This document shows positions 1 to 64,000 of a DNA stretch of 64,000 nucleotides, piece after piece (the stretch's first letter is position 1; each line of letters begins with the position of its first letter). The translations under genes were made by a program, and so were the position numbers. This DNA comes from Spiribacter sp. 2438. GTDB lineage: Bacteria; Pseudomonadota; Gammaproteobacteria; Nitrococcales; Nitrococcaceae. The DNA lies in assembly GCF_009676705.1 (NCBI RefSeq), contig NZ_CP046046.1:186001-250000 (forward strand), written 5' to 3'. The notes beneath the pieces were generated by a model that was not told where the DNA came from, did not search any database, and saw only the letters and a program-made list of their open reading frames with translations.

Positions 1-184
1 CACCGCCGAGGAGTCCCGCCACGAACAGATAGCGCCAGACACCGGCGCCGCCGGGTTTGGCGATGATCTCGCCAACGATGCCGCTGATCCCGGCAATGCG
101 GCCGCTGCCTGCCAGTAGCAGCGTGGCCGCCAGGCCGATCAGGCTGCCGCCCAGCAGTGCGCTCAACCAGTCAAATTCCGCCAA
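1..184 (-). CDS. YeeE/YedE family membrane protein, N-terminal fragment
   Basis: This gene is cut by the left window edge; only about the first 61 residues are visible. The likely start is TTG at 184, with a GGAGG ribosome site nine bases upstream; an ATG just upstream is followed by a stop after two codons. The visible part has a hydrophobic segment followed by the motif GRIAGISGI, typical of the first half of YeeE/YedE (sulfur-transport, DUF395) proteins, so an inner-membrane location is expected. Members import thiosulfate or other sulfur compounds. It is transcribed divergently from the lipoprotein gene at 362. A complete relative of the same superfamily lies at 50408-51619. Confidence 0.7.
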   Translation of the reverse strand, partial: MAEFDWLSALLGGSLIGLAATLLLAGSGRIAGISGIVGEIIAKPGGAGVWRYLFVAGLLGG

Positions 185-361
185 TGCCTTAGTCCTCCAT
201 TAAGAAGCCGTTGAATTCCGTACCCCGCAAACTTTCGCCCGTATTGAGGCCGCTCACAAGGGCCAATTCGAGGGGATTGCGCTGGGTGCGTTATTCAACT
301 AAATTATTTACTCAGATGAATATATTCGCTAAAGTTATTTATATATTCCAGGGAGACAACA

Positions 362-1534
362 ATGATCGGTTGGAAGCAAAGAAACCATGGCATTCGGCGC
401 GGTCTTCTGGCGCTGACACCGCTGTTGGCGCTGGCATGGCTGATCACCGGCTGCGCTGCGGAAGACGTCGCGGCGCGAGACGCCGGCCACGAAATCTGGG
501 CGGTGGATCAGGGCACCAACGTCGTCTACATCTACGATGATCAGCACCAGTTGGCAGACCAGATTGATCTGCATGCACTCGGGGTGCGCACGGCTCATAT
601 GATTTCCTTCAGCAGTGACTATCGCTATGCGGTGATCGCCAGCACCGGTTCCGGGGATGTCACGGTTATTCGCACCGAGGATCGGGAGGTGGTTGAAACC
701 ATTCCCACCGGTCCCCGGACGCACATGGCCTCTTTTACTCCGGACGACAGCGCCATTGTTGTGGACGTGATTGGCTCAGCCGATGAGCCATGGAACGGTG
801 CCGTTGTGGAAATCGAGGCGGATCTGGACACCGAGACATTCTCTGTCGGCCGGTCGCTGGTGATTGCTGAGGATCCGCTGTTCGCGGCCAATGCGGACCG
901 GTTCACTGACTCCGGACCGATCTGCCACGAGTACGGTCCCGACGGCACCCATGCGTTCATCACCCTGGGGCCGGGGCTGGCCAATGGCGGGCTGGTGGTG
1001 CTTAACACCGACACCTGGTCGCTGGACCATGTGGCCGGCGTGCAAGAGCTGCCGGTCAACTGCGGTACGGTCACCAATGAGGACCGCAGTCGCATGATCC
1101 TCACCGCAGGGTCAGGCGAGGTTGGCGAGTATTACGTCATCGACACCCGCACCTTCGAGGTGGTTGCCCAGGGTGACACCCGGGGTCAGGATGCCCATGG
1201 CGTCTGGTTGACTCAGGATGGCAGCGAATTCTGGATCGTGAATCGGGTTTCCGACGACGGCGTTATTCTGGATGCGGACACCTTTGAGGTCGTGGATTCA
1301 TTTCATGAAGTCGGGGGCACACCGGATCTGATGGTGGCATCTCCAAACGGTGAGCACTTCTATGTCTCGCTGCGGGGGCCGAACCCCAAGTCGGCGGCGC
1401 ATGTCGCCTTTGGTGAAACACCGGGATTTAGTGTTCTCAACGTCGCAGACCGGTCGCTGGTGGACGTGATCCAGCCCGACGGCGATAACCCGGACAGCGA
1501 CTTCCACGGCATCGGAGTGCGCGTTCTGAACTAG
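362..1534 (+). CDS. beta-propeller (YVTN-type repeat) lipoprotein
   Basis: The 390-residue product begins with a charged N-terminus, a hydrophobic stretch and a lipobox ending in ITGC at about residue 31, so it is probably a lipoprotein anchored in the periplasm or outer membrane. The mature part contains repeated blades of the form 'value, D-x-x-T-x-E-V-V' (for example the RTEDREVVETIPTG and DTRTFEVVAQGD segments), typical of YVTN/cytochrome cd1-like beta-propellers. No catalytic motif is visible; such proteins are often binding or scaffold proteins. The ribosome site AGGGAGACAACA precedes ATG 362. The upstream 177 bases (185-361) are AT-rich relative to their surroundings and presumably hold the divergent promoters. 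Its stop overlaps the convergent tag stop in the tetranucleotide CTAG. Confidence 0.75.
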   Translation: MIGWKQRNHGIRRGLLALTPLLALAWLITGCAAEDVAARDAGHEIWAVDQGTNVVYIYDDQHQLADQIDLHALGVRTAHMISFSSDYRYAVIASTGSGDVTVIRTEDREVVETIPTGPRTHMASFTPDDSAIVVDVIGSADEPWNGAVVEIEADLDTETFSVGRSLVIAEDPLFAANADRFTDSGPICHEYGPDGTHAFITLGPGLANGGLVVLNTDTWSLDHVAGVQELPVNCGTVTNEDRSRMILTAGSGEVGEYYVIDTRTFEVVAQGDTRGQDAHGVWLTQDGSEFWIVNRVSDDGVILDADTFEVVDSFHEVGGTPDLMVASPNGEHFYVSLRGPNPKSAAHVAFGETPGFSVLNVADRSLVDVIQPDGDNPDSDFHGIGVRVLN

Positions 1535-2127
1535 CCTCTGGCGGAATGTCTGCGGCGACGAGCCTGCTCCACCGGGCCACGCCGCAGACAGTCCATTTCG
1601 TGATCATTGATCAGGCCCATTGACTGCATGAACGCATAAATCGTGGTGGGACCGACAAATCGCCAGCCGCGGGATTTCAGCGCCCTGGCGAGGGCCACGG
1701 ATTCCGGTGAGGTGGTGACGGCCTGCGGTGGCCGGGAGTGGTCGGGCGCCGGCTCGTAGCGCCAGATGAATTCGGCCAGGGACCCCGCTTCGCCCACCAG
1801 TTCCCGGGCCCGGGCGGCGTTGTTGATCACCGCCTCGATCTTGCCACGATGGCGGATAATGCCGGGCTCCTGAAGCAACCGCTCGACGTCTGACGCCGTC
1901 ATGGCGGCGACCCGACGGTAGTCGAACCCACGGAACATGTCGCGGAAGTTGTCCCGCTTGTTCAGCACCGTCCGCCAGCTCAGCCCGCACTGAAACACTT
2001 CAAGGCAGAGCTTTTCGAACAGCCGATGGTCGTCATCCACGGGCATCCCCCACTCGTTATCGTGGTAAATGATGAGCTCCGGGACATCGGCGCACCAGGC
2101 ACAGCGACGAGGGGGAGTTTGTGGCAT
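1531..2127 (-). CDS. tag: DNA-3-methyladenine glycosylase I
   Basis: This 198-residue protein matches the Tag family throughout: N-terminal RCAWC, the YHDNEWG motif, FEKLCLEVFQCGLSW with the conserved acidic residue, and a C-terminal segment containing the second half of the zinc site (HEMDC). Tag removes 3-methyladenine from alkylated DNA in base excision repair, in the cytoplasm. Length is normal for the family (E. coli 187). It is convergent with the lipoprotein gene, sharing the four stop-codon bases, and lies about 70 bases from the end of the M23 peptidase gene on the same strand, so the two may be co-transcribed. Confidence 0.95.
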   Translation of the reverse strand: MPQTPPRRCAWCADVPELIIYHDNEWGMPVDDDHRLFEKLCLEVFQCGLSWRTVLNKRDNFRDMFRGFDYRRVAAMTASDVERLLQEPGIIRHRGKIEAVINNAARARELVGEAGSLAEFIWRYEPAPDHSRPPQAVTTSPESVALARALKSRGWRFVGPTTIYAFMQSMGLINDHEMDCLRRGPVEQARRRRHSARG

Positions 2128-2198
2128 GGGGCTATTGCAGTCGGTGGGCCTGTATGGGCCGACGGGTGAACGCTGATAAAAACCGCGGGCGGGGTGTG

Positions 2199-3176
2199 TT
2201 ACTCCGCATACCCGATCATGTCAAAGACCTTGGCGGGGTCAAGCGATTTCCCGGCTACCCGCACTTCGTAATGCAGATGTATGCCGCTGGTAAAGCCTGT
2301 CTCCCCCATGACGCCAACGACATCGCCTGGCCCGAGAACGTCCCCGACTTCGACCGCGATGCTATCCAGGTGAAAATATCGGGACTCGACGGATGATCCA
2401 TGATCAATGGTCACCATGTTGCCGGCCCGGCCTTTTTTGGCGGCAAAGGTCACACGGCCTGCACCCGAGGAAAATACCGTTGGATTTTCCCAGGACACCA
2501 AATCGATGCCCCGGTGCGGTTGGACACGACCGGTAATCGGATGCTCCCTCATCCCGAAGCTGGAGGTGACGCGACTCGCTTCAACGGGTTCGTTCAGCGG
2601 AAGGTGATCAAAAAACTCCTGGACCCGGGCGATCTCGTGCAGATTTCTTGCGGTCGTCGAGTCGATATGTTCGCTGAGCAGGCGGACGGAGCCCTTGGTG
2701 GGAGCGGTCAGGCCACCGGTACCCGGGCTGCTGGCGATCGCATTAACCACCGATCGGGTGTTCGCGCCGAGTTCTCCCACTCGCGCGGAAAGTTCTTCAT
2801 GGTGTTCTCCCACGATGTCACGCGTCATTTCGGTGTAGAGAGAAAACGCTTCCTCAATGGCATCCCGCTCGGCTTTAAGTTTGGCGTACTGCTCACTTGC
2901 GAGAATGTTCTCGAAGGTCTTCTGATACACCCCCGTGCTGAGGACACCGATCACGCAAACGAGGCAGAGGACGGCCAGTTGGTACAGGCGCCCTTGCCAT
3001 TTGATCCTGCTTTTCTGCTCTGCAAGGAAGTTATCGATGTCCCGGCGGTTGCAGTGAATATGCGCAACACCCTGTTGGCCGAGGATGATGATTCCGTTGC
3101 CATTCTCGGCGTCGAGCCCGCCCCGGATATCGGCAAGCCAGCGATGCCGGATATTGCTTTCATTGTCGGTGGTCAT
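2199..3176 (-). CDS. M23 family (LytM) metallopeptidase, membrane-anchored
   Basis: I place the start at ATG 3176 (MTTDNESN); an in-frame ATG lies 22 codons earlier. The 325-residue product has a single hydrophobic segment at about residues 65-84, a coiled-coil-like helical stretch (about 90-140), then a C-terminal LytM/peptidase M23 domain with HRGIDLV (first zinc His and Asp) and the GIHLHYEVR motif (second His pair). All zinc ligands appear present, so an active peptidoglycan endopeptidase, or an amidase activator working in the periplasm, is likely. An extra N-terminal cytoplasmic region of about 60 residues is unusual. It lies about 230 bases downstream of tRNA-Phe on the same strand. 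Confidence 0.85.
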   Translation of the reverse strand: MTTDNESNIRHRWLADIRGGLDAENGNGIIILGQQGVAHIHCNRRDIDNFLAEQKSRIKWQGRLYQLAVLCLVCVIGVLSTGVYQKTFENILASEQYAKLKAERDAIEEAFSLYTEMTRDIVGEHHEELSARVGELGANTRSVVNAIASSPGTGGLTAPTKGSVRLLSEHIDSTTARNLHEIARVQEFFDHLPLNEPVEASRVTSSFGMREHPITGRVQPHRGIDLVSWENPTVFSSGAGRVTFAAKKGRAGNMVTIDHGSSVESRYFHLDSIAVEVGDVLGPGDVVGVMGETGFTSGIHLHYEVRVAGKSLDPAKVFDMIGYAE

Positions 3177-3405
3177 CGGACTAGTTGCGCTCCAGTGGGG
3201 ACTGTCGCTGCCAACAGACCACACCTGCCCGCCACTTTCCATACCGCCTCAAGGGGATACGGCAGATTGCCGGTACCAGCACGCGGGTAGGTTAGGTGCG
3301 CATCACTTGATGAGATCGAGCACACGGCGTGTTGCCTGGAACGAGGTGTGCTAAGACTGTGCTGTAGGTTTAGGTGGGGGGAGAGCACTGTAAGTGCTTG
3401 AAAGA

Positions 3406-3481
3406 TGGTGGCCAGGGAGAGAATCGAACTCCCGACACGACGATTTTCAGTCGTCTGCTCTACCAACTGAGCTACCTGGCC
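3406..3481 (-). tRNA. tRNA-Phe (GAA)
   Basis: A full cloverleaf reads on the minus strand: acceptor GGCCAGG paired with CCTGGCC, D-arm GCTCAGTTGGTAGAGC, anticodon stem GACGA/TCGTC with loop CTGAAAA (anticodon GAA), T-arm GGGAGTTCGATTCTCCC in canonical position, discriminator A and an encoded CCA. Length is 76 nt. A weak 6-bp hairpin (AGCACT/AGTGCT) follows the 3' end without a clear T-tract. Confidence 0.98.
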
Positions 3482-3645
3482 GCCGAAGGCGTATTCAACC
3501 CGATGGAGGGGGTTGGGTCAAGGCGGCTGCCAGTTTATCGCGGTACCCGACTTCGGGTATGTGTCGTTGCCTCCGGTTGTGCAATCTTACTGCCGCTCAG
3601 ACTGATATCCGGGTGTCGCGGGATACCCCAGAACAGGGGTGAGAG

Positions 3646-5112
3646 GTGACTGGATTTGTTGATACAGGAACGCTCGTCCTGGTGCTCGCCGTGGGCAGTA
3701 TGGCGTTCGGCGGCATTTCTCTGGTCGGTGGCGGGGCCAGTGACGCCGCCAACCGGTTCTGGGCTATCGGTTTTCTTCTGGGGGGTGCCGGCCTACTGCT
3801 GTTGCTCCTGCGGAGCACGATTCCCGATTCGCTGAGCATTCATCTGGGGAACTCGGTCATCCTGAGTGGGCTGGGCTGCTTGCTCCACGCACTGACAGTC
3901 CACACGGGAAAATCCCGGTTCACTCCGGTCACGGTCGTCTGGTGGTTGATTAGCGTCGGCGTGTTTAACGTGGCCGCAAGTCCGATCGTCGGCGCAGCCG
4001 TCGATGTTCGAGTGTTGATCATGTCCGCGGCCGTGATCACAAGTCAGATACTCGCACTTCAAATTCTCGGTCTTCCGTTCCGCCACCCCGACCGGGTGCA
4101 TCGGTTTCTGTGGGCAACACATGCAATTCTGGGTCTGGCATTCAGCTTCAGGTTTCTCTTTATTCTACTGGCTGAGTTCGAAATACAGGCCGCCGAGCCT
4201 TATCCATATTTTTTCGAACATGTTATTGACGCCCTGTTTTTTCTGATCGTTATTTTCCTGCCGTTTACACAGGCGCCTGCTTTCCTCCTGCTCAGGAAGC
4301 AACGGGCGGATCGGGAGACTGGGATCGCACGGCAGCGGCTCGCTCAAGTCGAGGCGTCAGGCAGGGTTGAACGTCGTCTCCAGGCTGAGCGCTTGCAGAT
4401 GGCGCGCGAAACCGCCATCGAACATTTCGCCCGTGGGCTGGCGCATGACGCCAATAACATTCTGGGTACGCTTCAGCTGGCGCATGGTGAGTTGAGGAGT
4501 CGGGTCAAGCGCGGCCTGAAAATCGAAATGGCGACGTTGAAATTCATGGGTTCTGCCCTGGGTCACGCACAAGCCACTACCTCGGGGTTGATGGCGATGG
4601 CCAGTAATCAGCCTTCACCGCTGGAGCGGGTCTGTGTGGATAAAATGGTCAAAGAGGTGGCTGCGGCAATCGAATTTATGCTCCCGGAGAACATCCGCCT
4701 GGAAATTGCGAGTGAAACCGGGTTGGTCGTTCGAAGCCACCAAGGTTTTTTGCGTTCCGCGCTTTTTAATCTGGCTTTGAACGCCCGAGACGCCATGCCA
4801 ACCGGCGGAGTCATCCGTATAGGCGCCTTCCGCCGTGCACAGTCTCCGACTGGGTCCAGAAGAATCGGCATGAATTTGCGGGGACCCGTGGTGGACATCG
4901 CCATTACCGATGAGGGGGGTGGCATCAGCGATGAGCTTCTCAAGCAGTTATTCGCCCCCGGGTTTTCGGGCCGGGAGGGTGGAGAAAATCGCGGCTATGG
5001 CCTTTACATCGTGGAGCGGGTCGTTACCCGGACCGACGCGGAGCTGGTGGTCGACACAGCGGCCGATCGAGGAACCGAGATGCACTTATTAATGCGGGAG
5101 GAATTGAGTTGA
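3646..5112 (+). CDS. membrane sensor histidine kinase
   Basis: The 488-residue protein has about seven hydrophobic segments in residues 1-225, a linker, then a kinase core. The phospho-acceptor lies in the motif GLAHDANNILG (His at about residue 267), the N-box in LFNLALNARDAMP, and G-boxes in DEGGGISDE and RGYGLYIVE. The His-Asp-x-Asn pattern is like NtrB-type kinases. No PAS, HAMP or recognised periplasmic sensor domain is visible, so sensing is probably through the membrane bundle. GTG start at 3646 follows a purine-rich site. Its stop overlaps the start of the response regulator (TTGA), so the pair is translationally coupled. The stimulus and target genes cannot be told from the sequence. 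Confidence 0.85.
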   Translation: MTGFVDTGTLVLVLAVGSMAFGGISLVGGGASDAANRFWAIGFLLGGAGLLLLLLRSTIPDSLSIHLGNSVILSGLGCLLHALTVHTGKSRFTPVTVVWWLISVGVFNVAASPIVGAAVDVRVLIMSAAVITSQILALQILGLPFRHPDRVHRFLWATHAILGLAFSFRFLFILLAEFEIQAAEPYPYFFEHVIDALFFLIVIFLPFTQAPAFLLLRKQRADRETGIARQRLAQVEASGRVERRLQAERLQMARETAIEHFARGLAHDANNILGTLQLAHGELRSRVKRGLKIEMATLKFMGSALGHAQATTSGLMAMASNQPSPLERVCVDKMVKEVAAAIEFMLPENIRLEIASETGLVVRSHQGFLRSALFNLALNARDAMPTGGVIRIGAFRRAQSPTGSRRIGMNLRGPVVDIAITDEGGGISDELLKQLFAPGFSGREGGENRGYGLYIVERVVTRTDAELVVDTAADRGTEMHLLMREELS

Positions 5113-5732
5113 CATCGAACCATTTGAAAGCCGTGGGCGCGGTGATCATTGAGGACGATCGTATGTTCTCCGAGTTGCTGGCACGCTCGTTGATTGATGT
5201 CGCGGGCCTCAGATTACTGGCCCGGGCCTACTCGGTAGAAGAGGGCATCCGGGCCTGCCTGGAGCATCGCCCGCAGCTAGTGATTCTTGACCTGGCCCTG
5301 CCAGATGGGTCTGGCCTTGATGTTCTGCGCCACTTGACCGGGTCACGTTTGGAAACTGATACGGTCATTCTATCCGCCCACGCCGATGATTTTGTCGCAC
5401 CGAAAGAACTCAAGGACAACATAGTCGCTGTGGTGAGCAAGGCTGAAGCGTACCGCCTGGTTAATGAGGAGGTGCGTCAGCTAATCAAGGTCCGTCTGCC
5501 CGGGGTGGAAGATGAGGCGGCCCTGGTTGAGAGCTTGACGCCCCGGGAGTTAGAGGTGTTCGGCCTGCTGGGCGAAGGCCTTACCACTCAGGCGATCGCC
5601 AAGCGCCTGAATCGCTCCGCGGCGACGATTGCCACCCATCGCAAGGTGATCGCTTTAAAACTCCGCTGCAGCGGAGCGGCGCTGATGACGATGGCAGCGA
5701 GGCATTATTCCCGCTTTGTCAGCATCCCTTAG
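5109..5732 (+). CDS. LuxR/NarL-type response regulator
   Basis: The 207-residue protein has a receiver domain at residues 8-125 (acidic pocket EDD, phospho-acceptor Asp in LVILDLALPDG, conserved Lys in VVSKAEA) and a C-terminal helix-turn-helix of LuxR type (LTPRELEVFGLLGEG, TTQAIAKRLNRSAATIATHRK). It is the expected partner of the kinase that ends at 5112; the TTG start lies inside the kinase stop region. It should bind DNA after phosphorylation and control transcription of unknown genes. The final residues end a few bases before the convergent yggX gene. Confidence 0.9.
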   Translation: MTSNHLKAVGAVIIEDDRMFSELLARSLIDVAGLRLLARAYSVEEGIRACLEHRPQLVILDLALPDGSGLDVLRHLTGSRLETDTVILSAHADDFVAPKELKDNIVAVVSKAEAYRLVNEEVRQLIKVRLPGVEDEAALVESLTPRELEVFGLLGEGLTTQAIAKRLNRSAATIATHRKVIALKLRCSGAALMTMAARHYSRFVSIP

Positions 5733-5739
5733 TGAACAG

Positions 5740-6012
5740 TTATTCTTCGGGCCTGAAATCCGGCGGCGGTGCCGAGCCCTCGCCGAAGAAAAACTTTTCC
5801 ATCTCCTGTTCCAGGAACTGGCGGGCCTTGGGGTCCATGGGCGAGAGCCGGTACTCGTTGATCAGCATGGTCTGATGACCCAGCCACATCTGCCAGCCCT
5901 CCTGGCTGACGTTTTCGACGATGCGCTCGCCAAGCTCGCCCGGGTAGGGCTGGCGCTTCAGGCGCGGGCCTTCGCGGCCGGCCTTGACGCAAAAAACCGT
6001 TTCCTCGCTCAT
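5740..6012 (-). CDS. yggX: YggX, Fe(2+)-trafficking / Fe-S protection protein
   Basis: The 90-residue product matches YggX closely: N-terminal Cys8, the motif [10 protein letters not shown][16 protein letters not shown] and [10 protein letters not shown]. YggX is a small cytoplasmic protein that protects Fe-S clusters from oxidative damage and is linked to labile iron. Its ATG overlaps the mutY stop by four bases, the usual mutY-yggX coupling in gammaproteobacteria; MutY itself carries an Fe-S cluster. It is convergent with the response regulator gene, seven bases away. Confidence 0.97.
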
Positions 6013-7064
6013 ATTGCAGGCTCCTTTTGCTCGAGCAGTCGCTGAACCGGGGCGGGCAGACCACCCGAAAGACTCACGCCGGGTTTATACCAGACATGGT
6101 CTTCATCGCGCAGGGTGATCGGCGCAATCAGCCGCGCGTGCTGCGGGTGGATCAGGAGGGAGAAGTGAGTGATTTCATGCCGTAGCGGCGGCGCGGCGTC
6201 CTGCATTTGAATTTCAATACCGAGGTTTTCCCGGGCCCAGGTCATCGGCTCGGCCTCCGGGGGACATTCCGGAGGGCTCAGCAGGCCACCCCACAAACCC
6301 TGCGGGGGGCGCCGCACCATCAGAATGCCATCGTTGGAATTGCGGATTATTAGCATCCGAACCGCTCGCTGAGGCCGCTCCCGGGGTGGCCGGCGCTCCG
6401 GATAAGCCATAGGGTTGCCCCGGGCATACGCCTGACAGCCGCTCTGCAGGGGGCAGAGGTGACACGCCGGCCGACGGGTACACACCATGGACCCCAGATC
6501 CATCATGGCCTGATTGAAATCCCGGGGCCGGGCGGCGGGGGTATGTTGTTCGCTGAGTTCCCAGAGTTGCCGGGTTACCCGGGACCGGCCGGGCCAGCCC
6601 GGCACCGCGTGATAGCGGGCCAGAACGCGTTTGACGTTACCGTCAAGAATGGCGTGGCGCTCATTACGGGAGAGGGACAGGATCGCTCCCGCAGTGGAGC
6701 GCCCGATGCCGGGCAGCCTCTGCACCTGCTCGATGTCGTCGGGAAACTCGCCGTCGTGCTCTTCAACCAGAACCCGGGCGCAGCGATGCAGGTTGCGGGC
6801 ACGGGCGTAGTATCCCAGCCCGGCCCAAAGCGCCATGACCTCATCCAGCGACGCACTGGCCAGCACGGGCAAATCTGGGAAGCGCTCCATGAACCGCCGG
6901 AAATAGGGGATGACCGTGGCCACCTGGGTCTGCTGGAGCATGACCTCGGAAATCCAGACCCGGTACGGGGTTGCCGGATGCTGCCAGGGCAGGTCATGGC
7001 GGCCATGGGCGTCGAACCAGGCCAGGACCTCAGAGGCCAGCGAAGCGTCTTGATCGGTTGCCAT
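6009..7064 (-). CDS. mutY: A/G-specific adenine glycosylase MutY
   Basis: The 351-residue protein has the MutY helix-hairpin-helix glycosylase core (EVMLQQTQV with the catalytic Glu, [12 protein letters not shown] hairpin, ILDGNVKRV with the catalytic Asp), an Fe-S cluster segment ([17 protein letters not shown]) and a C-terminal NUDIX-like domain ([10 protein letters not shown]) that recognises 8-oxoguanine. It removes adenine mispaired with 8-oxoguanine. One oddity: the first two cluster cysteines are separated by five residues rather than the usual six. It sits in a minus-strand operon asmA-mutY-yggX; its ATG shares one base with the asmA stop. Confidence 0.97.
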
Positions 7065-8596
7065 TAATTGAACAGACCGCGCAGCTCTTCTCCAAGATCG
7101 TCCACCTGCTCTTCGAGCCTTTCACGGAGGTCATCCACCTCCCGCTCCAGGCGCTCCCTGAGCTGTTCGCCCCCGGCCTCCTGGAGTGCCTGCTCGAGGT
7201 TGACCCGAATCCGTGGCTCTTCCCAGCTGCCGGTGATCTGCAGGGGAATGGTCGCACCCTCCAGCGCTTCGATGGGTTGTCCGTCCTGGCCTTCCAGCGT
7301 TCCGACCACGGTGACGCGCAAGGAGAAGTCCAATGTCTCTTCTACCAAGTCGGTGCTGCCGCCGCCGCGAATGCGCAGCAGCGGCGAATCCAGAGCGATG
7401 TCGTCGCTGTGGGCCACCCCCTGGCGGATATCCAATGTGCCCGACAGGCTGGTGAAGTCGGTGCTGGGCATATCGTCGGGCTCTTCCACAGACCGGCCTT
7501 CGAGACGGGCCAGTGCGTTGCGGAGGGTGCGGGCCACGTTAATCCCGCGGATGGCGCCATCCCGGACCAGCCACTCGCCTTCCGCATTCAGCGTGGCCAT
7601 GGCCGGCTCGGCACCGGCCAGCAGCAGACGACCGTTGGCATTGATGGAAGCTTCACCGGTGACCCGATCGAAGTCGGCCAGGTCGGCCACCAGGGGGCCG
7701 ATGGAAACACCACTCAATACCTCGTCAAAGTGCAGCGGTGTGCCGTCCGAGGCCGTGTCCAGCCGCATATCACCGGCGTAGTCCCCTCCATAAAAGCGAG
7801 CGCTGAGCGGATGCAAGCGCCATCCCGTGTCGGTCGGTCGGGCATCCAGCGCCAGTTCGGTGAGCGTCAGATCATCAATCTCGATGGTGGTCTCGCGCAG
7901 TGACAGGCTGCCATCCCGTCGCACCACCAGATCGCCCATCGCCCGGGTGTCCGTCAGGGTGCCCGCCTGCTCGACCAGGCCGCTCAGCTCAAAGGGGGTG
8001 GCCTCGTCGAAGGCCATGCTGCCCAGCGCGACATTGACCGGATCAACGGTCACGGCGGAGTCGGTGGTGCGGTCCTCGTGGCGGATGCGGCCGTCGGAAA
8101 GCTCGATTCCACCCAGGCTGATGGCGGCAATCCAGCCCGGGAGCGGCCCGTTGCCGTGCATTTCGCCATTGCCGTCGGTGTTGGTCCCATTGTCGGCGCT
8201 GGTCCCCTCGAACAGACCTTCCCAGTTGGCGCGACCATCGGCGTTGCGAATCAGATTGAGCGCGGGGCGGTCGATCTCCAGGGTTTCAAGCTCGACCCGG
8301 CCCCGGAGGAGCGGCGGCACTGCCATGCCGACCCGCAGCGACTCGGCGCTGGCAAACGGTTGGTCGTCAAAACCCTCGCCGCTGCCAAGCCGCCAGGCGC
8401 CAAGATCGATGCCGAGGCGGGGAAACAGTGTCCAGCCGATTTCGCCTTCAATGACGAAATCCCGATCAGTCCGCTCCTCCACCGCGGCGGCGATTTCGTC
8501 GCGGTAGTCATTGGGGTCAACCAGCAGTAGCAGACCGGCGACCGCCACGATCAGCAGGAGGAGAAGGGAAACAATCGCAATGAACAAGCGCTGCAT
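7064..8596 (-). CDS. AsmA family protein
   Basis: The 510-residue protein starts with an uncleaved hydrophobic anchor (about residues 4-26) followed by the AsmA signature [13 protein letters not shown] and a long, beta-rich periplasmic region with repeats of amphipathic strands. The C-terminus is highly charged and helical. AsmA-like proteins sit in the inner membrane with a large periplasmic part and are implicated in outer-membrane assembly and phospholipid transfer between membranes. Gene order asmA-mutY-yggX is seen in other gammaproteobacteria. The host-attachment gene is divergent from it across 60 bases. Confidence 0.88.
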
Positions 8597-8656
8597 TTCG
8601 TCTGTCCTTTGCTCAGGGCATGAGGAAATTGTCGATCACCAAAAAGGAGAACACGA

Positions 8657-9133
8657 ATGGCCGATTACTGCATCGTTGTGGCCAACCGGGCACGGGCCCG
8701 CTTCTACAACTTGGAACACCCGGCCCAGCCGGAGTTCGAGAGCGGCCCGGATCTGGTGGAGGTGACCACCCTGGCCGCTCCCGAGCTGGCCGCGCGTCAT
8801 CAGGATCTTTATACCGATCAAATCACCGGCAGGGACCGACGGCCGGGTATCGGGGGTCATGATTATGACGAGCATCGGGAGGCCAGTGATGACGAGGCCA
8901 CCAAGCGGTTTGCGGGGGACATCGCCGACCTGATCCGCCAGCAGGGGGCGGTTCACACCATCGTCTGCGCGGAAAAGCGGATGCTCGGGTTTCTGCGCTC
9001 GGCGCTGTCGACCGCGGGGATCGCCGAGGTCAAGGAAGTGCCGCGGGACTACACGCTGTTTGAACCCCGGGAGTTGCACGCGCGGCTGGCAGAGGAGGGC
9101 CTGATACCGGGCCGCCGCCCGCCTGGCGGCTGA
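8657..9133 (+). CDS. host attachment family protein (PF10116-type)
   Basis: The 158-residue protein opens with WYCIVVANRARARFYN-like residues (ADYCIVVANRARARF) and contains RFAGDIADLI and VCAEKRMLGFLRSAL, the pattern of the 'host attachment protein' family first linked to Agrobacterium attachment to plants. It resembles an eRF1 domain 3/archaeal-pelota-like fold in related families; no enzymatic role is established. A strong ribosome site (AAAGGAG) lies seven bases before ATG 8657. It is a single gene between the asmA operon and modABC. Cytoplasmic; no signal peptide. Confidence 0.75.
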   Translation: MADYCIVVANRARARFYNLEHPAQPEFESGPDLVEVTTLAAPELAARHQDLYTDQITGRDRRPGIGGHDYDEHREASDDEATKRFAGDIADLIRQQGAVHTIVCAEKRMLGFLRSALSTAGIAEVKEVPRDYTLFEPRELHARLAEEGLIPGRRPPGG

Positions 9134-9199
9134 CTCAATTGACGTCCGGCCCGGCCCGGTAGAGCATGTCCTTCGTTTCATGCGGGAGCGTTTTCGGAT

Positions 9200-9970
9200 A
9201 TGTGGCGCCGGGCCGTCCAGGCCGCCTTGGGAATTGTTCTGACGGCGACGGCCGTGGCTTCGGCCGCCGCCGAGCTGCGGGTGGCCGTGGCCACCAACTT
9301 CCTCGCTCCCGTTCAAGTGATCGCCGAGGCCTTCGAGGCAGAGTACGGGCTCCCGGTCCGGATCAGCGCCGGGGCGACGGGACAGCACTACGCCCAAATC
9401 GTCAACGGCGCCCCATTCGATGTCTTTCTGGCAGCGGATCAGGAGCGGCCCGGGCGGTTGGAGGCCGACGGTCTGACGGTCATCGGCAGTCGGATGACCT
9501 ATGCCGAGGGCCGGCTGGTGCTATGGGCGCGGCCGGGCCAGTCACTCCCCGAGGCGGGCCTTGCGGGGCTGGCGTCGCATTTGTCCGGCCGTCTGGCGAT
9601 TGCCAACCCCCGGCTGGCGCCCTACGGACTGGCGGCGCGCCAGGCGCTTGAAGCCACCGGTCAGTGGGGGGCCGTGGAGCCCTCCATCATTCAGGGCCAG
9701 AACGTTGGCCAGGCGCTTCAGTATCTGGCCACCGGAAACGCCAGCCACGCGCTGGTGGCGGCCTCCTACGCGCACCGCGATGGCCGGCCCGACGGTGAGT
9801 GGGTGCTGCTGCCGGAGGATCTGCATGCCCCCATTCGCCAGGATGCCGTGATGCTGGAAAACGCGCCCAATCCGGCCGCCGCCAGACGCTTTCTGGCGTT
9901 TCTCGACAGTGACCCGACGCACCAGATCATGGTCGGATTCGGGTACCGCCCACCGGAAGCCGCCCCGTGA
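9200..9970 (+). CDS. modA: molybdate ABC transporter substrate-binding protein
   Basis: The 256-residue protein has a signal peptide (cleavage probably after ASA at about residue 24) and the ModA pattern AVATNFLAPVQVIAEAFE, SAGATGQHYAQI, and DVFLAADQERP. It binds molybdate (or tungstate) in the periplasm and delivers it to ModBC. It is the first gene of modABC; its stop overlaps the modB GTG (GTGA). No ModE site was recognised by eye in the 66 bases upstream. MogA at 60992-61579 is in the same metal pathway. Confidence 0.95.
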   Translation: MWRRAVQAALGIVLTATAVASAAAELRVAVATNFLAPVQVIAEAFEAEYGLPVRISAGATGQHYAQIVNGAPFDVFLAADQERPGRLEADGLTVIGSRMTYAEGRLVLWARPGQSLPEAGLAGLASHLSGRLAIANPRLAPYGLAARQALEATGQWGAVEPSIIQGQNVGQALQYLATGNASHALVAASYAHRDGRPDGEWVLLPEDLHAPIRQDAVMLENAPNPAAARRFLAFLDSDPTHQIMVGFGYRPPEAAP

Positions 9971-10638
9971 ACCTGTCACCGGTATGGATCAGTCTTCAGC
10001 TGGCCAGCGTGACCGTGTTGGTGCTGTTGATCCTGGGGACGCCGCTGGCCTGGTGGCTGGCCGTTACCCGCAGTCGCTGGCGGGTGCCCATTGACGCGCT
10101 GGTTGCCATGCCGCTGGTGCTCCCGCCCACCGTGCTGGGGTTTTATCTGCTGATACTGCTGGGCCCCCAGGGAATGATCGGCGGGGCCTGGGTGGAACTT
10201 ACCGGCAAGACGCTCACCTTCAGTTTTACGGGTCTGGTCATTACCTCGGTGATCTATTCCCTGCCCTTTGTCGTGCAGCCGCTGCGGGACGCCTTCCGCA
10301 GTGTGGGCGACGGCGCCATGGAGGCGGCGGCCAGTCTCGGCGCCCGGCCCGCGGATGCCTTTTTCACGGTGGCCTGTCCATTGGCCGGGCGGGGATTTCT
10401 CACCGCTGCGGTGCTCGGCTTTGCGCACACGCTGGGCGAATTCGGTGCGGTGCTGATGGTGGGAGGCGGTATTCCCGGCGAAACGCGGGTGGTGGCCATT
10501 GCCATCTTCGAGCATGTCGAGACGCTGGAGTACGGGGCCGCCCATCGACTGTCCGCGGGCCTGCTGGCCTTTTCCTTTCTGGTACTGGTGCTGGTCTATA
10601 GTCTCAACGGCCGACAACGGACCGGGATGTTCGGGTGA
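9967..10638 (+). CDS. modB: molybdate ABC transporter permease
   Basis: The 223-residue, five-to-six-segment inner-membrane protein carries the permease EAA loop (GAMEAAASLGARPADAFF) and the ModB features PLVLPPTVLGFYLL and HTLGEFGAVLMVGG. It forms the channel for molybdate taken from ModA, powered by ModC. Starts with GTG inside the modA stop and ends in the modC start (GTGA), so the three genes are translationally coupled. Confidence 0.96.
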   Translation: MNLSPVWISLQLASVTVLVLLILGTPLAWWLAVTRSRWRVPIDALVAMPLVLPPTVLGFYLLILLGPQGMIGGAWVELTGKTLTFSFTGLVITSVIYSLPFVVQPLRDAFRSVGDGAMEAAASLGARPADAFFTVACPLAGRGFLTAAVLGFAHTLGEFGAVLMVGGGIPGETRVVAIAIFEHVETLEYGAAHRLSAGLLAFSFLVLVLVYSLNGRQRTGMFG

Positions 10639-11714
10639 CTCGGGCCGTGCTGTCTTTCAATTGCCAGTTGCAGCGTCCCGGCTTTCGCCTCGACGCCAGC
10701 GGCACGTTGCAGCCCGGCGTGACGGCGCTGTTCGGCGGGTCGGGTTGCGGCAAGACCACCCTCCTGCGCTGCCTGGCGGGCCTGGAACGCAACTCAGCGG
10801 GGCAGATCGAGCACGACAGCGGCGTTTGGCAGTCGGGCCGGGTGCACATCCCGGTGTACCAGCGACGGGTGGGGCTGGTATTTCAGGATACCCGGCTGTT
10901 TTCCCATCTCAGTGTTCGCCAGAACCTCGCCTACGGGGAGCAGCGCCGCACCGGCGATGGCCCGTCTCGACCTGAAGTGCTGGACACCCTGGGACTGGAC
11001 GGCCTGCTGGATCGCTGGCCGGATTCTCTGTCCGGGGGAGAGGCGCAGCGAGTGGCTCTGGGTCGGGCATTGCTGGCCGGGCCCCGTGTCCTGTTAATGG
11101 ATGAGCCGCTGGCGGCCCTGGATTACGGTCGCCGACGCCGCATCATGCCCCTGATTCGGGCGATACCCCGGCGATTCGGCATTCCGTGCCTTTATGTGAC
11201 CCACGCCCACAATGAAGTCCTGGAACTGGCCGACCGGGTCATGCTCATGGACAAGGGATGCATCACCGCCCATGACCGGGTGGATGTCGTGTTTTCCTCA
11301 CCGGCCCATTGGTTGGCCCTCGGGGACATGGAGCCCACCGCGATCTGGGAAGGCCGGGTGGTCGCCCGGGATAACGACTGGGGGCTGACGACGCTGGCCA
11401 CCGACGCCGGTCGGCTGCGATTGCCGGAGTTATCGGTGCAGCGAGGGGATCGGGTGCGACTGCGGGTGTCCGCCAGCCATGTCGTGCTGCTGGATGACCC
11501 TCCGACGGCCAGCGGGGCGCTGAATGCCATGCCGGTGGTGGTGAAAAACATCGTCACGGAAGCCAACGAGGCGCTGCGGCTTGAATTGCAGGCCGGTTCC
11601 CGGGCCCGTCTGTGGACGCAGGTTCACCGGCAGTCGGCGGCGTCCCTGCAGCTGGAGCCGGGTCGGCGACTGCAGGCATTGATCAAACCTCAGGTGATTG
11701 GCGTCACCGATTGA
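10635..11714 (+). CDS. modC: molybdate ABC transporter ATP-binding protein
   Basis: The 359-residue protein has a Walker A site (GGSGCGKTT), Q-loop, signature LSGGEAQRVALGRAL, Walker B (LLMDEPLAALD), H-loop (YVTHAHNEV) and a C-terminal TOBE/MOP-like domain (about residues 290-355) typical of ModC, which binds oxyanion and can regulate transport. GTG start overlaps the modB stop. Last gene of the modABC unit unless the small gene that follows is co-transcribed. Confidence 0.96.
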   Translation: MTRAVLSFNCQLQRPGFRLDASGTLQPGVTALFGGSGCGKTTLLRCLAGLERNSAGQIEHDSGVWQSGRVHIPVYQRRVGLVFQDTRLFSHLSVRQNLAYGEQRRTGDGPSRPEVLDTLGLDGLLDRWPDSLSGGEAQRVALGRALLAGPRVLLMDEPLAALDYGRRRRIMPLIRAIPRRFGIPCLYVTHAHNEVLELADRVMLMDKGCITAHDRVDVVFSSPAHWLALGDMEPTAIWEGRVVARDNDWGLTTLATDAGRLRLPELSVQRGDRVRLRVSASHVVLLDDPPTASGALNAMPVVVKNIVTEANEALRLELQAGSRARLWTQVHRQSAASLQLEPGRRLQALIKPQVIGVTD

Positions 11715-11730
11715 TACCGCCTCGGAACGA

Positions 11731-11988
11731 ATGCCTTTACTCAGTGTCATCGGATCGTCACAATCCGGCCTTCTGCAGTGCACCAATAAGGGCTGGGCGC
11801 ATTTCATGGCGGCATCGATGCACCAAAACTGTCGGATTGAATACCGGGCTCGGGAGATCGTGATTCGTGGGCCGGCGCGTGAAGCCCGGCAGGAGGCTCA
11901 CCGCATCGTGCAGCGGTTTGCCTGCAGTGCCATGCCGTATCAGCTGGCAAGCGTCGATGAGGATGAGGTGGTACTCCGGCCCGTCTAA
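11731..11988 (+). CDS. small hypothetical protein
   Basis: An 85-residue reading frame (start ATG 11731; an alternative TTG start at 11698 overlaps modC) sits between modC and tRNA-Gly. The product has no signal peptide or membrane segment and contains two cysteines in the middle (QCTNKGW, HQNCRIEY) and one later (RFACSAMPYQL). I do not recognise a family. Codon use looks like that of its neighbours (GC-rich third positions in the second half), and the frame stays open in the same direction as modC, so a short molybdate-linked or orphan gene is possible; a chance ORF is also possible. Confidence 0.4.
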   Translation: MPLLSVIGSSQSGLLQCTNKGWAHFMAASMHQNCRIEYRAREIVIRGPAREARQEAHRIVQRFACSAMPYQLASVDEDEVVLRPV

Positions 11989-11998
11989 GCAGGCGATC

Positions 11999-12072
11999 TG
12001 GAGCGGCTGACCGGGATCGAACCGGCATCACTGCCTTGGGAGGGCAGCGCTCTACCATTGAGCTACAGCCGC
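11999..12072 (-). tRNA. tRNA-Gly (CCC)
   Basis: Minus-strand cloverleaf with acceptor GCGGCTG/CAGCCGC, D-arm GCTCAATGGTAGAGC, anticodon stem CTGCC/GGCAG with loop CTCCCAA (anticodon CCC), T-arm GCCGGTTCGATCCCGGT, discriminator T and encoded CCA. Length is 74 nt. It lies alone between the modC-side small gene and the thiS operon. Confidence 0.97.
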
Positions 12073-12154
12073 CTGAGGTGTCAAGTATCCGGGTTTCATG
12101 ATTTTCGGCAAGCCCCCTGCGGCTGAACCCGAGTCTCTGCGATACAATGCAGGT

Positions 12155-12376
12155 ATGAACGCTTCCACCCCCGACATCCTCATTTACGTCAATGGCCACA
12201 CCCGGACCGTGCCAGCGGACTGCAGTGTCGAGTCACTGCTCCAGGAGCTCGGCATGGCGGGGCAGCGGGTCGCCGTCGAGGTCAATCAGACCGTGGTGCC
12301 CCGCGGCGAGCACGGCCGCACCCGGCTTGAGCCTGACGATCGGGTCGAGGTCATTCGGGCCATTGGCGGCGGCTGA
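12155..12376 (+). CDS. thiS: sulfur carrier protein ThiS
   Basis: The 73-residue ubiquitin-like protein ends in the required Gly-Gly (AIGGG), which is adenylated and thiocarboxylated to supply sulfur for the thiazole ring of thiamine. The fold pattern ([10 protein letters not shown] ... [10 protein letters not shown] ... [13 protein letters not shown]) is typical. Start ATG 12155 gives the family length; a longer in-frame start at 12098 would extend into sequence that belongs to the promoter region. A possible -10 element TACAAT ends only six bases before the ATG. Followed by thiG 16 bases later. Confidence 0.93.
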
Positions 12377-12392
12377 ACAGCAGAGAGGCAGC

Positions 12393-13190
12393 ATGACCGA
12401 ACAGGACACCTTCACCATTGCCGGACGCACGTTCGGGTCACGTCTGCTGGTGGGTACCGGTAAGTACCGGGACATGACCGAAACCGGAGAGGCCATTCGG
12501 GCCAGCGGGGCCGAAATCGTGACGGTGGCCATCCGCCGCACCAACATCGGCCAGAACCCCGATGAAGACAACCTGCTGGACGTGATTCCTCCCAGCGAGT
12601 TCACGATTCTGCCCAACACCGCCGGTTGTTATACCGCTGACGATGCCGTGCGAGTCTGCCGGCTGGCGCGGGAGCTGCTGGACGGCCATAACCTGGTCAA
12701 ACTCGAAGTACTGGGCGACCAGAAAACCCTGTATCCGGATGTGCCGGCGACCCTTGAGGCGGCGGAAAAGCTGGTGGCCGACGATTTCGATGTCATGGTC
12801 TACACCAGCGATGACCCCATCGCTGCCCGGCGCCTGGAGGAGATGGGATGCGTTTCGGTCATGCCGCTGGCCTCGCCCATCGGCTCGGGGCTCGGCATTC
12901 AGAACCGCTATAATCTGATGACCATCATCGAAAACGCGCAGGTGCCCATCATCGTGGACGCCGGCGTGGGCACCGCCTCCGACGCCGCCGTGGCCATGGA
13001 GCTTGGCTGTGACGGGGTGCTGATGAATACCGCCATCGCCGCCGCCCAGAACCCGGTGCTCATGGCCTCAGCCATGCGCAAGGGCATCGAGGCGGGTCGC
13101 GAGGCATTCAGGGCTGGCCGCATGCCCATGCGCCGATTTGCCTCCGCCAGTTCCCCGCTGGAAGGCACTTTCTGGCAAGGCGGCGCGTGA
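12393..13190 (+). CDS. thiG: thiazole synthase ThiG
   Basis: The 265-residue TIM-barrel enzyme forms the thiamine thiazole phosphate from deoxyxylulose 5-phosphate, dehydroglycine and the ThiS thiocarboxylate. Conserved marks seen: [26 protein letters not shown], the Schiff-base Lys in [17 protein letters not shown] and [18 protein letters not shown]. Start ATG 12393 has AGAGAGG upstream. Its stop overlaps the trmB start. The gene order thiS-thiG-trmB is common in Pseudomonas-like genomes; no other thi gene is in this window. Confidence 0.97.
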
Positions 13191-13909
13191 GCGACACGCC
13201 CCTTCGTCCCATTCGCAGTTATGTCCGCCGCGAGGGCCGCCTCACCAGCGGCCAGCAGCGTGCCCTGGACGAGCTTTATCCGCGCTATGGCGTTCGCTGG
13301 GACGGATCGCCACTGGACCTGCCCGATCTGTTTTCCCGGCCCGGTCCGATCACGCTGGACATTGGCTTTGGCAGCGGTGAGGCGCTGGCTGAAATCGCCG
13401 CGGCCCATCCGGACCGGCTCTATCTGGGGGTCGAAGTGTACCGGGCAGGCACCGGACAACTCCTCCGTTTAATCGAGCGCCATCAACTGGATAACCTGCG
13501 GGTGCTGCTGGGGGATGCCAGTGAGCTGCTGCGATGGGGCATCCCGACCGCTTCGCTGTCGGGGGTTCAGCTGTTCTTCCCGGACCCCTGGCCCAAGAAG
13601 CGCCACCACAAGCGTCGAATGGTGCAGTCCGAGTGGCTAGCCAGAGTCGCTGACCGGCTGAAGCCGGGCGGGATGCTGCACATGGCCACCGATTGGGCCG
13701 AGTACGCCGAGTGGATGCTGGCACTCACCGATGCCGATCCCCACTTCCTCAATCCCCACGGAGGGTATGCGCCGTCGGCTGGCGATCGCCCTCAGACGCG
13801 GTTTGAGCGCCGTGGCCTGCGAAAGGGTCATGGGGTGTTTGATCTGATTCTCGAACGGGAGACACCGGCACTTCGCCCCGTTGGATATCGGACTGCACGA
13901 GTGACATGA
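13187..13909 (+). CDS. trmB: tRNA (guanine-N7-)-methyltransferase
   Basis: The 240-residue protein has the SAM-binding motif [10 protein letters not shown], and the TrmB signature [14 protein letters not shown], ending with [15 protein letters not shown] as usual for the family. It methylates G46 of tRNAs. GTG start overlaps the thiG stop (GTGA). Its last 161 bases are also the 3' end of the bactofilin gene on the opposite strand, an unusually long tail-to-tail overlap. Confidence 0.96.
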
Positions 13910-14396
13910 TCCGGGCGCCAGGGCGAATGTCTATCTGGTCGCAATGAATGGGGCCATGGGTTTGTCCGGTTTTATGAATAATCAAGTCCTCGGACCACAC
14001 TTCGCCGGTGGTACGTCCGGAGATCACGGCTCGCGAGGCATATAAATCGCCGGCAAGGTGGCCTTCCGATCCAATCACCACCCGACCCGCTCGGACATCA
14101 CCTTCCACCAACCCATTGATGTAAACGCTGCCCGGTGCGGTAATGTTGCCTTCAAACTTCATGCCAGCGGCCACCACCGAGGATGGTTCGGCGATCGCGA
14201 GATCAGCCGGTGTGTTGCTGGATGAGTGACTCCCGGTCAGTGCGTGGTCAGAATCATCGCTCCTGGCTGATCGTTTGCCAGTCCCTTTCATGGCGTGAAA
14301 GATGCCTCCCAGGGAGCCACCAGCTGGCTGGCTGAATGCGGCCCGTAGCAGACCGGAAAGCCGGTTATCAATGGGCTCTGCCTCGCTGTCGGCCAT
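13749..14396 (-). CDS. bactofilin (polymer-forming cytoskeletal protein)
   Basis: I use ATG 14396, which has AGGA seven bases upstream; a GTG eight codons earlier is possible. The 215-residue protein has a low-complexity polar N-terminus (about 1-75), a central bactofilin beta-helix domain (AAGMKFEGNITAPGSVYINGLVEGDVRAG-type repeats, about 80-165) and a polar, Pro-rich C-terminal tail of about 50 residues. Bactofilins polymerise without nucleotide and act in cell shape, stalk or chromosome positioning. The C-terminal tail is encoded in the antisense of the trmB 3' end, so part of the tail may be evolutionarily recent. It diverges from the receiver-like gene at 14569. Confidence 0.85.
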   Translation of the reverse strand: MADSEAEPIDNRLSGLLRAAFSQPAGGSLGGIFHAMKGTGKRSARSDDSDHALTGSHSSSNTPADLAIAEPSSVVAAGMKFEGNITAPGSVYINGLVEGDVRAGRVVIGSEGHLAGDLYASRAVISGRTTGEVWSEDLIIHKTGQTHGPIHCDQIDIRPGARIMSLVQSDIQRGEVPVSPVRESDQTPHDPFAGHGAQTASEGDRQPTAHTLRGD

Positions 14397-14568
14397 GGCT
14401 GATTCCTGCAGTTTTATCACCTCACTATCGCATCATGCTGCATGACGGGCCTGCTATACCCAGTCGTGGGTAATAGCATGGGTTGGGGAAAAAAATACCC
14501 ATTGAGGGGGACGCTACATCCACGGGACACGTGGCAGGGTCGCGGCGGCAGGTCGGGGGGAGGATCTG

Positions 14569-15045
14569 ATGCCGTCAGGACGAGATGGACAGTTGCCCAA
14601 GGTGGCTGCCGTGATTACAGGCGCGGCTGCGAGGCAGGACGTGCGCAGCCTGTTGCGGGGTCAGACTTCTCTTTTATGGGTGCTCTCGGGAATCGGCGAA
14701 CTGCGCGGGTCGCCTTTCGTCGATGAGATCGACTTGTTGCTGGTGGATCTGTCGAGCGATCTTCAAACCAAGCTGAGGTTTATTGAAACCTTTCGTGGGG
14801 ATTCGTTGGCGAAAGTGATCGCCCTGATTCCTGAAACCCGCTCGGACCTGCGCGCCCTTGCCATTAATCATGGGGCCGATTTATGCGCCGACCTGACAGG
14901 CGATCTGGCATCGCTGAAGGCAGCCATGGCAGCGGTGACCGATGCCGCTGAGCGGCAGCGTTTTGAGCCCGTTCGGCGGCAAGCGGCGATCGACGCGCTG
15001 ATAGAGCGGCTCGCCCGCCTGAGTTCGAAAGACCCATCCCCCTGA
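14569..15045 (+). CDS. receiver-like protein lacking the conserved lysine
   Basis: The 158-residue product has an alternating beta-alpha pattern resembling a CheY-like receiver: KVAAVITGAA (beta1), EIDLLLVDLSSD with an Asp in the phospho-acceptor position (beta3), LAKVIALIPE (beta4) and NHGADLCADL (beta5), where the usual Lys is absent. A helical tail follows. It is therefore either a degenerate or pseudo-receiver, or an unrelated Rossmann-like fold. ATG 14569 has a strong GGGGGGAGG site. It is transcribed away from the bactofilin gene across 172 bases and ends about 30 bases before the cobalamin riboswitch. Function unknown. Confidence 0.6.
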   Translation: MPSGRDGQLPKVAAVITGAAARQDVRSLLRGQTSLLWVLSGIGELRGSPFVDEIDLLLVDLSSDLQTKLRFIETFRGDSLAKVIALIPETRSDLRALAINHGADLCADLTGDLASLKAAMAAVTDAAERQRFEPVRRQAAIDALIERLARLSSKDPSP

Positions 15046-15077
15046 CTTGATCCAACCCTGATTTCTGGGCAATATTT

Positions 15078-15244
15078 CTGGTGCTTCGGTTCTGGCGTCA
15101 CGACGCCGGATTAAAAGGGAACGCAGTGTAAAGCTGCGGCTGCCCCCGCAACTGTAAGCGGCGAGCGAAGCTCCTGAATGCCACTGTCGCCCCGGCGATG
15201 GGAAGGCGGAGCCCAGCAACGACCCGTGAGCCAGGAGACCTGCC
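15078..15244 (+). promoter_or_regulatory. cobalamin (AdoCbl) riboswitch
   Basis: The leader of btuB contains the class I cobalamin riboswitch hallmarks in order: the 5' P1/P2 region (GGTGCTTCGGTT), AAAAGGGAACGC-GTG, CTGCCCCCGCAACTGTAAGC, GCCACTG (15179-15185), GATGGGAAGGC, and the B12 box AGCCAGGAGACCTGCC at 15229-15244. Binding of adenosylcobalamin should repress btuB and probably the downstream uptake genes. Between it and the btuB start (15245-15406) are further hairpins, including a perfect 7-bp stem at 15366-15383 ending just before the ribosome site, a candidate expression platform acting on translation. Confidence 0.95.
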
Positions 15245-15365
15245 GATGTGTTCACCCATTTCCGGTGCGGGGCGCGCCAGGGAAGCGGCACTACCGCAGA
15301 GGTGACAGTCGCCGGTCTGCGGCGGGCTGTCTGATGAGGGCCTTCGCAGACCCCGTGTGTCTGTC

Positions 15366-15383
15366 GGCGGGAGCCATCCCGCC
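15366..15383 (+). promoter_or_regulatory. hairpin next to btuB ribosome site
   Basis: An inverted repeat GGCGGGA-GCCA-TCCCGCC forms a 7-bp GC-rich stem with a 4-base loop, immediately followed by the purine-rich AGGGAAAGAAAGG ribosome region of btuB. No T-tract follows, so it is not an intrinsic terminator. It may be part of the riboswitch expression platform that controls access to the ribosome site; this is inference. Confidence 0.5.
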
Positions 15384-15406
15384 AGGGAAAGAAAGGCCTC
15401 AATACA

Positions 15407-17233
15407 ATGAAAAGGGCATTTGCTACTACCGCGCTGGCCGTCGCTGCCAGTGTGTCCACTCACGTTCATGCACAGTCGACCAACACCACCGAACTCGATC
15501 CCATTCTGATATCCGGGGGGATTTCGCCGATCTCGGCAGATGAATACGGCCGCTCCAGCACCGTAATCACCCGCCAGCAGATCGAGGATCGGGGCTATTC
15601 CACGGTTCAGGAGGCGCTGGAGGCCCAGCCCGGTGTTTCCATCAACGGTTCTGCGCCGACCGACCGCCAGATTCGTATTCGGGGCGGTGAAGGCCGGCAT
15701 ACCCTGGTGCTGATCGACGGCGTCCGTGCGGCGGCCGGCGACAGCGAGTACGTACTGCGAGGTCTGGATGCGTCCTATATCGAGCGCATCGAAGTCTTAC
15801 GGGGCCCGCAATCGGTGCCCTTCGGTACCGACGCCGCATCCGGCGTCATTAACATCGTCACCCGTGAAGCCGGCGAGGGCCTGCGCTACGGAGGTTCTGT
15901 TGAGTTCGGCGAGGGTGACCGTCAGAACGCCTATCTGAGTCACGGCGGCGATGCGAGCCGGATTTCGGTCAATCTCTCCAATCTCAACGACCGCGGTTTT
16001 GACTATAGCGGAAGCGATGGCGATCGCGATGGTCGCCGCTGGGAAGCCGCATCCGCGAAGGGCGAGCTGGACCTCACCGGCCAGACCACTCTTGGCTTCA
16101 GCCTCAGAGCCGCCGATGCGGTTTACGACTTCGATGGTACCGATACAGACGCTGACAGTGCTGCTGGCTACGTCGTCGACCAGGATAACCGTACGGATTT
16201 GAATGAGCGTGCCGGTAGCATCTACCTCGATCACAACGCTGCCGGCGGGCGCGTTAGCCACCGCCTGCGGTTCGACCGGACAACGCAGAAAGCATTCACG
16301 AATTTCCGCACCGAGGTCGTCAACTATCGCCTCCAGACGGCGCTGGATGGAGCCACGACGACGTCCAGCGACCAGTTACTGTCCGTTTTGCTGGAGCGCC
16401 GGGAGGACCGGGATCGCGATGGCGAGGGTGAGCGTGATAACAATAGCGCCGCCCTGGAGTATCGGGCCTGGATGACTGACAGTGCCAGCCTGCAGGCCGG
16501 TGTGCGCCGGGATAACAACAGCGAGTTCGCCAATGAAACCACCTGGAATGTCGCCGGTTCGTATTTTCTCGACAATGGGGTGCGCTGGCACGCTTCGGCG
16601 GGCAGAGCCGTTGTCAATCCGAGTTTCGTCAATATCACGGGTGGATTCGGTGTCGAACCCAATCCGGATCTGGAGCCGGAAAAGAACATCGGCTTTGATG
16701 TGGGGGTGGAGATTCCTCTGGCCAGCGACGGCAGCTTTGTGGACATCACCTACTTCAACGAGACACTGGAAGACAAAATCGCTCCGTTTCCGGAAAACTT
16801 CAATCTGGATGGCGACAGTGATCGCCAGGGCGTCGAGTTGACGGTGTTTTTAAAGCCGGTGGATGACGTGGATGTGACCCTCAATTACACCTACACCGAC
16901 GCCAACGACCCGGATGGCAACATCGAAACCCGCCGCCCCCGCAACGAGGTGGGCCTGAATGCCACCTGGCGGCTGCCGGACGGTGCCACCACCCTCTCGG
17001 GGGATCTGCGGTACGTGCGGGGCTTGTTTGATCAGCAGCGCTGGGAAGATGGCAATCCGATAGAACAGCTCCCCAACTTCACCGTGGTCAATCTGGCGGC
17101 CAGCCATGCCCTGACTGACAACGTGGATCTGACCACTCGGGTCACCAATGTCTTTGATGAGGACTACCAGGAGGTCTGGGGCTATGCCACTCGGGGTCGG
17201 GCGGTGTTCGCCGGATTGAGGGCGTCGTGGTAG
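15407..17233 (+). CDS. btuB: TonB-dependent vitamin B12 receptor
   Basis: The 608-residue outer-membrane protein has a signal peptide (cleavage after VHA-Q at about residue 23), a TonB-box-like segment (LDPILISGG), a plug domain (STVITRQQIEDRG ... QIRIRGG ... RIEVLRGPQS ... ASGVINIVT) and a beta-barrel ending in the aromatic-type C-terminus LRASW. Length matches BtuB (E. coli 614). Acidic repeat-like calcium-binding loops (GSDGDRDG, DGTDTDAD) are visible, as in BtuB. The cobalamin riboswitch upstream and btuFCD downstream support cobalamin as substrate. The stop overlaps the btuF start by seven bases. Confidence 0.95.
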   Translation: MKRAFATTALAVAASVSTHVHAQSTNTTELDPILISGGISPISADEYGRSSTVITRQQIEDRGYSTVQEALEAQPGVSINGSAPTDRQIRIRGGEGRHTLVLIDGVRAAAGDSEYVLRGLDASYIERIEVLRGPQSVPFGTDAASGVINIVTREAGEGLRYGGSVEFGEGDRQNAYLSHGGDASRISVNLSNLNDRGFDYSGSDGDRDGRRWEAASAKGELDLTGQTTLGFSLRAADAVYDFDGTDTDADSAAGYVVDQDNRTDLNERAGSIYLDHNAAGGRVSHRLRFDRTTQKAFTNFRTEVVNYRLQTALDGATTTSSDQLLSVLLERREDRDRDGEGERDNNSAALEYRAWMTDSASLQAGVRRDNNSEFANETTWNVAGSYFLDNGVRWHASAGRAVVNPSFVNITGGFGVEPNPDLEPEKNIGFDVGVEIPLASDGSFVDITYFNETLEDKIAPFPENFNLDGDSDRQGVELTVFLKPVDDVDVTLNYTYTDANDPDGNIETRRPRNEVGLNATWRLPDGATTLSGDLRYVRGLFDQQRWEDGNPIEQLPNFTVVNLAASHALTDNVDLTTRVTNVFDEDYQEVWGYATRGRAVFAGLRASW

Positions 17234-18078
17234 GGCGATGCCTGAGTGCGGTGCTGCTGGTTGGGTTGATGGCCGGGGCTGGGCTCCCGGTCATGGCCAG
17301 CGGCGATGAGCGGCCGCAGCGGGTGGTATCGATGAACCTGTGCACGGATCAGCTGGCCATGCTGATCGCCGACGAGGGTCAGCTGATCTCGGTCTCCGCG
17401 CTGGCGCAGGACTCGCGGAACTCCACCATGGCGGAGGCAGCCCGGCAGTATCCTCCCAATCATGGTCGGGCCGAGGAAATTCATCAGCTGGCGCCGGATC
17501 TGGTGATCACCGGGCGTTTCAACGCCGGGCCCACGGTGTCGATGTTGCAGCGCCTGGGTATTCCGGTGGCGGTGTTCGATCCGGCCACCTCGCTGGAGGA
17601 CGTCCGGGATAACCTGCAGCAAATGGGCGAGGTGCTGGGGCGCCCGGCGCAGGCGGCCCGGCTGATCGCTGATTTCGATCAGCGCCTCGCCATGCTGCAG
17701 CAGCCGGTGGTTCACCCGCCCCGCGCCGCCCTGTATTTCCCCAATGGGTACACCCGGGGTGACCAGACGCTGCTGGGCGACATTGTCCGGGCGGCGGGCT
17801 TTCGCAATGTGGCCACTGGCGAGGACGTGCAGTTCGGCGGACATCTGCCCCTGGAATCGCTGGTCATGGCGGAGCCGGACGTGCTGATCACCGGCAGCCG
17901 CCACGATGCCCGCTCCCGCTCCGAAGCCATCCTCCGTCATCCGGCGGTAGAGCGCGCCGCGGCCTGGGAGGTGGTTCACGAGCTGGTCACCAGCGACTGG
18001 GTCTGCGGCACGCCCCAGGCGTTGTCGGCGGTGGAGCGCATTGGCGCCCTGCGAGGACAACTCATGGGAGCGCCCTAG
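17227..18078 (+). CDS. btuF: cobalamin ABC transporter substrate-binding protein
   Basis: The 283-residue protein has an N-terminal signal peptide (cleavage near VMA-S, about residue 25) and a BtuF/FecB-type periplasmic binding fold (RVVSMNLCTDQLAMLI, APDLVITGRF, GIPVAVFDPAT). It would pass B12 from the periplasm to BtuCD. GTG start lies inside the btuB stop region, and its own stop shares one base with the btuC GTG. Substrate is assigned from the riboswitch and btuB; an iron-siderophore role would be the alternative for this family. Confidence 0.88.
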   Translation: MVGRCLSAVLLVGLMAGAGLPVMASGDERPQRVVSMNLCTDQLAMLIADEGQLISVSALAQDSRNSTMAEAARQYPPNHGRAEEIHQLAPDLVITGRFNAGPTVSMLQRLGIPVAVFDPATSLEDVRDNLQQMGEVLGRPAQAARLIADFDQRLAMLQQPVVHPPRAALYFPNGYTRGDQTLLGDIVRAAGFRNVATGEDVQFGGHLPLESLVMAEPDVLITGSRHDARSRSEAILRHPAVERAAAWEVVHELVTSDWVCGTPQALSAVERIGALRGQLMGAP

Positions 18079-19058
18079 TGCGCGTGGCGCTCTGGCTTTC
18101 GCCGCTGGTGCTGGGGCTTTTCCTGGCGTCACTGGTGATCGGTCCGGCGGCCATTGGGCCCGGGGAGAGCCTGGTGGCGCTGGTGGGTGAGCCGGGCACG
18201 CCCCTGGCGCTGGTGATGCAGGAAATCCGACTGCCCCGGGCGCTGTTGGCCGTCCTGGTGGGGGGCAGTCTGGGGCTTGCCGGAGCGGCGCTGCAGGGCT
18301 ACCTGCGCAATCCGCTGGCGGAGCCCGGGCTGTTGGGCATTTCCGGCTCCGCGGCACTGGGGGCGGTGCTGGCCATTCAGACGGGACTCGCCAGCATCAT
18401 GCCGCTGGGGCTGCCATTGGCGGCGCTCACCGGGGCGCTGGTGGGCGTGGTGCTGATTTCCCTGCTGGCTGGTACCCGAGGCGGATCCCTCAGTCTGATT
18501 CTGGCGGGGATTGCCATATCCGCCCTGGCCAGCGCGCTGGTGTCACTGGTGCTCAACCTCTCCCCCAGCCCGTTTGCCACCAGCGAAATCGTCTTCTGGA
18601 TGATGGGGTCGCTGGCGGACCGCTCCATGGAGCATGTCTGGCTCGCCCTGCCCTTCATCGTGGTGGGGATGACCATGCTGCTGGCCCTGGGTCGACCACT
18701 GGATGCGCTGACCCTGGGTGAGGATGCCGCCGAGGCGCTTGGTCAGCGATTGCTGCGGGTGAGGGTGTTGCTGATTCTTGGCGCGGCGCTGGTGGTGGGG
18801 GCCAGCACCGCGGTGGCCGGCACCATCGGCTTTGTGGGGCTGGTGGTGCCCCATGTCCTGCGGCCCCTGGTCGGCGCCATGCCCGGCCGGCTGTTGCCCG
18901 CCAGTGCCTTGGGCGGCGCGGCCATGGTGTTGCTGGCGGACAGTCTGGTGCGGGTCATTCTGCCCGAGGCCGACCTGAAGCTCGGCGTGGTAACGGCCAT
19001 TATCGGCGCGCCGTTGTTTCTTCATCTGATCTATCAAACACGGCGGGAGCTGGAATGA
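18078..19058 (+). CDS. btuC: cobalamin ABC transporter permease
   Basis: The 326-residue FecCD-family permease has about ten membrane segments and the family motifs RLPRALLAVLVGGSLGLAGAALQGYLRNPLAEPGLLGISGSAALGAV, visible at residues 52-98, and the cytoplasmic coupling motif GEDAAEALG. It forms the channel dimer of the B12 importer with BtuD. GTG start; the stop overlaps btuD ATG (ATGA). Confidence 0.93.
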   Translation: MRVALWLSPLVLGLFLASLVIGPAAIGPGESLVALVGEPGTPLALVMQEIRLPRALLAVLVGGSLGLAGAALQGYLRNPLAEPGLLGISGSAALGAVLAIQTGLASIMPLGLPLAALTGALVGVVLISLLAGTRGGSLSLILAGIAISALASALVSLVLNLSPSPFATSEIVFWMMGSLADRSMEHVWLALPFIVVGMTMLLALGRPLDALTLGEDAAEALGQRLLRVRVLLILGAALVVGASTAVAGTIGFVGLVVPHVLRPLVGAMPGRLLPASALGGAAMVLLADSLVRVILPEADLKLGVVTAIIGAPLFLHLIYQTRRELE

Positions 19059-19816
19059 CCCTCCTGGCACTCAAACAGCTGGGTGTGAGCCTGGGCAACC
19101 GCTCGGTGCTGGAGGGCGCCGACTTGTCCATCGGATCGGGTGAACTGGTGGGGCTGATCGGACCCAACGGGATAGGAAAGACCACCCTGATGCGCGCTGC
19201 CCTGGGCCTTTTGCCGGCCACCGGATACAGCTCGCTGGCGGCCATGAGCGCCGCGGAGCGGGCTCGAACCGTGGCGTGGATGCCCCAGGATCGCACCATC
19301 GCCTGGCCCATCAGTGTCGAGGCACTGGTCATGCTGGGCCGGTTGCCTCACCGGCCGTTGGGGCTGGCCCCCGCGTCCGTGGATCGCGCGGCCGTGAAAA
19401 AGGCGCTGGCCGCGGTGGATCTGGAGGGCTTCGAGCATCGCCGGGCCACTCGGCTCTCCGGCGGCGAGCGCACCCGGGCGCTGATCGCGCGAGCGCTGGC
19501 GCAGGAGACACCGCTGGTCATGGCCGATGAACCCACCGCCGGCCTGGATCCGGCCCATCAAATCAGCGCCATGGAAGGCTTCGCCGGGCTGGCTCGAGCC
19601 GGGGGAGCCGTGCTGTTGTCCATCCATGATCTGGGTCTGGCGGCCCGTCACTGCACCCGGCTGGTGCTGCTGGGTGAAGGCCGGGTGATGGCGGATGGGC
19701 CGCCGGCGAGCGTCCTGACCACGGATCACCTGGCAAGAATTTTCAACATCGAGGCGTTTTTCCAGGAAACCCCGGAAGGCCCGGTTTATCAGTCTTTGCG
19801 TGTGCTCGGACCATAG
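19055..19816 (+). CDS. btuD: cobalamin ABC transporter ATP-binding protein
   Basis: The 253-residue ATPase has Walker A (GPNGIGKTT), signature LSGGERTRALIARAL, Walker B (LVMADEPTAGLDP) and H-loop (LSIHDLGLA). It powers BtuC. Last gene of the btuBFCD unit. Its 3' end overlaps the convergent adenosyltransferase-like gene by 28 bases. Confidence 0.93.
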   Translation: MTLLALKQLGVSLGNRSVLEGADLSIGSGELVGLIGPNGIGKTTLMRAALGLLPATGYSSLAAMSAAERARTVAWMPQDRTIAWPISVEALVMLGRLPHRPLGLAPASVDRAAVKKALAAVDLEGFEHRRATRLSGGERTRALIARALAQETPLVMADEPTAGLDPAHQISAMEGFAGLARAGGAVLLSIHDLGLAARHCTRLVLLGEGRVMADGPPASVLTTDHLARIFNIEAFFQETPEGPVYQSLRVLGP

Positions 19817-20331
19817 CTTTTGGAGACGAAGGCCACTTCCGTTTGATCCCGCCGCTGGTTGATCACCAGGATCATGGCGAAGAAGAGATTACAGAGGATA
19901 TTGCAGAACCGCGGCAGCACCTCCGGCACCTCGATGCCGGCTTCCTCCACGCGGACCATCTGGCGGATCGCTTTCTTGGCCCCGGAGCGCGCCAGGTTCA
20001 GAAACGGCACGGGAAGATCCCCCCGCGGTAATACAAATCCCTCGGCACGGCCGGCCGCCTCGCCCCGGTAGTGAGCCAGCCGGGCCTTGGCCTGATCCAG
20101 ATTGGCTTCACTGATGGCAAGGCGGCCACGGATTGATCCATTCAGGTGAAAGACCAGTGGCTGTAGCGCCTCGAGATCCCTGCGCAGGTCGCCCATGTCC
20201 GCGGGCAGGGTAGCGATGGCGGCGCCGATGTTGCCGCAGAGTTCATCGGTGAAGACTTCAAAGTCACACAGGGGCCCGGTCTCGTGGATGAACGGATAGC
20301 AGACTTCGTCGAGATCGGCACTGCGTTGCAT
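19789..20331 (-). CDS. divergent cobalamin adenosyltransferase-like protein
   Basis: Start ATG 20331 gives 180 residues. The second half follows the PduO-type ATP:cob(I)alamin adenosyltransferase helix pattern: FVLPRGDLPVPFLNLARSG aligns with the family FVLPGG-x-x-x-x-LHxART, and VLPRFCNILCNLFFAMILVIN with the LN-x-LSD-x-LFVLARY helix. However, the Arg-x-x-x-Arg-x-x-Glu residues that bind ATP in PduO are replaced (AKKAIRQ), and the N-terminal glycine-rich ATP loop is missing. It may still handle cobalamin (binding, chaperone) given its position convergent with btuD. It is divergent from exonuclease III. Assignment rests on my alignment by eye; an unrelated helical bundle is possible. Confidence 0.5.
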   Translation of the reverse strand: MQRSADLDEVCYPFIHETGPLCDFEVFTDELCGNIGAAIATLPADMGDLRRDLEALQPLVFHLNGSIRGRLAISEANLDQAKARLAHYRGEAAGRAEGFVLPRGDLPVPFLNLARSGAKKAIRQMVRVEEAGIEVPEVLPRFCNILCNLFFAMILVINQRRDQTEVAFVSKSYGPSTRKD

Positions 20332-20368
20332 GGGGTGATTCTCCCTGGGATGTTTTATTCTGGCGGTC

Positions 20369-21187
20369 ATGACCATGCGCATTATGACCGCCAATCTCAA
20401 TGGCATTCGCTCCGCTCAGCGGAAGGGTTTTTTTGACTGGCTCGAAGACCAGCGTCCGGATGTGCTCTGCATACAGGAAACCAAGGCCCAGCGAGCGCAG
20501 CTCGAGGACGGACCGTATTTTCCGGAGGGCTACCACGCTGAGTTCGTTGACGCGGAGCGCAAGGGCTACAGCGGTGTCGCTGTCTACAGCCGGCGCCAGC
20601 CCGATGACTTCATCCGCGGCCTGGGCATGGCCGAGATAGACCGCGAGGGGCGTTGGCTGGAGGCCCGCTTCGGCGCCCTGAGTGTGGTGTCTTTCTACAT
20701 GCCGTCCGGCAGCTCGGGGGAACACCGGCAGGGCGTCAAGAACGCCTTCATGGAGCCACTGATGGAGCGGCTCACGGCGATGGCGGCGGATGGCCGGGAG
20801 TACATCATCTGCGGCGACTGGAACATCGCCCACACCTGGCGGGACCTGAAGAACTGGCGATCCAATCAGAAGAACTCGGGGTTTCTGCCCCACGAGCGGG
20901 AATGGATGGATCGGCTGTTCGGCGAGGCGGGTTTTGTGGACGTTTTCCGGCGGCTCAATGACGCATCGGATCAGTACACCTGGTGGTCATTTCGGGGCCA
21001 GGCCCGGGCCAACAACACCGGCTGGCGGATCGACTACCAGGTCGCCACGCCGGGGGTGGCGGGCACGGCGGTGGCGGAACAGATCCATCGGGAACCCCGC
21101 TTTTCGGATCATGCGCCGCTGTGCATCGATTACGACTGGTCGCTGGACCTCAGTGCTGATCCGCCAGCTGCTTCAGGTAATCGATAA
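20369..21187 (+). CDS. xthA: exodeoxyribonuclease III (AP endonuclease)
   Basis: The 272-residue protein is a full-length ExoIII/Ape1-type nuclease: ANLNGIRSA, QETKAQ with the metal-binding Glu, YSGVAVYS, CGDWNIAH with catalytic Asp/Asn, and FSDHAPL with the final Asp-His. It cleaves at abasic sites and degrades the 3' strand in base excision repair. Start may be ATG 20369 or 20375, as both fit. Its last 38 bases overlap the convergent glutaredoxin-like gene. Confidence 0.95.
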   Translation: MTMRIMTANLNGIRSAQRKGFFDWLEDQRPDVLCIQETKAQRAQLEDGPYFPEGYHAEFVDAERKGYSGVAVYSRRQPDDFIRGLGMAEIDREGRWLEARFGALSVVSFYMPSGSSGEHRQGVKNAFMEPLMERLTAMAADGREYIICGDWNIAHTWRDLKNWRSNQKNSGFLPHEREWMDRLFGEAGFVDVFRRLNDASDQYTWWSFRGQARANNTGWRIDYQVATPGVAGTAVAEQIHREPRFSDHAPLCIDYDWSLDLSADPPAASGNR

Positions 21188-21428
21188 TGGCGTCCGACTC
21201 GTAAAGCCACTCCACCTGGCCGTCGGGGCGCTCGATCCGAAGGCAGGGCACCATGCCCTTGCCGCCACCCTCAACCAGCTCTTCCCGTCGGCCCGGGTCC
21301 TGCAGGATGTTGCGGGACTCCACGTCCAGATCCAGCCCCTGGGTGGCACGGCGCACTTTCTGGCAGAAGCCGCAGAGCTCATGTTCATAGAGGGCGAGAT
21401 GAGCGGGAGGGGTCGGCGTGTCAGTCAT
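21150..21428 (-). CDS. glutaredoxin-like / GST N-terminal domain protein
   Basis: The 92-residue protein is a single thioredoxin-fold domain: LALYEHELCGFCQKVR with a CGFC active site, then a family-typical GMVPCLRIE (cis-Pro) and YESDAIIDYL (glutathione-binding SNAIA-like). It resembles the N-terminal domain of glutathione S-transferases and glutaredoxins, and is probably a glutathione-linked thiol oxidoreductase in the cytoplasm. It lies 18 bases downstream of trxB in the same direction, which fits a thiol-redox operon. Confidence 0.85.
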   Translation of the reverse strand: MTDTPTPPAHLALYEHELCGFCQKVRRATQGLDLDVESRNILQDPGRREELVEGGGKGMVPCLRIERPDGQVEWLYESDAIIDYLKQLADQH

Positions 21429-21446
21429 AAGGGCATCCAGTTCCTT

Positions 21447-23856
<2,410 letters not shown>

Positions 23857-23891
23857 GGTCGGTGATCCGCCTGGGCCGGGCAAGCGCTTCC

Positions 23892-23920
23892 TTGAACGTC
23901 GTCCCCCCATTGGTCAGAAT
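23892..23920 (+). promoter_or_regulatory. candidate sigma70 promoter for ppc
   Basis: TTGAAC at 23892-23897 and CAGAAT at 23915-23920 are separated by 17 bases, each matching four of six consensus positions. A start near 23927 would give a leader of about 70 bases ahead of ppc that contains the terminator-like hairpin at 23939-23973. Weak by itself; position makes it plausible. Confidence 0.4.
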
Positions 23921-23938
23921 CCGTGGCATAACCGGGGG

Positions 23939-23973
23939 AGTCCGGGTGGTGGTCAGGCCGCCCGGACTTTTTT
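23939..23973 (+). terminator. intrinsic terminator-like hairpin in ppc leader
   Basis: AGTCCGGG pairs with CCCGGACT (8-bp perfect stem, 14-base loop that can extend pairing) and is followed by six T residues. It points into ppc and ends 26 bases before its ATG. No plus-strand gene ends upstream for more than 2.5 kb, so it is best read as a leader terminator (attenuator) rather than the end of another transcript. A short frame of ten codons (ATG 23974 to stop 24006) overlaps the ppc start. Confidence 0.6.
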
Positions 23974-23998
23974 ATGTCGGCAGGGAGGGCATGCCGGA

Positions 23999-26641
23999 AT
24001 GAGTGAAAATCGCAGCGATTTACCGCTTCGCGAGGACATCCGCCAGCTGGGCGGGCTGCTGGGCAGCACCATCCATGAGCAGGCCGGGGAAACGGTTTAC
24101 GAGACCATTGAGGAGGTTCGTAGCCTGGCGAAGGAGGCCCGCGCCGGCAACGGTGCTGCGGGCCGGGCCCTGGAAAAGCGGCTTGGCGAGCTGCCGGATG
24201 AAATGATCGTGCCGGTGGTGCGGGCCTTTTCGCAGTTTCTCAACCTGGCGAACATCGCCGAACAGCATCATCGCATCCGCCGCAGCCGCGCCTGGATCCG
24301 CGACCCCGAGACCGGGCCGTTGCGGGGATCGCTGGAGGAATTCTTCAAGCGCATGCTGCCGGACACGGATCCGGCGGACCTGCATGCCGCCATCACCGAA
24401 TTGGACATCGAGCTGGTGCTGACCGCTCACCCCACCGAGGTGATGCGCCGTTCGATGCTGCAGAAGTACAACCGCATCGCCGCCCTGCTTGACCAGGGGG
24501 ATCGGCTGGATCCCACGCCCGAGGAAATCGAAGAGGTTCACCAGTCCCTGCGGCGGGAGATCACCGCCGCCTGGGAAACCGACGAAATACGCCGACGTCG
24601 GCCGGCACCGCAGGACGAAGCCCGCTGGGGCCTGGCGGTGATCGAGCAGACGCTCTGGGACGTGGTGCCCCATTATCTGCGGCGTCTGGATCGCATGCTG
24701 CAGCGTCAGACCGGCCGTGATCTGCCGCTGGATGCCGCGCCGATTCATTTTGGCTCATGGATGGGGGGAGACCGTGACGGCAACCCCCGGGTGACCGCCG
24801 GCGTGACCCGCGAGGTCTGCCTCCTCAACCGCTGGAAGGCGGTGGAACTCTATGAGCACGAGATCGAGGCGCTCATCGAAGACCTGTCCATGCAGGCGGC
24901 CAACGACGAACTGCGGGCGTGGGTCGGCGACGCCTGGGAGCCCTATCGCACGGCCCTGAAAGCGGTTCGTGATCGGCTGCTGGCAACCCAGCACTGGATT
25001 GAAGCGAGGCTGGCGGGCCGCCGGCCGGCTGACGCGCTCATTTACTGGTTCCCCCATGAGCTGCGGGAGCCGCTCATGGTGTGCTACCGCTCCCTGCAGG
25101 AGAGTGGTGCCGCCGTGGTGGCCGAGGGGCGCCTGAAAGATCTGCTGCGACGGTTGTCGGTGTTCGGTCTCACGCTCATGCGGGTGGACATTCGGCAGGA
25201 GTCCACCCGGCACACCGCGGTGCTGGACGCCCTGACTCAGGCCCTCGGCATTGGCAGCTATGAAAGCTGGGACGAGGCGGAGCGTCAGCGGTTCCTGATT
25301 CGCGAACTGGACAGCCGCCGCCCCCTGATCCCCCGGGACTTCGAGGCCGACGAGGAAGTCACCGAGGTCCTCGACACCCTGTCGGTGGTGGCCGAAATGG
25401 GCGCTGGCTCCCTGGGCGCCTACGTCATTTCCATGGCCTCGAAGCCCTCGGACATTCTGGCGGTGAAACTGCTGCAGAAAGAGATGGGCGTTGCCGAGCC
25501 TCTGCGGGTGGTGCCCCTGTTCGAGACCCTGGATGACCTGCAGGGCGCCCAGGCGACCCTGGAGCAGCTGCTGGAAATCCCCTGGTACCGGGAGCATATA
25601 CAAGGTCACCAGGAGGTCATGATCGGGTATTCCGACTCCGCCAAGGACGCCAGCCACATGGCGGCTGCCTGGGCGCTCTATCAGACCCAGGAGCAGCTGG
25701 TGGCCACGGCGCGGCAGCAGGGGATCCGCCTGACCCTTTTCCACGGACGGGGAGGCTCCATCGGCCGGGGCGGCGGACCGACCCATGCCGCCATCCTCTC
25801 CCAGCCGCCCGGCTCGGTGGATGGCCGGCTCCGGGTGACTGAACAGGGCGAGGTGATTCAGGCCAAGTTCGGGTTGCGCGGCATTGCCGAGCGCAACCTG
25901 GAGCTCTACACCACCGCCGTGGCCGAGGCGACTCTGTCGCCGCCCCAGCCCCCCGCCCCGGAATGGCGAGGGCTCATGGACCAGCTGGCGGAAACGTCCT
26001 GCCAGGTCTATCGGGATCTGATTCGGGAAACCCCGGCATTCATCGACTACTTTCGGCATGCCACGCCGGAACACGAAATCAGTCATCTCGCCATCGGCAG
26101 TCGGCCAGCCCGTCGCAAGCCCACCCTGGGGGTGGACAGTCTGCGGGCCATTCCCTGGATCTTTGCCTGGACCCAGACTCGGCTGCTGCTGCCGGCCTGG
26201 CTGGGGGCCGGGGATGCGCTGGCCAGGGCGCTGGACGAGGGCCGGCAGTCGGAATTGCAGCACATGTACCAGGCCTGGCCGTTCTTTCGGGCGTTCATCG
26301 ACATGCAGGAAATGGTGCTGGCGAAGAGCGATCCCGCGGTGGCCGCCTGGTATGACCAGCGTCTGGTGCCCGAGTCGCTGCAGGACCTCGGCACGGACCT
26401 GCGACAGCGACTGAGAGATGCCCGTGACCGCGTGCTGGCGGTAAGTGGTCACGAGAATCCTCTGGATGAGGCGCCGGTGGTTCAGCGTTCGGTGGGTGTC
26501 CGGAATCCCTATGTGGATCCGCTCAACCTGCTGCAGGTGGAGCTGCTGGACCGGGTTCGGCACGGGCACGAGGAAGACCTGCGCGAGGCGCTCATGATCT
26601 GCATCAACGGCATCGCCGCCGGCATGCGCAACACGGGCTGA
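23999..26641 (+). CDS. ppc: phosphoenolpyruvate carboxylase
   Basis: The 880-residue enzyme converts PEP and bicarbonate to oxaloacetate, refilling the TCA cycle. Family marks: [14 protein letters not shown] (catalytic His), [27 protein letters not shown] (PEP/allosteric loop) and the invariant C-terminus GMRNTG. ATG 23999 has GGGAGGG upstream and gives the E. coli-like length (883). A terminator-like hairpin lies in its leader. pyrE follows after four bases, so the two are likely co-transcribed. Confidence 0.98.
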
Positions 26642-26645
26642 TCCC

Positions 26646-27277
26646 ATGCAGGCTTACCAGCGCGACCTGATCGAGTTTGCCCTGGCGCGGGATGTCCTTC
26701 GTTTCGGGGAGTTCACCCTGAAGTCGGGGCGGCAGAGCCCGTATTTTTTCAATACCGGGCTATTCAATACCGGCGAGGCATTGCAGCGGCTGGGTGCCGC
26801 CTACGCTCGCTGCGCGGTGGAGTCCGCGCCGCCGTTCGACATGCTGTTCGGGCCGGCTTACAAGGGGATCCCGCTGATATCGGCCACCGCCATGGCGTTG
26901 TCCCTGGATCACGGCATGGACTGTCCCTGGGCGTTCAATCGCAAGGAGGCCAAGGACCATGGTGAGGGCGGCCGGGTGGTGGGCGCTCCGCTGTCCGGGC
27001 GGGTCCTGGTGGTAGACGATGTGATTTCCGCCGGCACCTCGGTGGCGGAAAGTGTCGCGCTGATCGAATCCGCCGGTGCCCGGCTGGCAGGCGTGCTGGT
27101 AGCGCTGGACCGCCAGGAAAAAGGCCAGGGCGAGCGCTCGGCTACCCAGGACGTGGCCGAGTTGCATGGCGTGCCGGTCACCGCGATTCTGACGCTGGAA
27201 ACGCTGATGGACTACCTGGAAAAGCAGCACGGCGGGGCCGACCCGAGGCTCGCCGCCATGCGGCGATATCAGGCGCG

Positions 27278-27290
<13 letters not shown>
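26646..27290 (+). CDS. pyrE: orotate phosphoribosyltransferase
   Basis: The 214-residue enzyme makes orotidine 5'-phosphate in pyrimidine synthesis. Seen: [38 protein letters not shown] and the PRPP-binding [13 protein letters not shown]. It lies four bases after ppc. Its last 13 bases overlap the convergent acyltransferase gene. In many gammaproteobacteria pyrE is near argB and algC, as here, though on the opposite strand. Confidence 0.97.
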
Positions 27291-29395
<2,105 letters not shown>

Positions 29396-29411
29396 AAGCA
29401 CCGGGAGGAGA

Positions 29412-30488
29412 TCAGCCTCCCTGGGACGTACGCGGAAAGTCCGGCATGTCCGGCCGAGGCGTGGTTTCCGAGCTCGGGGGCAGCTCCGGATAGATCACCT
29501 CAGGCTGCTCACCCGTGAGTGAGCGCAGGAATGCGGTGACATCGTCGACTTCCTGATCCGTGAGGATACTGCCGAGCTGCGAGTCGTTCATGACCGCCAC
29601 GGCTTCGCGCAGGCTCCAGACAATGCCGGAATGGAAGTACGGGGCCGTCAGTTCGACGTTGCGCAGCTGCGGGGAACGGAAGACGTACTCATCCGCCGCC
29701 GTCTCGGTCACCTGGGCACGCCCAAGGTCTCCCTCCGGCAGGATGTCGGACCCGGGGCGGTTGATCACGCCGAAGGGGTAGTACCCCTGTCCGCCGACGT
29801 TCACGCCGTTATGGCAGGCCACGCAGCCCTTGTTCATGAACGCATCCAGACCGGCGATCTGCTGATCCGTGAGGGCATCCGCATCCCCCGCCAGGTACTG
29901 GTCGAAGGGCGCGTTGGGCGTCACCAGTGTGGCCTGATAGACCTCCAGGGCCGCCGCGGTGTTGTCGAAGCTCACCGGGTTATCCGACTCCGGGAACGCG
30001 GCTTCGAAGGCACTCACGTATTCGTCGATGCTCTGCAGGGTCTCTTCGAGCACATCCGGCGTGTTGTTCATCTCGACGCTGGCCTGAATCGGGCCCTTGG
30101 CCTGCTCGGTCATGTCCTCGGCGCGACCGTCCCAGAACTGGGCGACGTTGAAGACCGCGTTGAACACCGTGGGCGAGTTTCGCGGACCCCGCTGCCAGCC
30201 GTGACCGATGGAGGTCGGCACATTGTCGTCGCCACCAAGACCCACGTTGTGGCAGGTGTTGCAACTAATGGTGTGGCTGGCGGAAAGACGCGGTTCAAAG
30301 AACAGCATCCGCCCCAGGTCGACTTTCTCCTGGGTCATCGGGTTGCGGTCCGCCAGTACTTCCGCGCCACTGTCCGGGATGGGCTCGAACAGCAGCTGAG
30401 CCCGCTCCATCAGTTCGTCGCTGGCCGACACCGTACTGCTGACAAGCCCCAGTGCCACGGCAGCCGTAAGTGGATAGGCGGCTTTCAT
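29412..30488 (-). CDS. di-haem cytochrome c peroxidase (CcpA/MauG family)
   Basis: The 358-residue protein has a signal peptide (cleavage near VSA-S, residue 22) and two haem c sites: CNTCH in the first domain and CVACH in the second, with family motifs NSPTVFNAVFN, FWDGRAEDM and LRNVELTAPYFHSG. It is periplasmic and reduces hydrogen peroxide with electrons from a cytochrome. The C-terminal 25 residues are Pro-rich. It has its own terminator and sits between algC and argB, splitting the usual gammaproteobacterial order. Confidence 0.93.
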   Translation of the reverse strand: MKAAYPLTAAVALGLVSSTVSASDELMERAQLLFEPIPDSGAEVLADRNPMTQEKVDLGRMLFFEPRLSASHTISCNTCHNVGLGGDDNVPTSIGHGWQRGPRNSPTVFNAVFNVAQFWDGRAEDMTEQAKGPIQASVEMNNTPDVLEETLQSIDEYVSAFEAAFPESDNPVSFDNTAAALEVYQATLVTPNAPFDQYLAGDADALTDQQIAGLDAFMNKGCVACHNGVNVGGQGYYPFGVINRPGSDILPEGDLGRAQVTETAADEYVFRSPQLRNVELTAPYFHSGIVWSLREAVAVMNDSQLGSILTDQEVDDVTAFLRSLTGEQPEVIYPELPPSSETTPRPDMPDFPRTSQGG

Positions 30489-30579
30489 CTTGGCTACTCC
30501 CTCTCTGTAATGATTGGTATCAAGGGTAGGGAGTGGAGCGGGGATGGGGTAGCAGAACCGGTGCCATTCTTGACGCCGG

Positions 30580-31965
30580 TCAAATCTGGATGTCGGTGGC
30601 CTCTGCCGCCGCCTGAATCAGGCGGTTGAAACGGTCCCGGATCCGTTCCAGGGCAGCCGCGTCGCTGCCTTCAAAGCGCATCACTAGGCAAGGCTGGGTG
30701 TTGGAGGCACGGACCAGCCCCCAGCCATCGGAGAAGTCCACGCGCAGGCCGTCCAGCGTAGTAACCGTGGCATTCTCGAAATCCGTTGCCGCGGCCACCA
30801 GTGCCTTGATCAGCCGGTGGGGCTCACCCTCGGCCAGGTCGAGACGAATCTCCGGTGTCGTCACCGGATCCGGGAGTTCGGCGAACACCTCGCTGCTGGG
30901 CCGTGGATCCGCCGCCAGGATGGCCAGCAGTCGGGCCGCTGCATAGGTGGCATCATCAAATCCGTACCAGTGGTCATTGAAAAAGAGGTGACCGCTCATC
31001 TCGCCGGCCAGGGGAGCCCCGGTCTCCCGCAACTTTTCCTTGATTAGCGAGTGACCGGTTTTCCACATCACCGGCTCGCCGCCGGCCTCACGGATAACGT
31101 CGGCCAGGCAGCGGCTGCACTTGATGTCGAAGACGATTTTTGCGCCGGGCTGACTGGCCAGCACCGAGCGGGCGTAGAGCATCATCTGCCGATCGGCCCA
31201 GATCACCTGGCCGCGATCATCCACCACACCCAGGCGATCACCGTCACCGTCGAACGCCAGGCCGATATCGGCGCCATGGGTGGCCACCGCCGCGATCAGG
31301 TCTTGCAGATTTTCCGGAACCGTCGGGTCGGGGTGGTGATTGGGGAAGCGGCCGTCCACTTCGCAGAACAGCGGGATGACTTCAGCGCCGAGGGATTCAA
31401 GCACCGTCGGGGCCACGGCTCCCGGCACCCCGTTGCCGCAGTCCACCACCACCCGCAGGGGACGCTCCAGGGAGACGGTGCCGGTGATGCGTGCCTGATA
31501 GGCCTCCAGGACTGGCCGGGTCTCCTCAGCCCCCTGACCGCGGACCAGGTCGTTTTCCTTCAGGCGCCGGCCCAGGTCGGTGATTCCCTCGCCCCACAGC
31601 GGTCGCCCCGCCACCATGATTTTCAATCCGTTGTAATCGGCGGGATTATGGCTGCCGGTGACCGCAATGCCGGTGCCGGTGCCGGTGCCCAGGTGGTGCG
31701 TCGCAAAATACATTACCGGCGTTGGCACCATGCCGATATCGATGACCTGCCGTCCGGCGGCCATCAGGCCCTGGCGCAGGGCGCGGGCCAGCGCCGGGCT
31801 CGATGTCCGGCCATCGTAGCCCACCACCACGTGGCTCTGATCCGCCGCGGCTGCTGCGCTGCCGATGGCCCGGCCCAGAGCCTGAACCGTGTCCTCGGTG
31901 AGGGTTTCGCCCACCTTGCCACGAATGTCATAGGTCCGAAGGATCGAAGGGTCAACGACAGTCAT
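30580..31965 (-). CDS. algC: phosphomannomutase/phosphoglucomutase
   Basis: The 461-residue alpha-D-phosphohexomutase has the N-terminal YDIRG, the active serine in VTGSHNP, the metal loop AFDGDGDRLG, the sugar-binding GEMSGHLFF and the phosphate-binding loop SNTQPCLVMRFEGS. It interconverts 1- and 6-phosphates of mannose or glucose for polysaccharide and LPS precursors. ATG 31965 fits the family start. Order coaBC-dut-algC is as in Pseudomonas. Confidence 0.95.
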   Translation of the reverse strand: MTVVDPSILRTYDIRGKVGETLTEDTVQALGRAIGSAAAAADQSHVVVGYDGRTSSPALARALRQGLMAAGRQVIDIGMVPTPVMYFATHHLGTGTGTGIAVTGSHNPADYNGLKIMVAGRPLWGEGITDLGRRLKENDLVRGQGAEETRPVLEAYQARITGTVSLERPLRVVVDCGNGVPGAVAPTVLESLGAEVIPLFCEVDGRFPNHHPDPTVPENLQDLIAAVATHGADIGLAFDGDGDRLGVVDDRGQVIWADRQMMLYARSVLASQPGAKIVFDIKCSRCLADVIREAGGEPVMWKTGHSLIKEKLRETGAPLAGEMSGHLFFNDHWYGFDDATYAAARLLAILAADPRPSSEVFAELPDPVTTPEIRLDLAEGEPHRLIKALVAAATDFENATVTTLDGLRVDFSDGWGLVRASNTQPCLVMRFEGSDAAALERIRDRFNRLIQAAAEATDIQI

Positions 31966-31984
31966 CGGGGCACTCCTTGCCGGG

Positions 31985-32440
31985 TTATTGCGTTCCTGTG
32001 TGGCCGAATCCGCCCTCTCCTCGGCCGGACCGGTCAAAAGCTTCCACCGACCGGAAACCGGGGCGGGCGACGGGCAGAAAGACCAGCTGGGCAATTCGGT
32101 CGCCGGGCTGAATGTCAAAGGGCGTTTCACTGCGGTTCCAGCACGAGATGAAGATCTCCCCCTGGTAGTCGGAGTCGATCAGGCCCACCAGGTTGCCCAG
32201 CACGATGCCGTGTTTGTGGCCCAGTCCCGACCGCGGCAGCACCACCGCGGCATGGTGATTGTCACCGATGTGCACCGCCATGCCCGAGGGGATCAGGCTG
32301 GTTGCCCCGGGCTCCAGCACCAGCGGCTCTTTCAGGCAGGCGCGCAGGTCAATGCCGGCGGAGCCGTCGGTGGCGTATTCCGGCAACGGAAATTCGTGAC
32401 CCAGCCTCGGATCAAGGAGCCGAAGCTCAACCTCTTTCAT
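31985..32440 (-). CDS. dut: dUTP diphosphatase
   Basis: The 151-residue trimeric dUTPase shows all five motifs: [40 protein letters not shown] and [10 protein letters not shown]. It hydrolyses dUTP to dUMP, keeping uracil out of DNA and feeding thymidylate synthesis. ATG 32440 lies inside the end of coaBC (14-base overlap), the usual coupling; algC follows after 19 bases. Confidence 0.98.
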
Positions 32441-33620
32441 GCAGTTTCTCTCCCACAAGGGCGATCAGTTGATGGGCCAGCCGGCTCTTCGGCGCCGGCC
32501 CCAGGCTTTGCTGGCCCTCCCGCCAGAGTACGGACAGGGCGTTGTCCGGCACCCCGAACCCCTGGCCTTCGCCGACCTGATTGGCGGCGATCATGTCCAG
32601 GCCTTTGGTGGTGAGCTTGTCCCGGGCGTGGTCTTCGAGGTGATGGGTCTCGGCGGCGAATCCCACCGTGAATGGCCCGTCGGGTAGCGCCGCCACCTCG
32701 GCCAGAATATCCGGGTTGAGGGTCAGGGCGAGCGACGGTGGTCCAGCGGCTTTTTTCAGTTTCTGCGTCTCCGGGGAGGCGACCCCATAGTCCGCCACCG
32801 CGGCGGTGGCAATGAACACCTGGCATTCGTGGATATGGGCCATCACCGCCTGGTGCATGTCCATGGCGGTTTCCACGTCCACCCGTTGAACGCCAGGGGG
32901 AGTGGCCTGCTCGCAGGGGCCGGCCACCAGCGTGACCCGAGCACCGGCCTGGCGCGCAGCGGCGGCGACGGCAAAGCCCATGCGACCGCTGCTGCGGTTG
33001 GCAATGAAGCGGACCGGATCAATGGGCTCGTGGGTGGGGCCGGCGGTGATCAGCACGTGATGGCCCGCCAGCGGCCCATTCCCCGGCGCGGTCAGGCGAC
33101 GGACGATTTCGGTGGGCTCCACCAGTCGCCCGGGCCCGGACTCCCCCTCGGCCAGGGAGCCGTCATCCGGACCGATGAACTGAATTCCCCGCCGTTCGAG
33201 GGTGGCGAGGTTGTCCCGGGTCGCGGCGGCATTCCACATCACGTGGTTCATCGCCGGACAGACGGTGATCGGCGCTTCGGTGGCCAGGCACAGTGTGGTC
33301 AGCAGATCATCCGCCAAACCGGCGGCGAGCCGCGCCAGGCAGTCCGCGCTGGCCGGCGCGATCACCACACGATCCGCCCATCGGGCGAGTTCAAGGTGAC
33401 CCATGCCGGCTTCGGCCTCGGGGTCCAGCAGGTCGGTTCGCACGGCCTGATGGGAGACGGCCTGGAAGGTCAGTGGACTGACGAAGGCCTGGGCGCCATG
33501 GGTCAGAACCACACGGACTTCGGCGCCGGCGTCACGCAGGCGACGAACCAGATCCGGCGCCTTGTAGGCGGCGATGCCGCCGGTGACACCAAGGACGATG
33601 CGCTCGGCTGAAACTGCCAT
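32427..33620 (-). CDS. coaBC: bifunctional phosphopantothenoylcysteine decarboxylase/synthetase
   Basis: The 397-residue protein joins a CoaC flavoprotein half ([16 protein letters not shown], the His in [13 protein letters not shown]) and a CoaB half ([33 protein letters not shown]). It makes 4'-phosphopantetheine from phosphopantothenate and cysteine for coenzyme A; coaD at 41300 acts next in the path. It is divergent from radC and overlaps dut. Confidence 0.97.
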
Positions 33621-33703
33621 GGCTGAACGAGTTCACAGGTTGGCCCAAAGCCGGGAACTTACACTGTTGCCCGATCCAAGAAAACTGCACCGGGAGGCCT
33701 TGC

Positions 33704-34378
33704 ATGGGGATCAGTCAGTGGCCGGTGGAGGAGCGGCCAAGGGAAAAACTGTTGGCGAAGGGCGCGGCTGCCCTGTCAGATGCCGAATTGCTGGCGATAT
33801 TCCTGCGCACCGGCGTGCGTGGTCGCAGCGCGGTGGATGTCGCCAGAGACCTGCTTTGTGCTTTTGGCGGCCTGCGGCCACTGCTGGAATCCGATGTCGC
33901 CACATTCACCGGGCATCACGGACTGGGTCAGGCGAAATATGTCCAGCTCCAGGCGGTGCTGGAAATGGGGCGCCGCCATCTGCAGGCCCGTCTGGCCGCC
34001 GGGGAAGCGCTCAACGGCCCGGAGGACACGCGGAATTACTTGACGGCTCGGCTGCGGCATCTCCCCTACGAGATTTTTGCCTGCCTTTTTCTGGACAACC
34101 GGCATCGGGTGATTGCCTTCGAGGAAATGTTTCGCGGCACGATCAATGCGGCGGGGGTCTACCCGCGGGAGGTGGTCCGCCGGGCCCTGGAGCTGAATGC
34201 CGCCGCCGTGATTCTGGCGCACAACCATCCCTCTGGGGTGACGGAGCCCAGTCATGCCGACGAGGCCATGACCACCCGACTGGCCGAAGCCCTCGCCACC
34301 GTGGACATTCGGGTGCTTGACCACTTTGTGGTGGGGGAGGGCCGACCGGTGAGTTTTGCCGAGCGCGGCCTGCTCTAA
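33704..34378 (+). CDS. radC: RadC family JAB-domain protein
   Basis: The 224-residue protein has an N-terminal helix-hairpin-helix region ([21 protein letters not shown]) and a C-terminal JAB/MPN domain with the metal motif [14 protein letters not shown] plus the upstream Glu. RadC was named for DNA repair but its role is not settled. ATG 33704 after GGAGGCCTTGC. Divergent from coaBC, a conserved arrangement; convergent with rpoH eight bases away. Confidence 0.95.
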
Positions 34379-34386
34379 CTCGGAAT

Positions 34387-35277
34387 TCAGGCTTCGAGGA
34401 TGCGGGAATCAGCCAGCCCTTCGCGCAGCCGGCGCAGAGCGTTCTTCTCGAGCTGCCGGATTCGTTCCGCCGACACGCCATGTTCCTCGGCGAGGGCATG
34501 CAATGTGGCCTTGGGCTCGGTCAGCCACCGCCGCGTGAGAATATCGCGACTGCGGGGGTCAAGCCCCTCCAGGGCCTGCTGTAGCCGGCCTTCCCGCCAA
34601 TTTTCCCAGTCAACGGATTCCATTTCGTCGGCCGGGTCGGCGCGATTGGCCTGCAGGTAGCTGGCCGGTGCCCAGCTGGGAGTGTCCTCGTCGTCCGCCT
34701 CCGGCCCGGGATCGAATCCCAGGTCCTGTCCTGACAGGCGGGACTCCATTTCGAGAACATGGTCCGGTTTGACGCCCAGGTCGGCGGCCACCGCTTCGAC
34801 TTCCTCGCGGTTGAGCCAGCCCAGCCGTTTTTTGGCATTGCGCAGATTGAAGAACAGCTTGCGCTGCGCCTTGGTGGTCGCCACTTTAACGATTCGCCAG
34901 TTGCGCAGAATGAATTCATGGATCTCGGCGCGAATCCAGTGCACGGCAAAGGACACCAGCCGGACGCCCACCTCGGGGTCGAAGCGCTTGACGGCCTTCA
35001 TCAGGCCGACGTTGCCCTCCTGGATCAGATCAGCCAGCGGCAGGCCATAACCGGAATAGCCCCGGGCCACGTGAACCACGAACCGCAGATGCGCCAGCAC
35101 CAGCCACCGGGCGGCGTCCAGATCCTCGCTCTGGTGGTATCGCGTCGCCAGTTCCTGTTCTTCCTCAGCACTCAGGGCCGGAATGGCATTGACCGCTCGA
35201 ATGTACTGATCCTCGCTGCCGGCGCGCAGCGGCAACGATTCGTATTGAACATTGATCAGTGACGTTCCGGACGACAT
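34387..35277 (-). CDS. rpoH: heat-shock sigma factor RpoH (sigma32)
   Basis: The 296-residue sigma factor has region 2 ([43 protein letters not shown] begins at about residue 61), the RpoH box-like QRKLFFNLR, and region 4 ([27 protein letters not shown]). It directs transcription of chaperone and protease genes. ATG 35277 fits the family start. It follows ftsX after 68 bases, in the standard ftsY-ftsE-ftsX-rpoH order. Confidence 0.97.
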
Positions 35278-35345
35278 TTCAAACCCTCGCCAAATCATTC
35301 AGTAGGTTAACACTACCTATTCGATTTCTGACCCGCTGACTTGGT

Positions 35346-36278
35346 TCAATGCCCGGGTTCGATGTCGGCGAGGTGCCGCCCGACCGCCAGCCACGCACCC
35401 AGCAATCCCAGGCCACCGCCGGTGGCGACCAGAGCCAGCGTACCGCTCAGACCCGGGCCGGCCGGCACGAAACCGCTGTCGTAAAGGGCCGCTAGCTGAC
35501 CGGCGGGGCCGGTGATCAGCGCGACCCCGATACTCATTAACAGGGCGGCCAGCACGCCGCCGGCGAGCCCATACCAGAGCCCGGCGTAAAGAAACGGCCG
35601 ACGGACAAAGCCGTCGGTGCCGCCGATCAGCTTGGTGATCTCGATTTCCGGGCGGGCATTGGCGATATCCAGGCGAATGGTGTTTCCCACCACCAGGGCC
35701 ACGGTGAGGCCCAGCAGCAGGGCCACCAGGGTCACCACCCGTCCGGCCAGCGAGGTAAGCGCCTGCAGGCGTTCCAGCCAGAGGCGGTCGAGACGTATTT
35801 CATCGACGCCGGCCATGGATTGGACCTCGGCCAGGAGCGTATCCGTGGCATTGGAGCCAATGCCCTCGATAAGTCGTGCATCCAGGACCGGGGGCAAAGG
35901 GTTGTCGTCCAGCAGGCTCAGGGAGTCAGCAAGTCCGGTCTGTTCCCGAAGCTCGGCGAGGCCGGTATCCGGGTCAATCCGTTCAACGCCCAGGATGGGG
36001 TCCATGGCACGAAGGCGATCCGCCATGCGGGCCTGCTGATCTTCCGGTACATCCTTCTCCAGGAACACGGACAGCCGCGGGTTGCCGTCCCAGCCGCCGG
36101 TGGCGGCCTCGAGGTTGTCCAGTCCCACCAGAAAACCGCCGGGCAGCGCCAGGGCAATCCCCACCACCGCCGTGGTCATGAGGCTCCCGGCCGGCCGCCG
36201 AGCCAGGCGGCCCAGAGCTCCGATCGCCGCCCGGGCGTGCTGCTCCAGCCAGCGCTTGAGACTGTCCAGACCCCTCAC
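35346..36278 (-). CDS. ftsX: cell division permease-like protein FtsX
   Basis: The 310-residue protein has an N-terminal cytoplasmic part, a first membrane segment (TTAVVGIALALPGGFLVGL), a periplasmic domain (about residues 60-175) and three further segments (about 185-300). FtsX with FtsE forms an ABC-type complex at the septum that activates peptidoglycan hydrolysis through EnvC-like partners. ATG overlaps the ftsE stop by four bases. Confidence 0.95.
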   Translation of the reverse strand: MRGLDSLKRWLEQHARAAIGALGRLARRPAGSLMTTAVVGIALALPGGFLVGLDNLEAATGGWDGNPRLSVFLEKDVPEDQQARMADRLRAMDPILGVERIDPDTGLAELREQTGLADSLSLLDDNPLPPVLDARLIEGIGSNATDTLLAEVQSMAGVDEIRLDRLWLERLQALTSLAGRVVTLVALLLGLTVALVVGNTIRLDIANARPEIEITKLIGGTDGFVRRPFLYAGLWYGLAGGVLAALLMSIGVALITGPAGQLAALYDSGFVPAGPGLSGTLALVATGGGLGLLGAWLAVGRHLADIEPGH

Positions 36279-36925
36279 GCCAGCCGGCCCTCCTCCAGCT
36301 GAATGCGACGGTGACCCAGGCGCTGGATCAGCGAGAGATCGTGGCTGGCAATGACCACGGTGACGCCCACCTGATTGAACTGCTGAAAGAGTTGCATGAT
36401 TTCCTCGGAGAGCGCCGGGTCCAGATTGCCGGTGGGCTCGTCCGCCAGCAGCACCGGCGGACGGGTGACGACCGCTCGGGCGATGCCAACCCGCTGCTGT
36501 TCGCCGCCGGACAGGGTGACCGGATCGGCCCGTTCACGGGTCAGCAGCCCGACCTTGTCGAGGGCGGCGCGGACCCGTCGCTGTACTTCCTGATGAGGCC
36601 GGCCCGCGATGATCAGCGGCAGTGCCACATTGTCGAAGACGCTGCGGTCCTGAAGCAGGCGATGATTCTGAAAGACGACGCCGATGCGCCGCCTCAGGAA
36701 CGGGATCCTGCGCCGGGGCAGGCCGGCGAGGTTGACCCCGTCAATGATGACGTTGCCCCGAGTGGGCCGCTCCAGCAGGGGGATCAGCCGCAGGAAGGTG
36801 CTCTTGCCGGCACCACTCGGGCCGGTGACGAAAGTCATTTCTCCCCGGGCGACCTCCACGCTCAGGCCGCGGAGCGCATCGTGTCCCCCCGGGTAGCGTT
36901 TGCCCACCTGCTCAAAACGGATCAT
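36275..36925 (-). CDS. ftsE: cell division ATP-binding protein FtsE
   Basis: The 216-residue ATPase has Walker A (GPSGAGKST), signature [15 protein letters not shown], Walker B ([13 protein letters not shown]) and H-loop ([10 protein letters not shown]). It pairs with FtsX at the division site. Overlaps ftsY upstream and ftsX downstream by four bases each. Confidence 0.97.
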
Positions 36926-37929
36926 GGCCCGTCGCTGGACTGACCGGCCTGGTCGAGTAAGGCGTCCACAAAGGCCTCGGCGTCAAAGGGTCGCAGATCG
37001 TCGACTCCCTCACCGACACCGATAAAGTAGACCGGCAGCCCGAAGCGCTTGGCCATCGCGAAAATCACGCCCCCCTTGGCGGTGCCATCCAGTTTGGTCA
37101 GCACCAGGCCGGTGACACTGACGGCCTGCTGGAACTGCTCGGCCTGGGCCAGGGCGTTCTGGCCGGTGCCCGCATCCAGCACCAGCAGGACCTCGTGGGG
37201 TGCGCGCTCATCCTGCTTGCCCAGAACGCGATGGATCTTGCGGAGCTCTTCCATGAGGTTGCTCTGGGTATGCAGCCGGCCGGCGGTGTCCGCGATCATC
37301 ACATCCACGCCTCGGGCGACCGCAGATTGGTGAGCATCAAAGACCACCGAAGCACTGTCGGCGCCGGTGGGCTGACTGATCACCGGCACGCCGGTGCGTT
37401 CGCCCCAGGCCTGAAGCTGCTCGACGGCGGCGGCCCGGAAGGTATCGCCGGCCGCCAGCATGACGCCATGACCCTGGTCTTTCAGCCGGGCGGCGAGCTT
37501 GCCGATGGTGGTGGTTTTGCCGGCGCCGTTGACGCCGACGGTCAGCACGACGACCGGGCCATCCTGTTCCGGCAGCTCCAGGGGGTGGGCCACCGGCTCG
37601 AGGATGCGGAGCATGTCTTCGCGAAGCGCCAGGCGCAGTGCTTCGGTATCCGCCAGTTCGTTGCGCTTGAGTCGGGCGGTCAGGTCGTCAATGATCGAAC
37701 GGGTGGCATCGACGCCCACATCGGCCATGAGGAGCAACGTTTCCAGCTCGTCCAGCAGATCTTCGTCGATCTGCTTGCGCCCGAGAAACAGCTGCCCGAG
37801 GCCGCTGCCGGTTCGCCGCAGTCCGGCGCGTAACCGCTCCAGCAGGCCACCGCTGGAGCCTGCCGTCTCCGGAGACGTGGATTTTTCTTCGGAATCACCG
37901 GCGCGGTGCTTGCGGCGAAATGGCAGCAT
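36922..37929 (-). CDS. ftsY: signal recognition particle receptor FtsY
   Basis: The 335-residue SRP receptor has a short charged N-terminus, the N domain (helical, about 30-110) and a GTPase G domain with VGVNGAGKTTTIGKLA, DTAGRLHTQ and TKLDGTAKGG. It targets SRP-ribosome complexes to the inner membrane. The acidic A domain is short compared with E. coli (497 residues). First gene of the ftsYEX-rpoH unit; divergent from the M16 peptidases. Confidence 0.97.
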   Translation of the reverse strand: MLPFRRKHRAGDSEEKSTSPETAGSSGGLLERLRAGLRRTGSGLGQLFLGRKQIDEDLLDELETLLLMADVGVDATRSIIDDLTARLKRNELADTEALRLALREDMLRILEPVAHPLELPEQDGPVVVLTVGVNGAGKTTTIGKLAARLKDQGHGVMLAAGDTFRAAAVEQLQAWGERTGVPVISQPTGADSASVVFDAHQSAVARGVDVMIADTAGRLHTQSNLMEELRKIHRVLGKQDERAPHEVLLVLDAGTGQNALAQAEQFQQAVSVTGLVLTKLDGTAKGGVIFAMAKRFGLPVYFIGVGEGVDDLRPFDAEAFVDALLDQAGQSSDGP

Positions 37930-38001
37930 GGGAACTCTCTGGAGTGGAAAGCGAACAAATCATCGTTATCGTATCATCGCCTTTCGGGAGATTCGGCACT
38001 C

Positions 38002-39348
38002 ATGACAACACGTTCTGCGATTTTGGCGCTGGTTCCGGCCCTCATGGCAGTGCCTGCCATCGCCTCCGAGTCAGTGCCCGGTGTCCGGGAATACACCCTC
38101 GACAATGGCATGCAGGTCCTGGTGCGGGAGGACCGCCGGGCGCCGGTGGTGGTTTCCCAGGTTTGGTACCGGGTGGGTTCCAGTTATGAAACCCGTGGCC
38201 AGACCGGGATTTCGCATTTCCTTGAGCACATGATGTTCAAGGGCACCGAGGCGGTGCCGGAAGGCGAATTCTCGGACATCATCGCCCGCGAGGGCGGCCG
38301 CCTCAATGCGTTCACCGGTCGCGACTTCACGGCCTATTTCGAGGTGTTGGCTGCGGATCGGCTGTCCATCGCCCTGGAGCTGGAGGCCGACCGCATGGCC
38401 AATCTGCTGCTCCGGTCCGAGGCGGTGGCCACCGAGCGCGAGGTGGTGCTGGAGGAGCGTCGACTGCGCACCGATGACCGGCCGGAGGGGCGATTCGCCG
38501 AGCGCTTTGCAGCCATTGCCCATGCGGGTTCTGGATACGCCCACCCCATCATCGGCTGGGCGGACGATATTCGGGCCACCGGCACCGAGGAGCTGGAGGC
38601 CTGGTACGAGCACTGGTACACGCCGTCCAATGCCACCCTGGTGGTCGCGGGTGATGTGGACCCCGATGAAGTCCATGAACTGGCCCAGAACTATTTCGGA
38701 GGGATCGCCGCCCGGGCAGTGCCGCCGGTGCATGATCCCGTGGCCATCGATCCCCCGGGGGAGCGCCGCCTTGACTACCCCGATCCCCAGGCCCGCATCA
38801 CGCAGCTGCGAATGGGCTACACGGTGCCCTCTTACGCCACCGCGGAAAATCCCGGGGATCCTTACGCCCTGTTGATGCTGTCCACCGTGCTGGACGGCGG
38901 TGAGGGGGCCCGATTGCCGGAAGGGCTGGTTCGTGGCAGTGGCGTGGCCGCCGCGGCGGGGGCCGGTTACAACCCGATGACCCGGCTGGACGCCGAGTTC
39001 TCGCTCTACGGGGTGCCCAGCGACGATGACGTGGAGAGCGTGGAAGCCGCCCTGCGTGAGCAGATTGCTCGCCTGCAGGAGGAGCCGGTCAGTGACGAAG
39101 AGCTGGAGCGGGCCCGCAGCCAGGTGCTGGCGGATCATCTTTTCCAGCTCGACTCGGTGTTCTTTCAGGCCATGCAGCTCGGCATGCTGGAGACGACCGG
39201 GGCCGGATGGGAGACCCTTGGCGCGTTCGAGGAGCAGATCCGTGCCGTCACCGCCGAGGATATCCAGGCAGCAGCCCGACGTTACCTGCGGCCGGAACAG
39301 CTCACCATCGGGGTCCTGCGGCCGGCGGATGAGGAGAGTCAGTCATGA
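38002..39348 (+). CDS. M16 zinc peptidase (active subunit)
   Basis: The 448-residue protein has a signal peptide (cleavage near AIA-S, residue 20) and the inverted zinc motif HFLEH (in GISHFLEHMMFKGT) with the downstream Glu in ELEADRM, so it is a catalytically competent pitrilysin/insulinase-type peptidase, probably periplasmic. It is coupled (ATGA overlap) to a second M16 protein that lacks the motif; together they likely form a heterodimer. The pair next to ftsY and rsmD is a conserved gammaproteobacterial arrangement. Confidence 0.93.
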   Translation: MTTRSAILALVPALMAVPAIASESVPGVREYTLDNGMQVLVREDRRAPVVVSQVWYRVGSSYETRGQTGISHFLEHMMFKGTEAVPEGEFSDIIAREGGRLNAFTGRDFTAYFEVLAADRLSIALELEADRMANLLLRSEAVATEREVVLEERRLRTDDRPEGRFAERFAAIAHAGSGYAHPIIGWADDIRATGTEELEAWYEHWYTPSNATLVVAGDVDPDEVHELAQNYFGGIAARAVPPVHDPVAIDPPGERRLDYPDPQARITQLRMGYTVPSYATAENPGDPYALLMLSTVLDGGEGARLPEGLVRGSGVAAAAGAGYNPMTRLDAEFSLYGVPSDDDVESVEAALREQIARLQEEPVSDEELERARSQVLADHLFQLDSVFFQAMQLGMLETTGAGWETLGAFEEQIRAVTAEDIQAAARRYLRPEQLTIGVLRPADEESQS

Positions 39349-40664
39349 GGCGGTGGCTGACGGGTTTGGGACTTTTTCTGCTCATGGGCTCAGGGGGTGC
39401 GATGGAGGTGGACATTCAGGAGTGGCAGACCGACAACGGTGCCCGAGTGCTTTTTGTGGAGCGCAGCGAGCTGCCCATCGTCGATCTGCGGGTCACTTTC
39501 GATGCGGGCAGCGCCCGGGATGATGACCAGCCGGGTCTGGCGCGGATGGTCAGCAACCTGCTGCTGGAAGGGACCGAAGAGCACAGCGCCGGTGAGATCG
39601 CCCGGTCTTTCGAGCGTCACGGAGCGCGGGTGTCCACCGGCAGCGGGCGGGACACCGCCGAGGTCTCGCTCCGGAGCCTGAGTGATCCGACGCGGCTGGA
39701 GCCCAGCGTGGAAAACTTGGCCCGGGCACTGGCTGGCGCGGCCTTTCCGGAGGACGCGCTGGAGCGTGTCCGGCAGCAGATGCTGCTGAGCCTTCGGCAG
39801 GTGGAATCATCACCGTCATCGCTGGCCGAGCGGGCGTTTGCCCGGGCCATTTACGGCGACCACCCCTATGCCACTCCTCCCGGTGGCGAGGCCGAATCGC
39901 TGCAGGCCATGACCCGCGCCGACGTGCAGGATTTTCACCAGGGGCATTACACGGCGGCCAATGGAGTGATCGCCATCGTCGGCGATCTGAATCGGAGCCA
40001 GGCGGAGGACATCGCCCGCCGGGTTGCCGGGGCGCTGCCCGACGGCACGACCCTGGAGCCGCTGCCAACGGTCACCATGCCCGACGAGCCGGTGACCGTG
40101 CGGATTCCCTTCGATGCGGAGCAGACCCATGTGGTGGCGGGTCAGCCATCCATCCGCCGGGGCGATGATCAGTATTACGCGCTGTATCTCGCCAACCACA
40201 TACTCGGCGGCGGTGGGCTGACCTCACTGCTGGCCGAGCGGATGCGCGAGGAGCGGGGCCTCTCCTACAGCAGCTCATCGAGTCTGACCGCCGGCGTGCG
40301 GGCCGGCCGCTTCCAGATGGCGACCCAGGTCCGTAACGAGGCACTAGGGGAGGCGCTGAGCGTGCTTCGGGGCAGCCTCGACGAGTTGCGGGACGAGGGG
40401 CCATCCGACGATCGGCTGGAGGCCTCGGTTCGCAATATCACCGGCAGCTTCCCGCTGCAGTTGGACAGCAACCGGGCACTGCTGGGGTACGTGGCCACCA
40501 TGGGATTCCACGATCTGCCCCGGGATTATCTGCCCCGGTTTGTGGAGCGGATTGACGCCCTGCAGGTTGAGGACGTCCGTGGTGCGCTCCGGGAGCGAAT
40601 TCCGCCACAGCGTCTGGTGACTGTCCTGGTGGGTCCCGCAGAGGTGATCGAGGCGGTTGAATGA
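39345..40664 (+). CDS. M16 peptidase-like protein (non-catalytic partner)
   Basis: The 439-residue protein has a signal peptide and the M16 fold, but in the place of HxxEH it has GLARMVSNLLLEGT, so zinc binding is lost. The C-terminal half contains the conserved ERGLSYSSSS substrate-binding region and is intact. It should act as the non-catalytic partner of the preceding peptidase, as in processing-peptidase-like pairs. ATG lies in the stop of the upstream gene. RsmD follows. Confidence 0.9.
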   Translation: MRRWLTGLGLFLLMGSGGAMEVDIQEWQTDNGARVLFVERSELPIVDLRVTFDAGSARDDDQPGLARMVSNLLLEGTEEHSAGEIARSFERHGARVSTGSGRDTAEVSLRSLSDPTRLEPSVENLARALAGAAFPEDALERVRQQMLLSLRQVESSPSSLAERAFARAIYGDHPYATPPGGEAESLQAMTRADVQDFHQGHYTAANGVIAIVGDLNRSQAEDIARRVAGALPDGTTLEPLPTVTMPDEPVTVRIPFDAEQTHVVAGQPSIRRGDDQYYALYLANHILGGGGLTSLLAERMREERGLSYSSSSSLTAGVRAGRFQMATQVRNEALGEALSVLRGSLDELRDEGPSDDRLEASVRNITGSFPLQLDSNRALLGYVATMGFHDLPRDYLPRFVERIDALQVEDVRGALRERIPPQRLVTVLVGPAEVIEAVE

Positions 40665-40668
40665 GTGC

Positions 40669-41812
<1,144 letters not shown>

Positions 41813-41821
41813 GGGCGACCC

Positions 41822-42151
41822 TCAGTCGTTGTTGTCGGGGGTTGCTTCGGGCATTGCCTCGGGTGTCGCCTCCGGCACGGCTTCGGGGGTCGCTTCCGGT
41901 GTGGCCTCGGGCGCGGCCTCCGGAGTGGCCTCCGGTGTCGCCTCGGGCATGGCTTCCGGCGTTGCCTCCGGAGTCGCCTCGGGCGTGGCTTCCGGCGCGG
42001 TGTCCGGCGTGTCGCCGGGTTGCCGGATGTCCGAGACAATGGCGTGCAGCGACGCAGCACCGGTGACGGCAATCAGCAGCGGAGTGGTGTAGACCACGGT
42101 TCTGGACAGCCGGGCAATCAGTTGGCGGCGGGTCGGGTGATCGTCTTTCAT
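41822..42151 (-). CDS. small membrane protein with 13 PEA tetrapeptide repeats
   Basis: The 109-residue product has a basic N-terminus (TRRQLIARLSR, Tat-like), one hydrophobic segment at about residues 19-40, a short linker, then 13 consecutive four-residue units xPEA (residues 52-103, x = A, T, M or V) and the tail TPDNND. The repeat part is acidic and Pro-rich, expected to be extended and outside the inner membrane. I recognise no family. ATG 42151 shares one base with the stop of the DoxX gene, so the two are translationally coupled. Repeat proteins like this may act as spacers across the periplasm or cell wall; function unknown. Confidence 0.65.
   Translation of the reverse strand: MKDDHPTRRQLIARLSRTVVYTTPLLIAVTGAASLHAIVSDIRQPGDTPDTAPEATPEATPEATPEAMPEATPEATPEAAPEATPEATPEAVPEATPEAMPEATPDNND
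41843..41998 (-). repeat. 13 tandem 12-bp repeats inside coding sequence
   Basis: The minus-strand DNA is 13 tandem copies of a 12-bp unit encoding xPEA. Units differ mainly at the first codon and at third positions (GCC/GCG, CCG/CCC, GAG/GAA), so it is not a very fresh expansion, but copy number could vary by slippage in steps of four residues without shifting frame. Confidence 0.9.
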
Positions 42152-42570
42152 CAGGTCTGATTGCCGCGGATCAGCAGGTAAATGGACAGGCAGAGCAGGG
42201 TGACCTGGAACGCCATCCCTCCCATGGGATGGCTGGCTGAGGGCAAAAAGTGCCACTGGCCCCAGTGGACGAGAAAAATGGCGCCCAGCAGCACCGGGCA
42301 GGCCAGTGCGGCCCCCAGGCGGGTGATCCAGTCATTGGTGAGTGCTCCCGCCAGCAATAGCAGGCCGGCCATCAGCTCCAGGACCACCACCGCCACAACG
42401 AGGCCGAGGGGGAAGTTCATGGCCTCAGCAAAGGCGCCAACCCCCGTGCCAAGCCACTTTTCCAGGCCGTGGTACACCAGGACCGCCGCAAGCGGCGTGC
42501 GCAGCAGCCAGTGTGACTGAGCGGCCTGCCGGTCAAGAATGGCATCGCCACTGTCCAGAGGGGCTCCCAC
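42151..42570 (-). CDS. DoxX family membrane protein
   Basis: A GTG start at 42570 with AGGAG nine bases upstream gives 139 residues. The pattern of four membrane helices (LAAVLVYHGLEKWLG, LVVAVVVLELMAGLLLLAGA, LGAALACPVLLGAIFLVHWGQ, AFQVTLLCLSIYLLIRG) and the HGxEK segment fit DoxX/TQO small-subunit-like proteins. Roles in the family include thiosulfate or sulfide-linked quinone oxidoreduction and thiol stress, but most are uncharacterised. It precedes and overlaps the PEA-repeat protein by one base. Confidence 0.75.
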   Translation of the reverse strand: MGAPLDSGDAILDRQAAQSHWLLRTPLAAVLVYHGLEKWLGTGVGAFAEAMNFPLGLVVAVVVLELMAGLLLLAGALTNDWITRLGAALACPVLLGAIFLVHWGQWHFLPSASHPMGGMAFQVTLLCLSIYLLIRGNQT

Positions 42571-42652
42571 GACATACGTCTCCTGTCTGCTGAATGGCCG
42601 GATTCGGCGACAGCATACCGGGACTGGAGCTGATTTCCGATTGAAATACTGA

Positions 42653-42681
42653 TTGCGTGGGGTCGGGGGGTGCCGTATTGT
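42653..42681 (+). promoter_or_regulatory. candidate sigma70 promoter of RRM protein gene
   Basis: TTGCGT (42653-42658) and TATTGT (42676-42681) are separated by 17 bases. A transcript starting near 42688 would have a leader of about 130 bases before ATG 42819, rich in inverted repeats (GGTCCG/CGGACC around 42713-42737; CTGCCG/CGGCAG around 42774-42799). Confidence 0.5.
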
Positions 42682-42818
42682 CGATGGCAGATCTGATGTC
42701 AAGGAGATGTCGGGTCCGGCGGGCCGACGATCGGACCGTCCGAAGGAAGGGTAGAACCTTCTGCGATGTTTAACCTGCCGGACCATACCCGGACGGCAGT
42801 GTGTGATGAGACTAAGTG

Positions 42819-43100
42819 ATGAAATCGATTTATGTGGGCAATCTGCCCTTTTCCGCCTCCGAGGACGAAATTCGTGACCTGTTTGCCGCTCATGGCGAGG
42901 TCAAGGAAGTCCGGATGATCTCCGATCGGGAAACCGGTCGCCCCCGTGGCTTTGGCTTCGTTCGCATGGACCCTTCCGAGGCGGATGCCGCCATCGAGGC
43001 GCTGAATGGCACCGAGATGGGTGGGCGCACGCTGCGCATCAACGAAGCGCAGGATCGTAAGCCCGCCGGCGGTGGGGGTGGCCCGCGCCGCGACTGGTAA
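42819..43100 (+). CDS. RRM-type RNA-binding protein
   Basis: The 93-residue protein is a single RNA recognition motif: RNP2 IYVGNLPFSA near the start and RNP1 RGFGFVRM at about residues 46-53, with a glycine-rich C-terminal tail ending in RRDW. Such proteins in bacteria (including cyanobacterial Rbp-type) bind RNA and are often cold- or stress-induced. The structured leader of about 130 bases could serve autoregulation. A strong terminator follows at 43119-43156. ATG 42819 is preferred over GTG 42816. Confidence 0.95.
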   Translation: MKSIYVGNLPFSASEDEIRDLFAAHGEVKEVRMISDRETGRPRGFGFVRMDPSEADAAIEALNGTEMGGRTLRINEAQDRKPAGGGGGPRRDW

Positions 43101-43118
43101 TGGCTTAAGCTATTCTGG

Positions 43119-43156
43119 AAAACCCGTGACTGGCGACGGTCACGGGTTTTTTGTTT
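43119..43156 (+). terminator. intrinsic terminator after RRM gene
   Basis: AAAACCCGTGAC pairs with GTCACGGGTTTT across a 9-base loop (12-bp stem) followed by TTGTTTTT. It can act in both directions. It leaves only three bases before the ATG of the next gene. Confidence 0.93.
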
Positions 43157-43158
43157 TT

Positions 43159-44058
43159 ATGGTTGCCATTCAAGACGAACGTCGACATCGAGCATTTCTG
43201 GCGGAGGCACAGCTCCGTCACGCCTGGCAGTTCCGGCAGCGCGGTGTCGCTGCGGAATCCGATCCCGTTGAAGTCAATGTCCCGGTGGGCTGGCACCCGG
43301 TGATGAAATGCCTGTTCACCGAAGTCGAGTCGCTGGTGCCCGAGGCCGAGCGGGGTGGTTTTCGATGGCGTCGGCTGGTGGCTGCCCAAGGCGCTCTCGA
43401 GATTCGCTTTGATGGCGTTCGGGATCGCATCAAGCCGGCGGTATTTCGGGCCCGCGAGGCGGCGCAGGTGACCTGCGAGGCCTGCGGGCGACCCGGCCGG
43501 CTGCTGCTGGTGGCCGGGAGCCGTCGTGTCAGCTGTGATCTGCATTTCTTGGAGCGGCTTCGTTACTGTGATCGTGCCGGCGAGCAGGCAGCCAGCAACT
43601 GGTGGATGAGCCCTCACCCCGGTCTTGGCGGCCGGGCTCCCATCGTGGTCCTGCGCACCGGCGCGCCCCCGGAAATTCTCATCGATCTGGCGCTGCGACG
43701 GGCCATGCCCGATGTGCCCCGCCTCAATGGTGCGCACCGCCAGCGCCTGCAACAGACCTGGCCGGTGCTGCGGGAGGCCTTCGGCGAGCGGCTGAGAAGC
43801 CTGCGGCTGGCGGAGTTCGATCCGGCCAGCCAGCGCGGCGGGACGCTTCTGGCGCTGTTGGCGGGAGAGGCGGACGCCGCGGCCCAGGCGGGGGTGGCCA
43901 CGGCGCTGGCGCGGGCAGGATTCAGCGATCTCAGGCTTCGACTGGTCGGTGAGGGTGATCTCCATGCGCCGGCCACGGCAACGGATCCCTGGTCGGCCAT
44001 GCTGGCGCTGGAGGCCTCGATCAGTATTCCGCGCTATCAGCCGGCTGCGCCTTTTTGA
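43159..44058 (+). CDS. uncharacterised protein with zinc knuckle and ParS-like segment
   Basis: The 299-residue protein is not assigned to a known family with confidence. It has a C-x2-C...C-x2-H zinc-knuckle-like stretch (CEACGRPG ... RRVSCDLH, about residues 108-132), followed at about 148-180 by WWMSPHPGLGGRAP...LRTGAPPEIL, which resembles the toxin-binding domain of MbcA/ParS/Xre antitoxins (W-x-x-x-PxxxLGGxxPxxxL-x-TG). The rest is Arg/Leu-rich. No RES-type toxin gene is adjacent. The ATG at 43159 lies in the T-tract of the RRM terminator without a clear ribosome site, so the true start may be downstream. Its end overlaps rsmJ by 38 bases, convergent. Confidence 0.6.
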   Translation: MVAIQDERRHRAFLAEAQLRHAWQFRQRGVAAESDPVEVNVPVGWHPVMKCLFTEVESLVPEAERGGFRWRRLVAAQGALEIRFDGVRDRIKPAVFRAREAAQVTCEACGRPGRLLLVAGSRRVSCDLHFLERLRYCDRAGEQAASNWWMSPHPGLGGRAPIVVLRTGAPPEILIDLALRRAMPDVPRLNGAHRQRLQQTWPVLREAFGERLRSLRLAEFDPASQRGGTLLALLAGEADAAAQAGVATALARAGFSDLRLRLVGEGDLHAPATATDPWSAMLALEASISIPRYQPAAPF

Positions 44059-44788
44059 TTAGGTAGACGTCGAAGCGGGTGCTGCGTCCCTGATGGGAAT
44101 GATCCGGTGGCTGATCCGCCAGCGGCGGCGCCCGTCGTTGACGCTTGACCACCACCCGATCCTGGGCGGCCGTCATGGCGGCCGGCAGTAGGGCGTCAGC
44201 GGCTTCATCCGGCCCCAGCAGACGCTGCAGGAGCGCCAGCTCCTTGCCGGCGGCGGCCTGACGGCGATCGCCGGCGTACATGGGGTCCAGATAAATCACA
44301 TCCCCCCGCTCAGCCTGGCTGTCCCCGGCGCCGAGCCAGAACCGGGCATCCGCGCAAACAAGATCGAGTCGATTGGTGATGTCCTCGAGGCCCCCTTCCC
44401 GGGCACGGCGCAGACCATCGTCCAGCAACGCCGCGATGACCGGCGATCGCTCGATGAGCGTGACCCGGGCTCCCAGCCGGGCAAGAACGAAGGCGTCCCG
44501 TCCCAGCCCGGCGGTGGCGTCGACGATGCGGGGCTGGTGGCTGCCGGTGAGGCCGCAGGCCCGGGCGATCAGCTCCCGACGGGGCGCAAGGCGGGCACCG
44601 CGATAACCCTGGGCGCCGGTGAGGTAGTCAACGCGCAGACACATGGAGGGCCGCTGGTTAAGGCATAACGCCAGACCATTGGAGTCGAGCTGCAGGTAGA
44701 GTTCACCTTCTGCAGGGACCCGTGACGGCGAGGCGCCAGTCTGCCGGGCGACGTCGTCAGCCCGCCGGTCATCCACATCGCCAACCAC
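44021..44788 (-). CDS. rsmJ: 16S rRNA (guanine(1516)-N2)-methyltransferase
   Basis: The protein matches RsmJ along its length: VDATAGLGRDAFVLARLGARVTLIERSPV (SAM site), AALLDDGLRRA, VIYLDPMY (catalytic DPM) and RVVVKRQRRAPPLA. It methylates G1516 of 16S rRNA. The start is uncertain: GTG 44788 gives 255 residues, near the E. coli length (250), but has no clear ribosome site; a longer form would overlap the phaC start. It is convergent with the gene ending at 44058 and divergent from phaC. Confidence 0.9.
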   Translation of the reverse strand: MVGDVDDRRADDVARQTGASPSRVPAEGELYLQLDSNGLALCLNQRPSMCLRVDYLTGAQGYRGARLAPRRELIARACGLTGSHQPRIVDATAGLGRDAFVLARLGARVTLIERSPVIAALLDDGLRRAREGGLEDITNRLDLVCADARFWLGAGDSQAERGDVIYLDPMYAGDRRQAAAGKELALLQRLLGPDEAADALLPAAMTAAQDRVVVKRQRRAPPLADQPPDHSHQGRSTRFDVYLIKKAQPADSAEY

Positions 44789-44871
44789 CAGGGGCAGTGG
44801 CCGTGATTGTGGCGATTTGTCGCGGTGCCGTATGATTCTGATACCACTCGCGCCTGGAGGCGATCGGAAAG

Positions 44872-46671
44872 ATGACTGAAAAAAAGGATAGCGGACTCGA
44901 GGGCATCGATCCCAGCGAACTGAATCGCTCAATGTCGGAAATCGCGGGCCGCAGTCAGCAACTGGTCAAGGATTTTCTGGCGCGTCAGGAAGCCGGCCAG
45001 CAGGTATCCATGGATGATGCCTTGCACATGAGCAAGCTGTTCCAGGATCTTTACGCCCGCCTGATGGCGGATCCGGTCCAGTTGATGCAGGCCCAGATGG
45101 CGTTCTGGCAGGACTACATGTCCATCATGCAGAACTCCACGCTACGCATGATGGGGGTGGAGAGCGAGCCGGTTCGGCAGCCGGAAAAGCGCGACAAGCG
45201 CTTTGCCCACGAGGGCTGGGAGGATAACCCGTTCTTCGACTTCGTCAAGCAGTCCTATCTGCTGACCGCGGACTACCTGCATCGAACCGTCGACAACGTC
45301 GACGGCCTGGATGACCGCACCCGGCGGAAAATTGACTTCTACACCCGCCAGTTTGTCAGTGCCATGTCGCCCAGCAACTTTCTGGCCACCAATCCCGAGG
45401 TGCTCGAGCGGACCGTGGAGACCCGCGGTCAGAACCTGATGGATGGCCTCAACAAGCTGCTGGAGGACCTGGAGCGCGGTAACGGCACCCTGAAAATCCG
45501 CCAGACCAATCCGGACGCCTTCGAGGTGGGCAAGGACCTGGCGATCACACCGGGCAAGGTCGTCTACCAGAATGAGCTCATGCAGCTGATTCAGTACGCG
45601 CCGGCCACCGAGCAGGTGGCCCGCCGGCCGCTGCTGTTCGTGCCGCCGTGGATCAACAAGTACTACATTCTTGATCTGCGGCCCAAGAACTCCCTGGTGA
45701 AGTGGCTGGTGGAGCAGGGCTTCACCGTGTTCGTCATTTCCTGGTGTAACCCCAGTGCCAAGCTGGCGAACAAGCGGTTCGAGGATTACATGACCGATGG
45801 CCCGCTGGCGGCGCTGGACGCCATCGAGCAGGCCATCGGTGAGCGCGATGTCAACATCATCGGCTATTGCCTCGGGGGCACCCTGCTGGCTTCAACCCTG
45901 GCCTACATGGCGGAGCGCGGCGAGTCTGGCATCAACAGCGCCACGTTCCTGACCACCCTGCTGGACTTCGAGAATCCCGGCGAGCTGGAAATCTTCATCG
46001 ATGAGGAGCAGCTGGCGGCGCTGGAAAAACAGATGGACCAGCGGGGCTATCTGCAGGGCAATCAGATGGCCACCACCATGTCCAGCCTGCGGTCCAACGA
46101 CCTGATCTGGTCGTTCTTCGTCAACAACTACCTCAAGGGGGAGGATCCGTTCCCCTTCGACCTGCTCTACTGGAACCAGGACTCCACCAACATGCCGGCG
46201 CGGATGCATGCGTTCTACCTGCGCAAGATGTACCTGGAAAATCAGCTCCGGCAGCCCGGGGGCATCACCATGGCGGGGGTCCCCATTGACCTGTCGAAAA
46301 ACTCGGTGCCGACCTACTTTGTGTCAGCCCGGGAAGATCACATTGCGCCCTGGCATGCCTGTTACCGCGGCTCGAAGCTGCTCGGGGGCAAATCCCGGTT
46401 CGTATTGGGTGGATCCGGCCATATTGCAGGGGTGATCAACCCGCCGGAGAAGCAGAAGTACGGCTACTGGATCAACACCCGACGGCCGAAGGATCCGGAT
46501 GCCTGGCTGGACGGCGCGACCCACTACGAAGGCTCCTGGTGGCTGGACTGGGTGAATTGGCTGCAGCCGAAACGCGGTGGCGAGGTGCCCGCCCGGCAGC
46601 CGGGGGATGGCAATCTGCAGCCCATTGAGGATGCCCCCGGGCATTACGTTCGGGAGAAGGCCGATGGTTGA
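44872..46671 (+). CDS. phaC: class I poly(3-hydroxyalkanoate) synthase
   Basis: The 599-residue enzyme polymerises hydroxyacyl-CoA into PHA granules. Seen: the lipase-like box GYCLGG with the catalytic Cys, [10 protein letters not shown] with the catalytic Asp, and [13 protein letters not shown] with the catalytic His; the N-terminal domain and length match class I synthases (no PhaE/PhaR partner needed). GGAGG precedes ATG 44872. Its last bases overlap the purE start by eight bases, an unexpected coupling of carbon storage with purine synthesis. Confidence 0.96.
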
Positions 46672-47155
46672 TGCCGCGCCACGGGTCGGCATCATCATGG
46701 GCAGCCGCTCCGATTGGGAGACCATGGCGCACGCGGATGCGGTGCTCAAGGATTTCAAAGTGCCCCATGAGTGCCGCATCGTCTCGGCCCATCGCACGCC
46801 GGGGCAGATGAACGATTACGCGGCCGCGGCTCGCGAGCGCGGTCTGCGCGCCATCATCGCCGGAGCCGGTGGCGCCGCTCACCTGCCTGGCATGGTGGCG
46901 GCGCAGACGACGGTACCGGTGCTGGGCGTTCCGGTTCAGAGCCGGGCGCTCAAGGGCCTCGATTCCCTGCTCTCCATCGTGCAGATGCCCGGCGGCGTCC
47001 CGGTGGCCACTTTCGCCATCGGCGAGGCCGGTGCCCGCAATGCGGCGCTGTTTGCCGTTTCCCTGCTGGCCGCGGAGGACGCGGAGCTGGCAGATGCGCT
47101 GCAGGCGTTCCGCGACGCCCAGGCCCGCAAGGTGATTGAGGACGAGCTGCCTTGA
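46664..47155 (+). CDS. purE: N5-carboxyaminoimidazole ribonucleotide mutase
   Basis: The 163-residue class I PurE has [23 protein letters not shown] and [15 protein letters not shown]. It isomerises N5-CAIR to CAIR in purine synthesis after PurK. ATG 46664 lies within the phaC end, and its stop overlaps the purK TTG (TTGA). Confidence 0.97.
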
Positions 47156-48291
47156 CCGAACGGGTCCTTCCCGGTTCCACCATCGGCATTCTCGGCAGCG
47201 GTCAGCTTGGCCGGATGCTGGCGCAATCCGCCCGCCGCATGGGGTATCGCGTTCACACCCTCTCTCCGGGGCGGGACACCCCCACCGGGCAGATCGCCGA
47301 CCGCGAGATCGTCGCCGAGTATGACGACCTGGACGCCATTGCCGCGTTTGCCCGGGGCGTGGATGTGGTGACGTTCGAATTTGAGAACGTCGCCTATTCG
47401 GCAGCGGAGTCCGCTGCTCGCCACGCTCCGGTTCGGCCCCGGGGCGAGGTGCTGCATGTCACCCAGAATCGTCTGAGGGAAAAGCGGGCACTGGTGGCAG
47501 CGGGCCTGCCAACCGCCCCGTTTGAGGCCGTGAATGACCTGGCCGAACTCGAACAGGCGCTCGACCGGGTCGGCAGGCCGGCGATCCTTAAAACCGCGGG
47601 CTTTGGCTACGACGGCAAAGGCCAGGCTCGGCTTGATTACGACACCGTGCCCGCCGAGGCCTGGGCGGCCATTGGCGCTGGCCCGGCGGTGCTTGAAGGG
47701 TTTGTGGATTTTCAGGCGGAGTTTTCCGTGGTGGCGGCGCGAAGTGTCCATGGCCAAATGGTCGATTACGGGCTCATCGAAAACCGGCATGCCAACCACA
47801 TCCTGGATGTCTCCATCGCCGACATGCCGCTGGAGCCCCCGCAACAGAAGCGGGCCCGAGAGATCGCCCGCACAGTCCTCGAGTCGCTGGATGTCGTCGG
47901 TGTGCTCTGCGTGGAATTCTTCCTCTCCCGGGATGGCTCGTTAATCGTCAACGAACTGGCCCCGAGACCCCACAACTCCGGGCACTTGACCATCGAAGGC
48001 TGCCTGAGCAGTCAGTTTGACCAGCAGTTACGGGCGGTCTGTGGCCTGCCACTGGGTGACACGCAGCGTCTATTCCCGGTGGCCATGGCCAACCTGCTCG
48101 GCAATGGCTGGCAGCAGCACACCCCGGACTGGGCATCAGCGCTGCGCGACCCCCGGGTCAACCTGCACCTCTACGGCAAGGCGATGCCGGCACCGGGCCG
48201 TAAAATGGGGCATCTCACCGTGCGCGGCGACAGTCGCGATGACGCCGCCCAGCGGGCCCTGAGCGCCCGCGCCTCCCTCGCCATCAAATAA
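47152..48291 (+). CDS. purK: 5-(carboxyamino)imidazole ribonucleotide synthase
   Basis: The 379-residue ATP-grasp enzyme carboxylates AIR using ATP and bicarbonate. Seen: [33 protein letters not shown] (ATP-grasp Lys), [27 protein letters not shown] start overlaps the purE stop. rdgC follows after 13 bases. Confidence 0.97.
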
Positions 48292-48304
48292 CTGGAAAAT
48301 CTGC

Positions 48305-49198
48305 ATGTGGTTTCGCAATCTTTGCGTCTATCAGCTGGGTGACGCCTTTTCCATGGACGCCGAGCAGCTGGAGTCGCGGCTGCAGGGGGGCGGGTTTCAG
48401 CCCGTCGGGGCCCATGACCCGGAATCCCGTGGCTGGGTGCCTCCCATTGCCCCCGGGGGCGAGCAGCTGGTCCATGCCGCAGGCCAGCGCCTGATGATCT
48501 GCCTGCAGACCGAATCCCGGGTGCTGCCACCCGCGGTTATCCGGGAACAGGTGGAACAGCGCATCGCCGAGCGTGAGGAGGCCATGGGACGGCCAGTGGG
48601 TCGGCGCGAGAAAGTTCGGCTGAAGGAAGAGGTCACCATCGACCTTCTGCCCCGGGCCTTCACCAAAAGTCGCCGTCTCTATGCCTATCTGGATCTTGAA
48701 GACCGCTGGCTGGTGGTGGACGCCGCCACATGGCGTGAAGCCGAGCTGTTGACCGATGACCTCCGGGCCATGCTGGGCAGCTTTCCGGTCAGGCCGTTGC
48801 AGACAGACAGTTCGCCGGCGCAGGTGATGACCGACTGGCTGGCCCGGGATCGCTTCCCCAGTGATCTCGAGCCCGGCGAGGAGGCGGTTTTCGAGGATCC
48901 CCGGACTGAGGGCGCCGAGGTCCGCTGCAAGCGTCAGGACCTGCGCAGCGACGAGATGCGGACCCATGTTCGCGCCGGGAAGCGGGTGCGGCGGCTTGCC
49001 GTGGACTGGGACGGACGGGTGAACGCCGTACTGGATGCCGATCTGTCCATTAAACGGCTGAAATTCACCGATCTGGTGCAGTCAGACGCGGATGATCGGG
49101 AGGCGGAAAGCCCGGCTGAACGGTTCGACACGGATTTCGCGATCATGACCGGCGAGCTGAGCCGGTTCCTGCAGCGGGTCCCGGTTTGGTTTGGATAA
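48305..49198 (+). CDS. rdgC: recombination-associated protein RdgC
   Basis: The 297-residue RdgC starts MWFRNL, contains GGEQLVHAAGQRLMI, VREQVEQRI-type and DLLPRAFTKSRRLYAY segments and ends with the DFAIMTGELSRFL region. RdgC is a ring-forming DNA-binding protein of beta- and gammaproteobacteria that restrains RecA. It follows purK closely. Its stop codon sits in an A-run that is the T-tract of a minus-strand terminator. Confidence 0.97.
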   Translation: MWFRNLCVYQLGDAFSMDAEQLESRLQGGGFQPVGAHDPESRGWVPPIAPGGEQLVHAAGQRLMICLQTESRVLPPAVIREQVEQRIAEREEAMGRPVGRREKVRLKEEVTIDLLPRAFTKSRRLYAYLDLEDRWLVVDAATWREAELLTDDLRAMLGSFPVRPLQTDSSPAQVMTDWLARDRFPSDLEPGEEAVFEDPRTEGAEVRCKRQDLRSDEMRTHVRAGKRVRRLAVDWDGRVNAVLDADLSIKRLKFTDLVQSDADDREAESPAERFDTDFAIMTGELSRFLQRVPVWFG

Positions 49199-49371
49199 AA
49201 AAAAGCCGGCATTGATGCCGGCCAAGAGGAGGAGAGTCGATAACAGGAATTACCCTGTGATGGGTTGAATTGTAGGGACATGAATTAGCGTCAGGAATAG
49301 CCTGAATGGATGATGATATGTGCTGCAGCGGCACGAATCGGTTATAACCAGAAAGTATCTTCTTAGGTCAA
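49197..49371 (-). ncRNA. candidate small regulatory RNA with promoter and terminator
   Basis: In the gap between rdgC and the rhodanese gene the minus strand has a promoter-like TTGACC (49366-49371), 18-base spacer, TTATAA (49342-49347), and, about 135 bases on, an intrinsic terminator: GCCGGCA-TTGA-TGCCGGC (49205-49222) followed by eight T residues (49197-49204). Just before the terminator the RNA would carry the single-stranded CU-rich stretch CTCTCCTCCTCTT, complementary to Shine-Dalgarno sequences, a hallmark of many small RNAs. No minus-strand gene lies here to explain the terminator. The predicted transcript is about 49335 to 49197. Evidence is sequence pattern only. Confidence 0.55.
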
Positions 49372-49440
49372 AAAAGTCATTTATATTTCTAACCAAGCCG
49401 GTACCATTTCGGCCACTGAGTCACTTGGTGGAGACATCCC

Positions 49441-50391
49441 ATGAAAATTCTCAAACAGCTGGTCCCGGCCGCCCTCCTCGGATTGGCCTATGTCGCGTCG
49501 GCGGCTGCCGGTCCCCAGCACTCCCCGCTGGTCAGCAGCGAATGGCTGAACAGCCATCTCGGCAGCGATGACCTGGTGGTGGTTGACGTGCGCTCCGGCA
49601 TTGATGGAACCGACGCCGAAGGTTTTGCCAACGGTCATATTCCCGGTGCGGTCTATGCAAGCTACACCGCAGCCGGGTGGCGGGTCGCCGATGGATCCGT
49701 GCCGGGCGTGCTGCCTCCGGTGGGTGACCTGGAAAATCTGATCGGCAACCTGGGGATCAGCAACAATGATCGAGTGGTCGTCGTACCCGCGGGGGTTGGC
49801 TCCACGGATTTCGGTAGCGCCGCTCGGGTGTACTGGACGTTCAAGTATCTGGGTCATGACGATGTCGCCATCCTCGACGGCGGCTTCCGAGCGTGGGTCG
49901 AGACTGGCGGCGAAGTGGCCACCGGCACGCCAGCCATAGAGCCGGCCCGGTTCGAGGCCAACGTCCGGCCGGAGCTTCTTGCTGACACCGACGCCGTGGA
50001 GGAAATCCAGGCAGCCGGCGGACAGCTGGTGGATGCCCGGCCCGCTGACCAGTTTGCCGGCGATGCCAAGCATCCGGCCTCCACCCGGGCCGGCACCATC
50101 CCCGGTGCGCTCAGCCTTGAAGAGGGGCTCCTAGTTCGGGAAGGCTCGGCCTTCTTCCTGGATGCAGACGATGTCAACGAGCTGATCCAGACCGCGGGTA
50201 TCCGCAGCGATGAGCCGGCGGTGTCCTTCTGCAACACCGGTCACTGGGCGGCAACGGCCTGGTTCGCACTCTCTGAGATCGCCGGTTTCGACAACGTGGC
50301 CATGTATGACGGTTCCATGACCGAATGGTCCCAGGACGACGCTCGCGAGATCGTGCGGGGCCAGCAGGCGTTGAGCGAACTGCTTAACTGA
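49441..50391 (+). CDS. periplasmic rhodanese-type sulfurtransferase
   Basis: The 316-residue protein has a signal peptide (cleavage near AAA-G, residue 24) and two rhodanese domains. The C-terminal domain has the active loop CNTGHWA (Cys at about residue 264); the N-terminal domain lacks the Cys (PAGVGSTD) and is structural. Related to SseA-like thiosulfate or mercaptopyruvate sulfurtransferases but secreted. It is followed by a TsuA-like transporter and a microprotein, suggesting periplasmic thiosulfate handling ahead of uptake. Confidence 0.9.
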   Translation: MKILKQLVPAALLGLAYVASAAAGPQHSPLVSSEWLNSHLGSDDLVVVDVRSGIDGTDAEGFANGHIPGAVYASYTAAGWRVADGSVPGVLPPVGDLENLIGNLGISNNDRVVVVPAGVGSTDFGSAARVYWTFKYLGHDDVAILDGGFRAWVETGGEVATGTPAIEPARFEANVRPELLADTDAVEEIQAAGGQLVDARPADQFAGDAKHPASTRAGTIPGALSLEEGLLVREGSAFFLDADDVNELIQTAGIRSDEPAVSFCNTGHWAATAWFALSEIAGFDNVAMYDGSMTEWSQDDAREIVRGQQALSELLN

Positions 50392-50407
50392 TTGAGATCC
50401 CGGATCC

Positions 50408-51619
50408 ATGAGCACGCTGGCTGAGGCCATTAATGGCGAATCCCCCCGCCGCGCCGCTGGCGCGCTGGGGGGAGATCGTTTTGTGATCACCAGTGTCCTG
50501 CTGGCCGGCGCGATTCTGGGCGCCATGGTCTGGTCCCTGGGATCCCCGCGGCTTTTTTGGCTTTATCTGATCGGCGGCGGGCTGGGGGTTGCCCTGTACC
50601 ATGCCGCTTTCGGGTTTACGGCGGGGTGGCGCAACTTCATCGTTCGGCGCCGCAGCCGGGGGTTGCGCGCTCAGCTGTTGCTGATTGGGATCGCTTCGGT
50701 GCTGTTCATTCCGGTGATTGCCGCCGGGCAGGCCAACGGCAACATCGCCCCCGTGGGTGGCTTCGTGGTGCTGGGCAGTTTCCTGTTCGGCCTGGGGATG
50801 CAGCTTGGCGGGGGGTGCGGCTCGGGCACGTTGTTCACCGTGGCTGCCGGCAACCGGCGCATGCTGATCACCCTGCTGGCATTCATCGCCGGGTCCGTGA
50901 TTGGCACCCTGCACCTGCCCTGGTGGTTGTCCGGTCCGAACATGGGCCCGGTCAATCTCGCCCTGACTTTTGACCCCCTCGGCGGCATCCTCCTGCAGGT
51001 GGCCCTGCTGGCTGCACTGGGCTGGGTCATCATGGCAGTGGAGCGGGAGCGTCATGGAGACGTGGAGCGGCTTCTGATGGCGCCGGGGCAGTCCTGGTGG
51101 CGGACACTGATTACCGGCAACTGGCCCCTGCTGTGGGGGGTTGTGGCCCTGGCCGGCCTGGGGCTGCTCACGTTGCTGGTCGCCGGCCAACCCTGGGGCA
51201 TCACCTTTGCCTTCACCCTCTGGGGCGCCAAGGCTCTGGCCGCGGTGGGGGTGGACATGAGCCAGTTTGAATACTGGACCTGGAGTTACCCCGCCCAGGT
51301 GCTGGAGCAGAGTGTGCTGCTTGAGGTCACGTCGGTCATGGCCTTCGGCCTGATCCTGGGTGCCATGCTGGCGGCTGGCCTGGCGGGTCGTTATAACGCC
51401 GGCAGCCTGAACCGCCTTGGACTCGGTAACGTCAGTGCGGCGGTGATCGGCGGGCTGCTGATGGGGTACGGCGCCCGGCTGGCATTCGGCTGCAACATCG
51501 GCGCCTTTTTCAGTGGCATTGCCACCGGCAGCCTGCATGGCTGGGTGTGGTTTGTTTTCGGTTTTCTCGGGTCCATCGTCGGCGTCGCCCTGCGTCCTCG
51601 CTTTGGCATGGAGAACTAG
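50408..51619 (+). CDS. YeeE/YedE family thiosulfate-transporter-like protein
   Basis: The 403-residue membrane protein has about nine or more hydrophobic segments in two halves and the conserved cysteine motifs GGGCGSGTLF (about residues 137-146) and FGCNIGAFFSGIATGSLHG (about residues 360-378), as in TsuA, the thiosulfate importer. It lies 16 bases after the rhodanese gene and is followed by a 33-residue membrane protein. A second family member begins at the left window edge (1-184). Confidence 0.9.
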   Translation: MSTLAEAINGESPRRAAGALGGDRFVITSVLLAGAILGAMVWSLGSPRLFWLYLIGGGLGVALYHAAFGFTAGWRNFIVRRRSRGLRAQLLLIGIASVLFIPVIAAGQANGNIAPVGGFVVLGSFLFGLGMQLGGGCGSGTLFTVAAGNRRMLITLLAFIAGSVIGTLHLPWWLSGPNMGPVNLALTFDPLGGILLQVALLAALGWVIMAVERERHGDVERLLMAPGQSWWRTLITGNWPLLWGVVALAGLGLLTLLVAGQPWGITFAFTLWGAKALAAVGVDMSQFEYWTWSYPAQVLEQSVLLEVTSVMAFGLILGAMLAAGLAGRYNAGSLNRLGLGNVSAAVIGGLLMGYGARLAFGCNIGAFFSGIATGSLHGWVWFVFGFLGSIVGVALRPRFGMEN

Positions 51620-51620
51620 G

Positions 51621-51722
51621 GTGAGTGACCGCCGACCCCCCTACAGCCGGACTGCCCTGCTGGTGACGCTGGCCATCATCATCGCCCTGGTGGCTTTCGA
51701 CCACCTGGCCAGCGCTGCCTGA
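51621..51722 (+). CDS. 33-residue single-span membrane microprotein
   Basis: GTG 51621 lies one base after the transporter stop, with GGAG ten bases upstream, and opens a 33-codon frame. The product has a basic N-terminus (SDRRPPYSRT) and one hydrophobic helix (ALLVTLAIIIALVAF) ending in DHLASAA. Such proteins often sit beside transporters as accessory subunits. Too short to judge by homology by eye; the membrane helix and coupling to the transporter support it. Confidence 0.55.
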   Translation: MSDRRPPYSRTALLVTLAIIIALVAFDHLASAA

Positions 51723-51736
51723 CAACGCCAGGCAGC
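51714..51736 (+). repeat. hairpin at end of the rhodanese-transporter unit
   Basis: GCTGCCTG and CAGGCAGC form an 8-bp perfect stem with a 7-base loop overlapping the microprotein stop codon. There is no T-tract, so it is not a standard intrinsic terminator; it may protect the mRNA end. The convergent deacetylase gene ends 20 bases further. Confidence 0.6.
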
Positions 51737-51755
51737 GTTCCCGGCCGACGGTCTG

Positions 51756-52775
51756 TCAACCGGCTGACAATCCGCGGATCAGGTGCTCGGTGTTCAGGGT
51801 CAGGCTGTCGTAGTGATAGCCGCCCTCCTGAATCACCAGAGTTGGCAGGTCCATGGAGGCAATCCGGCGCCCCAGCGTCTCAATGTCTTCCGACTCCACG
51901 GCGATTTTGGCCTGGGGGTCTTCCCGATAAATATCAAATCCGCTGGATAACACCAGGGCATCCGGCGCGAATAGTCGGACCGCGGTCAGGGCCTCGTCGA
52001 GGCGCTGGAAAAAGGCATCGCTGCCGGAGCCATGGGGCAGCGGCAGATTGATGTTGTATCCGAGGCCCGGCCCTTCGCCGCGCTCGTCCTCAAAACCCGT
52101 GACCACCGGGTAGAAGTTGGTGGGATCGCCGTGAATGGACACGTAGAGCACGTCGCTGCGCGGGTAAAAGATCTCCTGAATGCCCTGTCCATGATGGACG
52201 TCAGTATCCAGAATGGCGACGCGGCTGTAGCGCTGGCGCAGATGCTCCGCGGCAATCGCGGCGTTGTTGAGGTAGCAGAAGCCACCCGCCGCATCCACCC
52301 GGGCGTGGTGCCCCGGCGGCCGGCAGAGCGCAAAGCTCATGGGCTCACCGGCCAGGATGTCGTCCGCCGCCGTCAGGGCCCCCTGTGCGGACCAGTAGGC
52401 CGCCTCCCAGGTGTGTTCGCCTACCGGGCAGCTGCCGTCCGCCAGATAGCAGGCGGCTTCGGCCAGAATGCCGCGCAGCGGGTTGGGTGAGCGGACGTAG
52501 ATGTTCGACAGCACTTCCGGGCCCCAATCCTCCGGCATGGCCTCCCAGCGGCGGTGACAGGATTCGAGGAACCGCAGATAGCCCAGATCATGAACCCGGC
52601 TGATGGGCCGGATGCCGTGATCCACCACGGGGCATTCGGTCACCCCGGCGTTGCCGAGACCGCCGCGAATATGCCCGGTGCGCTCGGGGATTTCCTGGGG
52701 GGCTCGCATTTGTCCGCGGGTGAGGTAGGTGCGCGGATGGTGCAGATCCTGGCGGCTGTCGAAATAGGCTTTCAC
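51756..52775 (-). CDS. acetylpolyamine amidohydrolase (histone-deacetylase family)
   Basis: A GTG start at 52775 with GAGG upstream gives 339 residues beginning VKAYFD, the typical start of the family. Catalytic and zinc residues are visible: PPGHHARVD (His pair), DTDVHHGQG (zinc Asp and His) and SGFDIYREDP (zinc Asp). The family removes acetyl groups from polyamines such as acetylspermidine and acetylputrescine. Length and start fit the bacterial APAH clade better than acetoin-utilisation AcuC. Upstream lies the tRNA-Arg duplication region. The gene has no partner in the same direction. Confidence 0.88.
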   Translation of the reverse strand: MKAYFDSRQDLHHPRTYLTRGQMRAPQEIPERTGHIRGGLGNAGVTECPVVDHGIRPISRVHDLGYLRFLESCHRRWEAMPEDWGPEVLSNIYVRSPNPLRGILAEAACYLADGSCPVGEHTWEAAYWSAQGALTAADDILAGEPMSFALCRPPGHHARVDAAGGFCYLNNAAIAAEHLRQRYSRVAILDTDVHHGQGIQEIFYPRSDVLYVSIHGDPTNFYPVVTGFEDERGEGPGLGYNINLPLPHGSGSDAFFQRLDEALTAVRLFAPDALVLSSGFDIYREDPQAKIAVESEDIETLGRRIASMDLPTLVIQEGGYHYDSLTLNTEHLIRGLSAG

Positions 52776-52842
52776 GGTGTCGATATCCTCGGGCTTGGCA
52801 GATGCCGGAATAATGCCGACGAAAGCGACCCATGCCAACGGG

Positions 52843-52863
52843 GATGGCGCGCCTGGCAGGATT
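52843..52863 (-). repeat. copy of tRNA-Arg 3' end (attachment-site-like)
   Basis: The 21 bases at 52843-52863 repeat the tRNA-Arg 3' end and its flank at 53033-53053 with a single C/T mismatch, exactly 190 bases apart and in the same orientation, including the CCA and acceptor strand. This is what integrase attachment at a tRNA 3' end leaves behind. Confidence 0.75.
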
Positions 52864-52959
52864 GCGGCAGCGCCTGTCGGCGCTTTGCCCTTCGGGTTCG
52901 CGTCGCTGCGCGCCGCGACGCTGGCCGCCTCCGGCGGCCGGTCGAACCTGTCATTGTCT

Positions 52960-52977
52960 GGTCGCAGGTTCGAATCC
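52960..52977 (+). repeat. inverted copy of tRNA-Arg T-arm
   Basis: GGTCGCAGGTTCGAATCC is a perfect 18-base inverted copy of tRNA-Arg positions 53049-53066 (T-arm and part of the variable region). It is flanked by its own short stem (TCGAACCTG 52942-52950 with CAGGTTCGA 52965-52973). It may be a tRNA fragment from a recombination or element end; no complete tRNA can be folded here. Confidence 0.7.
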
Positions 52978-53034
52978 CGAGTGACTCGATCCCGGTGCCC
53001 TGGATCGACGTCGGAATCTCATGACGGGGGAAGA

Positions 53035-53111
53035 TGGCGCGCCCGGCAGGATTCGAACCTGCGACCTTCGGCTTCGGAGGCCGACACTCTATCCAGCTGA
53101 GCTACGGGCGC
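53035..53111 (-). tRNA. tRNA-Arg (CCG)
   Basis: Minus-strand cloverleaf: acceptor GCGCCCG/CGGGCGC, D-arm GCTCAGCTGGATAGAGT, anticodon stem TCGGC/GCCGA with loop CTCCGAA (anticodon CCG), T-arm GCAGGTTCGAATCCTGC, discriminator G and an encoded CCA. Length is 77 nt. Its 3' end is repeated 190 bases away (52843-52863) and its T-arm is inverted at 52960-52977. The divergent cytochrome gene starts 109 bases to the right. Confidence 0.98.
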
Positions 53112-53220
53112 GAACGCAGGAATTGTAACGTCAACGTCCATCCGGGGATAGTCTCAGTTTCCCAATGCGGCCATTGCGGATATACTTCGAAGAGGTAGGG
53201 ATCGGACTTAGGATTGGGTC

Positions 53221-53724
53221 GTGAGCGTCTCAGAAGACAATATTTTTCTCCGTAATTTTGCGCTGGTTCTCGCTGGATTGGTCGCGGTTGCCGTTCTGCT
53301 GGTGGTGTTCGCCAATGTGTTCTTTGGCATGGACGACCCGGCGCGGCAGGAATTGGCCGAAGAGCGGGCGCTGCAGAACTTCGAGCCCAGTTATGCGGTT
53401 CGGCTGACGGGTGAGCCCGCACCGGGCGCAGCGGCGGCCGATGAAGAGGCTGACGAGGTCGTCGAGGTCCGCAGTGGTGAGCAAGTGACCCAGGCCGTCT
53501 GTATCGCCTGTCACCAGGGCGACTTCCTGAACGCCCCGGGGGTGGGTGATGTCGCTGCCTGGGATGAGCGCATCGGCAAGGGCTGGCAGACGCTGGTGGA
53601 TCACACCGTCAACGGCTTTGGCAGCATGCCGGCCCAGGGAGGGGCGGCGACCGAAGAAGAGATTCGCGCCGCCATTGAGTGGATGGTCGAAGACCAGACG
53701 GGTCTGGAAATCCCGGAATCCTGA
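53221..53724 (+). CDS. membrane-anchored c-type cytochrome (c5-like)
   Basis: The 167-residue protein starts with GTG, has one hydrophobic anchor (about residues 13-37), an acidic linker and a C-terminal cytochrome c domain with CIACH and the distal Met in GSMPAQGG, followed by EEEIRAAIEWM, as in cytochrome c5. It is a periplasmic electron carrier held to the inner membrane. Single-gene unit; convergent with comM 32 bases away. Confidence 0.92.
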   Translation: MSVSEDNIFLRNFALVLAGLVAVAVLLVVFANVFFGMDDPARQELAEERALQNFEPSYAVRLTGEPAPGAAAADEEADEVVEVRSGEQVTQAVCIACHQGDFLNAPGVGDVAAWDERIGKGWQTLVDHTVNGFGSMPAQGGAATEEEIRAAIEWMVEDQTGLEIPES

Positions 53725-53756
53725 TTGATCCGCATCTTGGCGTATTGTCCAGGGGA

Positions 53757-55268
53757 TCAAGCGCTATCTGACGGTCTGATCTGCTCGCGATAGCCCAATG
53801 CTTCGGCGATGTGACGTTCGCCAATCCCATCGGAGTTTTCCAGGTCGGCGATGGTCCGGGCGACGCGCAGGCAGCGATGAAACGCACGGGCGGACAGGTT
53901 GAGCCGGTCGCAGGCCCGGCTCAGCAGGATCCTGCCCCGCTGATCCACCGGGCAGCGCTTTTCTACCTCCCTCGCCGGGATATGGGCGGCTACCATGCCG
54001 TCACGCGCAAGCTGGCGCTGACGGGCATCGGCCGCCCGCCGGGCAACGGCGGCGGTAGGCTCCCCCGCTGACAAATCCCCGAGCTCCGTGGGCGACACCC
54101 TCGGCACATCAATCTGCATGTCTATGCGATCCAGCAGCGGGCCGCTGATTCGGCTTCGATAGCGCTGAACCTGAGGGGGCGTACAGCGGCAACCGTGACC
54201 GTCCTCCCCCAGATACCCACAGGGGCATGGGTTCATGGCGGCCACCAGTTGAAACCGGGCGGGGAAGCGCAGACGGGCATGGGCCCGGGAAATGTGGATC
54301 TCGCCGGTCTCCAGCGGTTCCCGCAGCGCCTCCAGGGCATCCCGCGGAAATTCCGGGAGTTCGTCCAGAAACAGTACGCCGTGGTGAGCCAGCGAAATCT
54401 CCCCGGGGCGGGGGATTCGACCGCCGCCGGTGAGGGCGCGCGACGAGGCGGTATGGTGGGGCTGGCGAAATGGCCGCTGGCCCCAGTGGGTCGGGTTGAA
54501 AGCGCCTTCCCCCACGGACTGAAGCGCGGCGGCTTCGATGGCCTCTTGCCGACTCATGGGCGGCAGAAGACCCGGTAGCCGTGCCGCCAGCATGCTCTTG
54601 CCGCTTCCCGGCGGGCCCTGCATCAGCAGGCTGTGAGCGCCGGCGGCGGCGATCTCCAGGGCGCGCCGGGCGCGATGCTGCCCGCGGACATCGGCCAGGT
54701 CCGGAACCGTTGCTTCCTCGGTGGATGGATGGGCGGGTTCGCCAACCCGAGGCAGCGTCCGCACGCCGGCCAGATGGGCGCAGACGTCGAGGAGGTGCCC
54801 GGCCTGGCGGACCTCGCCGCCCGCCAGGGCCGCTTCCTGCGCATTCTCCCGGGCCACCAGCAGCCACTCGTCTTCGCGAACGCACCGCGCCGCCATCGGT
54901 AGGGTGCCACTGACGGGCCGCAGCGCACCGGACAGTGCCAGTTCGGCGCTGAACACGCCCCCTTCCAGGGCGGCCGGATTGATCTGTCGGGAAGCGGCGA
55001 GAATCCCCAGGGCGATGGCGAGGTCGAACCGTGCGCCGTCTTTGGGCAGATCGGCGGGTGCCAGATTGACCGTGATGCGGCGACGGGGGAATTCAAAGCC
55101 ACTGGTGGTGAGGGCACCCCGCACACGATCCCTGGCTTCGCGAAGGGCCGTATCCGGCATCCCCACGATGGAGAAGGAGGGCAGGCCGCCTCCCAGATGC
55201 GTTTCGACATCAACTGTGGGGGCGTCGATGCCCAGTGCCGTGCGCGTTCGAACCACCGCCAGCGCCAT
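53757..55268 (-). CDS. comM: YifB/ComM family Mg-chelatase-like AAA ATPase
   Basis: The 503-residue protein has an N-terminal Lon-substrate-like domain (VDVETHLGGGLPSFSIVGMPD), Walker A (GPPGSGKSMLA), GEISLAHHGVLFLDELPEF, the cysteine pair PCPCGYLG and the C-terminal helical domain. ComM is a helicase that promotes branch migration during natural transformation. A strong ribosome site (AAAGGAGG) precedes ATG 55268. It follows ubiK; this order next to glnK-amtB is conserved in Pseudomonas-like genomes. Confidence 0.95.
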   Translation of the reverse strand: MALAVVRTRTALGIDAPTVDVETHLGGGLPSFSIVGMPDTALREARDRVRGALTTSGFEFPRRRITVNLAPADLPKDGARFDLAIALGILAASRQINPAALEGGVFSAELALSGALRPVSGTLPMAARCVREDEWLLVARENAQEAALAGGEVRQAGHLLDVCAHLAGVRTLPRVGEPAHPSTEEATVPDLADVRGQHRARRALEIAAAGAHSLLMQGPPGSGKSMLAARLPGLLPPMSRQEAIEAAALQSVGEGAFNPTHWGQRPFRQPHHTASSRALTGGGRIPRPGEISLAHHGVLFLDELPEFPRDALEALREPLETGEIHISRAHARLRFPARFQLVAAMNPCPCGYLGEDGHGCRCTPPQVQRYRSRISGPLLDRIDMQIDVPRVSPTELGDLSAGEPTAAVARRAADARQRQLARDGMVAAHIPAREVEKRCPVDQRGRILLSRACDRLNLSARAFHRCLRVARTIADLENSDGIGERHIAEALGYREQIRPSDSA

Positions 55269-55319
55269 GTTGGCCTACCTCCTTTATGTGAGGCAGGCCA
55301 GCGGCTGACAGAGGCTGCG

Positions 55320-55592
55320 TCAGGGCGTTTCGGACTCGGAGTCAGGGCCTGCCTTACTGCCCTCCAGGTCGGCGACGCGGGTTTCCAGCGCTTCAAGGCG
55401 CTCACGGGTCCGGGCCAGGACTTTGGCCTGGGCATCAAATTCTTCCCGGGTCACGAGATCCATGCGGTTGAATGCGCTCTGCAGCGCCACCCGCGCGTTC
55501 TTCTCCACTTCTTGCTGTAAGTCTCGAACGCCGGTCGGCAGATTGTCTGCGAACCGTTTCGCCATTTCGTCAAGCTGTTTGGGATCCAGCAT
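55320..55592 (-). CDS. ubiK: ubiquinone biosynthesis accessory factor UbiK
   Basis: The 90-residue protein begins MLDPKQLDEMAKRFAD and has the BMFP fold: an amphipathic membrane-binding helix and a coiled-coil trimer region (LARTRERLEALETRVADLE). It helps late ubiquinone steps under oxygen. ATG 55592 with GGAGG. Divergent from the glnK promoter. Confidence 0.95.
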   Translation of the reverse strand: MLDPKQLDEMAKRFADNLPTGVRDLQQEVEKNARVALQSAFNRMDLVTREEFDAQAKVLARTRERLEALETRVADLEGSKAGPDSESETP

Positions 55593-55656
55593 CGGGCACC
55601 TCCAGAAAATCTGTTCCCAGTTTAAGCGGCTGACTCGCCGAAACCCAAACGCATAT

Positions 55657-55673
55657 TGCACCACAGCGGTGCA
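55657..55673 (+). promoter_or_regulatory. NtrC-type binding site
   Basis: TGCACCACAGCGGTGCA is a 17-base palindrome (TGCACC-N5-GGTGCA) that fits the NtrC enhancer consensus. It lies about 100 bases upstream of the sigma54 promoter of glnK, the usual distance. A weaker repeat (ATTGGCGC twice, around 55698-55723) may be a second site. Confidence 0.8.
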
Positions 55674-55770
55674 TTCCCCAATTCATCCGCGCACTCTATT
55701 GGCGCGTTCCCTTATTGGCGCACCGATTCGGCCCGAATAGTCCCCTTGAAGATATGGCGCACCGCAAAAC

Positions 55771-55786
55771 TGGCACGGTCCCTGCA
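55771..55786 (+). promoter_or_regulatory. sigma54 (RpoN) promoter of glnK-amtB
   Basis: TGGCACGGTCCCTGCA contains GG at -24 and GC at -12 with the correct 10-base spacing (TGGCAC-N5-YTGCA). The start would lie near 55796, giving a leader of about 60 bases before glnK. Together with the NtrC site upstream it predicts induction under nitrogen limitation. Confidence 0.9.
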
Positions 55787-55790
55787 TTAA

Positions 55791-56195
<405 letters not shown>

Positions 56196-56217
56196 GGAAT
56201 CATTGGGAGTCTGAAAA

Positions 56218-57465
<1,248 letters not shown>

Positions 57466-57487
57466 GGGAAATCGCAATTCCCTGATC

Positions 57488-57519
57488 CACGGGCGCCCAC
57501 GGGCGCCCGTTTTTTTTTA
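57488..57519 (+). terminator. intrinsic terminator after amtB
   Basis: ACGGGCGCCC-ACG-GGCGCCCGT is a 9-10 bp GC-rich stem with a short loop followed by nine T residues. It lies 22 bases after the amtB stop. Confidence 0.95.
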
Positions 57520-57582
57520 TCCAACGGAAAAGCGTAAACTCCAGTTTGGAACAATGCGGTTCTTAATCGGGGGGGGACGGGC

Positions 57583-58467
57583 ATGAAAGTTGGTGTGATT
57601 GGTCTTGGTGTCATGGGCGCGGCGATGGCGAAACACCTGTCCACCGCCGGGCTACTTGCCGGTGTCTGGAACCGCACGGCCTCACGGGGGCAGCCCATCG
57701 CCGAGCGCCTTGATACCCATTTTGCGGACAGCCCCGCTGAGCTGGCCACACATTGCGATGTGCTCCTGACCTGTGTCAGTGCAGACCCAGACCTGGTCGA
57801 GGTGGTCGACGCGCTGATGCCAGCTCTGACTGACCGTCATGTGCTCGTAGATACCTCCACCATAGGCGTGGAGACAGTTACCGGCCTGGCTGCCCGATTG
57901 GCCGATGTGGGCGCTGGTTTTATTGATGCGCCAGTCACCGGGGGAGCCGAGGGCGCTGAAGCCGGGACATTGCAGGTCATGGCCGGTGGCGATGCGGCTT
58001 CGCTCGAGCAGGTGAGGCCTGCGTTACAGGCATTCAGCTCCGGGATTACCCATTTTGGGGCTGTTGGTGCGGGCCAGCAGGCCAAAGCCGTCAACCAGGT
58101 GCTGGTGGCCGGTATTGTGCAGGCAATCAGTGAGGCGCTGGCGTTTGCCGACGCCAGTGGGCTGGATACCAAACAACTTATACCGGTGCTTTGCTCGGGG
58201 GCAGCAGGCTGCCGACTGCTGGAGCGTCGGGGGGAGCGGGTTATTGCCGGCGATTTCGTGCCCGGGTTCCGCATGGCGCTTCATCACAAGGACCTGCGTA
58301 TCTGTCAGGATTTACTGCGCTCCATGGACATGAATCTGCCAACCGTGGAAATGACGCTCAAGCACTATGATCGGCTCATGAGCGAGGGGCACGGTGATGA
58401 AGATATTACCGCCCTGTACCGCTTCAAACGGGCCCTGTTCGAGAGCGGCAACCGGAAAAGCCTCTGA
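57583..58467 (+). CDS. NAD(P)-dependent beta-hydroxyacid dehydrogenase (3-hydroxyisobutyrate dehydrogenase family)
   Basis: The 294-residue enzyme has the Rossmann motif IGLGVMGAAMAKHL, the substrate-binding DAPVTGGAEGAEAGTL, and the catalytic Lys in AKAVNQVLVAG, plus a C-terminal helical domain. Members oxidise 3-hydroxyisobutyrate, tartronate semialdehyde or similar acids; the substrate cannot be told here. Single gene; its stop abuts that of the convergent SPOR gene. Confidence 0.92.
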   Translation: MKVGVIGLGVMGAAMAKHLSTAGLLAGVWNRTASRGQPIAERLDTHFADSPAELATHCDVLLTCVSADPDLVEVVDALMPALTDRHVLVDTSTIGVETVTGLAARLADVGAGFIDAPVTGGAEGAEAGTLQVMAGGDAASLEQVRPALQAFSSGITHFGAVGAGQQAKAVNQVLVAGIVQAISEALAFADASGLDTKQLIPVLCSGAAGCRLLERRGERVIAGDFVPGFRMALHHKDLRICQDLLRSMDMNLPTVEMTLKHYDRLMSEGHGDEDITALYRFKRALFESGNRKSL

Positions 58468-59118
58468 CTAGCCCCCGGCCCGCAGGAGGATGGAGTCGAT
58501 CTCGCGGCTGGCCATGCGCTCGCGCACCGAGTTGACGGCCTCCAGGTTATCGAACGGCCCGATGCGCACACGGTGCCAGGTTTCCCCGCCGGGCAGCTCC
58601 ACCTGCTGAACGCGGGCTTCAATGCCGAGCAGTGCCAGGCTGGCCCGCAGGGCCTCGGCGTCGCTATGGGCGCGAAAAGAACCCGCCTGCAGCAGATAGC
58701 GGCGGCCTTCCGGGGCGGCGTCGCTGCTCGCCCGGGCCGTGGACTCGGCGGGATCCGCCCCGGCATCGGCGGCAGGCGGGCTTCGGTCCTGTTCTTCGGC
58801 TGAGGGCAGAGCGCTGGAAGCGGTGGAGTCCGGCTGGCGATCGGCGGTGATGTCCACCTCCTGCTCGCTGAGCAATCGATAGAATTCGAAACGGGGTCCA
58901 TCATCAGACCCTGCCGTCACCTCTCCAGGAGCGGATTCCCCCGCCTCCCGAGCGGGCTCCTCGGCGGGGCGGGTGTGTTCCAGATGCACCAGCAGCGCGA
59001 CGAAAAGTCCCATGGCAAGGCCGGTCCCCCAGCCTGCGAGGACCTGTCGGCGGTTGTCGCCGGGGGCTCGTCGCTGGCGGGCTTGCCCCCCGGAGGCTTT
59101 TGTCGGTTTGTGAGCCAT
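58468..59118 (-). CDS. SPOR domain (FtsN-like) protein
   Basis: The 216-residue protein has a basic cytoplasmic N-terminus, one membrane segment (about residues 28-45), an acidic, low-complexity periplasmic linker and a C-terminal SPOR domain (about 140-214; GRRYLLQAGSF ... HRVRIGPFDNLEAVNSVRERM). SPOR domains bind denuded septal peptidoglycan. It follows argS by three bases, the classic location of ftsN-like genes; hslVU, which often follows, is not here. Confidence 0.9.
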   Translation of the reverse strand: MAHKPTKASGGQARQRRAPGDNRRQVLAGWGTGLAMGLFVALLVHLEHTRPAEEPAREAGESAPGEVTAGSDDGPRFEFYRLLSEQEVDITADRQPDSTASSALPSAEEQDRSPPAADAGADPAESTARASSDAAPEGRRYLLQAGSFRAHSDAEALRASLALLGIEARVQQVELPGGETWHRVRIGPFDNLEAVNSVRERMASREIDSILLRAGG

Positions 59119-59121
59119 GCT

Positions 59122-60882
59122 CTACATGCTCTCCGGGGCGGCTACCCCGAGGATATCCAGACCGTTCCGGATAACCTGCCGGGTGGCCATGATCAGAGCC
59201 ATCCGGGCATCCCGCAGACTCTCGTCGTCCACCAGGAAGGTGTGGGCGTTGTAGTAGGTGTGGAATGCGCCGGCCAGCTCCCGCAGGTACTGAGCCAACT
59301 GGTGGGGTTCATGGGCAACGGCGGCGGCTTCCAGGATTTCCGGGTAGCGCCCGAGTGCGTTGATCAGCGTCTGCTCGTGTTCTTCGGTGAGGCGCGGAAG
59401 GGCACTCAGGCCTTGATGGGTGTCCGGTTCAATGCCCCGCTCGGCGGCCTGGGCCAGTACGCTGCACACGCGGGCATGGGCGTACTGGACGTAATACACG
59501 GGATTGTCATTGGAACGGGACTTGGCCAGTTCCAGATCGAAATCCAGGTGCTGTTCGGGACGTCGCATCACGTAGAAAAAGCGCGCGGCGTCGTTGCCCA
59601 CCTCTTCGCGAAGCTCCCTGAGCGTGACGAATTCGCCGGAGCGCGTGGACATCTGGAGGCGCTCGTGACCCCGATAGAGGATGGCGAACTGAACCAGCCG
59701 GAATTCCAGCTTGGTGGTATCCAGCCCGAAGGCCGCCAGGCTGGCCCGGACGCGGGCCATGTAGCCATGATGATCGGCACCAAAGACGTCGATGGCCTGC
59801 TCGAAGCCCCGTTCGAACTTGTCCAGATGGTAGGCGATGTCGGAGGCAAAGTAGGTGGTCTGGCCGTCTGCCCGGCGCACCACCCGGTCCTTCTCGTCGC
59901 CGTATTCACTGGATCGAAACCACTCGGCGCCGTCTTTTTCGTACAGGGCGCCCGCCGTGCGGAGCCGGTCCAGTGTGCGGCTCACGGCACCGGAGTCCAC
60001 CAGGCCCAGCTCGCTGAACCAGCGGTCATAGCGCACCCCGAAAGCGGCCAGGTCTTCCTCGATGTCGGCGGTGATCGCGGCGACCGCGGTATTCAGGATT
60101 TCCCGGTAGCGCTCCTCGCCCAGCAGTCCGCGGGCCCGTTCCACCAGGGCGTCGATGTATTGCTCTTTGTCGCCGCCCGCGTTGGCATCAGCCGGCAGAT
60201 CGGCGGTCAGTGACGGTCCGGCCACTCGGAAGCGTTCGCCATGCTGAGCCTCCAGATCCCGGGCAATCGCATGGATGTAATCGCCGCGGTAGCCGTTAAC
60301 GGGAAAGGGCACTGGCTCGCCGCGGTGCTCCAGGTAGCGCACCAGGACACTCACCGTGAGGATATGGATCTGGCGGCCGGCGTCGTTGACGTAGTACTCC
60401 CGGTGAACATCGTGACCGGTGGCTTCCAGCAGGTTGCCCAGCGCACTGCCGAAAGCGGCTCCGCGGCCATGGCCCACGTGCAGGGGGCCGGTGGGGTTGG
60501 CGGAGACGAATTCCACCAGCACGCGACGCCCGGCCCCCAGGGGGGAGCGGCCGTATTCCCGGCCCTCTTGATGGATACGCGCCACCGCTGCCGCGGCCGC
60601 GTCCTGGGTGAGGAAAAAGTTGATGAAGCCGGGCCCCGCCACCTCCACCCGCTCGACATGCGGGTGAGCCGGCAATTGATCCACCAGCGCCTGGGCCAGC
60701 TCCCGGGGCGGTCGTCCGGCGGGCTTCGCCAGTCGCATGGCCAGGTTACTGGCGTAATCCCCGTGCCCACTGCCTCGGCCGCGCTCGATCTGAATATCCA
60801 GATTGTCAGGTAATTGCAGGCCGATGTCCGCGGCCAGCGCCTCGAGGCCCTGGCGGAGGAGTCTGGCGAGGTCGTTTTTCAT
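59122..60882 (-). CDS. argS: arginyl-tRNA synthetase
   Basis: The 586-residue class I synthetase has FVSANPTGPLHVGHGRGAAFG (HIGH motif HVGH), the N-terminal Add-1 domain, and the LQMSTRSGEFVTL region that stands for KMSKS in ArgRS, plus the C-terminal DALR anticodon domain ending near LGVAAPESM. It charges tRNA-Arg. Co-directional with the SPOR gene. A tRNA-Arg gene is at 53035. Confidence 0.97.
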   Translation of the reverse strand: MKNDLARLLRQGLEALAADIGLQLPDNLDIQIERGRGSGHGDYASNLAMRLAKPAGRPPRELAQALVDQLPAHPHVERVEVAGPGFINFFLTQDAAAAAVARIHQEGREYGRSPLGAGRRVLVEFVSANPTGPLHVGHGRGAAFGSALGNLLEATGHDVHREYYVNDAGRQIHILTVSVLVRYLEHRGEPVPFPVNGYRGDYIHAIARDLEAQHGERFRVAGPSLTADLPADANAGGDKEQYIDALVERARGLLGEERYREILNTAVAAITADIEEDLAAFGVRYDRWFSELGLVDSGAVSRTLDRLRTAGALYEKDGAEWFRSSEYGDEKDRVVRRADGQTTYFASDIAYHLDKFERGFEQAIDVFGADHHGYMARVRASLAAFGLDTTKLEFRLVQFAILYRGHERLQMSTRSGEFVTLRELREEVGNDAARFFYVMRRPEQHLDFDLELAKSRSNDNPVYYVQYAHARVCSVLAQAAERGIEPDTHQGLSALPRLTEEHEQTLINALGRYPEILEAAAVAHEPHQLAQYLRELAGAFHTYYNAHTFLVDDESLRDARMALIMATRQVIRNGLDILGVAAPESM

Positions 60883-60991
60883 GGTCGGTGCTGGTTATCC
60901 AGGTGCGGAAGGAAGCCGCTCATTATCCGGTCTGGGCGTTGCGGTTCAAGCCGGACTCGCCACCCATGCCAGACCGCCTAGCGCTCCCCGA

Positions 60992-61579
60992 TCAACGGCG
61001 CCGGGCGGAGGCCGGGCGAAATGCCTCGCAGACGGTTGGTTCGGTTTCCAGGTACGGGCCCCCGATCAGATCAATGCAGTAGGGCACCGCCGCGAAGATG
61101 CCCGGCACCGGCGGCGTCCTGTCCGGCAGGCCGCGAAGCGTTTCGGCGATGGCCCTGGGCTGACCCGGGAGATTGATGATTAGCGACTCCCGCCGGATCA
61201 CCGCCACCTGGCGGGACAGAATCGCGGTGGGTACGAAGGTCAGGCTGATCTGGCGCATCTGTTCGCCGAACCCCGGGATGGTTCGATGGGCCACCGCAAG
61301 GGTCGCCTCCGGCGTGACGTCCCGAGGGGCCGGACCCGTGCCGCCGCTGGTCAATACCAGGTGGCAATGGGACCGATCCACCAGATCAACCAGCGTGTCG
61401 CTAATGGTCGCCGTTTCATCGGGGATGACCCGGGCATCCCACTCCAGCGGGTTCTGGAGGGCGGTCTCCAGCCAGCTTTGCATCGCCGGAACGCCTTTGT
61501 CTTCATAGGTGCCGGTGGATGCCCGGTCGCTGACCGACACCACGCCAATCTTCACCGTGGGCAGCGCCGATGCGCTCAT
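60992..61579 (-). CDS. mogA: molybdopterin adenylyltransferase
   Basis: The 195-residue MogA has IGVVSVSDRASTGTYEDKGVPAM, the molybdopterin-binding LTSGGTGPAPRDVTPEA and the conserved FGEQMR and INLPGQPRA regions. It adenylates molybdopterin before molybdenum insertion. ATG 61579 (MSASALP) has GGAG seven bases upstream; the ATG two codons earlier is too close to it. It lies between priA and argS; modABC at 9.2-11.7 kb feeds the same cofactor. Confidence 0.93.
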   Translation of the reverse strand: MSASALPTVKIGVVSVSDRASTGTYEDKGVPAMQSWLETALQNPLEWDARVIPDETATISDTLVDLVDRSHCHLVLTSGGTGPAPRDVTPEATLAVAHRTIPGFGEQMRQISLTFVPTAILSRQVAVIRRESLIINLPGQPRAIAETLRGLPDRTPPVPGIFAAVPYCIDLIGGPYLETEPTVCEAFRPASARRR

Positions 61580-61640
61580 ATCCATGCTCCGTGTTATGAC
61601 CCCGTCTGGGAGTCTGCCATAGCGATCGGCCCGAACGCCC

Positions 61641-63626
61641 TCAGAGGGTTTCGGCGGGGTCCACATCCACGGACCATCGGGCCCGGCGCGCTTCCGGCAA
61701 CGCACCGATGGCCGGCAACCAGCAGGACAGCAGGCGCTGGAGGGCGGGGCGGTGATCCGCCTGCAGCATCAACTGGGCGCGATACCGGCCCGCCCGACGC
61801 TCCATGGGGGCGGGATAGGGTCCGAGTGCCTCCACCGAGGTCTGTGCCGGCATGACCGCCAGGGCTGCCTGCAGAAACGCTTGCGGAGCGGCCTTGCCGG
61901 GGGCCTCGGCGCGCAATAGCGCCATCGACCGTGCCGGCGGCAATCCGGCGGCCTGGCGCTCCGCCAGCGCCACTTCGGCGAAGGCGGGGTAGCCGCCATG
62001 GATCAGGGTCTGAAGCAGTGGGTGCTCGGGTTGGTGCGTCTGAATGACCACCTCGCCGGGACGCTCGGCCCGCCCTGCCCGCCCGGCCACCTGAATCACC
62101 AACTGGGCAAGCCGCTCCGGGGCCCGGAAATCGGCGCCAAAAAGCCCCTGATCCGCATCGATCACCGCCACCAGTGTCACCGCCGGTAGATGGTGTCCTT
62201 TGGCGAGCATCTGGGTGCCCAGAAGCAGCCGGGACTCGCCGCTCAGCGCCGAGGCCATTTGCCGCTCAAATTCGCCGCGCCGGCGGGTGCTGTCCCGATC
62301 GATACGAATCAGGGGAGTATCCGGCAGGAGAGTCTGCAGCGTCGACTCGACCCGCTCGGTGCCAAGTCCCAGGGGTCGCAGATCCACACTGCCACACTCG
62401 GGGCAGGCTCGGGGAACCCCGGTTTCGCGGTCACAGTGATGGCAGTGCAGGCGCGAACGCCCGCGATGGTAGGTGTAGCGGGCATCACACCGATCGCACT
62501 CGGCAATCCAGCCGCATTCGTGACAGATCAGCGTGGGGGCGTAGCCTCGACGGTTAAGGAACAGCAGCACCTGACCATCCGCCTCAAGGTGTTCGCGCAC
62601 GGTCCGGATTAACGGCTCGGACAGCCCCTCGATGGTGGGTTGGCCCCGCATGTCCATCAGCCTCAGCCGAGGTGGAGCTGCACCGCCGGCGCGCTGGGTC
62701 AGGCGCACGGTCTGGTAGCGTCCGCTCTCGGCGTTGGCCAGACTTTCCAGCGAGGGAGTGGCGGAGCCCAGCACCACCGGCAGATCCAGCTGGTGGCCCC
62801 GGTAGACCGCCAGGTCCCGGGCCGAATACCGAAATCCTTCCTGTTGCTTGAGGGAGGGATCGTGTTCCTCATCCACCACAATCAGGCCCGGCCGCGCCAG
62901 AGGCACGAAAATCGCCGAGCGCGTACCGATAATCACGTCCGCTTCGCCATTGGCCGCCGCCAGCCAGGCGTTGAGCCGCTGGCTGTCCGACAGGCCGGAG
63001 TGCAACACCGCCATGTTGCCGGCCAGTCGCTGCTGAAAGCGCTGCACCAGCTGGGGGGTGAGTCCGATCTCCGGCACGATGACCAGAACCTGAAGACCCA
63101 CTGCCAGAGCCCGGTGGATGGCGTCGAGATAGACTTCGGTCTTGCCGCTGCCGGTGACGCCCTCAATCAGAATCACCGCGTGGCCTTGTTGAATGGCAAT
63201 GGCCGAGGAGGCCGCGCGCTGCTCTGAATTCAGTTCGGGTACGGGGTGTTCGGCATTGCCCGCCACCAGCGCCTTGCGGCGGCCGCTGACCACGGCCTCC
63301 CGACCCTGGCGCAGGCGGGTGGGCAGCGCCGTGGCGAAGCATTCGCCAATGGGGTGGTGGTAGTACCCGGCGGCCCAGTGAATCAGATTCCGGAGGGAAT
63401 CCCCCAGCAGCGGCGAGGCATCCAGTACGTCCTGGATCCGTTTCAGCCGGGTACCGGCCACGGTGGCCGGGCGGGGAGGCCCCGTGACAATGCCCACCAC
63501 CTGGCGACGACCCAGGGGGACTCGCACCCGGGTGCCCGGTAATGGCGGCGTGCCCGTCCCGGGCGGCAGATAGTCAAGGGGATCGGTGAAGGGGCCTGGC
63601 ACCGCCACGGGAATGGTCTCGGTCAT
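61641..63626 (-). CDS. priA: primosomal protein N' (replication restart helicase)
   Basis: The 661-residue PriA has the N-terminal DNA-binding part, Walker A (EGVTGSGKTEVYL), DEEH box (VVDEEHDPSLKQQEG), two zinc-binding clusters with eight cysteines (CHECGW...CDRCD...CHHCD...CPECG) and helicase motifs to the C-terminal RARWSVDVDP. It restarts stalled replication forks. ATG 63626 gives the family length. Divergent from the partial gene at 63692. Confidence 0.96.
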   Translation of the reverse strand: MTETIPVAVPGPFTDPLDYLPPGTGTPPLPGTRVRVPLGRRQVVGIVTGPPRPATVAGTRLKRIQDVLDASPLLGDSLRNLIHWAAGYYHHPIGECFATALPTRLRQGREAVVSGRRKALVAGNAEHPVPELNSEQRAASSAIAIQQGHAVILIEGVTGSGKTEVYLDAIHRALAVGLQVLVIVPEIGLTPQLVQRFQQRLAGNMAVLHSGLSDSQRLNAWLAAANGEADVIIGTRSAIFVPLARPGLIVVDEEHDPSLKQQEGFRYSARDLAVYRGHQLDLPVVLGSATPSLESLANAESGRYQTVRLTQRAGGAAPPRLRLMDMRGQPTIEGLSEPLIRTVREHLEADGQVLLFLNRRGYAPTLICHECGWIAECDRCDARYTYHRGRSRLHCHHCDRETGVPRACPECGSVDLRPLGLGTERVESTLQTLLPDTPLIRIDRDSTRRRGEFERQMASALSGESRLLLGTQMLAKGHHLPAVTLVAVIDADQGLFGADFRAPERLAQLVIQVAGRAGRAERPGEVVIQTHQPEHPLLQTLIHGGYPAFAEVALAERQAAGLPPARSMALLRAEAPGKAAPQAFLQAALAVMPAQTSVEALGPYPAPMERRAGRYRAQLMLQADHRPALQRLLSCWLPAIGALPEARRARWSVDVDPAETL

Positions 63627-63691
63627 GCCCCGATTGTTGGGCGGGGGGAGGGATTGCGCAACCCTGCTGTTCCCGCTGCTAGACTGATGGG

Positions 63692-64000
63692 ATGACGGAT
63701 GAGGCAGAACGGCGGTCGGCGGATTCACTGACCGAGGCGGTGTGGCAACTCACGCTTAAGTGGTACGCCGCCGAGGGGGTGCAGCCCGCCTGCCTTGCGC
63801 TGCAGGATCGTCACGGCATCGGTGTCAGCGCGTTGTTTGCCCTGGCGGGAACCGCCGCGCTCGGGGCACCGGCCCTGAGTGCCGAGGCCATGGAACGGAC
63901 GCTGGACCGTGCCGAGCGCTGGCAGCGTCAGGTCATTGAGCCTCTTCGCCAGGCGCGCCGGGCAATCCGTCCGGCGGCGCCGGATGAGCCGGCTCTCCAT
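63692..64000 (+). CDS. TIGR02444/DUF2390 family protein, N-terminal part
   Basis: The frame opens at ATG 63692 and is still open at the right window edge (103 codons seen). It shows W-x-L...WY, the segment ACLALQDRHGIGVSALF and ERWQRQVIEPLRQARRAIR, the pattern of TIGR02444 family proteins (about 160 residues, unknown function). No signal peptide. Divergent from priA across 65 bases. Confidence 0.8.
   Translation, partial: MTDEAERRSADSLTEAVWQLTLKWYAAEGVQPACLALQDRHGIGVSALFALAGTAALGAPALSAEAMERTLDRAERWQRQVIEPLRQARRAIRPAAPDEPALH

Follow-up and report, generated by a model that had tools for sequence, protein, structure and literature searches.

Within a stretch of 64,000 nucleotides of the Spiribacter sp. 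2438 genome (positions 186001-250000 of its single 1.90-Mb contig; hereafter the window), a gap of 242 bases separates the reading frames of rdgC and a rhodanese gene. The minus strand of this gap holds a candidate small RNA (sRNA) gene, which we call copy A (Table 1). Direct reading bears out each element that the original prediction described here: TTGACC and TTATAA boxes with an 18-nt spacer, a CU-rich stretch, a GC stem of 7 bp, and eight T residues at the rdgC stop, in a gap of the claimed length. By themselves, these boxes and the terminator are weak evidence. A terminator scan of 2.5 kb returned two sites where 1.2 were expected, and a sigma-70 promoter scan called no site, because TTATAA fails the scan's rule for the last T. 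Copy A stands above chance because it is conserved, with a paralog in its own genome and matches in 17/23 genomes of the family.

Table 1. Features of copy A and its surroundings, in window coordinates.
Feature	Position	Strand	Basis or remark
TTGACC, -35-like box of copy A	49366..49371	-	read directly
TTATAA, -10-like box of copy A	49342..49347	-	read directly
Copy A sRNA, predicted transcript of ~139 nt	49197..49335	-	5' end inferred from the -10 box
5' hairpin GTGC..GCAC	49320..49334	-	predicted fold; TGTGnC..GnCACA recurs in several species (by sequence)
Small hairpin TCAGG-CTATT-CCTGA, includes conserved GGCTNTTCC	49291..49305	-	predicted fold and sequence conservation
Hairpin ACAGG..CCTGT, abuts the CU stretch on its upstream side	49243..49258	-	covariation
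CU-rich seed CTCTCCTCCTCTT	49224..49236	-	read directly
Terminator stem-loop, 7-bp GC stem, loop TCAA	49205..49222	-	read directly, predicted fold
U tract, 8 T, overlaps the rdgC stop	49197..49204	-	read directly
rdgC, convergent neighbour	48305..49198	+	PF04381, 356 bits
Rhodanese gene, divergent neighbour	49441..50391	+	PF00581; missing from this place in 5/12 species (synteny)
YeeE-type sulphur transport gene, sits with the rhodanese gene	50408..51619	+	PF04143
Histone-deacetylase-like gene, on copy A's strand	51756..52838	-	PF00850; directly upstream of copy A in 5 species

A search with the 251-nt region found a second locus in the same genome at 1413259-1413300 on the minus strand (E 6.5e-8). 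This locus, copy B, resembles copy A in the CU stretch and terminator only. Eighteen of fifty-nine genomes matched, the Spiribacter sp. 2438 genome included; seventeen belong to the family (17/23), where relatives occur in three further genera. The eighteenth match, in G035 of another family (L020), covers only 24 nt of stem within other sequence and was set aside. Sorting the loci by neighbours and upstream sequence places copy A in 12/14 Spiribacter genomes and copy B in all fourteen, and 12/14 carry at least two copies with the same CU-rich stretch. Copy A was not found in G007 (74% complete) or G011 (99% complete). It was seen beside rdgC in ten of its twelve genomes; in G001 and G005 the flank examined covers only the deacetylase gene. 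Copy B has different neighbours: a pair of genes taken for pdeM and a partner of the ligase-associated helicase, and an ion-channel or phrB-like gene (names from reading rather than family searches).

A 46-nt covariance model of the CU stretch and terminator, built from twenty-nine sequences of seventeen genomes, again matched 17/23 family genomes. What it clearly added was three copies in Arhodomonas (G015), bringing that genome to four, two of them in tandem. The tandem copies lie ~170 nt apart (L069, 650-864), with a degenerate third CU-terminator further upstream. Six genomes of two sister genera (five of one, one of the other) gave no match to the model, and elsewhere in the order G024 alone was a clear find (E 6.6e-8). 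Across the class, 11/369 genomes matched at E up to 1e-4. Eight of these lie beyond Spiribacter sp. 2438, Arhodomonas and G024; their nine matches (7e-6 to 9.7e-5) are by eye mostly terminators near coding genes, and we do not count them as members. A pattern scan of named genomes returned twenty-two stretches. Eighteen came from Spiribacter, uncultured Ectothiorhodospiraceae, MAG GSL_CB2_6 and Arhodomonas, and the named matches include Spiribacter salilacus C176, uncultured Spiribacter and Ectothiorhodospiraceae MAGs, and Arhodomonas aquaeolei DSM 8974. The other four (L098, L104, L108, L109) are from elsewhere, probably reflect convergence, and were set aside.

The twenty-nine aligned copies are invariant in CTCTCCTCCT, in the stem-opening TGGCCG and in the U8 tract. 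The first ten nucleotides of the CU seed are identical in every copy, and a single copy departs from the others at the next two. Copies A and B conserve the CU stretch and terminator equally well; all copies were found by similarity to these parts, so diverged copies would be missed.

The original prediction had described the ~115 bases upstream of the CU stretch as unstructured. This is wrong: with -31.2 kcal/mol (z -2.46) the predicted RNA (49335-49197) has a better fold than 198/200 shuffles, and the hairpin at 49258-49243 covaries. All 13/13 type-A sequences fold a hairpin at this place, and four of its seven pairs show compensatory changes among eight species sharing a register (8/12 Spiribacter type-A sequences, without G006, G003, G008 and G004, whose hairpin is shifted, and without the G017 sequence). 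Hairpin and terminator together give a covariation score of 0.388, compared with 0.163 in shuffles (0/500 attained 0.388) and no more than 0.112 when the structure is slid. A weaker measure, pairs with double changes, gave six against 3.9 in shuffles, a value that 43/500 shuffles reach. RNAalifold on a plain MAFFT alignment did not recover the hairpin, and, depending on the sequence, between 2 and 45 simple shuffles out of 300 match its energy, so no single sequence is strong proof. One terminator stem pair varies between A-U, G-U and G-C among species. The 5' part of copy A is highly variable, and the TGTGnC..GnCACA motif, GGTCATCC and GGCTNTTCC recur within type-A sequences. In predicted folds the CU stretch is single-stranded before a Rho-independent terminator; in copy B of Spiribacter sp. 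2438 its first CUCU can pair with AGAG.

Copy A occurs in two arrangements. The rhodanese and yeeE-type genes adjoin its upstream side in seven Spiribacter species, the window included. Past these two genes the window has the deacetylase gene, a point that the flanks examined in the other six do not reach. GTTATA lies 112-116 nt before the CU stretch in 6/7 of these species, and by eye the six species other than Spiribacter sp. 2438 read TTGTCT, TTGCTC, TTACTC, TGGATT (in two) and TTGCTT at a distance similar to that of TTGACC. In five further species (L009, L011, L012, L013, L025) the deacetylase stop is 118-135 nt before the CU stretch by synteny, so copy A begins almost at once after that gene, and GTTATA is missing from all five loci. 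The promoter-like sequence of copy A is thus not universal in Spiribacter. Where the original prediction looked to relatives for conservation of promoter and hairpin, the terminator hairpin is kept, the promoter in only part of the genus. In the five deacetylase-type species copy A would be a 3' UTR, from which the sRNA could be cut.

A rival account is that copy A is not an independent sRNA. It might instead be a conserved terminator or mRNA 3' end, one that closes the deacetylase mRNA elsewhere and is a leftover in the window. The five loci with a nearby deacetylase stop and no GTTATA fit this account, as do G024, G033 and Arhodomonas (L087), where the CU-terminator stands at the end of a small protein gene; several weak class-level matches also resemble gene 3' ends by eye. 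However, a plain terminator needs neither an invariant CU stretch nor a covarying hairpin upstream of it. In the window, two opposite-strand genes stand between copy A and the deacetylase gene, and copy B has promoter-like sequence of its own and no ORF. Moreover, sRNAs can arise from 3' ends too, as described for UdsC in the available text of PMC9779115. We think it unlikely that copy A is only a 3' end.

The CU stretch is complementary to a common type of Shine-Dalgarno (SD) sequence. Its exact 13-nt complement occurs at three sites in the Spiribacter sp. 2438 genome: the two sRNA genes and the SD of an ABC-permease-like gene (Pfam BPD_transp_1, 24.9 bits, just below the cut-off). The shorter pattern GAGGAGAG-N0-10-ATG has twenty-eight sites there and none when reversed. 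Over the fourteen genomes it has 245 against 16 reversed, a few of the 245 being opposite-strand readings of the sRNA genes or repeat counts of one SD with two ATGs. With the A changed to C, G or T (GAGGAGBG-N0-10-ATG, three letters pooled) the counts were 497 and 154 in the control; once the controls are subtracted, the A form exceeds the others per letter by a factor of about two across the genus and of about five in Spiribacter sp. 2438. Some of this excess could stem from ordinary SD preference, and since GAGGAG is an ordinary strong SD, complementarity to it is partly automatic.

We fetched the GAGGAGAG sites of three genomes (28, 16 and 15), which are predicted to pair with the CU stretch at -15 to -29 kcal/mol. 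Genes for adk and an exaC-type aldehyde dehydrogenase have a site in all three genomes. Found in two of three are DUF779, ribbon-helix-helix, bktB-type thiolase and TRAP binding protein genes, a 64-aa membrane-like ORF, a gene like those of GAF-domain regulators, and one that we read as acyl-CoA-synthetase-like. Of the GAGGAGAG genes of Spiribacter sp. 2438, 9/27 act in taking up or degrading organic acids, aldehydes, amides or fatty acids, compared with 2/33 control genes (Fisher p 0.008). A 2-methylcitrate synthase gene (above the cut-off of NF009006) and one like prpB (below cut-off) are among the nine. The enrichment is only suggestive, as the category was chosen after the names had been seen. 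The scan took in twenty-seven of the twenty-eight genes, leaving out one 46-aa ORF. Control genes were those with an AAGGAG SD (40/80 sites fetched, seven dropped as ORFs under 60 aa); one of them, an acetyl-CoA synthetase gene (L214), has an SD that could also pair with the CU stretch.

That the CU stretch is almost fully identical between genera would also suit a protein-binding site, and the module could act as a decoy or sponge without pairing to mRNA. In favour of this, too, no target with long complementarity outside the SD was found. Against this, the stretch is complementary to the SD type that precedes many genes, and similar stretches in the NmsR sRNAs of Neisseria meningitidis act by SD pairing in the reporter tests described in the accessible part of PMC5362039. 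We regard a protein-binding or decoy role as rather improbable, and SD pairing as the likely mechanism. That copy A is a decaying duplicate with no present function would fit its apparent lack in G007 and G011 and its variable 5' part but is highly improbable, given a CU stretch and terminator as conserved as those of copy B and an upstream hairpin kept by compensatory changes. The idea of a minus-strand sRNA with a ribosome-site-blocking CU stretch, as first proposed for this gap, is thus supported at the level of sequence by conservation at two loci, covariation, an hfq gene and SD complementarity.

Copy B is predicted to be an RNA of ~60 nt, with promoter-like sequence and no ORF. Its extended -10 is followed by TGC-N3-GCAAC. 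PhaR is a regulator of PHB granules, and the core of its motif in Sinorhizobium meliloti is given as YGCRNYGCR in the available sections of PMC12542648. This core lies at -10/+1 of copy B, 23-26 nt before the CU stretch, in 15/15 loci (fourteen Spiribacter, one Arhodomonas) and within 230 nt in 0/13 type-A loci; its background in the window is 0.30 per kb and strand. The Spiribacter sp. 2438 genome carries a PhaR gene, two phasin genes and an hfq gene, with phaC in the window. Both phasin promoters read TATATTGC-N3-GCAACAAGG, arranged like copy B, and copy B of G002 reads TATATTGCATTGCAACACGG. A wider pattern of dyad plus -10 box, written after the copy-B and phasin promoters had been seen, matched twenty-three distinct places in 701 kb of DNA that was partly redundant and much of it chosen because of the sRNA. 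These were sixteen copy-B promoters (fourteen Spiribacter, Arhodomonas and G017), one more family sRNA (G018), a two-hairpin CU-rich RNA of G027, two RSP_7527-like genes, two phasins and the leader of a coaD-like gene in the window. In S. meliloti, PhaR (AniA) is reported to repress mmgR through a YGCRNYGCR dyad (parts of PMC12542648 and PMC8401924). Copy B appears to carry a PhaR-type operator, to which PhaR would bind.

The coaD-like leader lies at 41272-41302 on the plus strand of the window, where TATGC is followed by a PhaR-core-like TGCACCGCA and, shortly after it, by a GGAGGAGA SD and the start codon ATG of an ORF read as coaD, which may share the PhaR regulon. Elsewhere in the window we noted an ORF at 41822-42256 (minus strand) that encodes a low-complexity protein with a long run of ATPEATPEA-type repeats, and a Cobalamin riboswitch at 15070-15261 (plus strand; 139 bits).

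In G024 and G033 the small gene closed by the CU-terminator stands behind a PhaR-type promoter, and in Arhodomonas another copy closes a similar gene lacking that promoter pattern. These genes (L061, L063, L087) are RSP_7527-like, with 3' UTRs that end in the CU stretch and terminator of the sRNA family. Their proteins have no Pfam match; against the NCBIfam RSP_7527 family one scores above the cut-off (30.6, cut-off 26) and two below (19.6 and 18.9). In Rhodobacter sphaeroides, UdsC is described as cut from the RSP_7527 3' UTR (PMC9779115, in the part available). The likeness suggests that the free sRNA may have come from the 3' UTR of an RSP_7527-like gene.

At gathering score, Rfam has no family at the copy A site. 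The best match at E up to 10, rseX (36.7 bits, threshold 50), was rejected because its alignment is good mainly over the similar terminator. For a copy-B RNA the best Rfam match is RF00519 (suhB), the alpha-r8 family of MmgR from Sinorhizobium meliloti, with scores of 28.2 bits for copy B of G017 (full length), 23.3 for an Arhodomonas copy and 16.6 for the window copy, all under the gathering score of 41. Going by the Rfam consensus, MmgR is likewise a short RNA with a 5' hairpin, a CU-containing single strand and a GC terminator with a long U tract. Its gene, like copy B but unlike copy A, has a PhaR-type dyad in the promoter. However, MmgR is alphaproteobacterial, and its consensus lacks the CUCUCCUCCUCUUGG block. 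The suspected targets of MmgR are phasin mRNAs; the phasin leaders of Spiribacter sp. 2438 are predicted to pair weakly with the CU stretch (about -11 kcal/mol), and we do not favour phasin mRNAs as main targets.

Another similar system is NmsRA and NmsRB of Neisseria meningitidis, sibling sRNAs with anti-SD stretches that lower prpB, prpC, gltA, sdhC, sucC and fumC, according to the portions of PMC5362039 at hand; the predicted Spiribacter targets similarly include prpC-type and prpB-like genes. Unlike the NmsR pair, the Spiribacter copies are far apart and not in tandem, although Arhodomonas has a tandem pair. The NmsR sRNAs are also linked to relA, and those portions mention no PhaR control for them.

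The double-hairpin RNAs of Burkholderia (RF02278) are multi-copy, with two hairpins, CU-rich unpaired stretches and predicted ribosome-binding-site targets (available text of PMC5688073). The window copy scores 19.1 bits and the G027 RNA 24.6 against this family, under its gathering score of 50. That G027 RNA (L064, contig 25, 407-475, minus strand), from another family of the order, is ~69 nt long with two hairpins and two CU-rich stretches (z -5.2), stands behind two PhaR-type dyads and is weakly like RF02278. PhaR control was rejected for the Burkholderiaceae plasmid matches that were read (eight of the twelve to the RF02278 consensus): YGCRNYGCR occurs within 100 nt upstream in 0/8 and further upstream in two (L249 at -116 and -146, L251 at -101). 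In all eight (L244-L251), a -10-like region with GGTTTATACT is conserved ~100 nt before the match at 601.

Rhodobacter sphaeroides has further sibling sRNAs, CcsR1-4. Both these and UdsC differ from the Spiribacter copies in their RpoH-type promoters (parts of PMC9779115 and PMC10253847). The likeness to UdsC is that the CU module of G033, G024 and Arhodomonas also follows RSP_7527-like small genes. As far as Rfam can tell, copies A and B are of a known kind, CU-rich sibling sRNAs, and belong to no known family. Among the matches listed from open-licence PMC papers we found no described sRNA of Spiribacter or Ectothiorhodospiraceae; a structured-RNA survey naming Spiribacter places the proX motif there (PMC8632094, in the part available).

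Judged by sequence, copy A is a real, conserved, sRNA-like gene and one of a sibling pair. The explanation that we consider probable is that A and B are trans-acting sRNAs of the Hfq type that block purine-rich SD sites, copy B being under a PhaR-type operator. They would form a two-member family in Spiribacter and related Ectothiorhodospiraceae, both ending in CUCUCCUCCUCUUGG, a GC stem and U8. Hfq would hold the U tail, and the exposed CU stretch would pair with GAGGAG-type SD sequences of its putative targets and block initiation. Sequestration of PhaR by PHB granules would switch copy B on, as it does PhaR targets in Sinorhizobium. Copy A, with extra hairpins, would use its own promoter here, ride on the deacetylase mRNA in other species, and answer another signal.

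A more tentative extension, which we hold to be possible but doubtful, is that the pair acts as a carbon-storage riboregulator. When PHB stores are full and PhaR is off the DNA, copy B and the phasins would be made, and copy B would shut translation of genes for the uptake and oxidation of short organic acids; copy A would have the identical effect in response to another signal. The module would also have moved between hosts, from the 3' UTR of a PhaR-controlled RSP_7527-like gene (as in G024 and G033) to a free sRNA gene (B), then to the deacetylase 3' UTR and again to a free gene (copy A).

The putative PhaR link of copy B is the most interesting part of these results. If the sibling-sRNA explanation is right, copy A would allow one sRNA to be compared in nature in two forms, as the product of its own promoter and as a 3' UTR. 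A streamlined halophile of 1.9 Mb would have a conserved sibling-sRNA system, and the link from PhaR to an sRNA, known for MmgR, would be carried into the Gammaproteobacteria.
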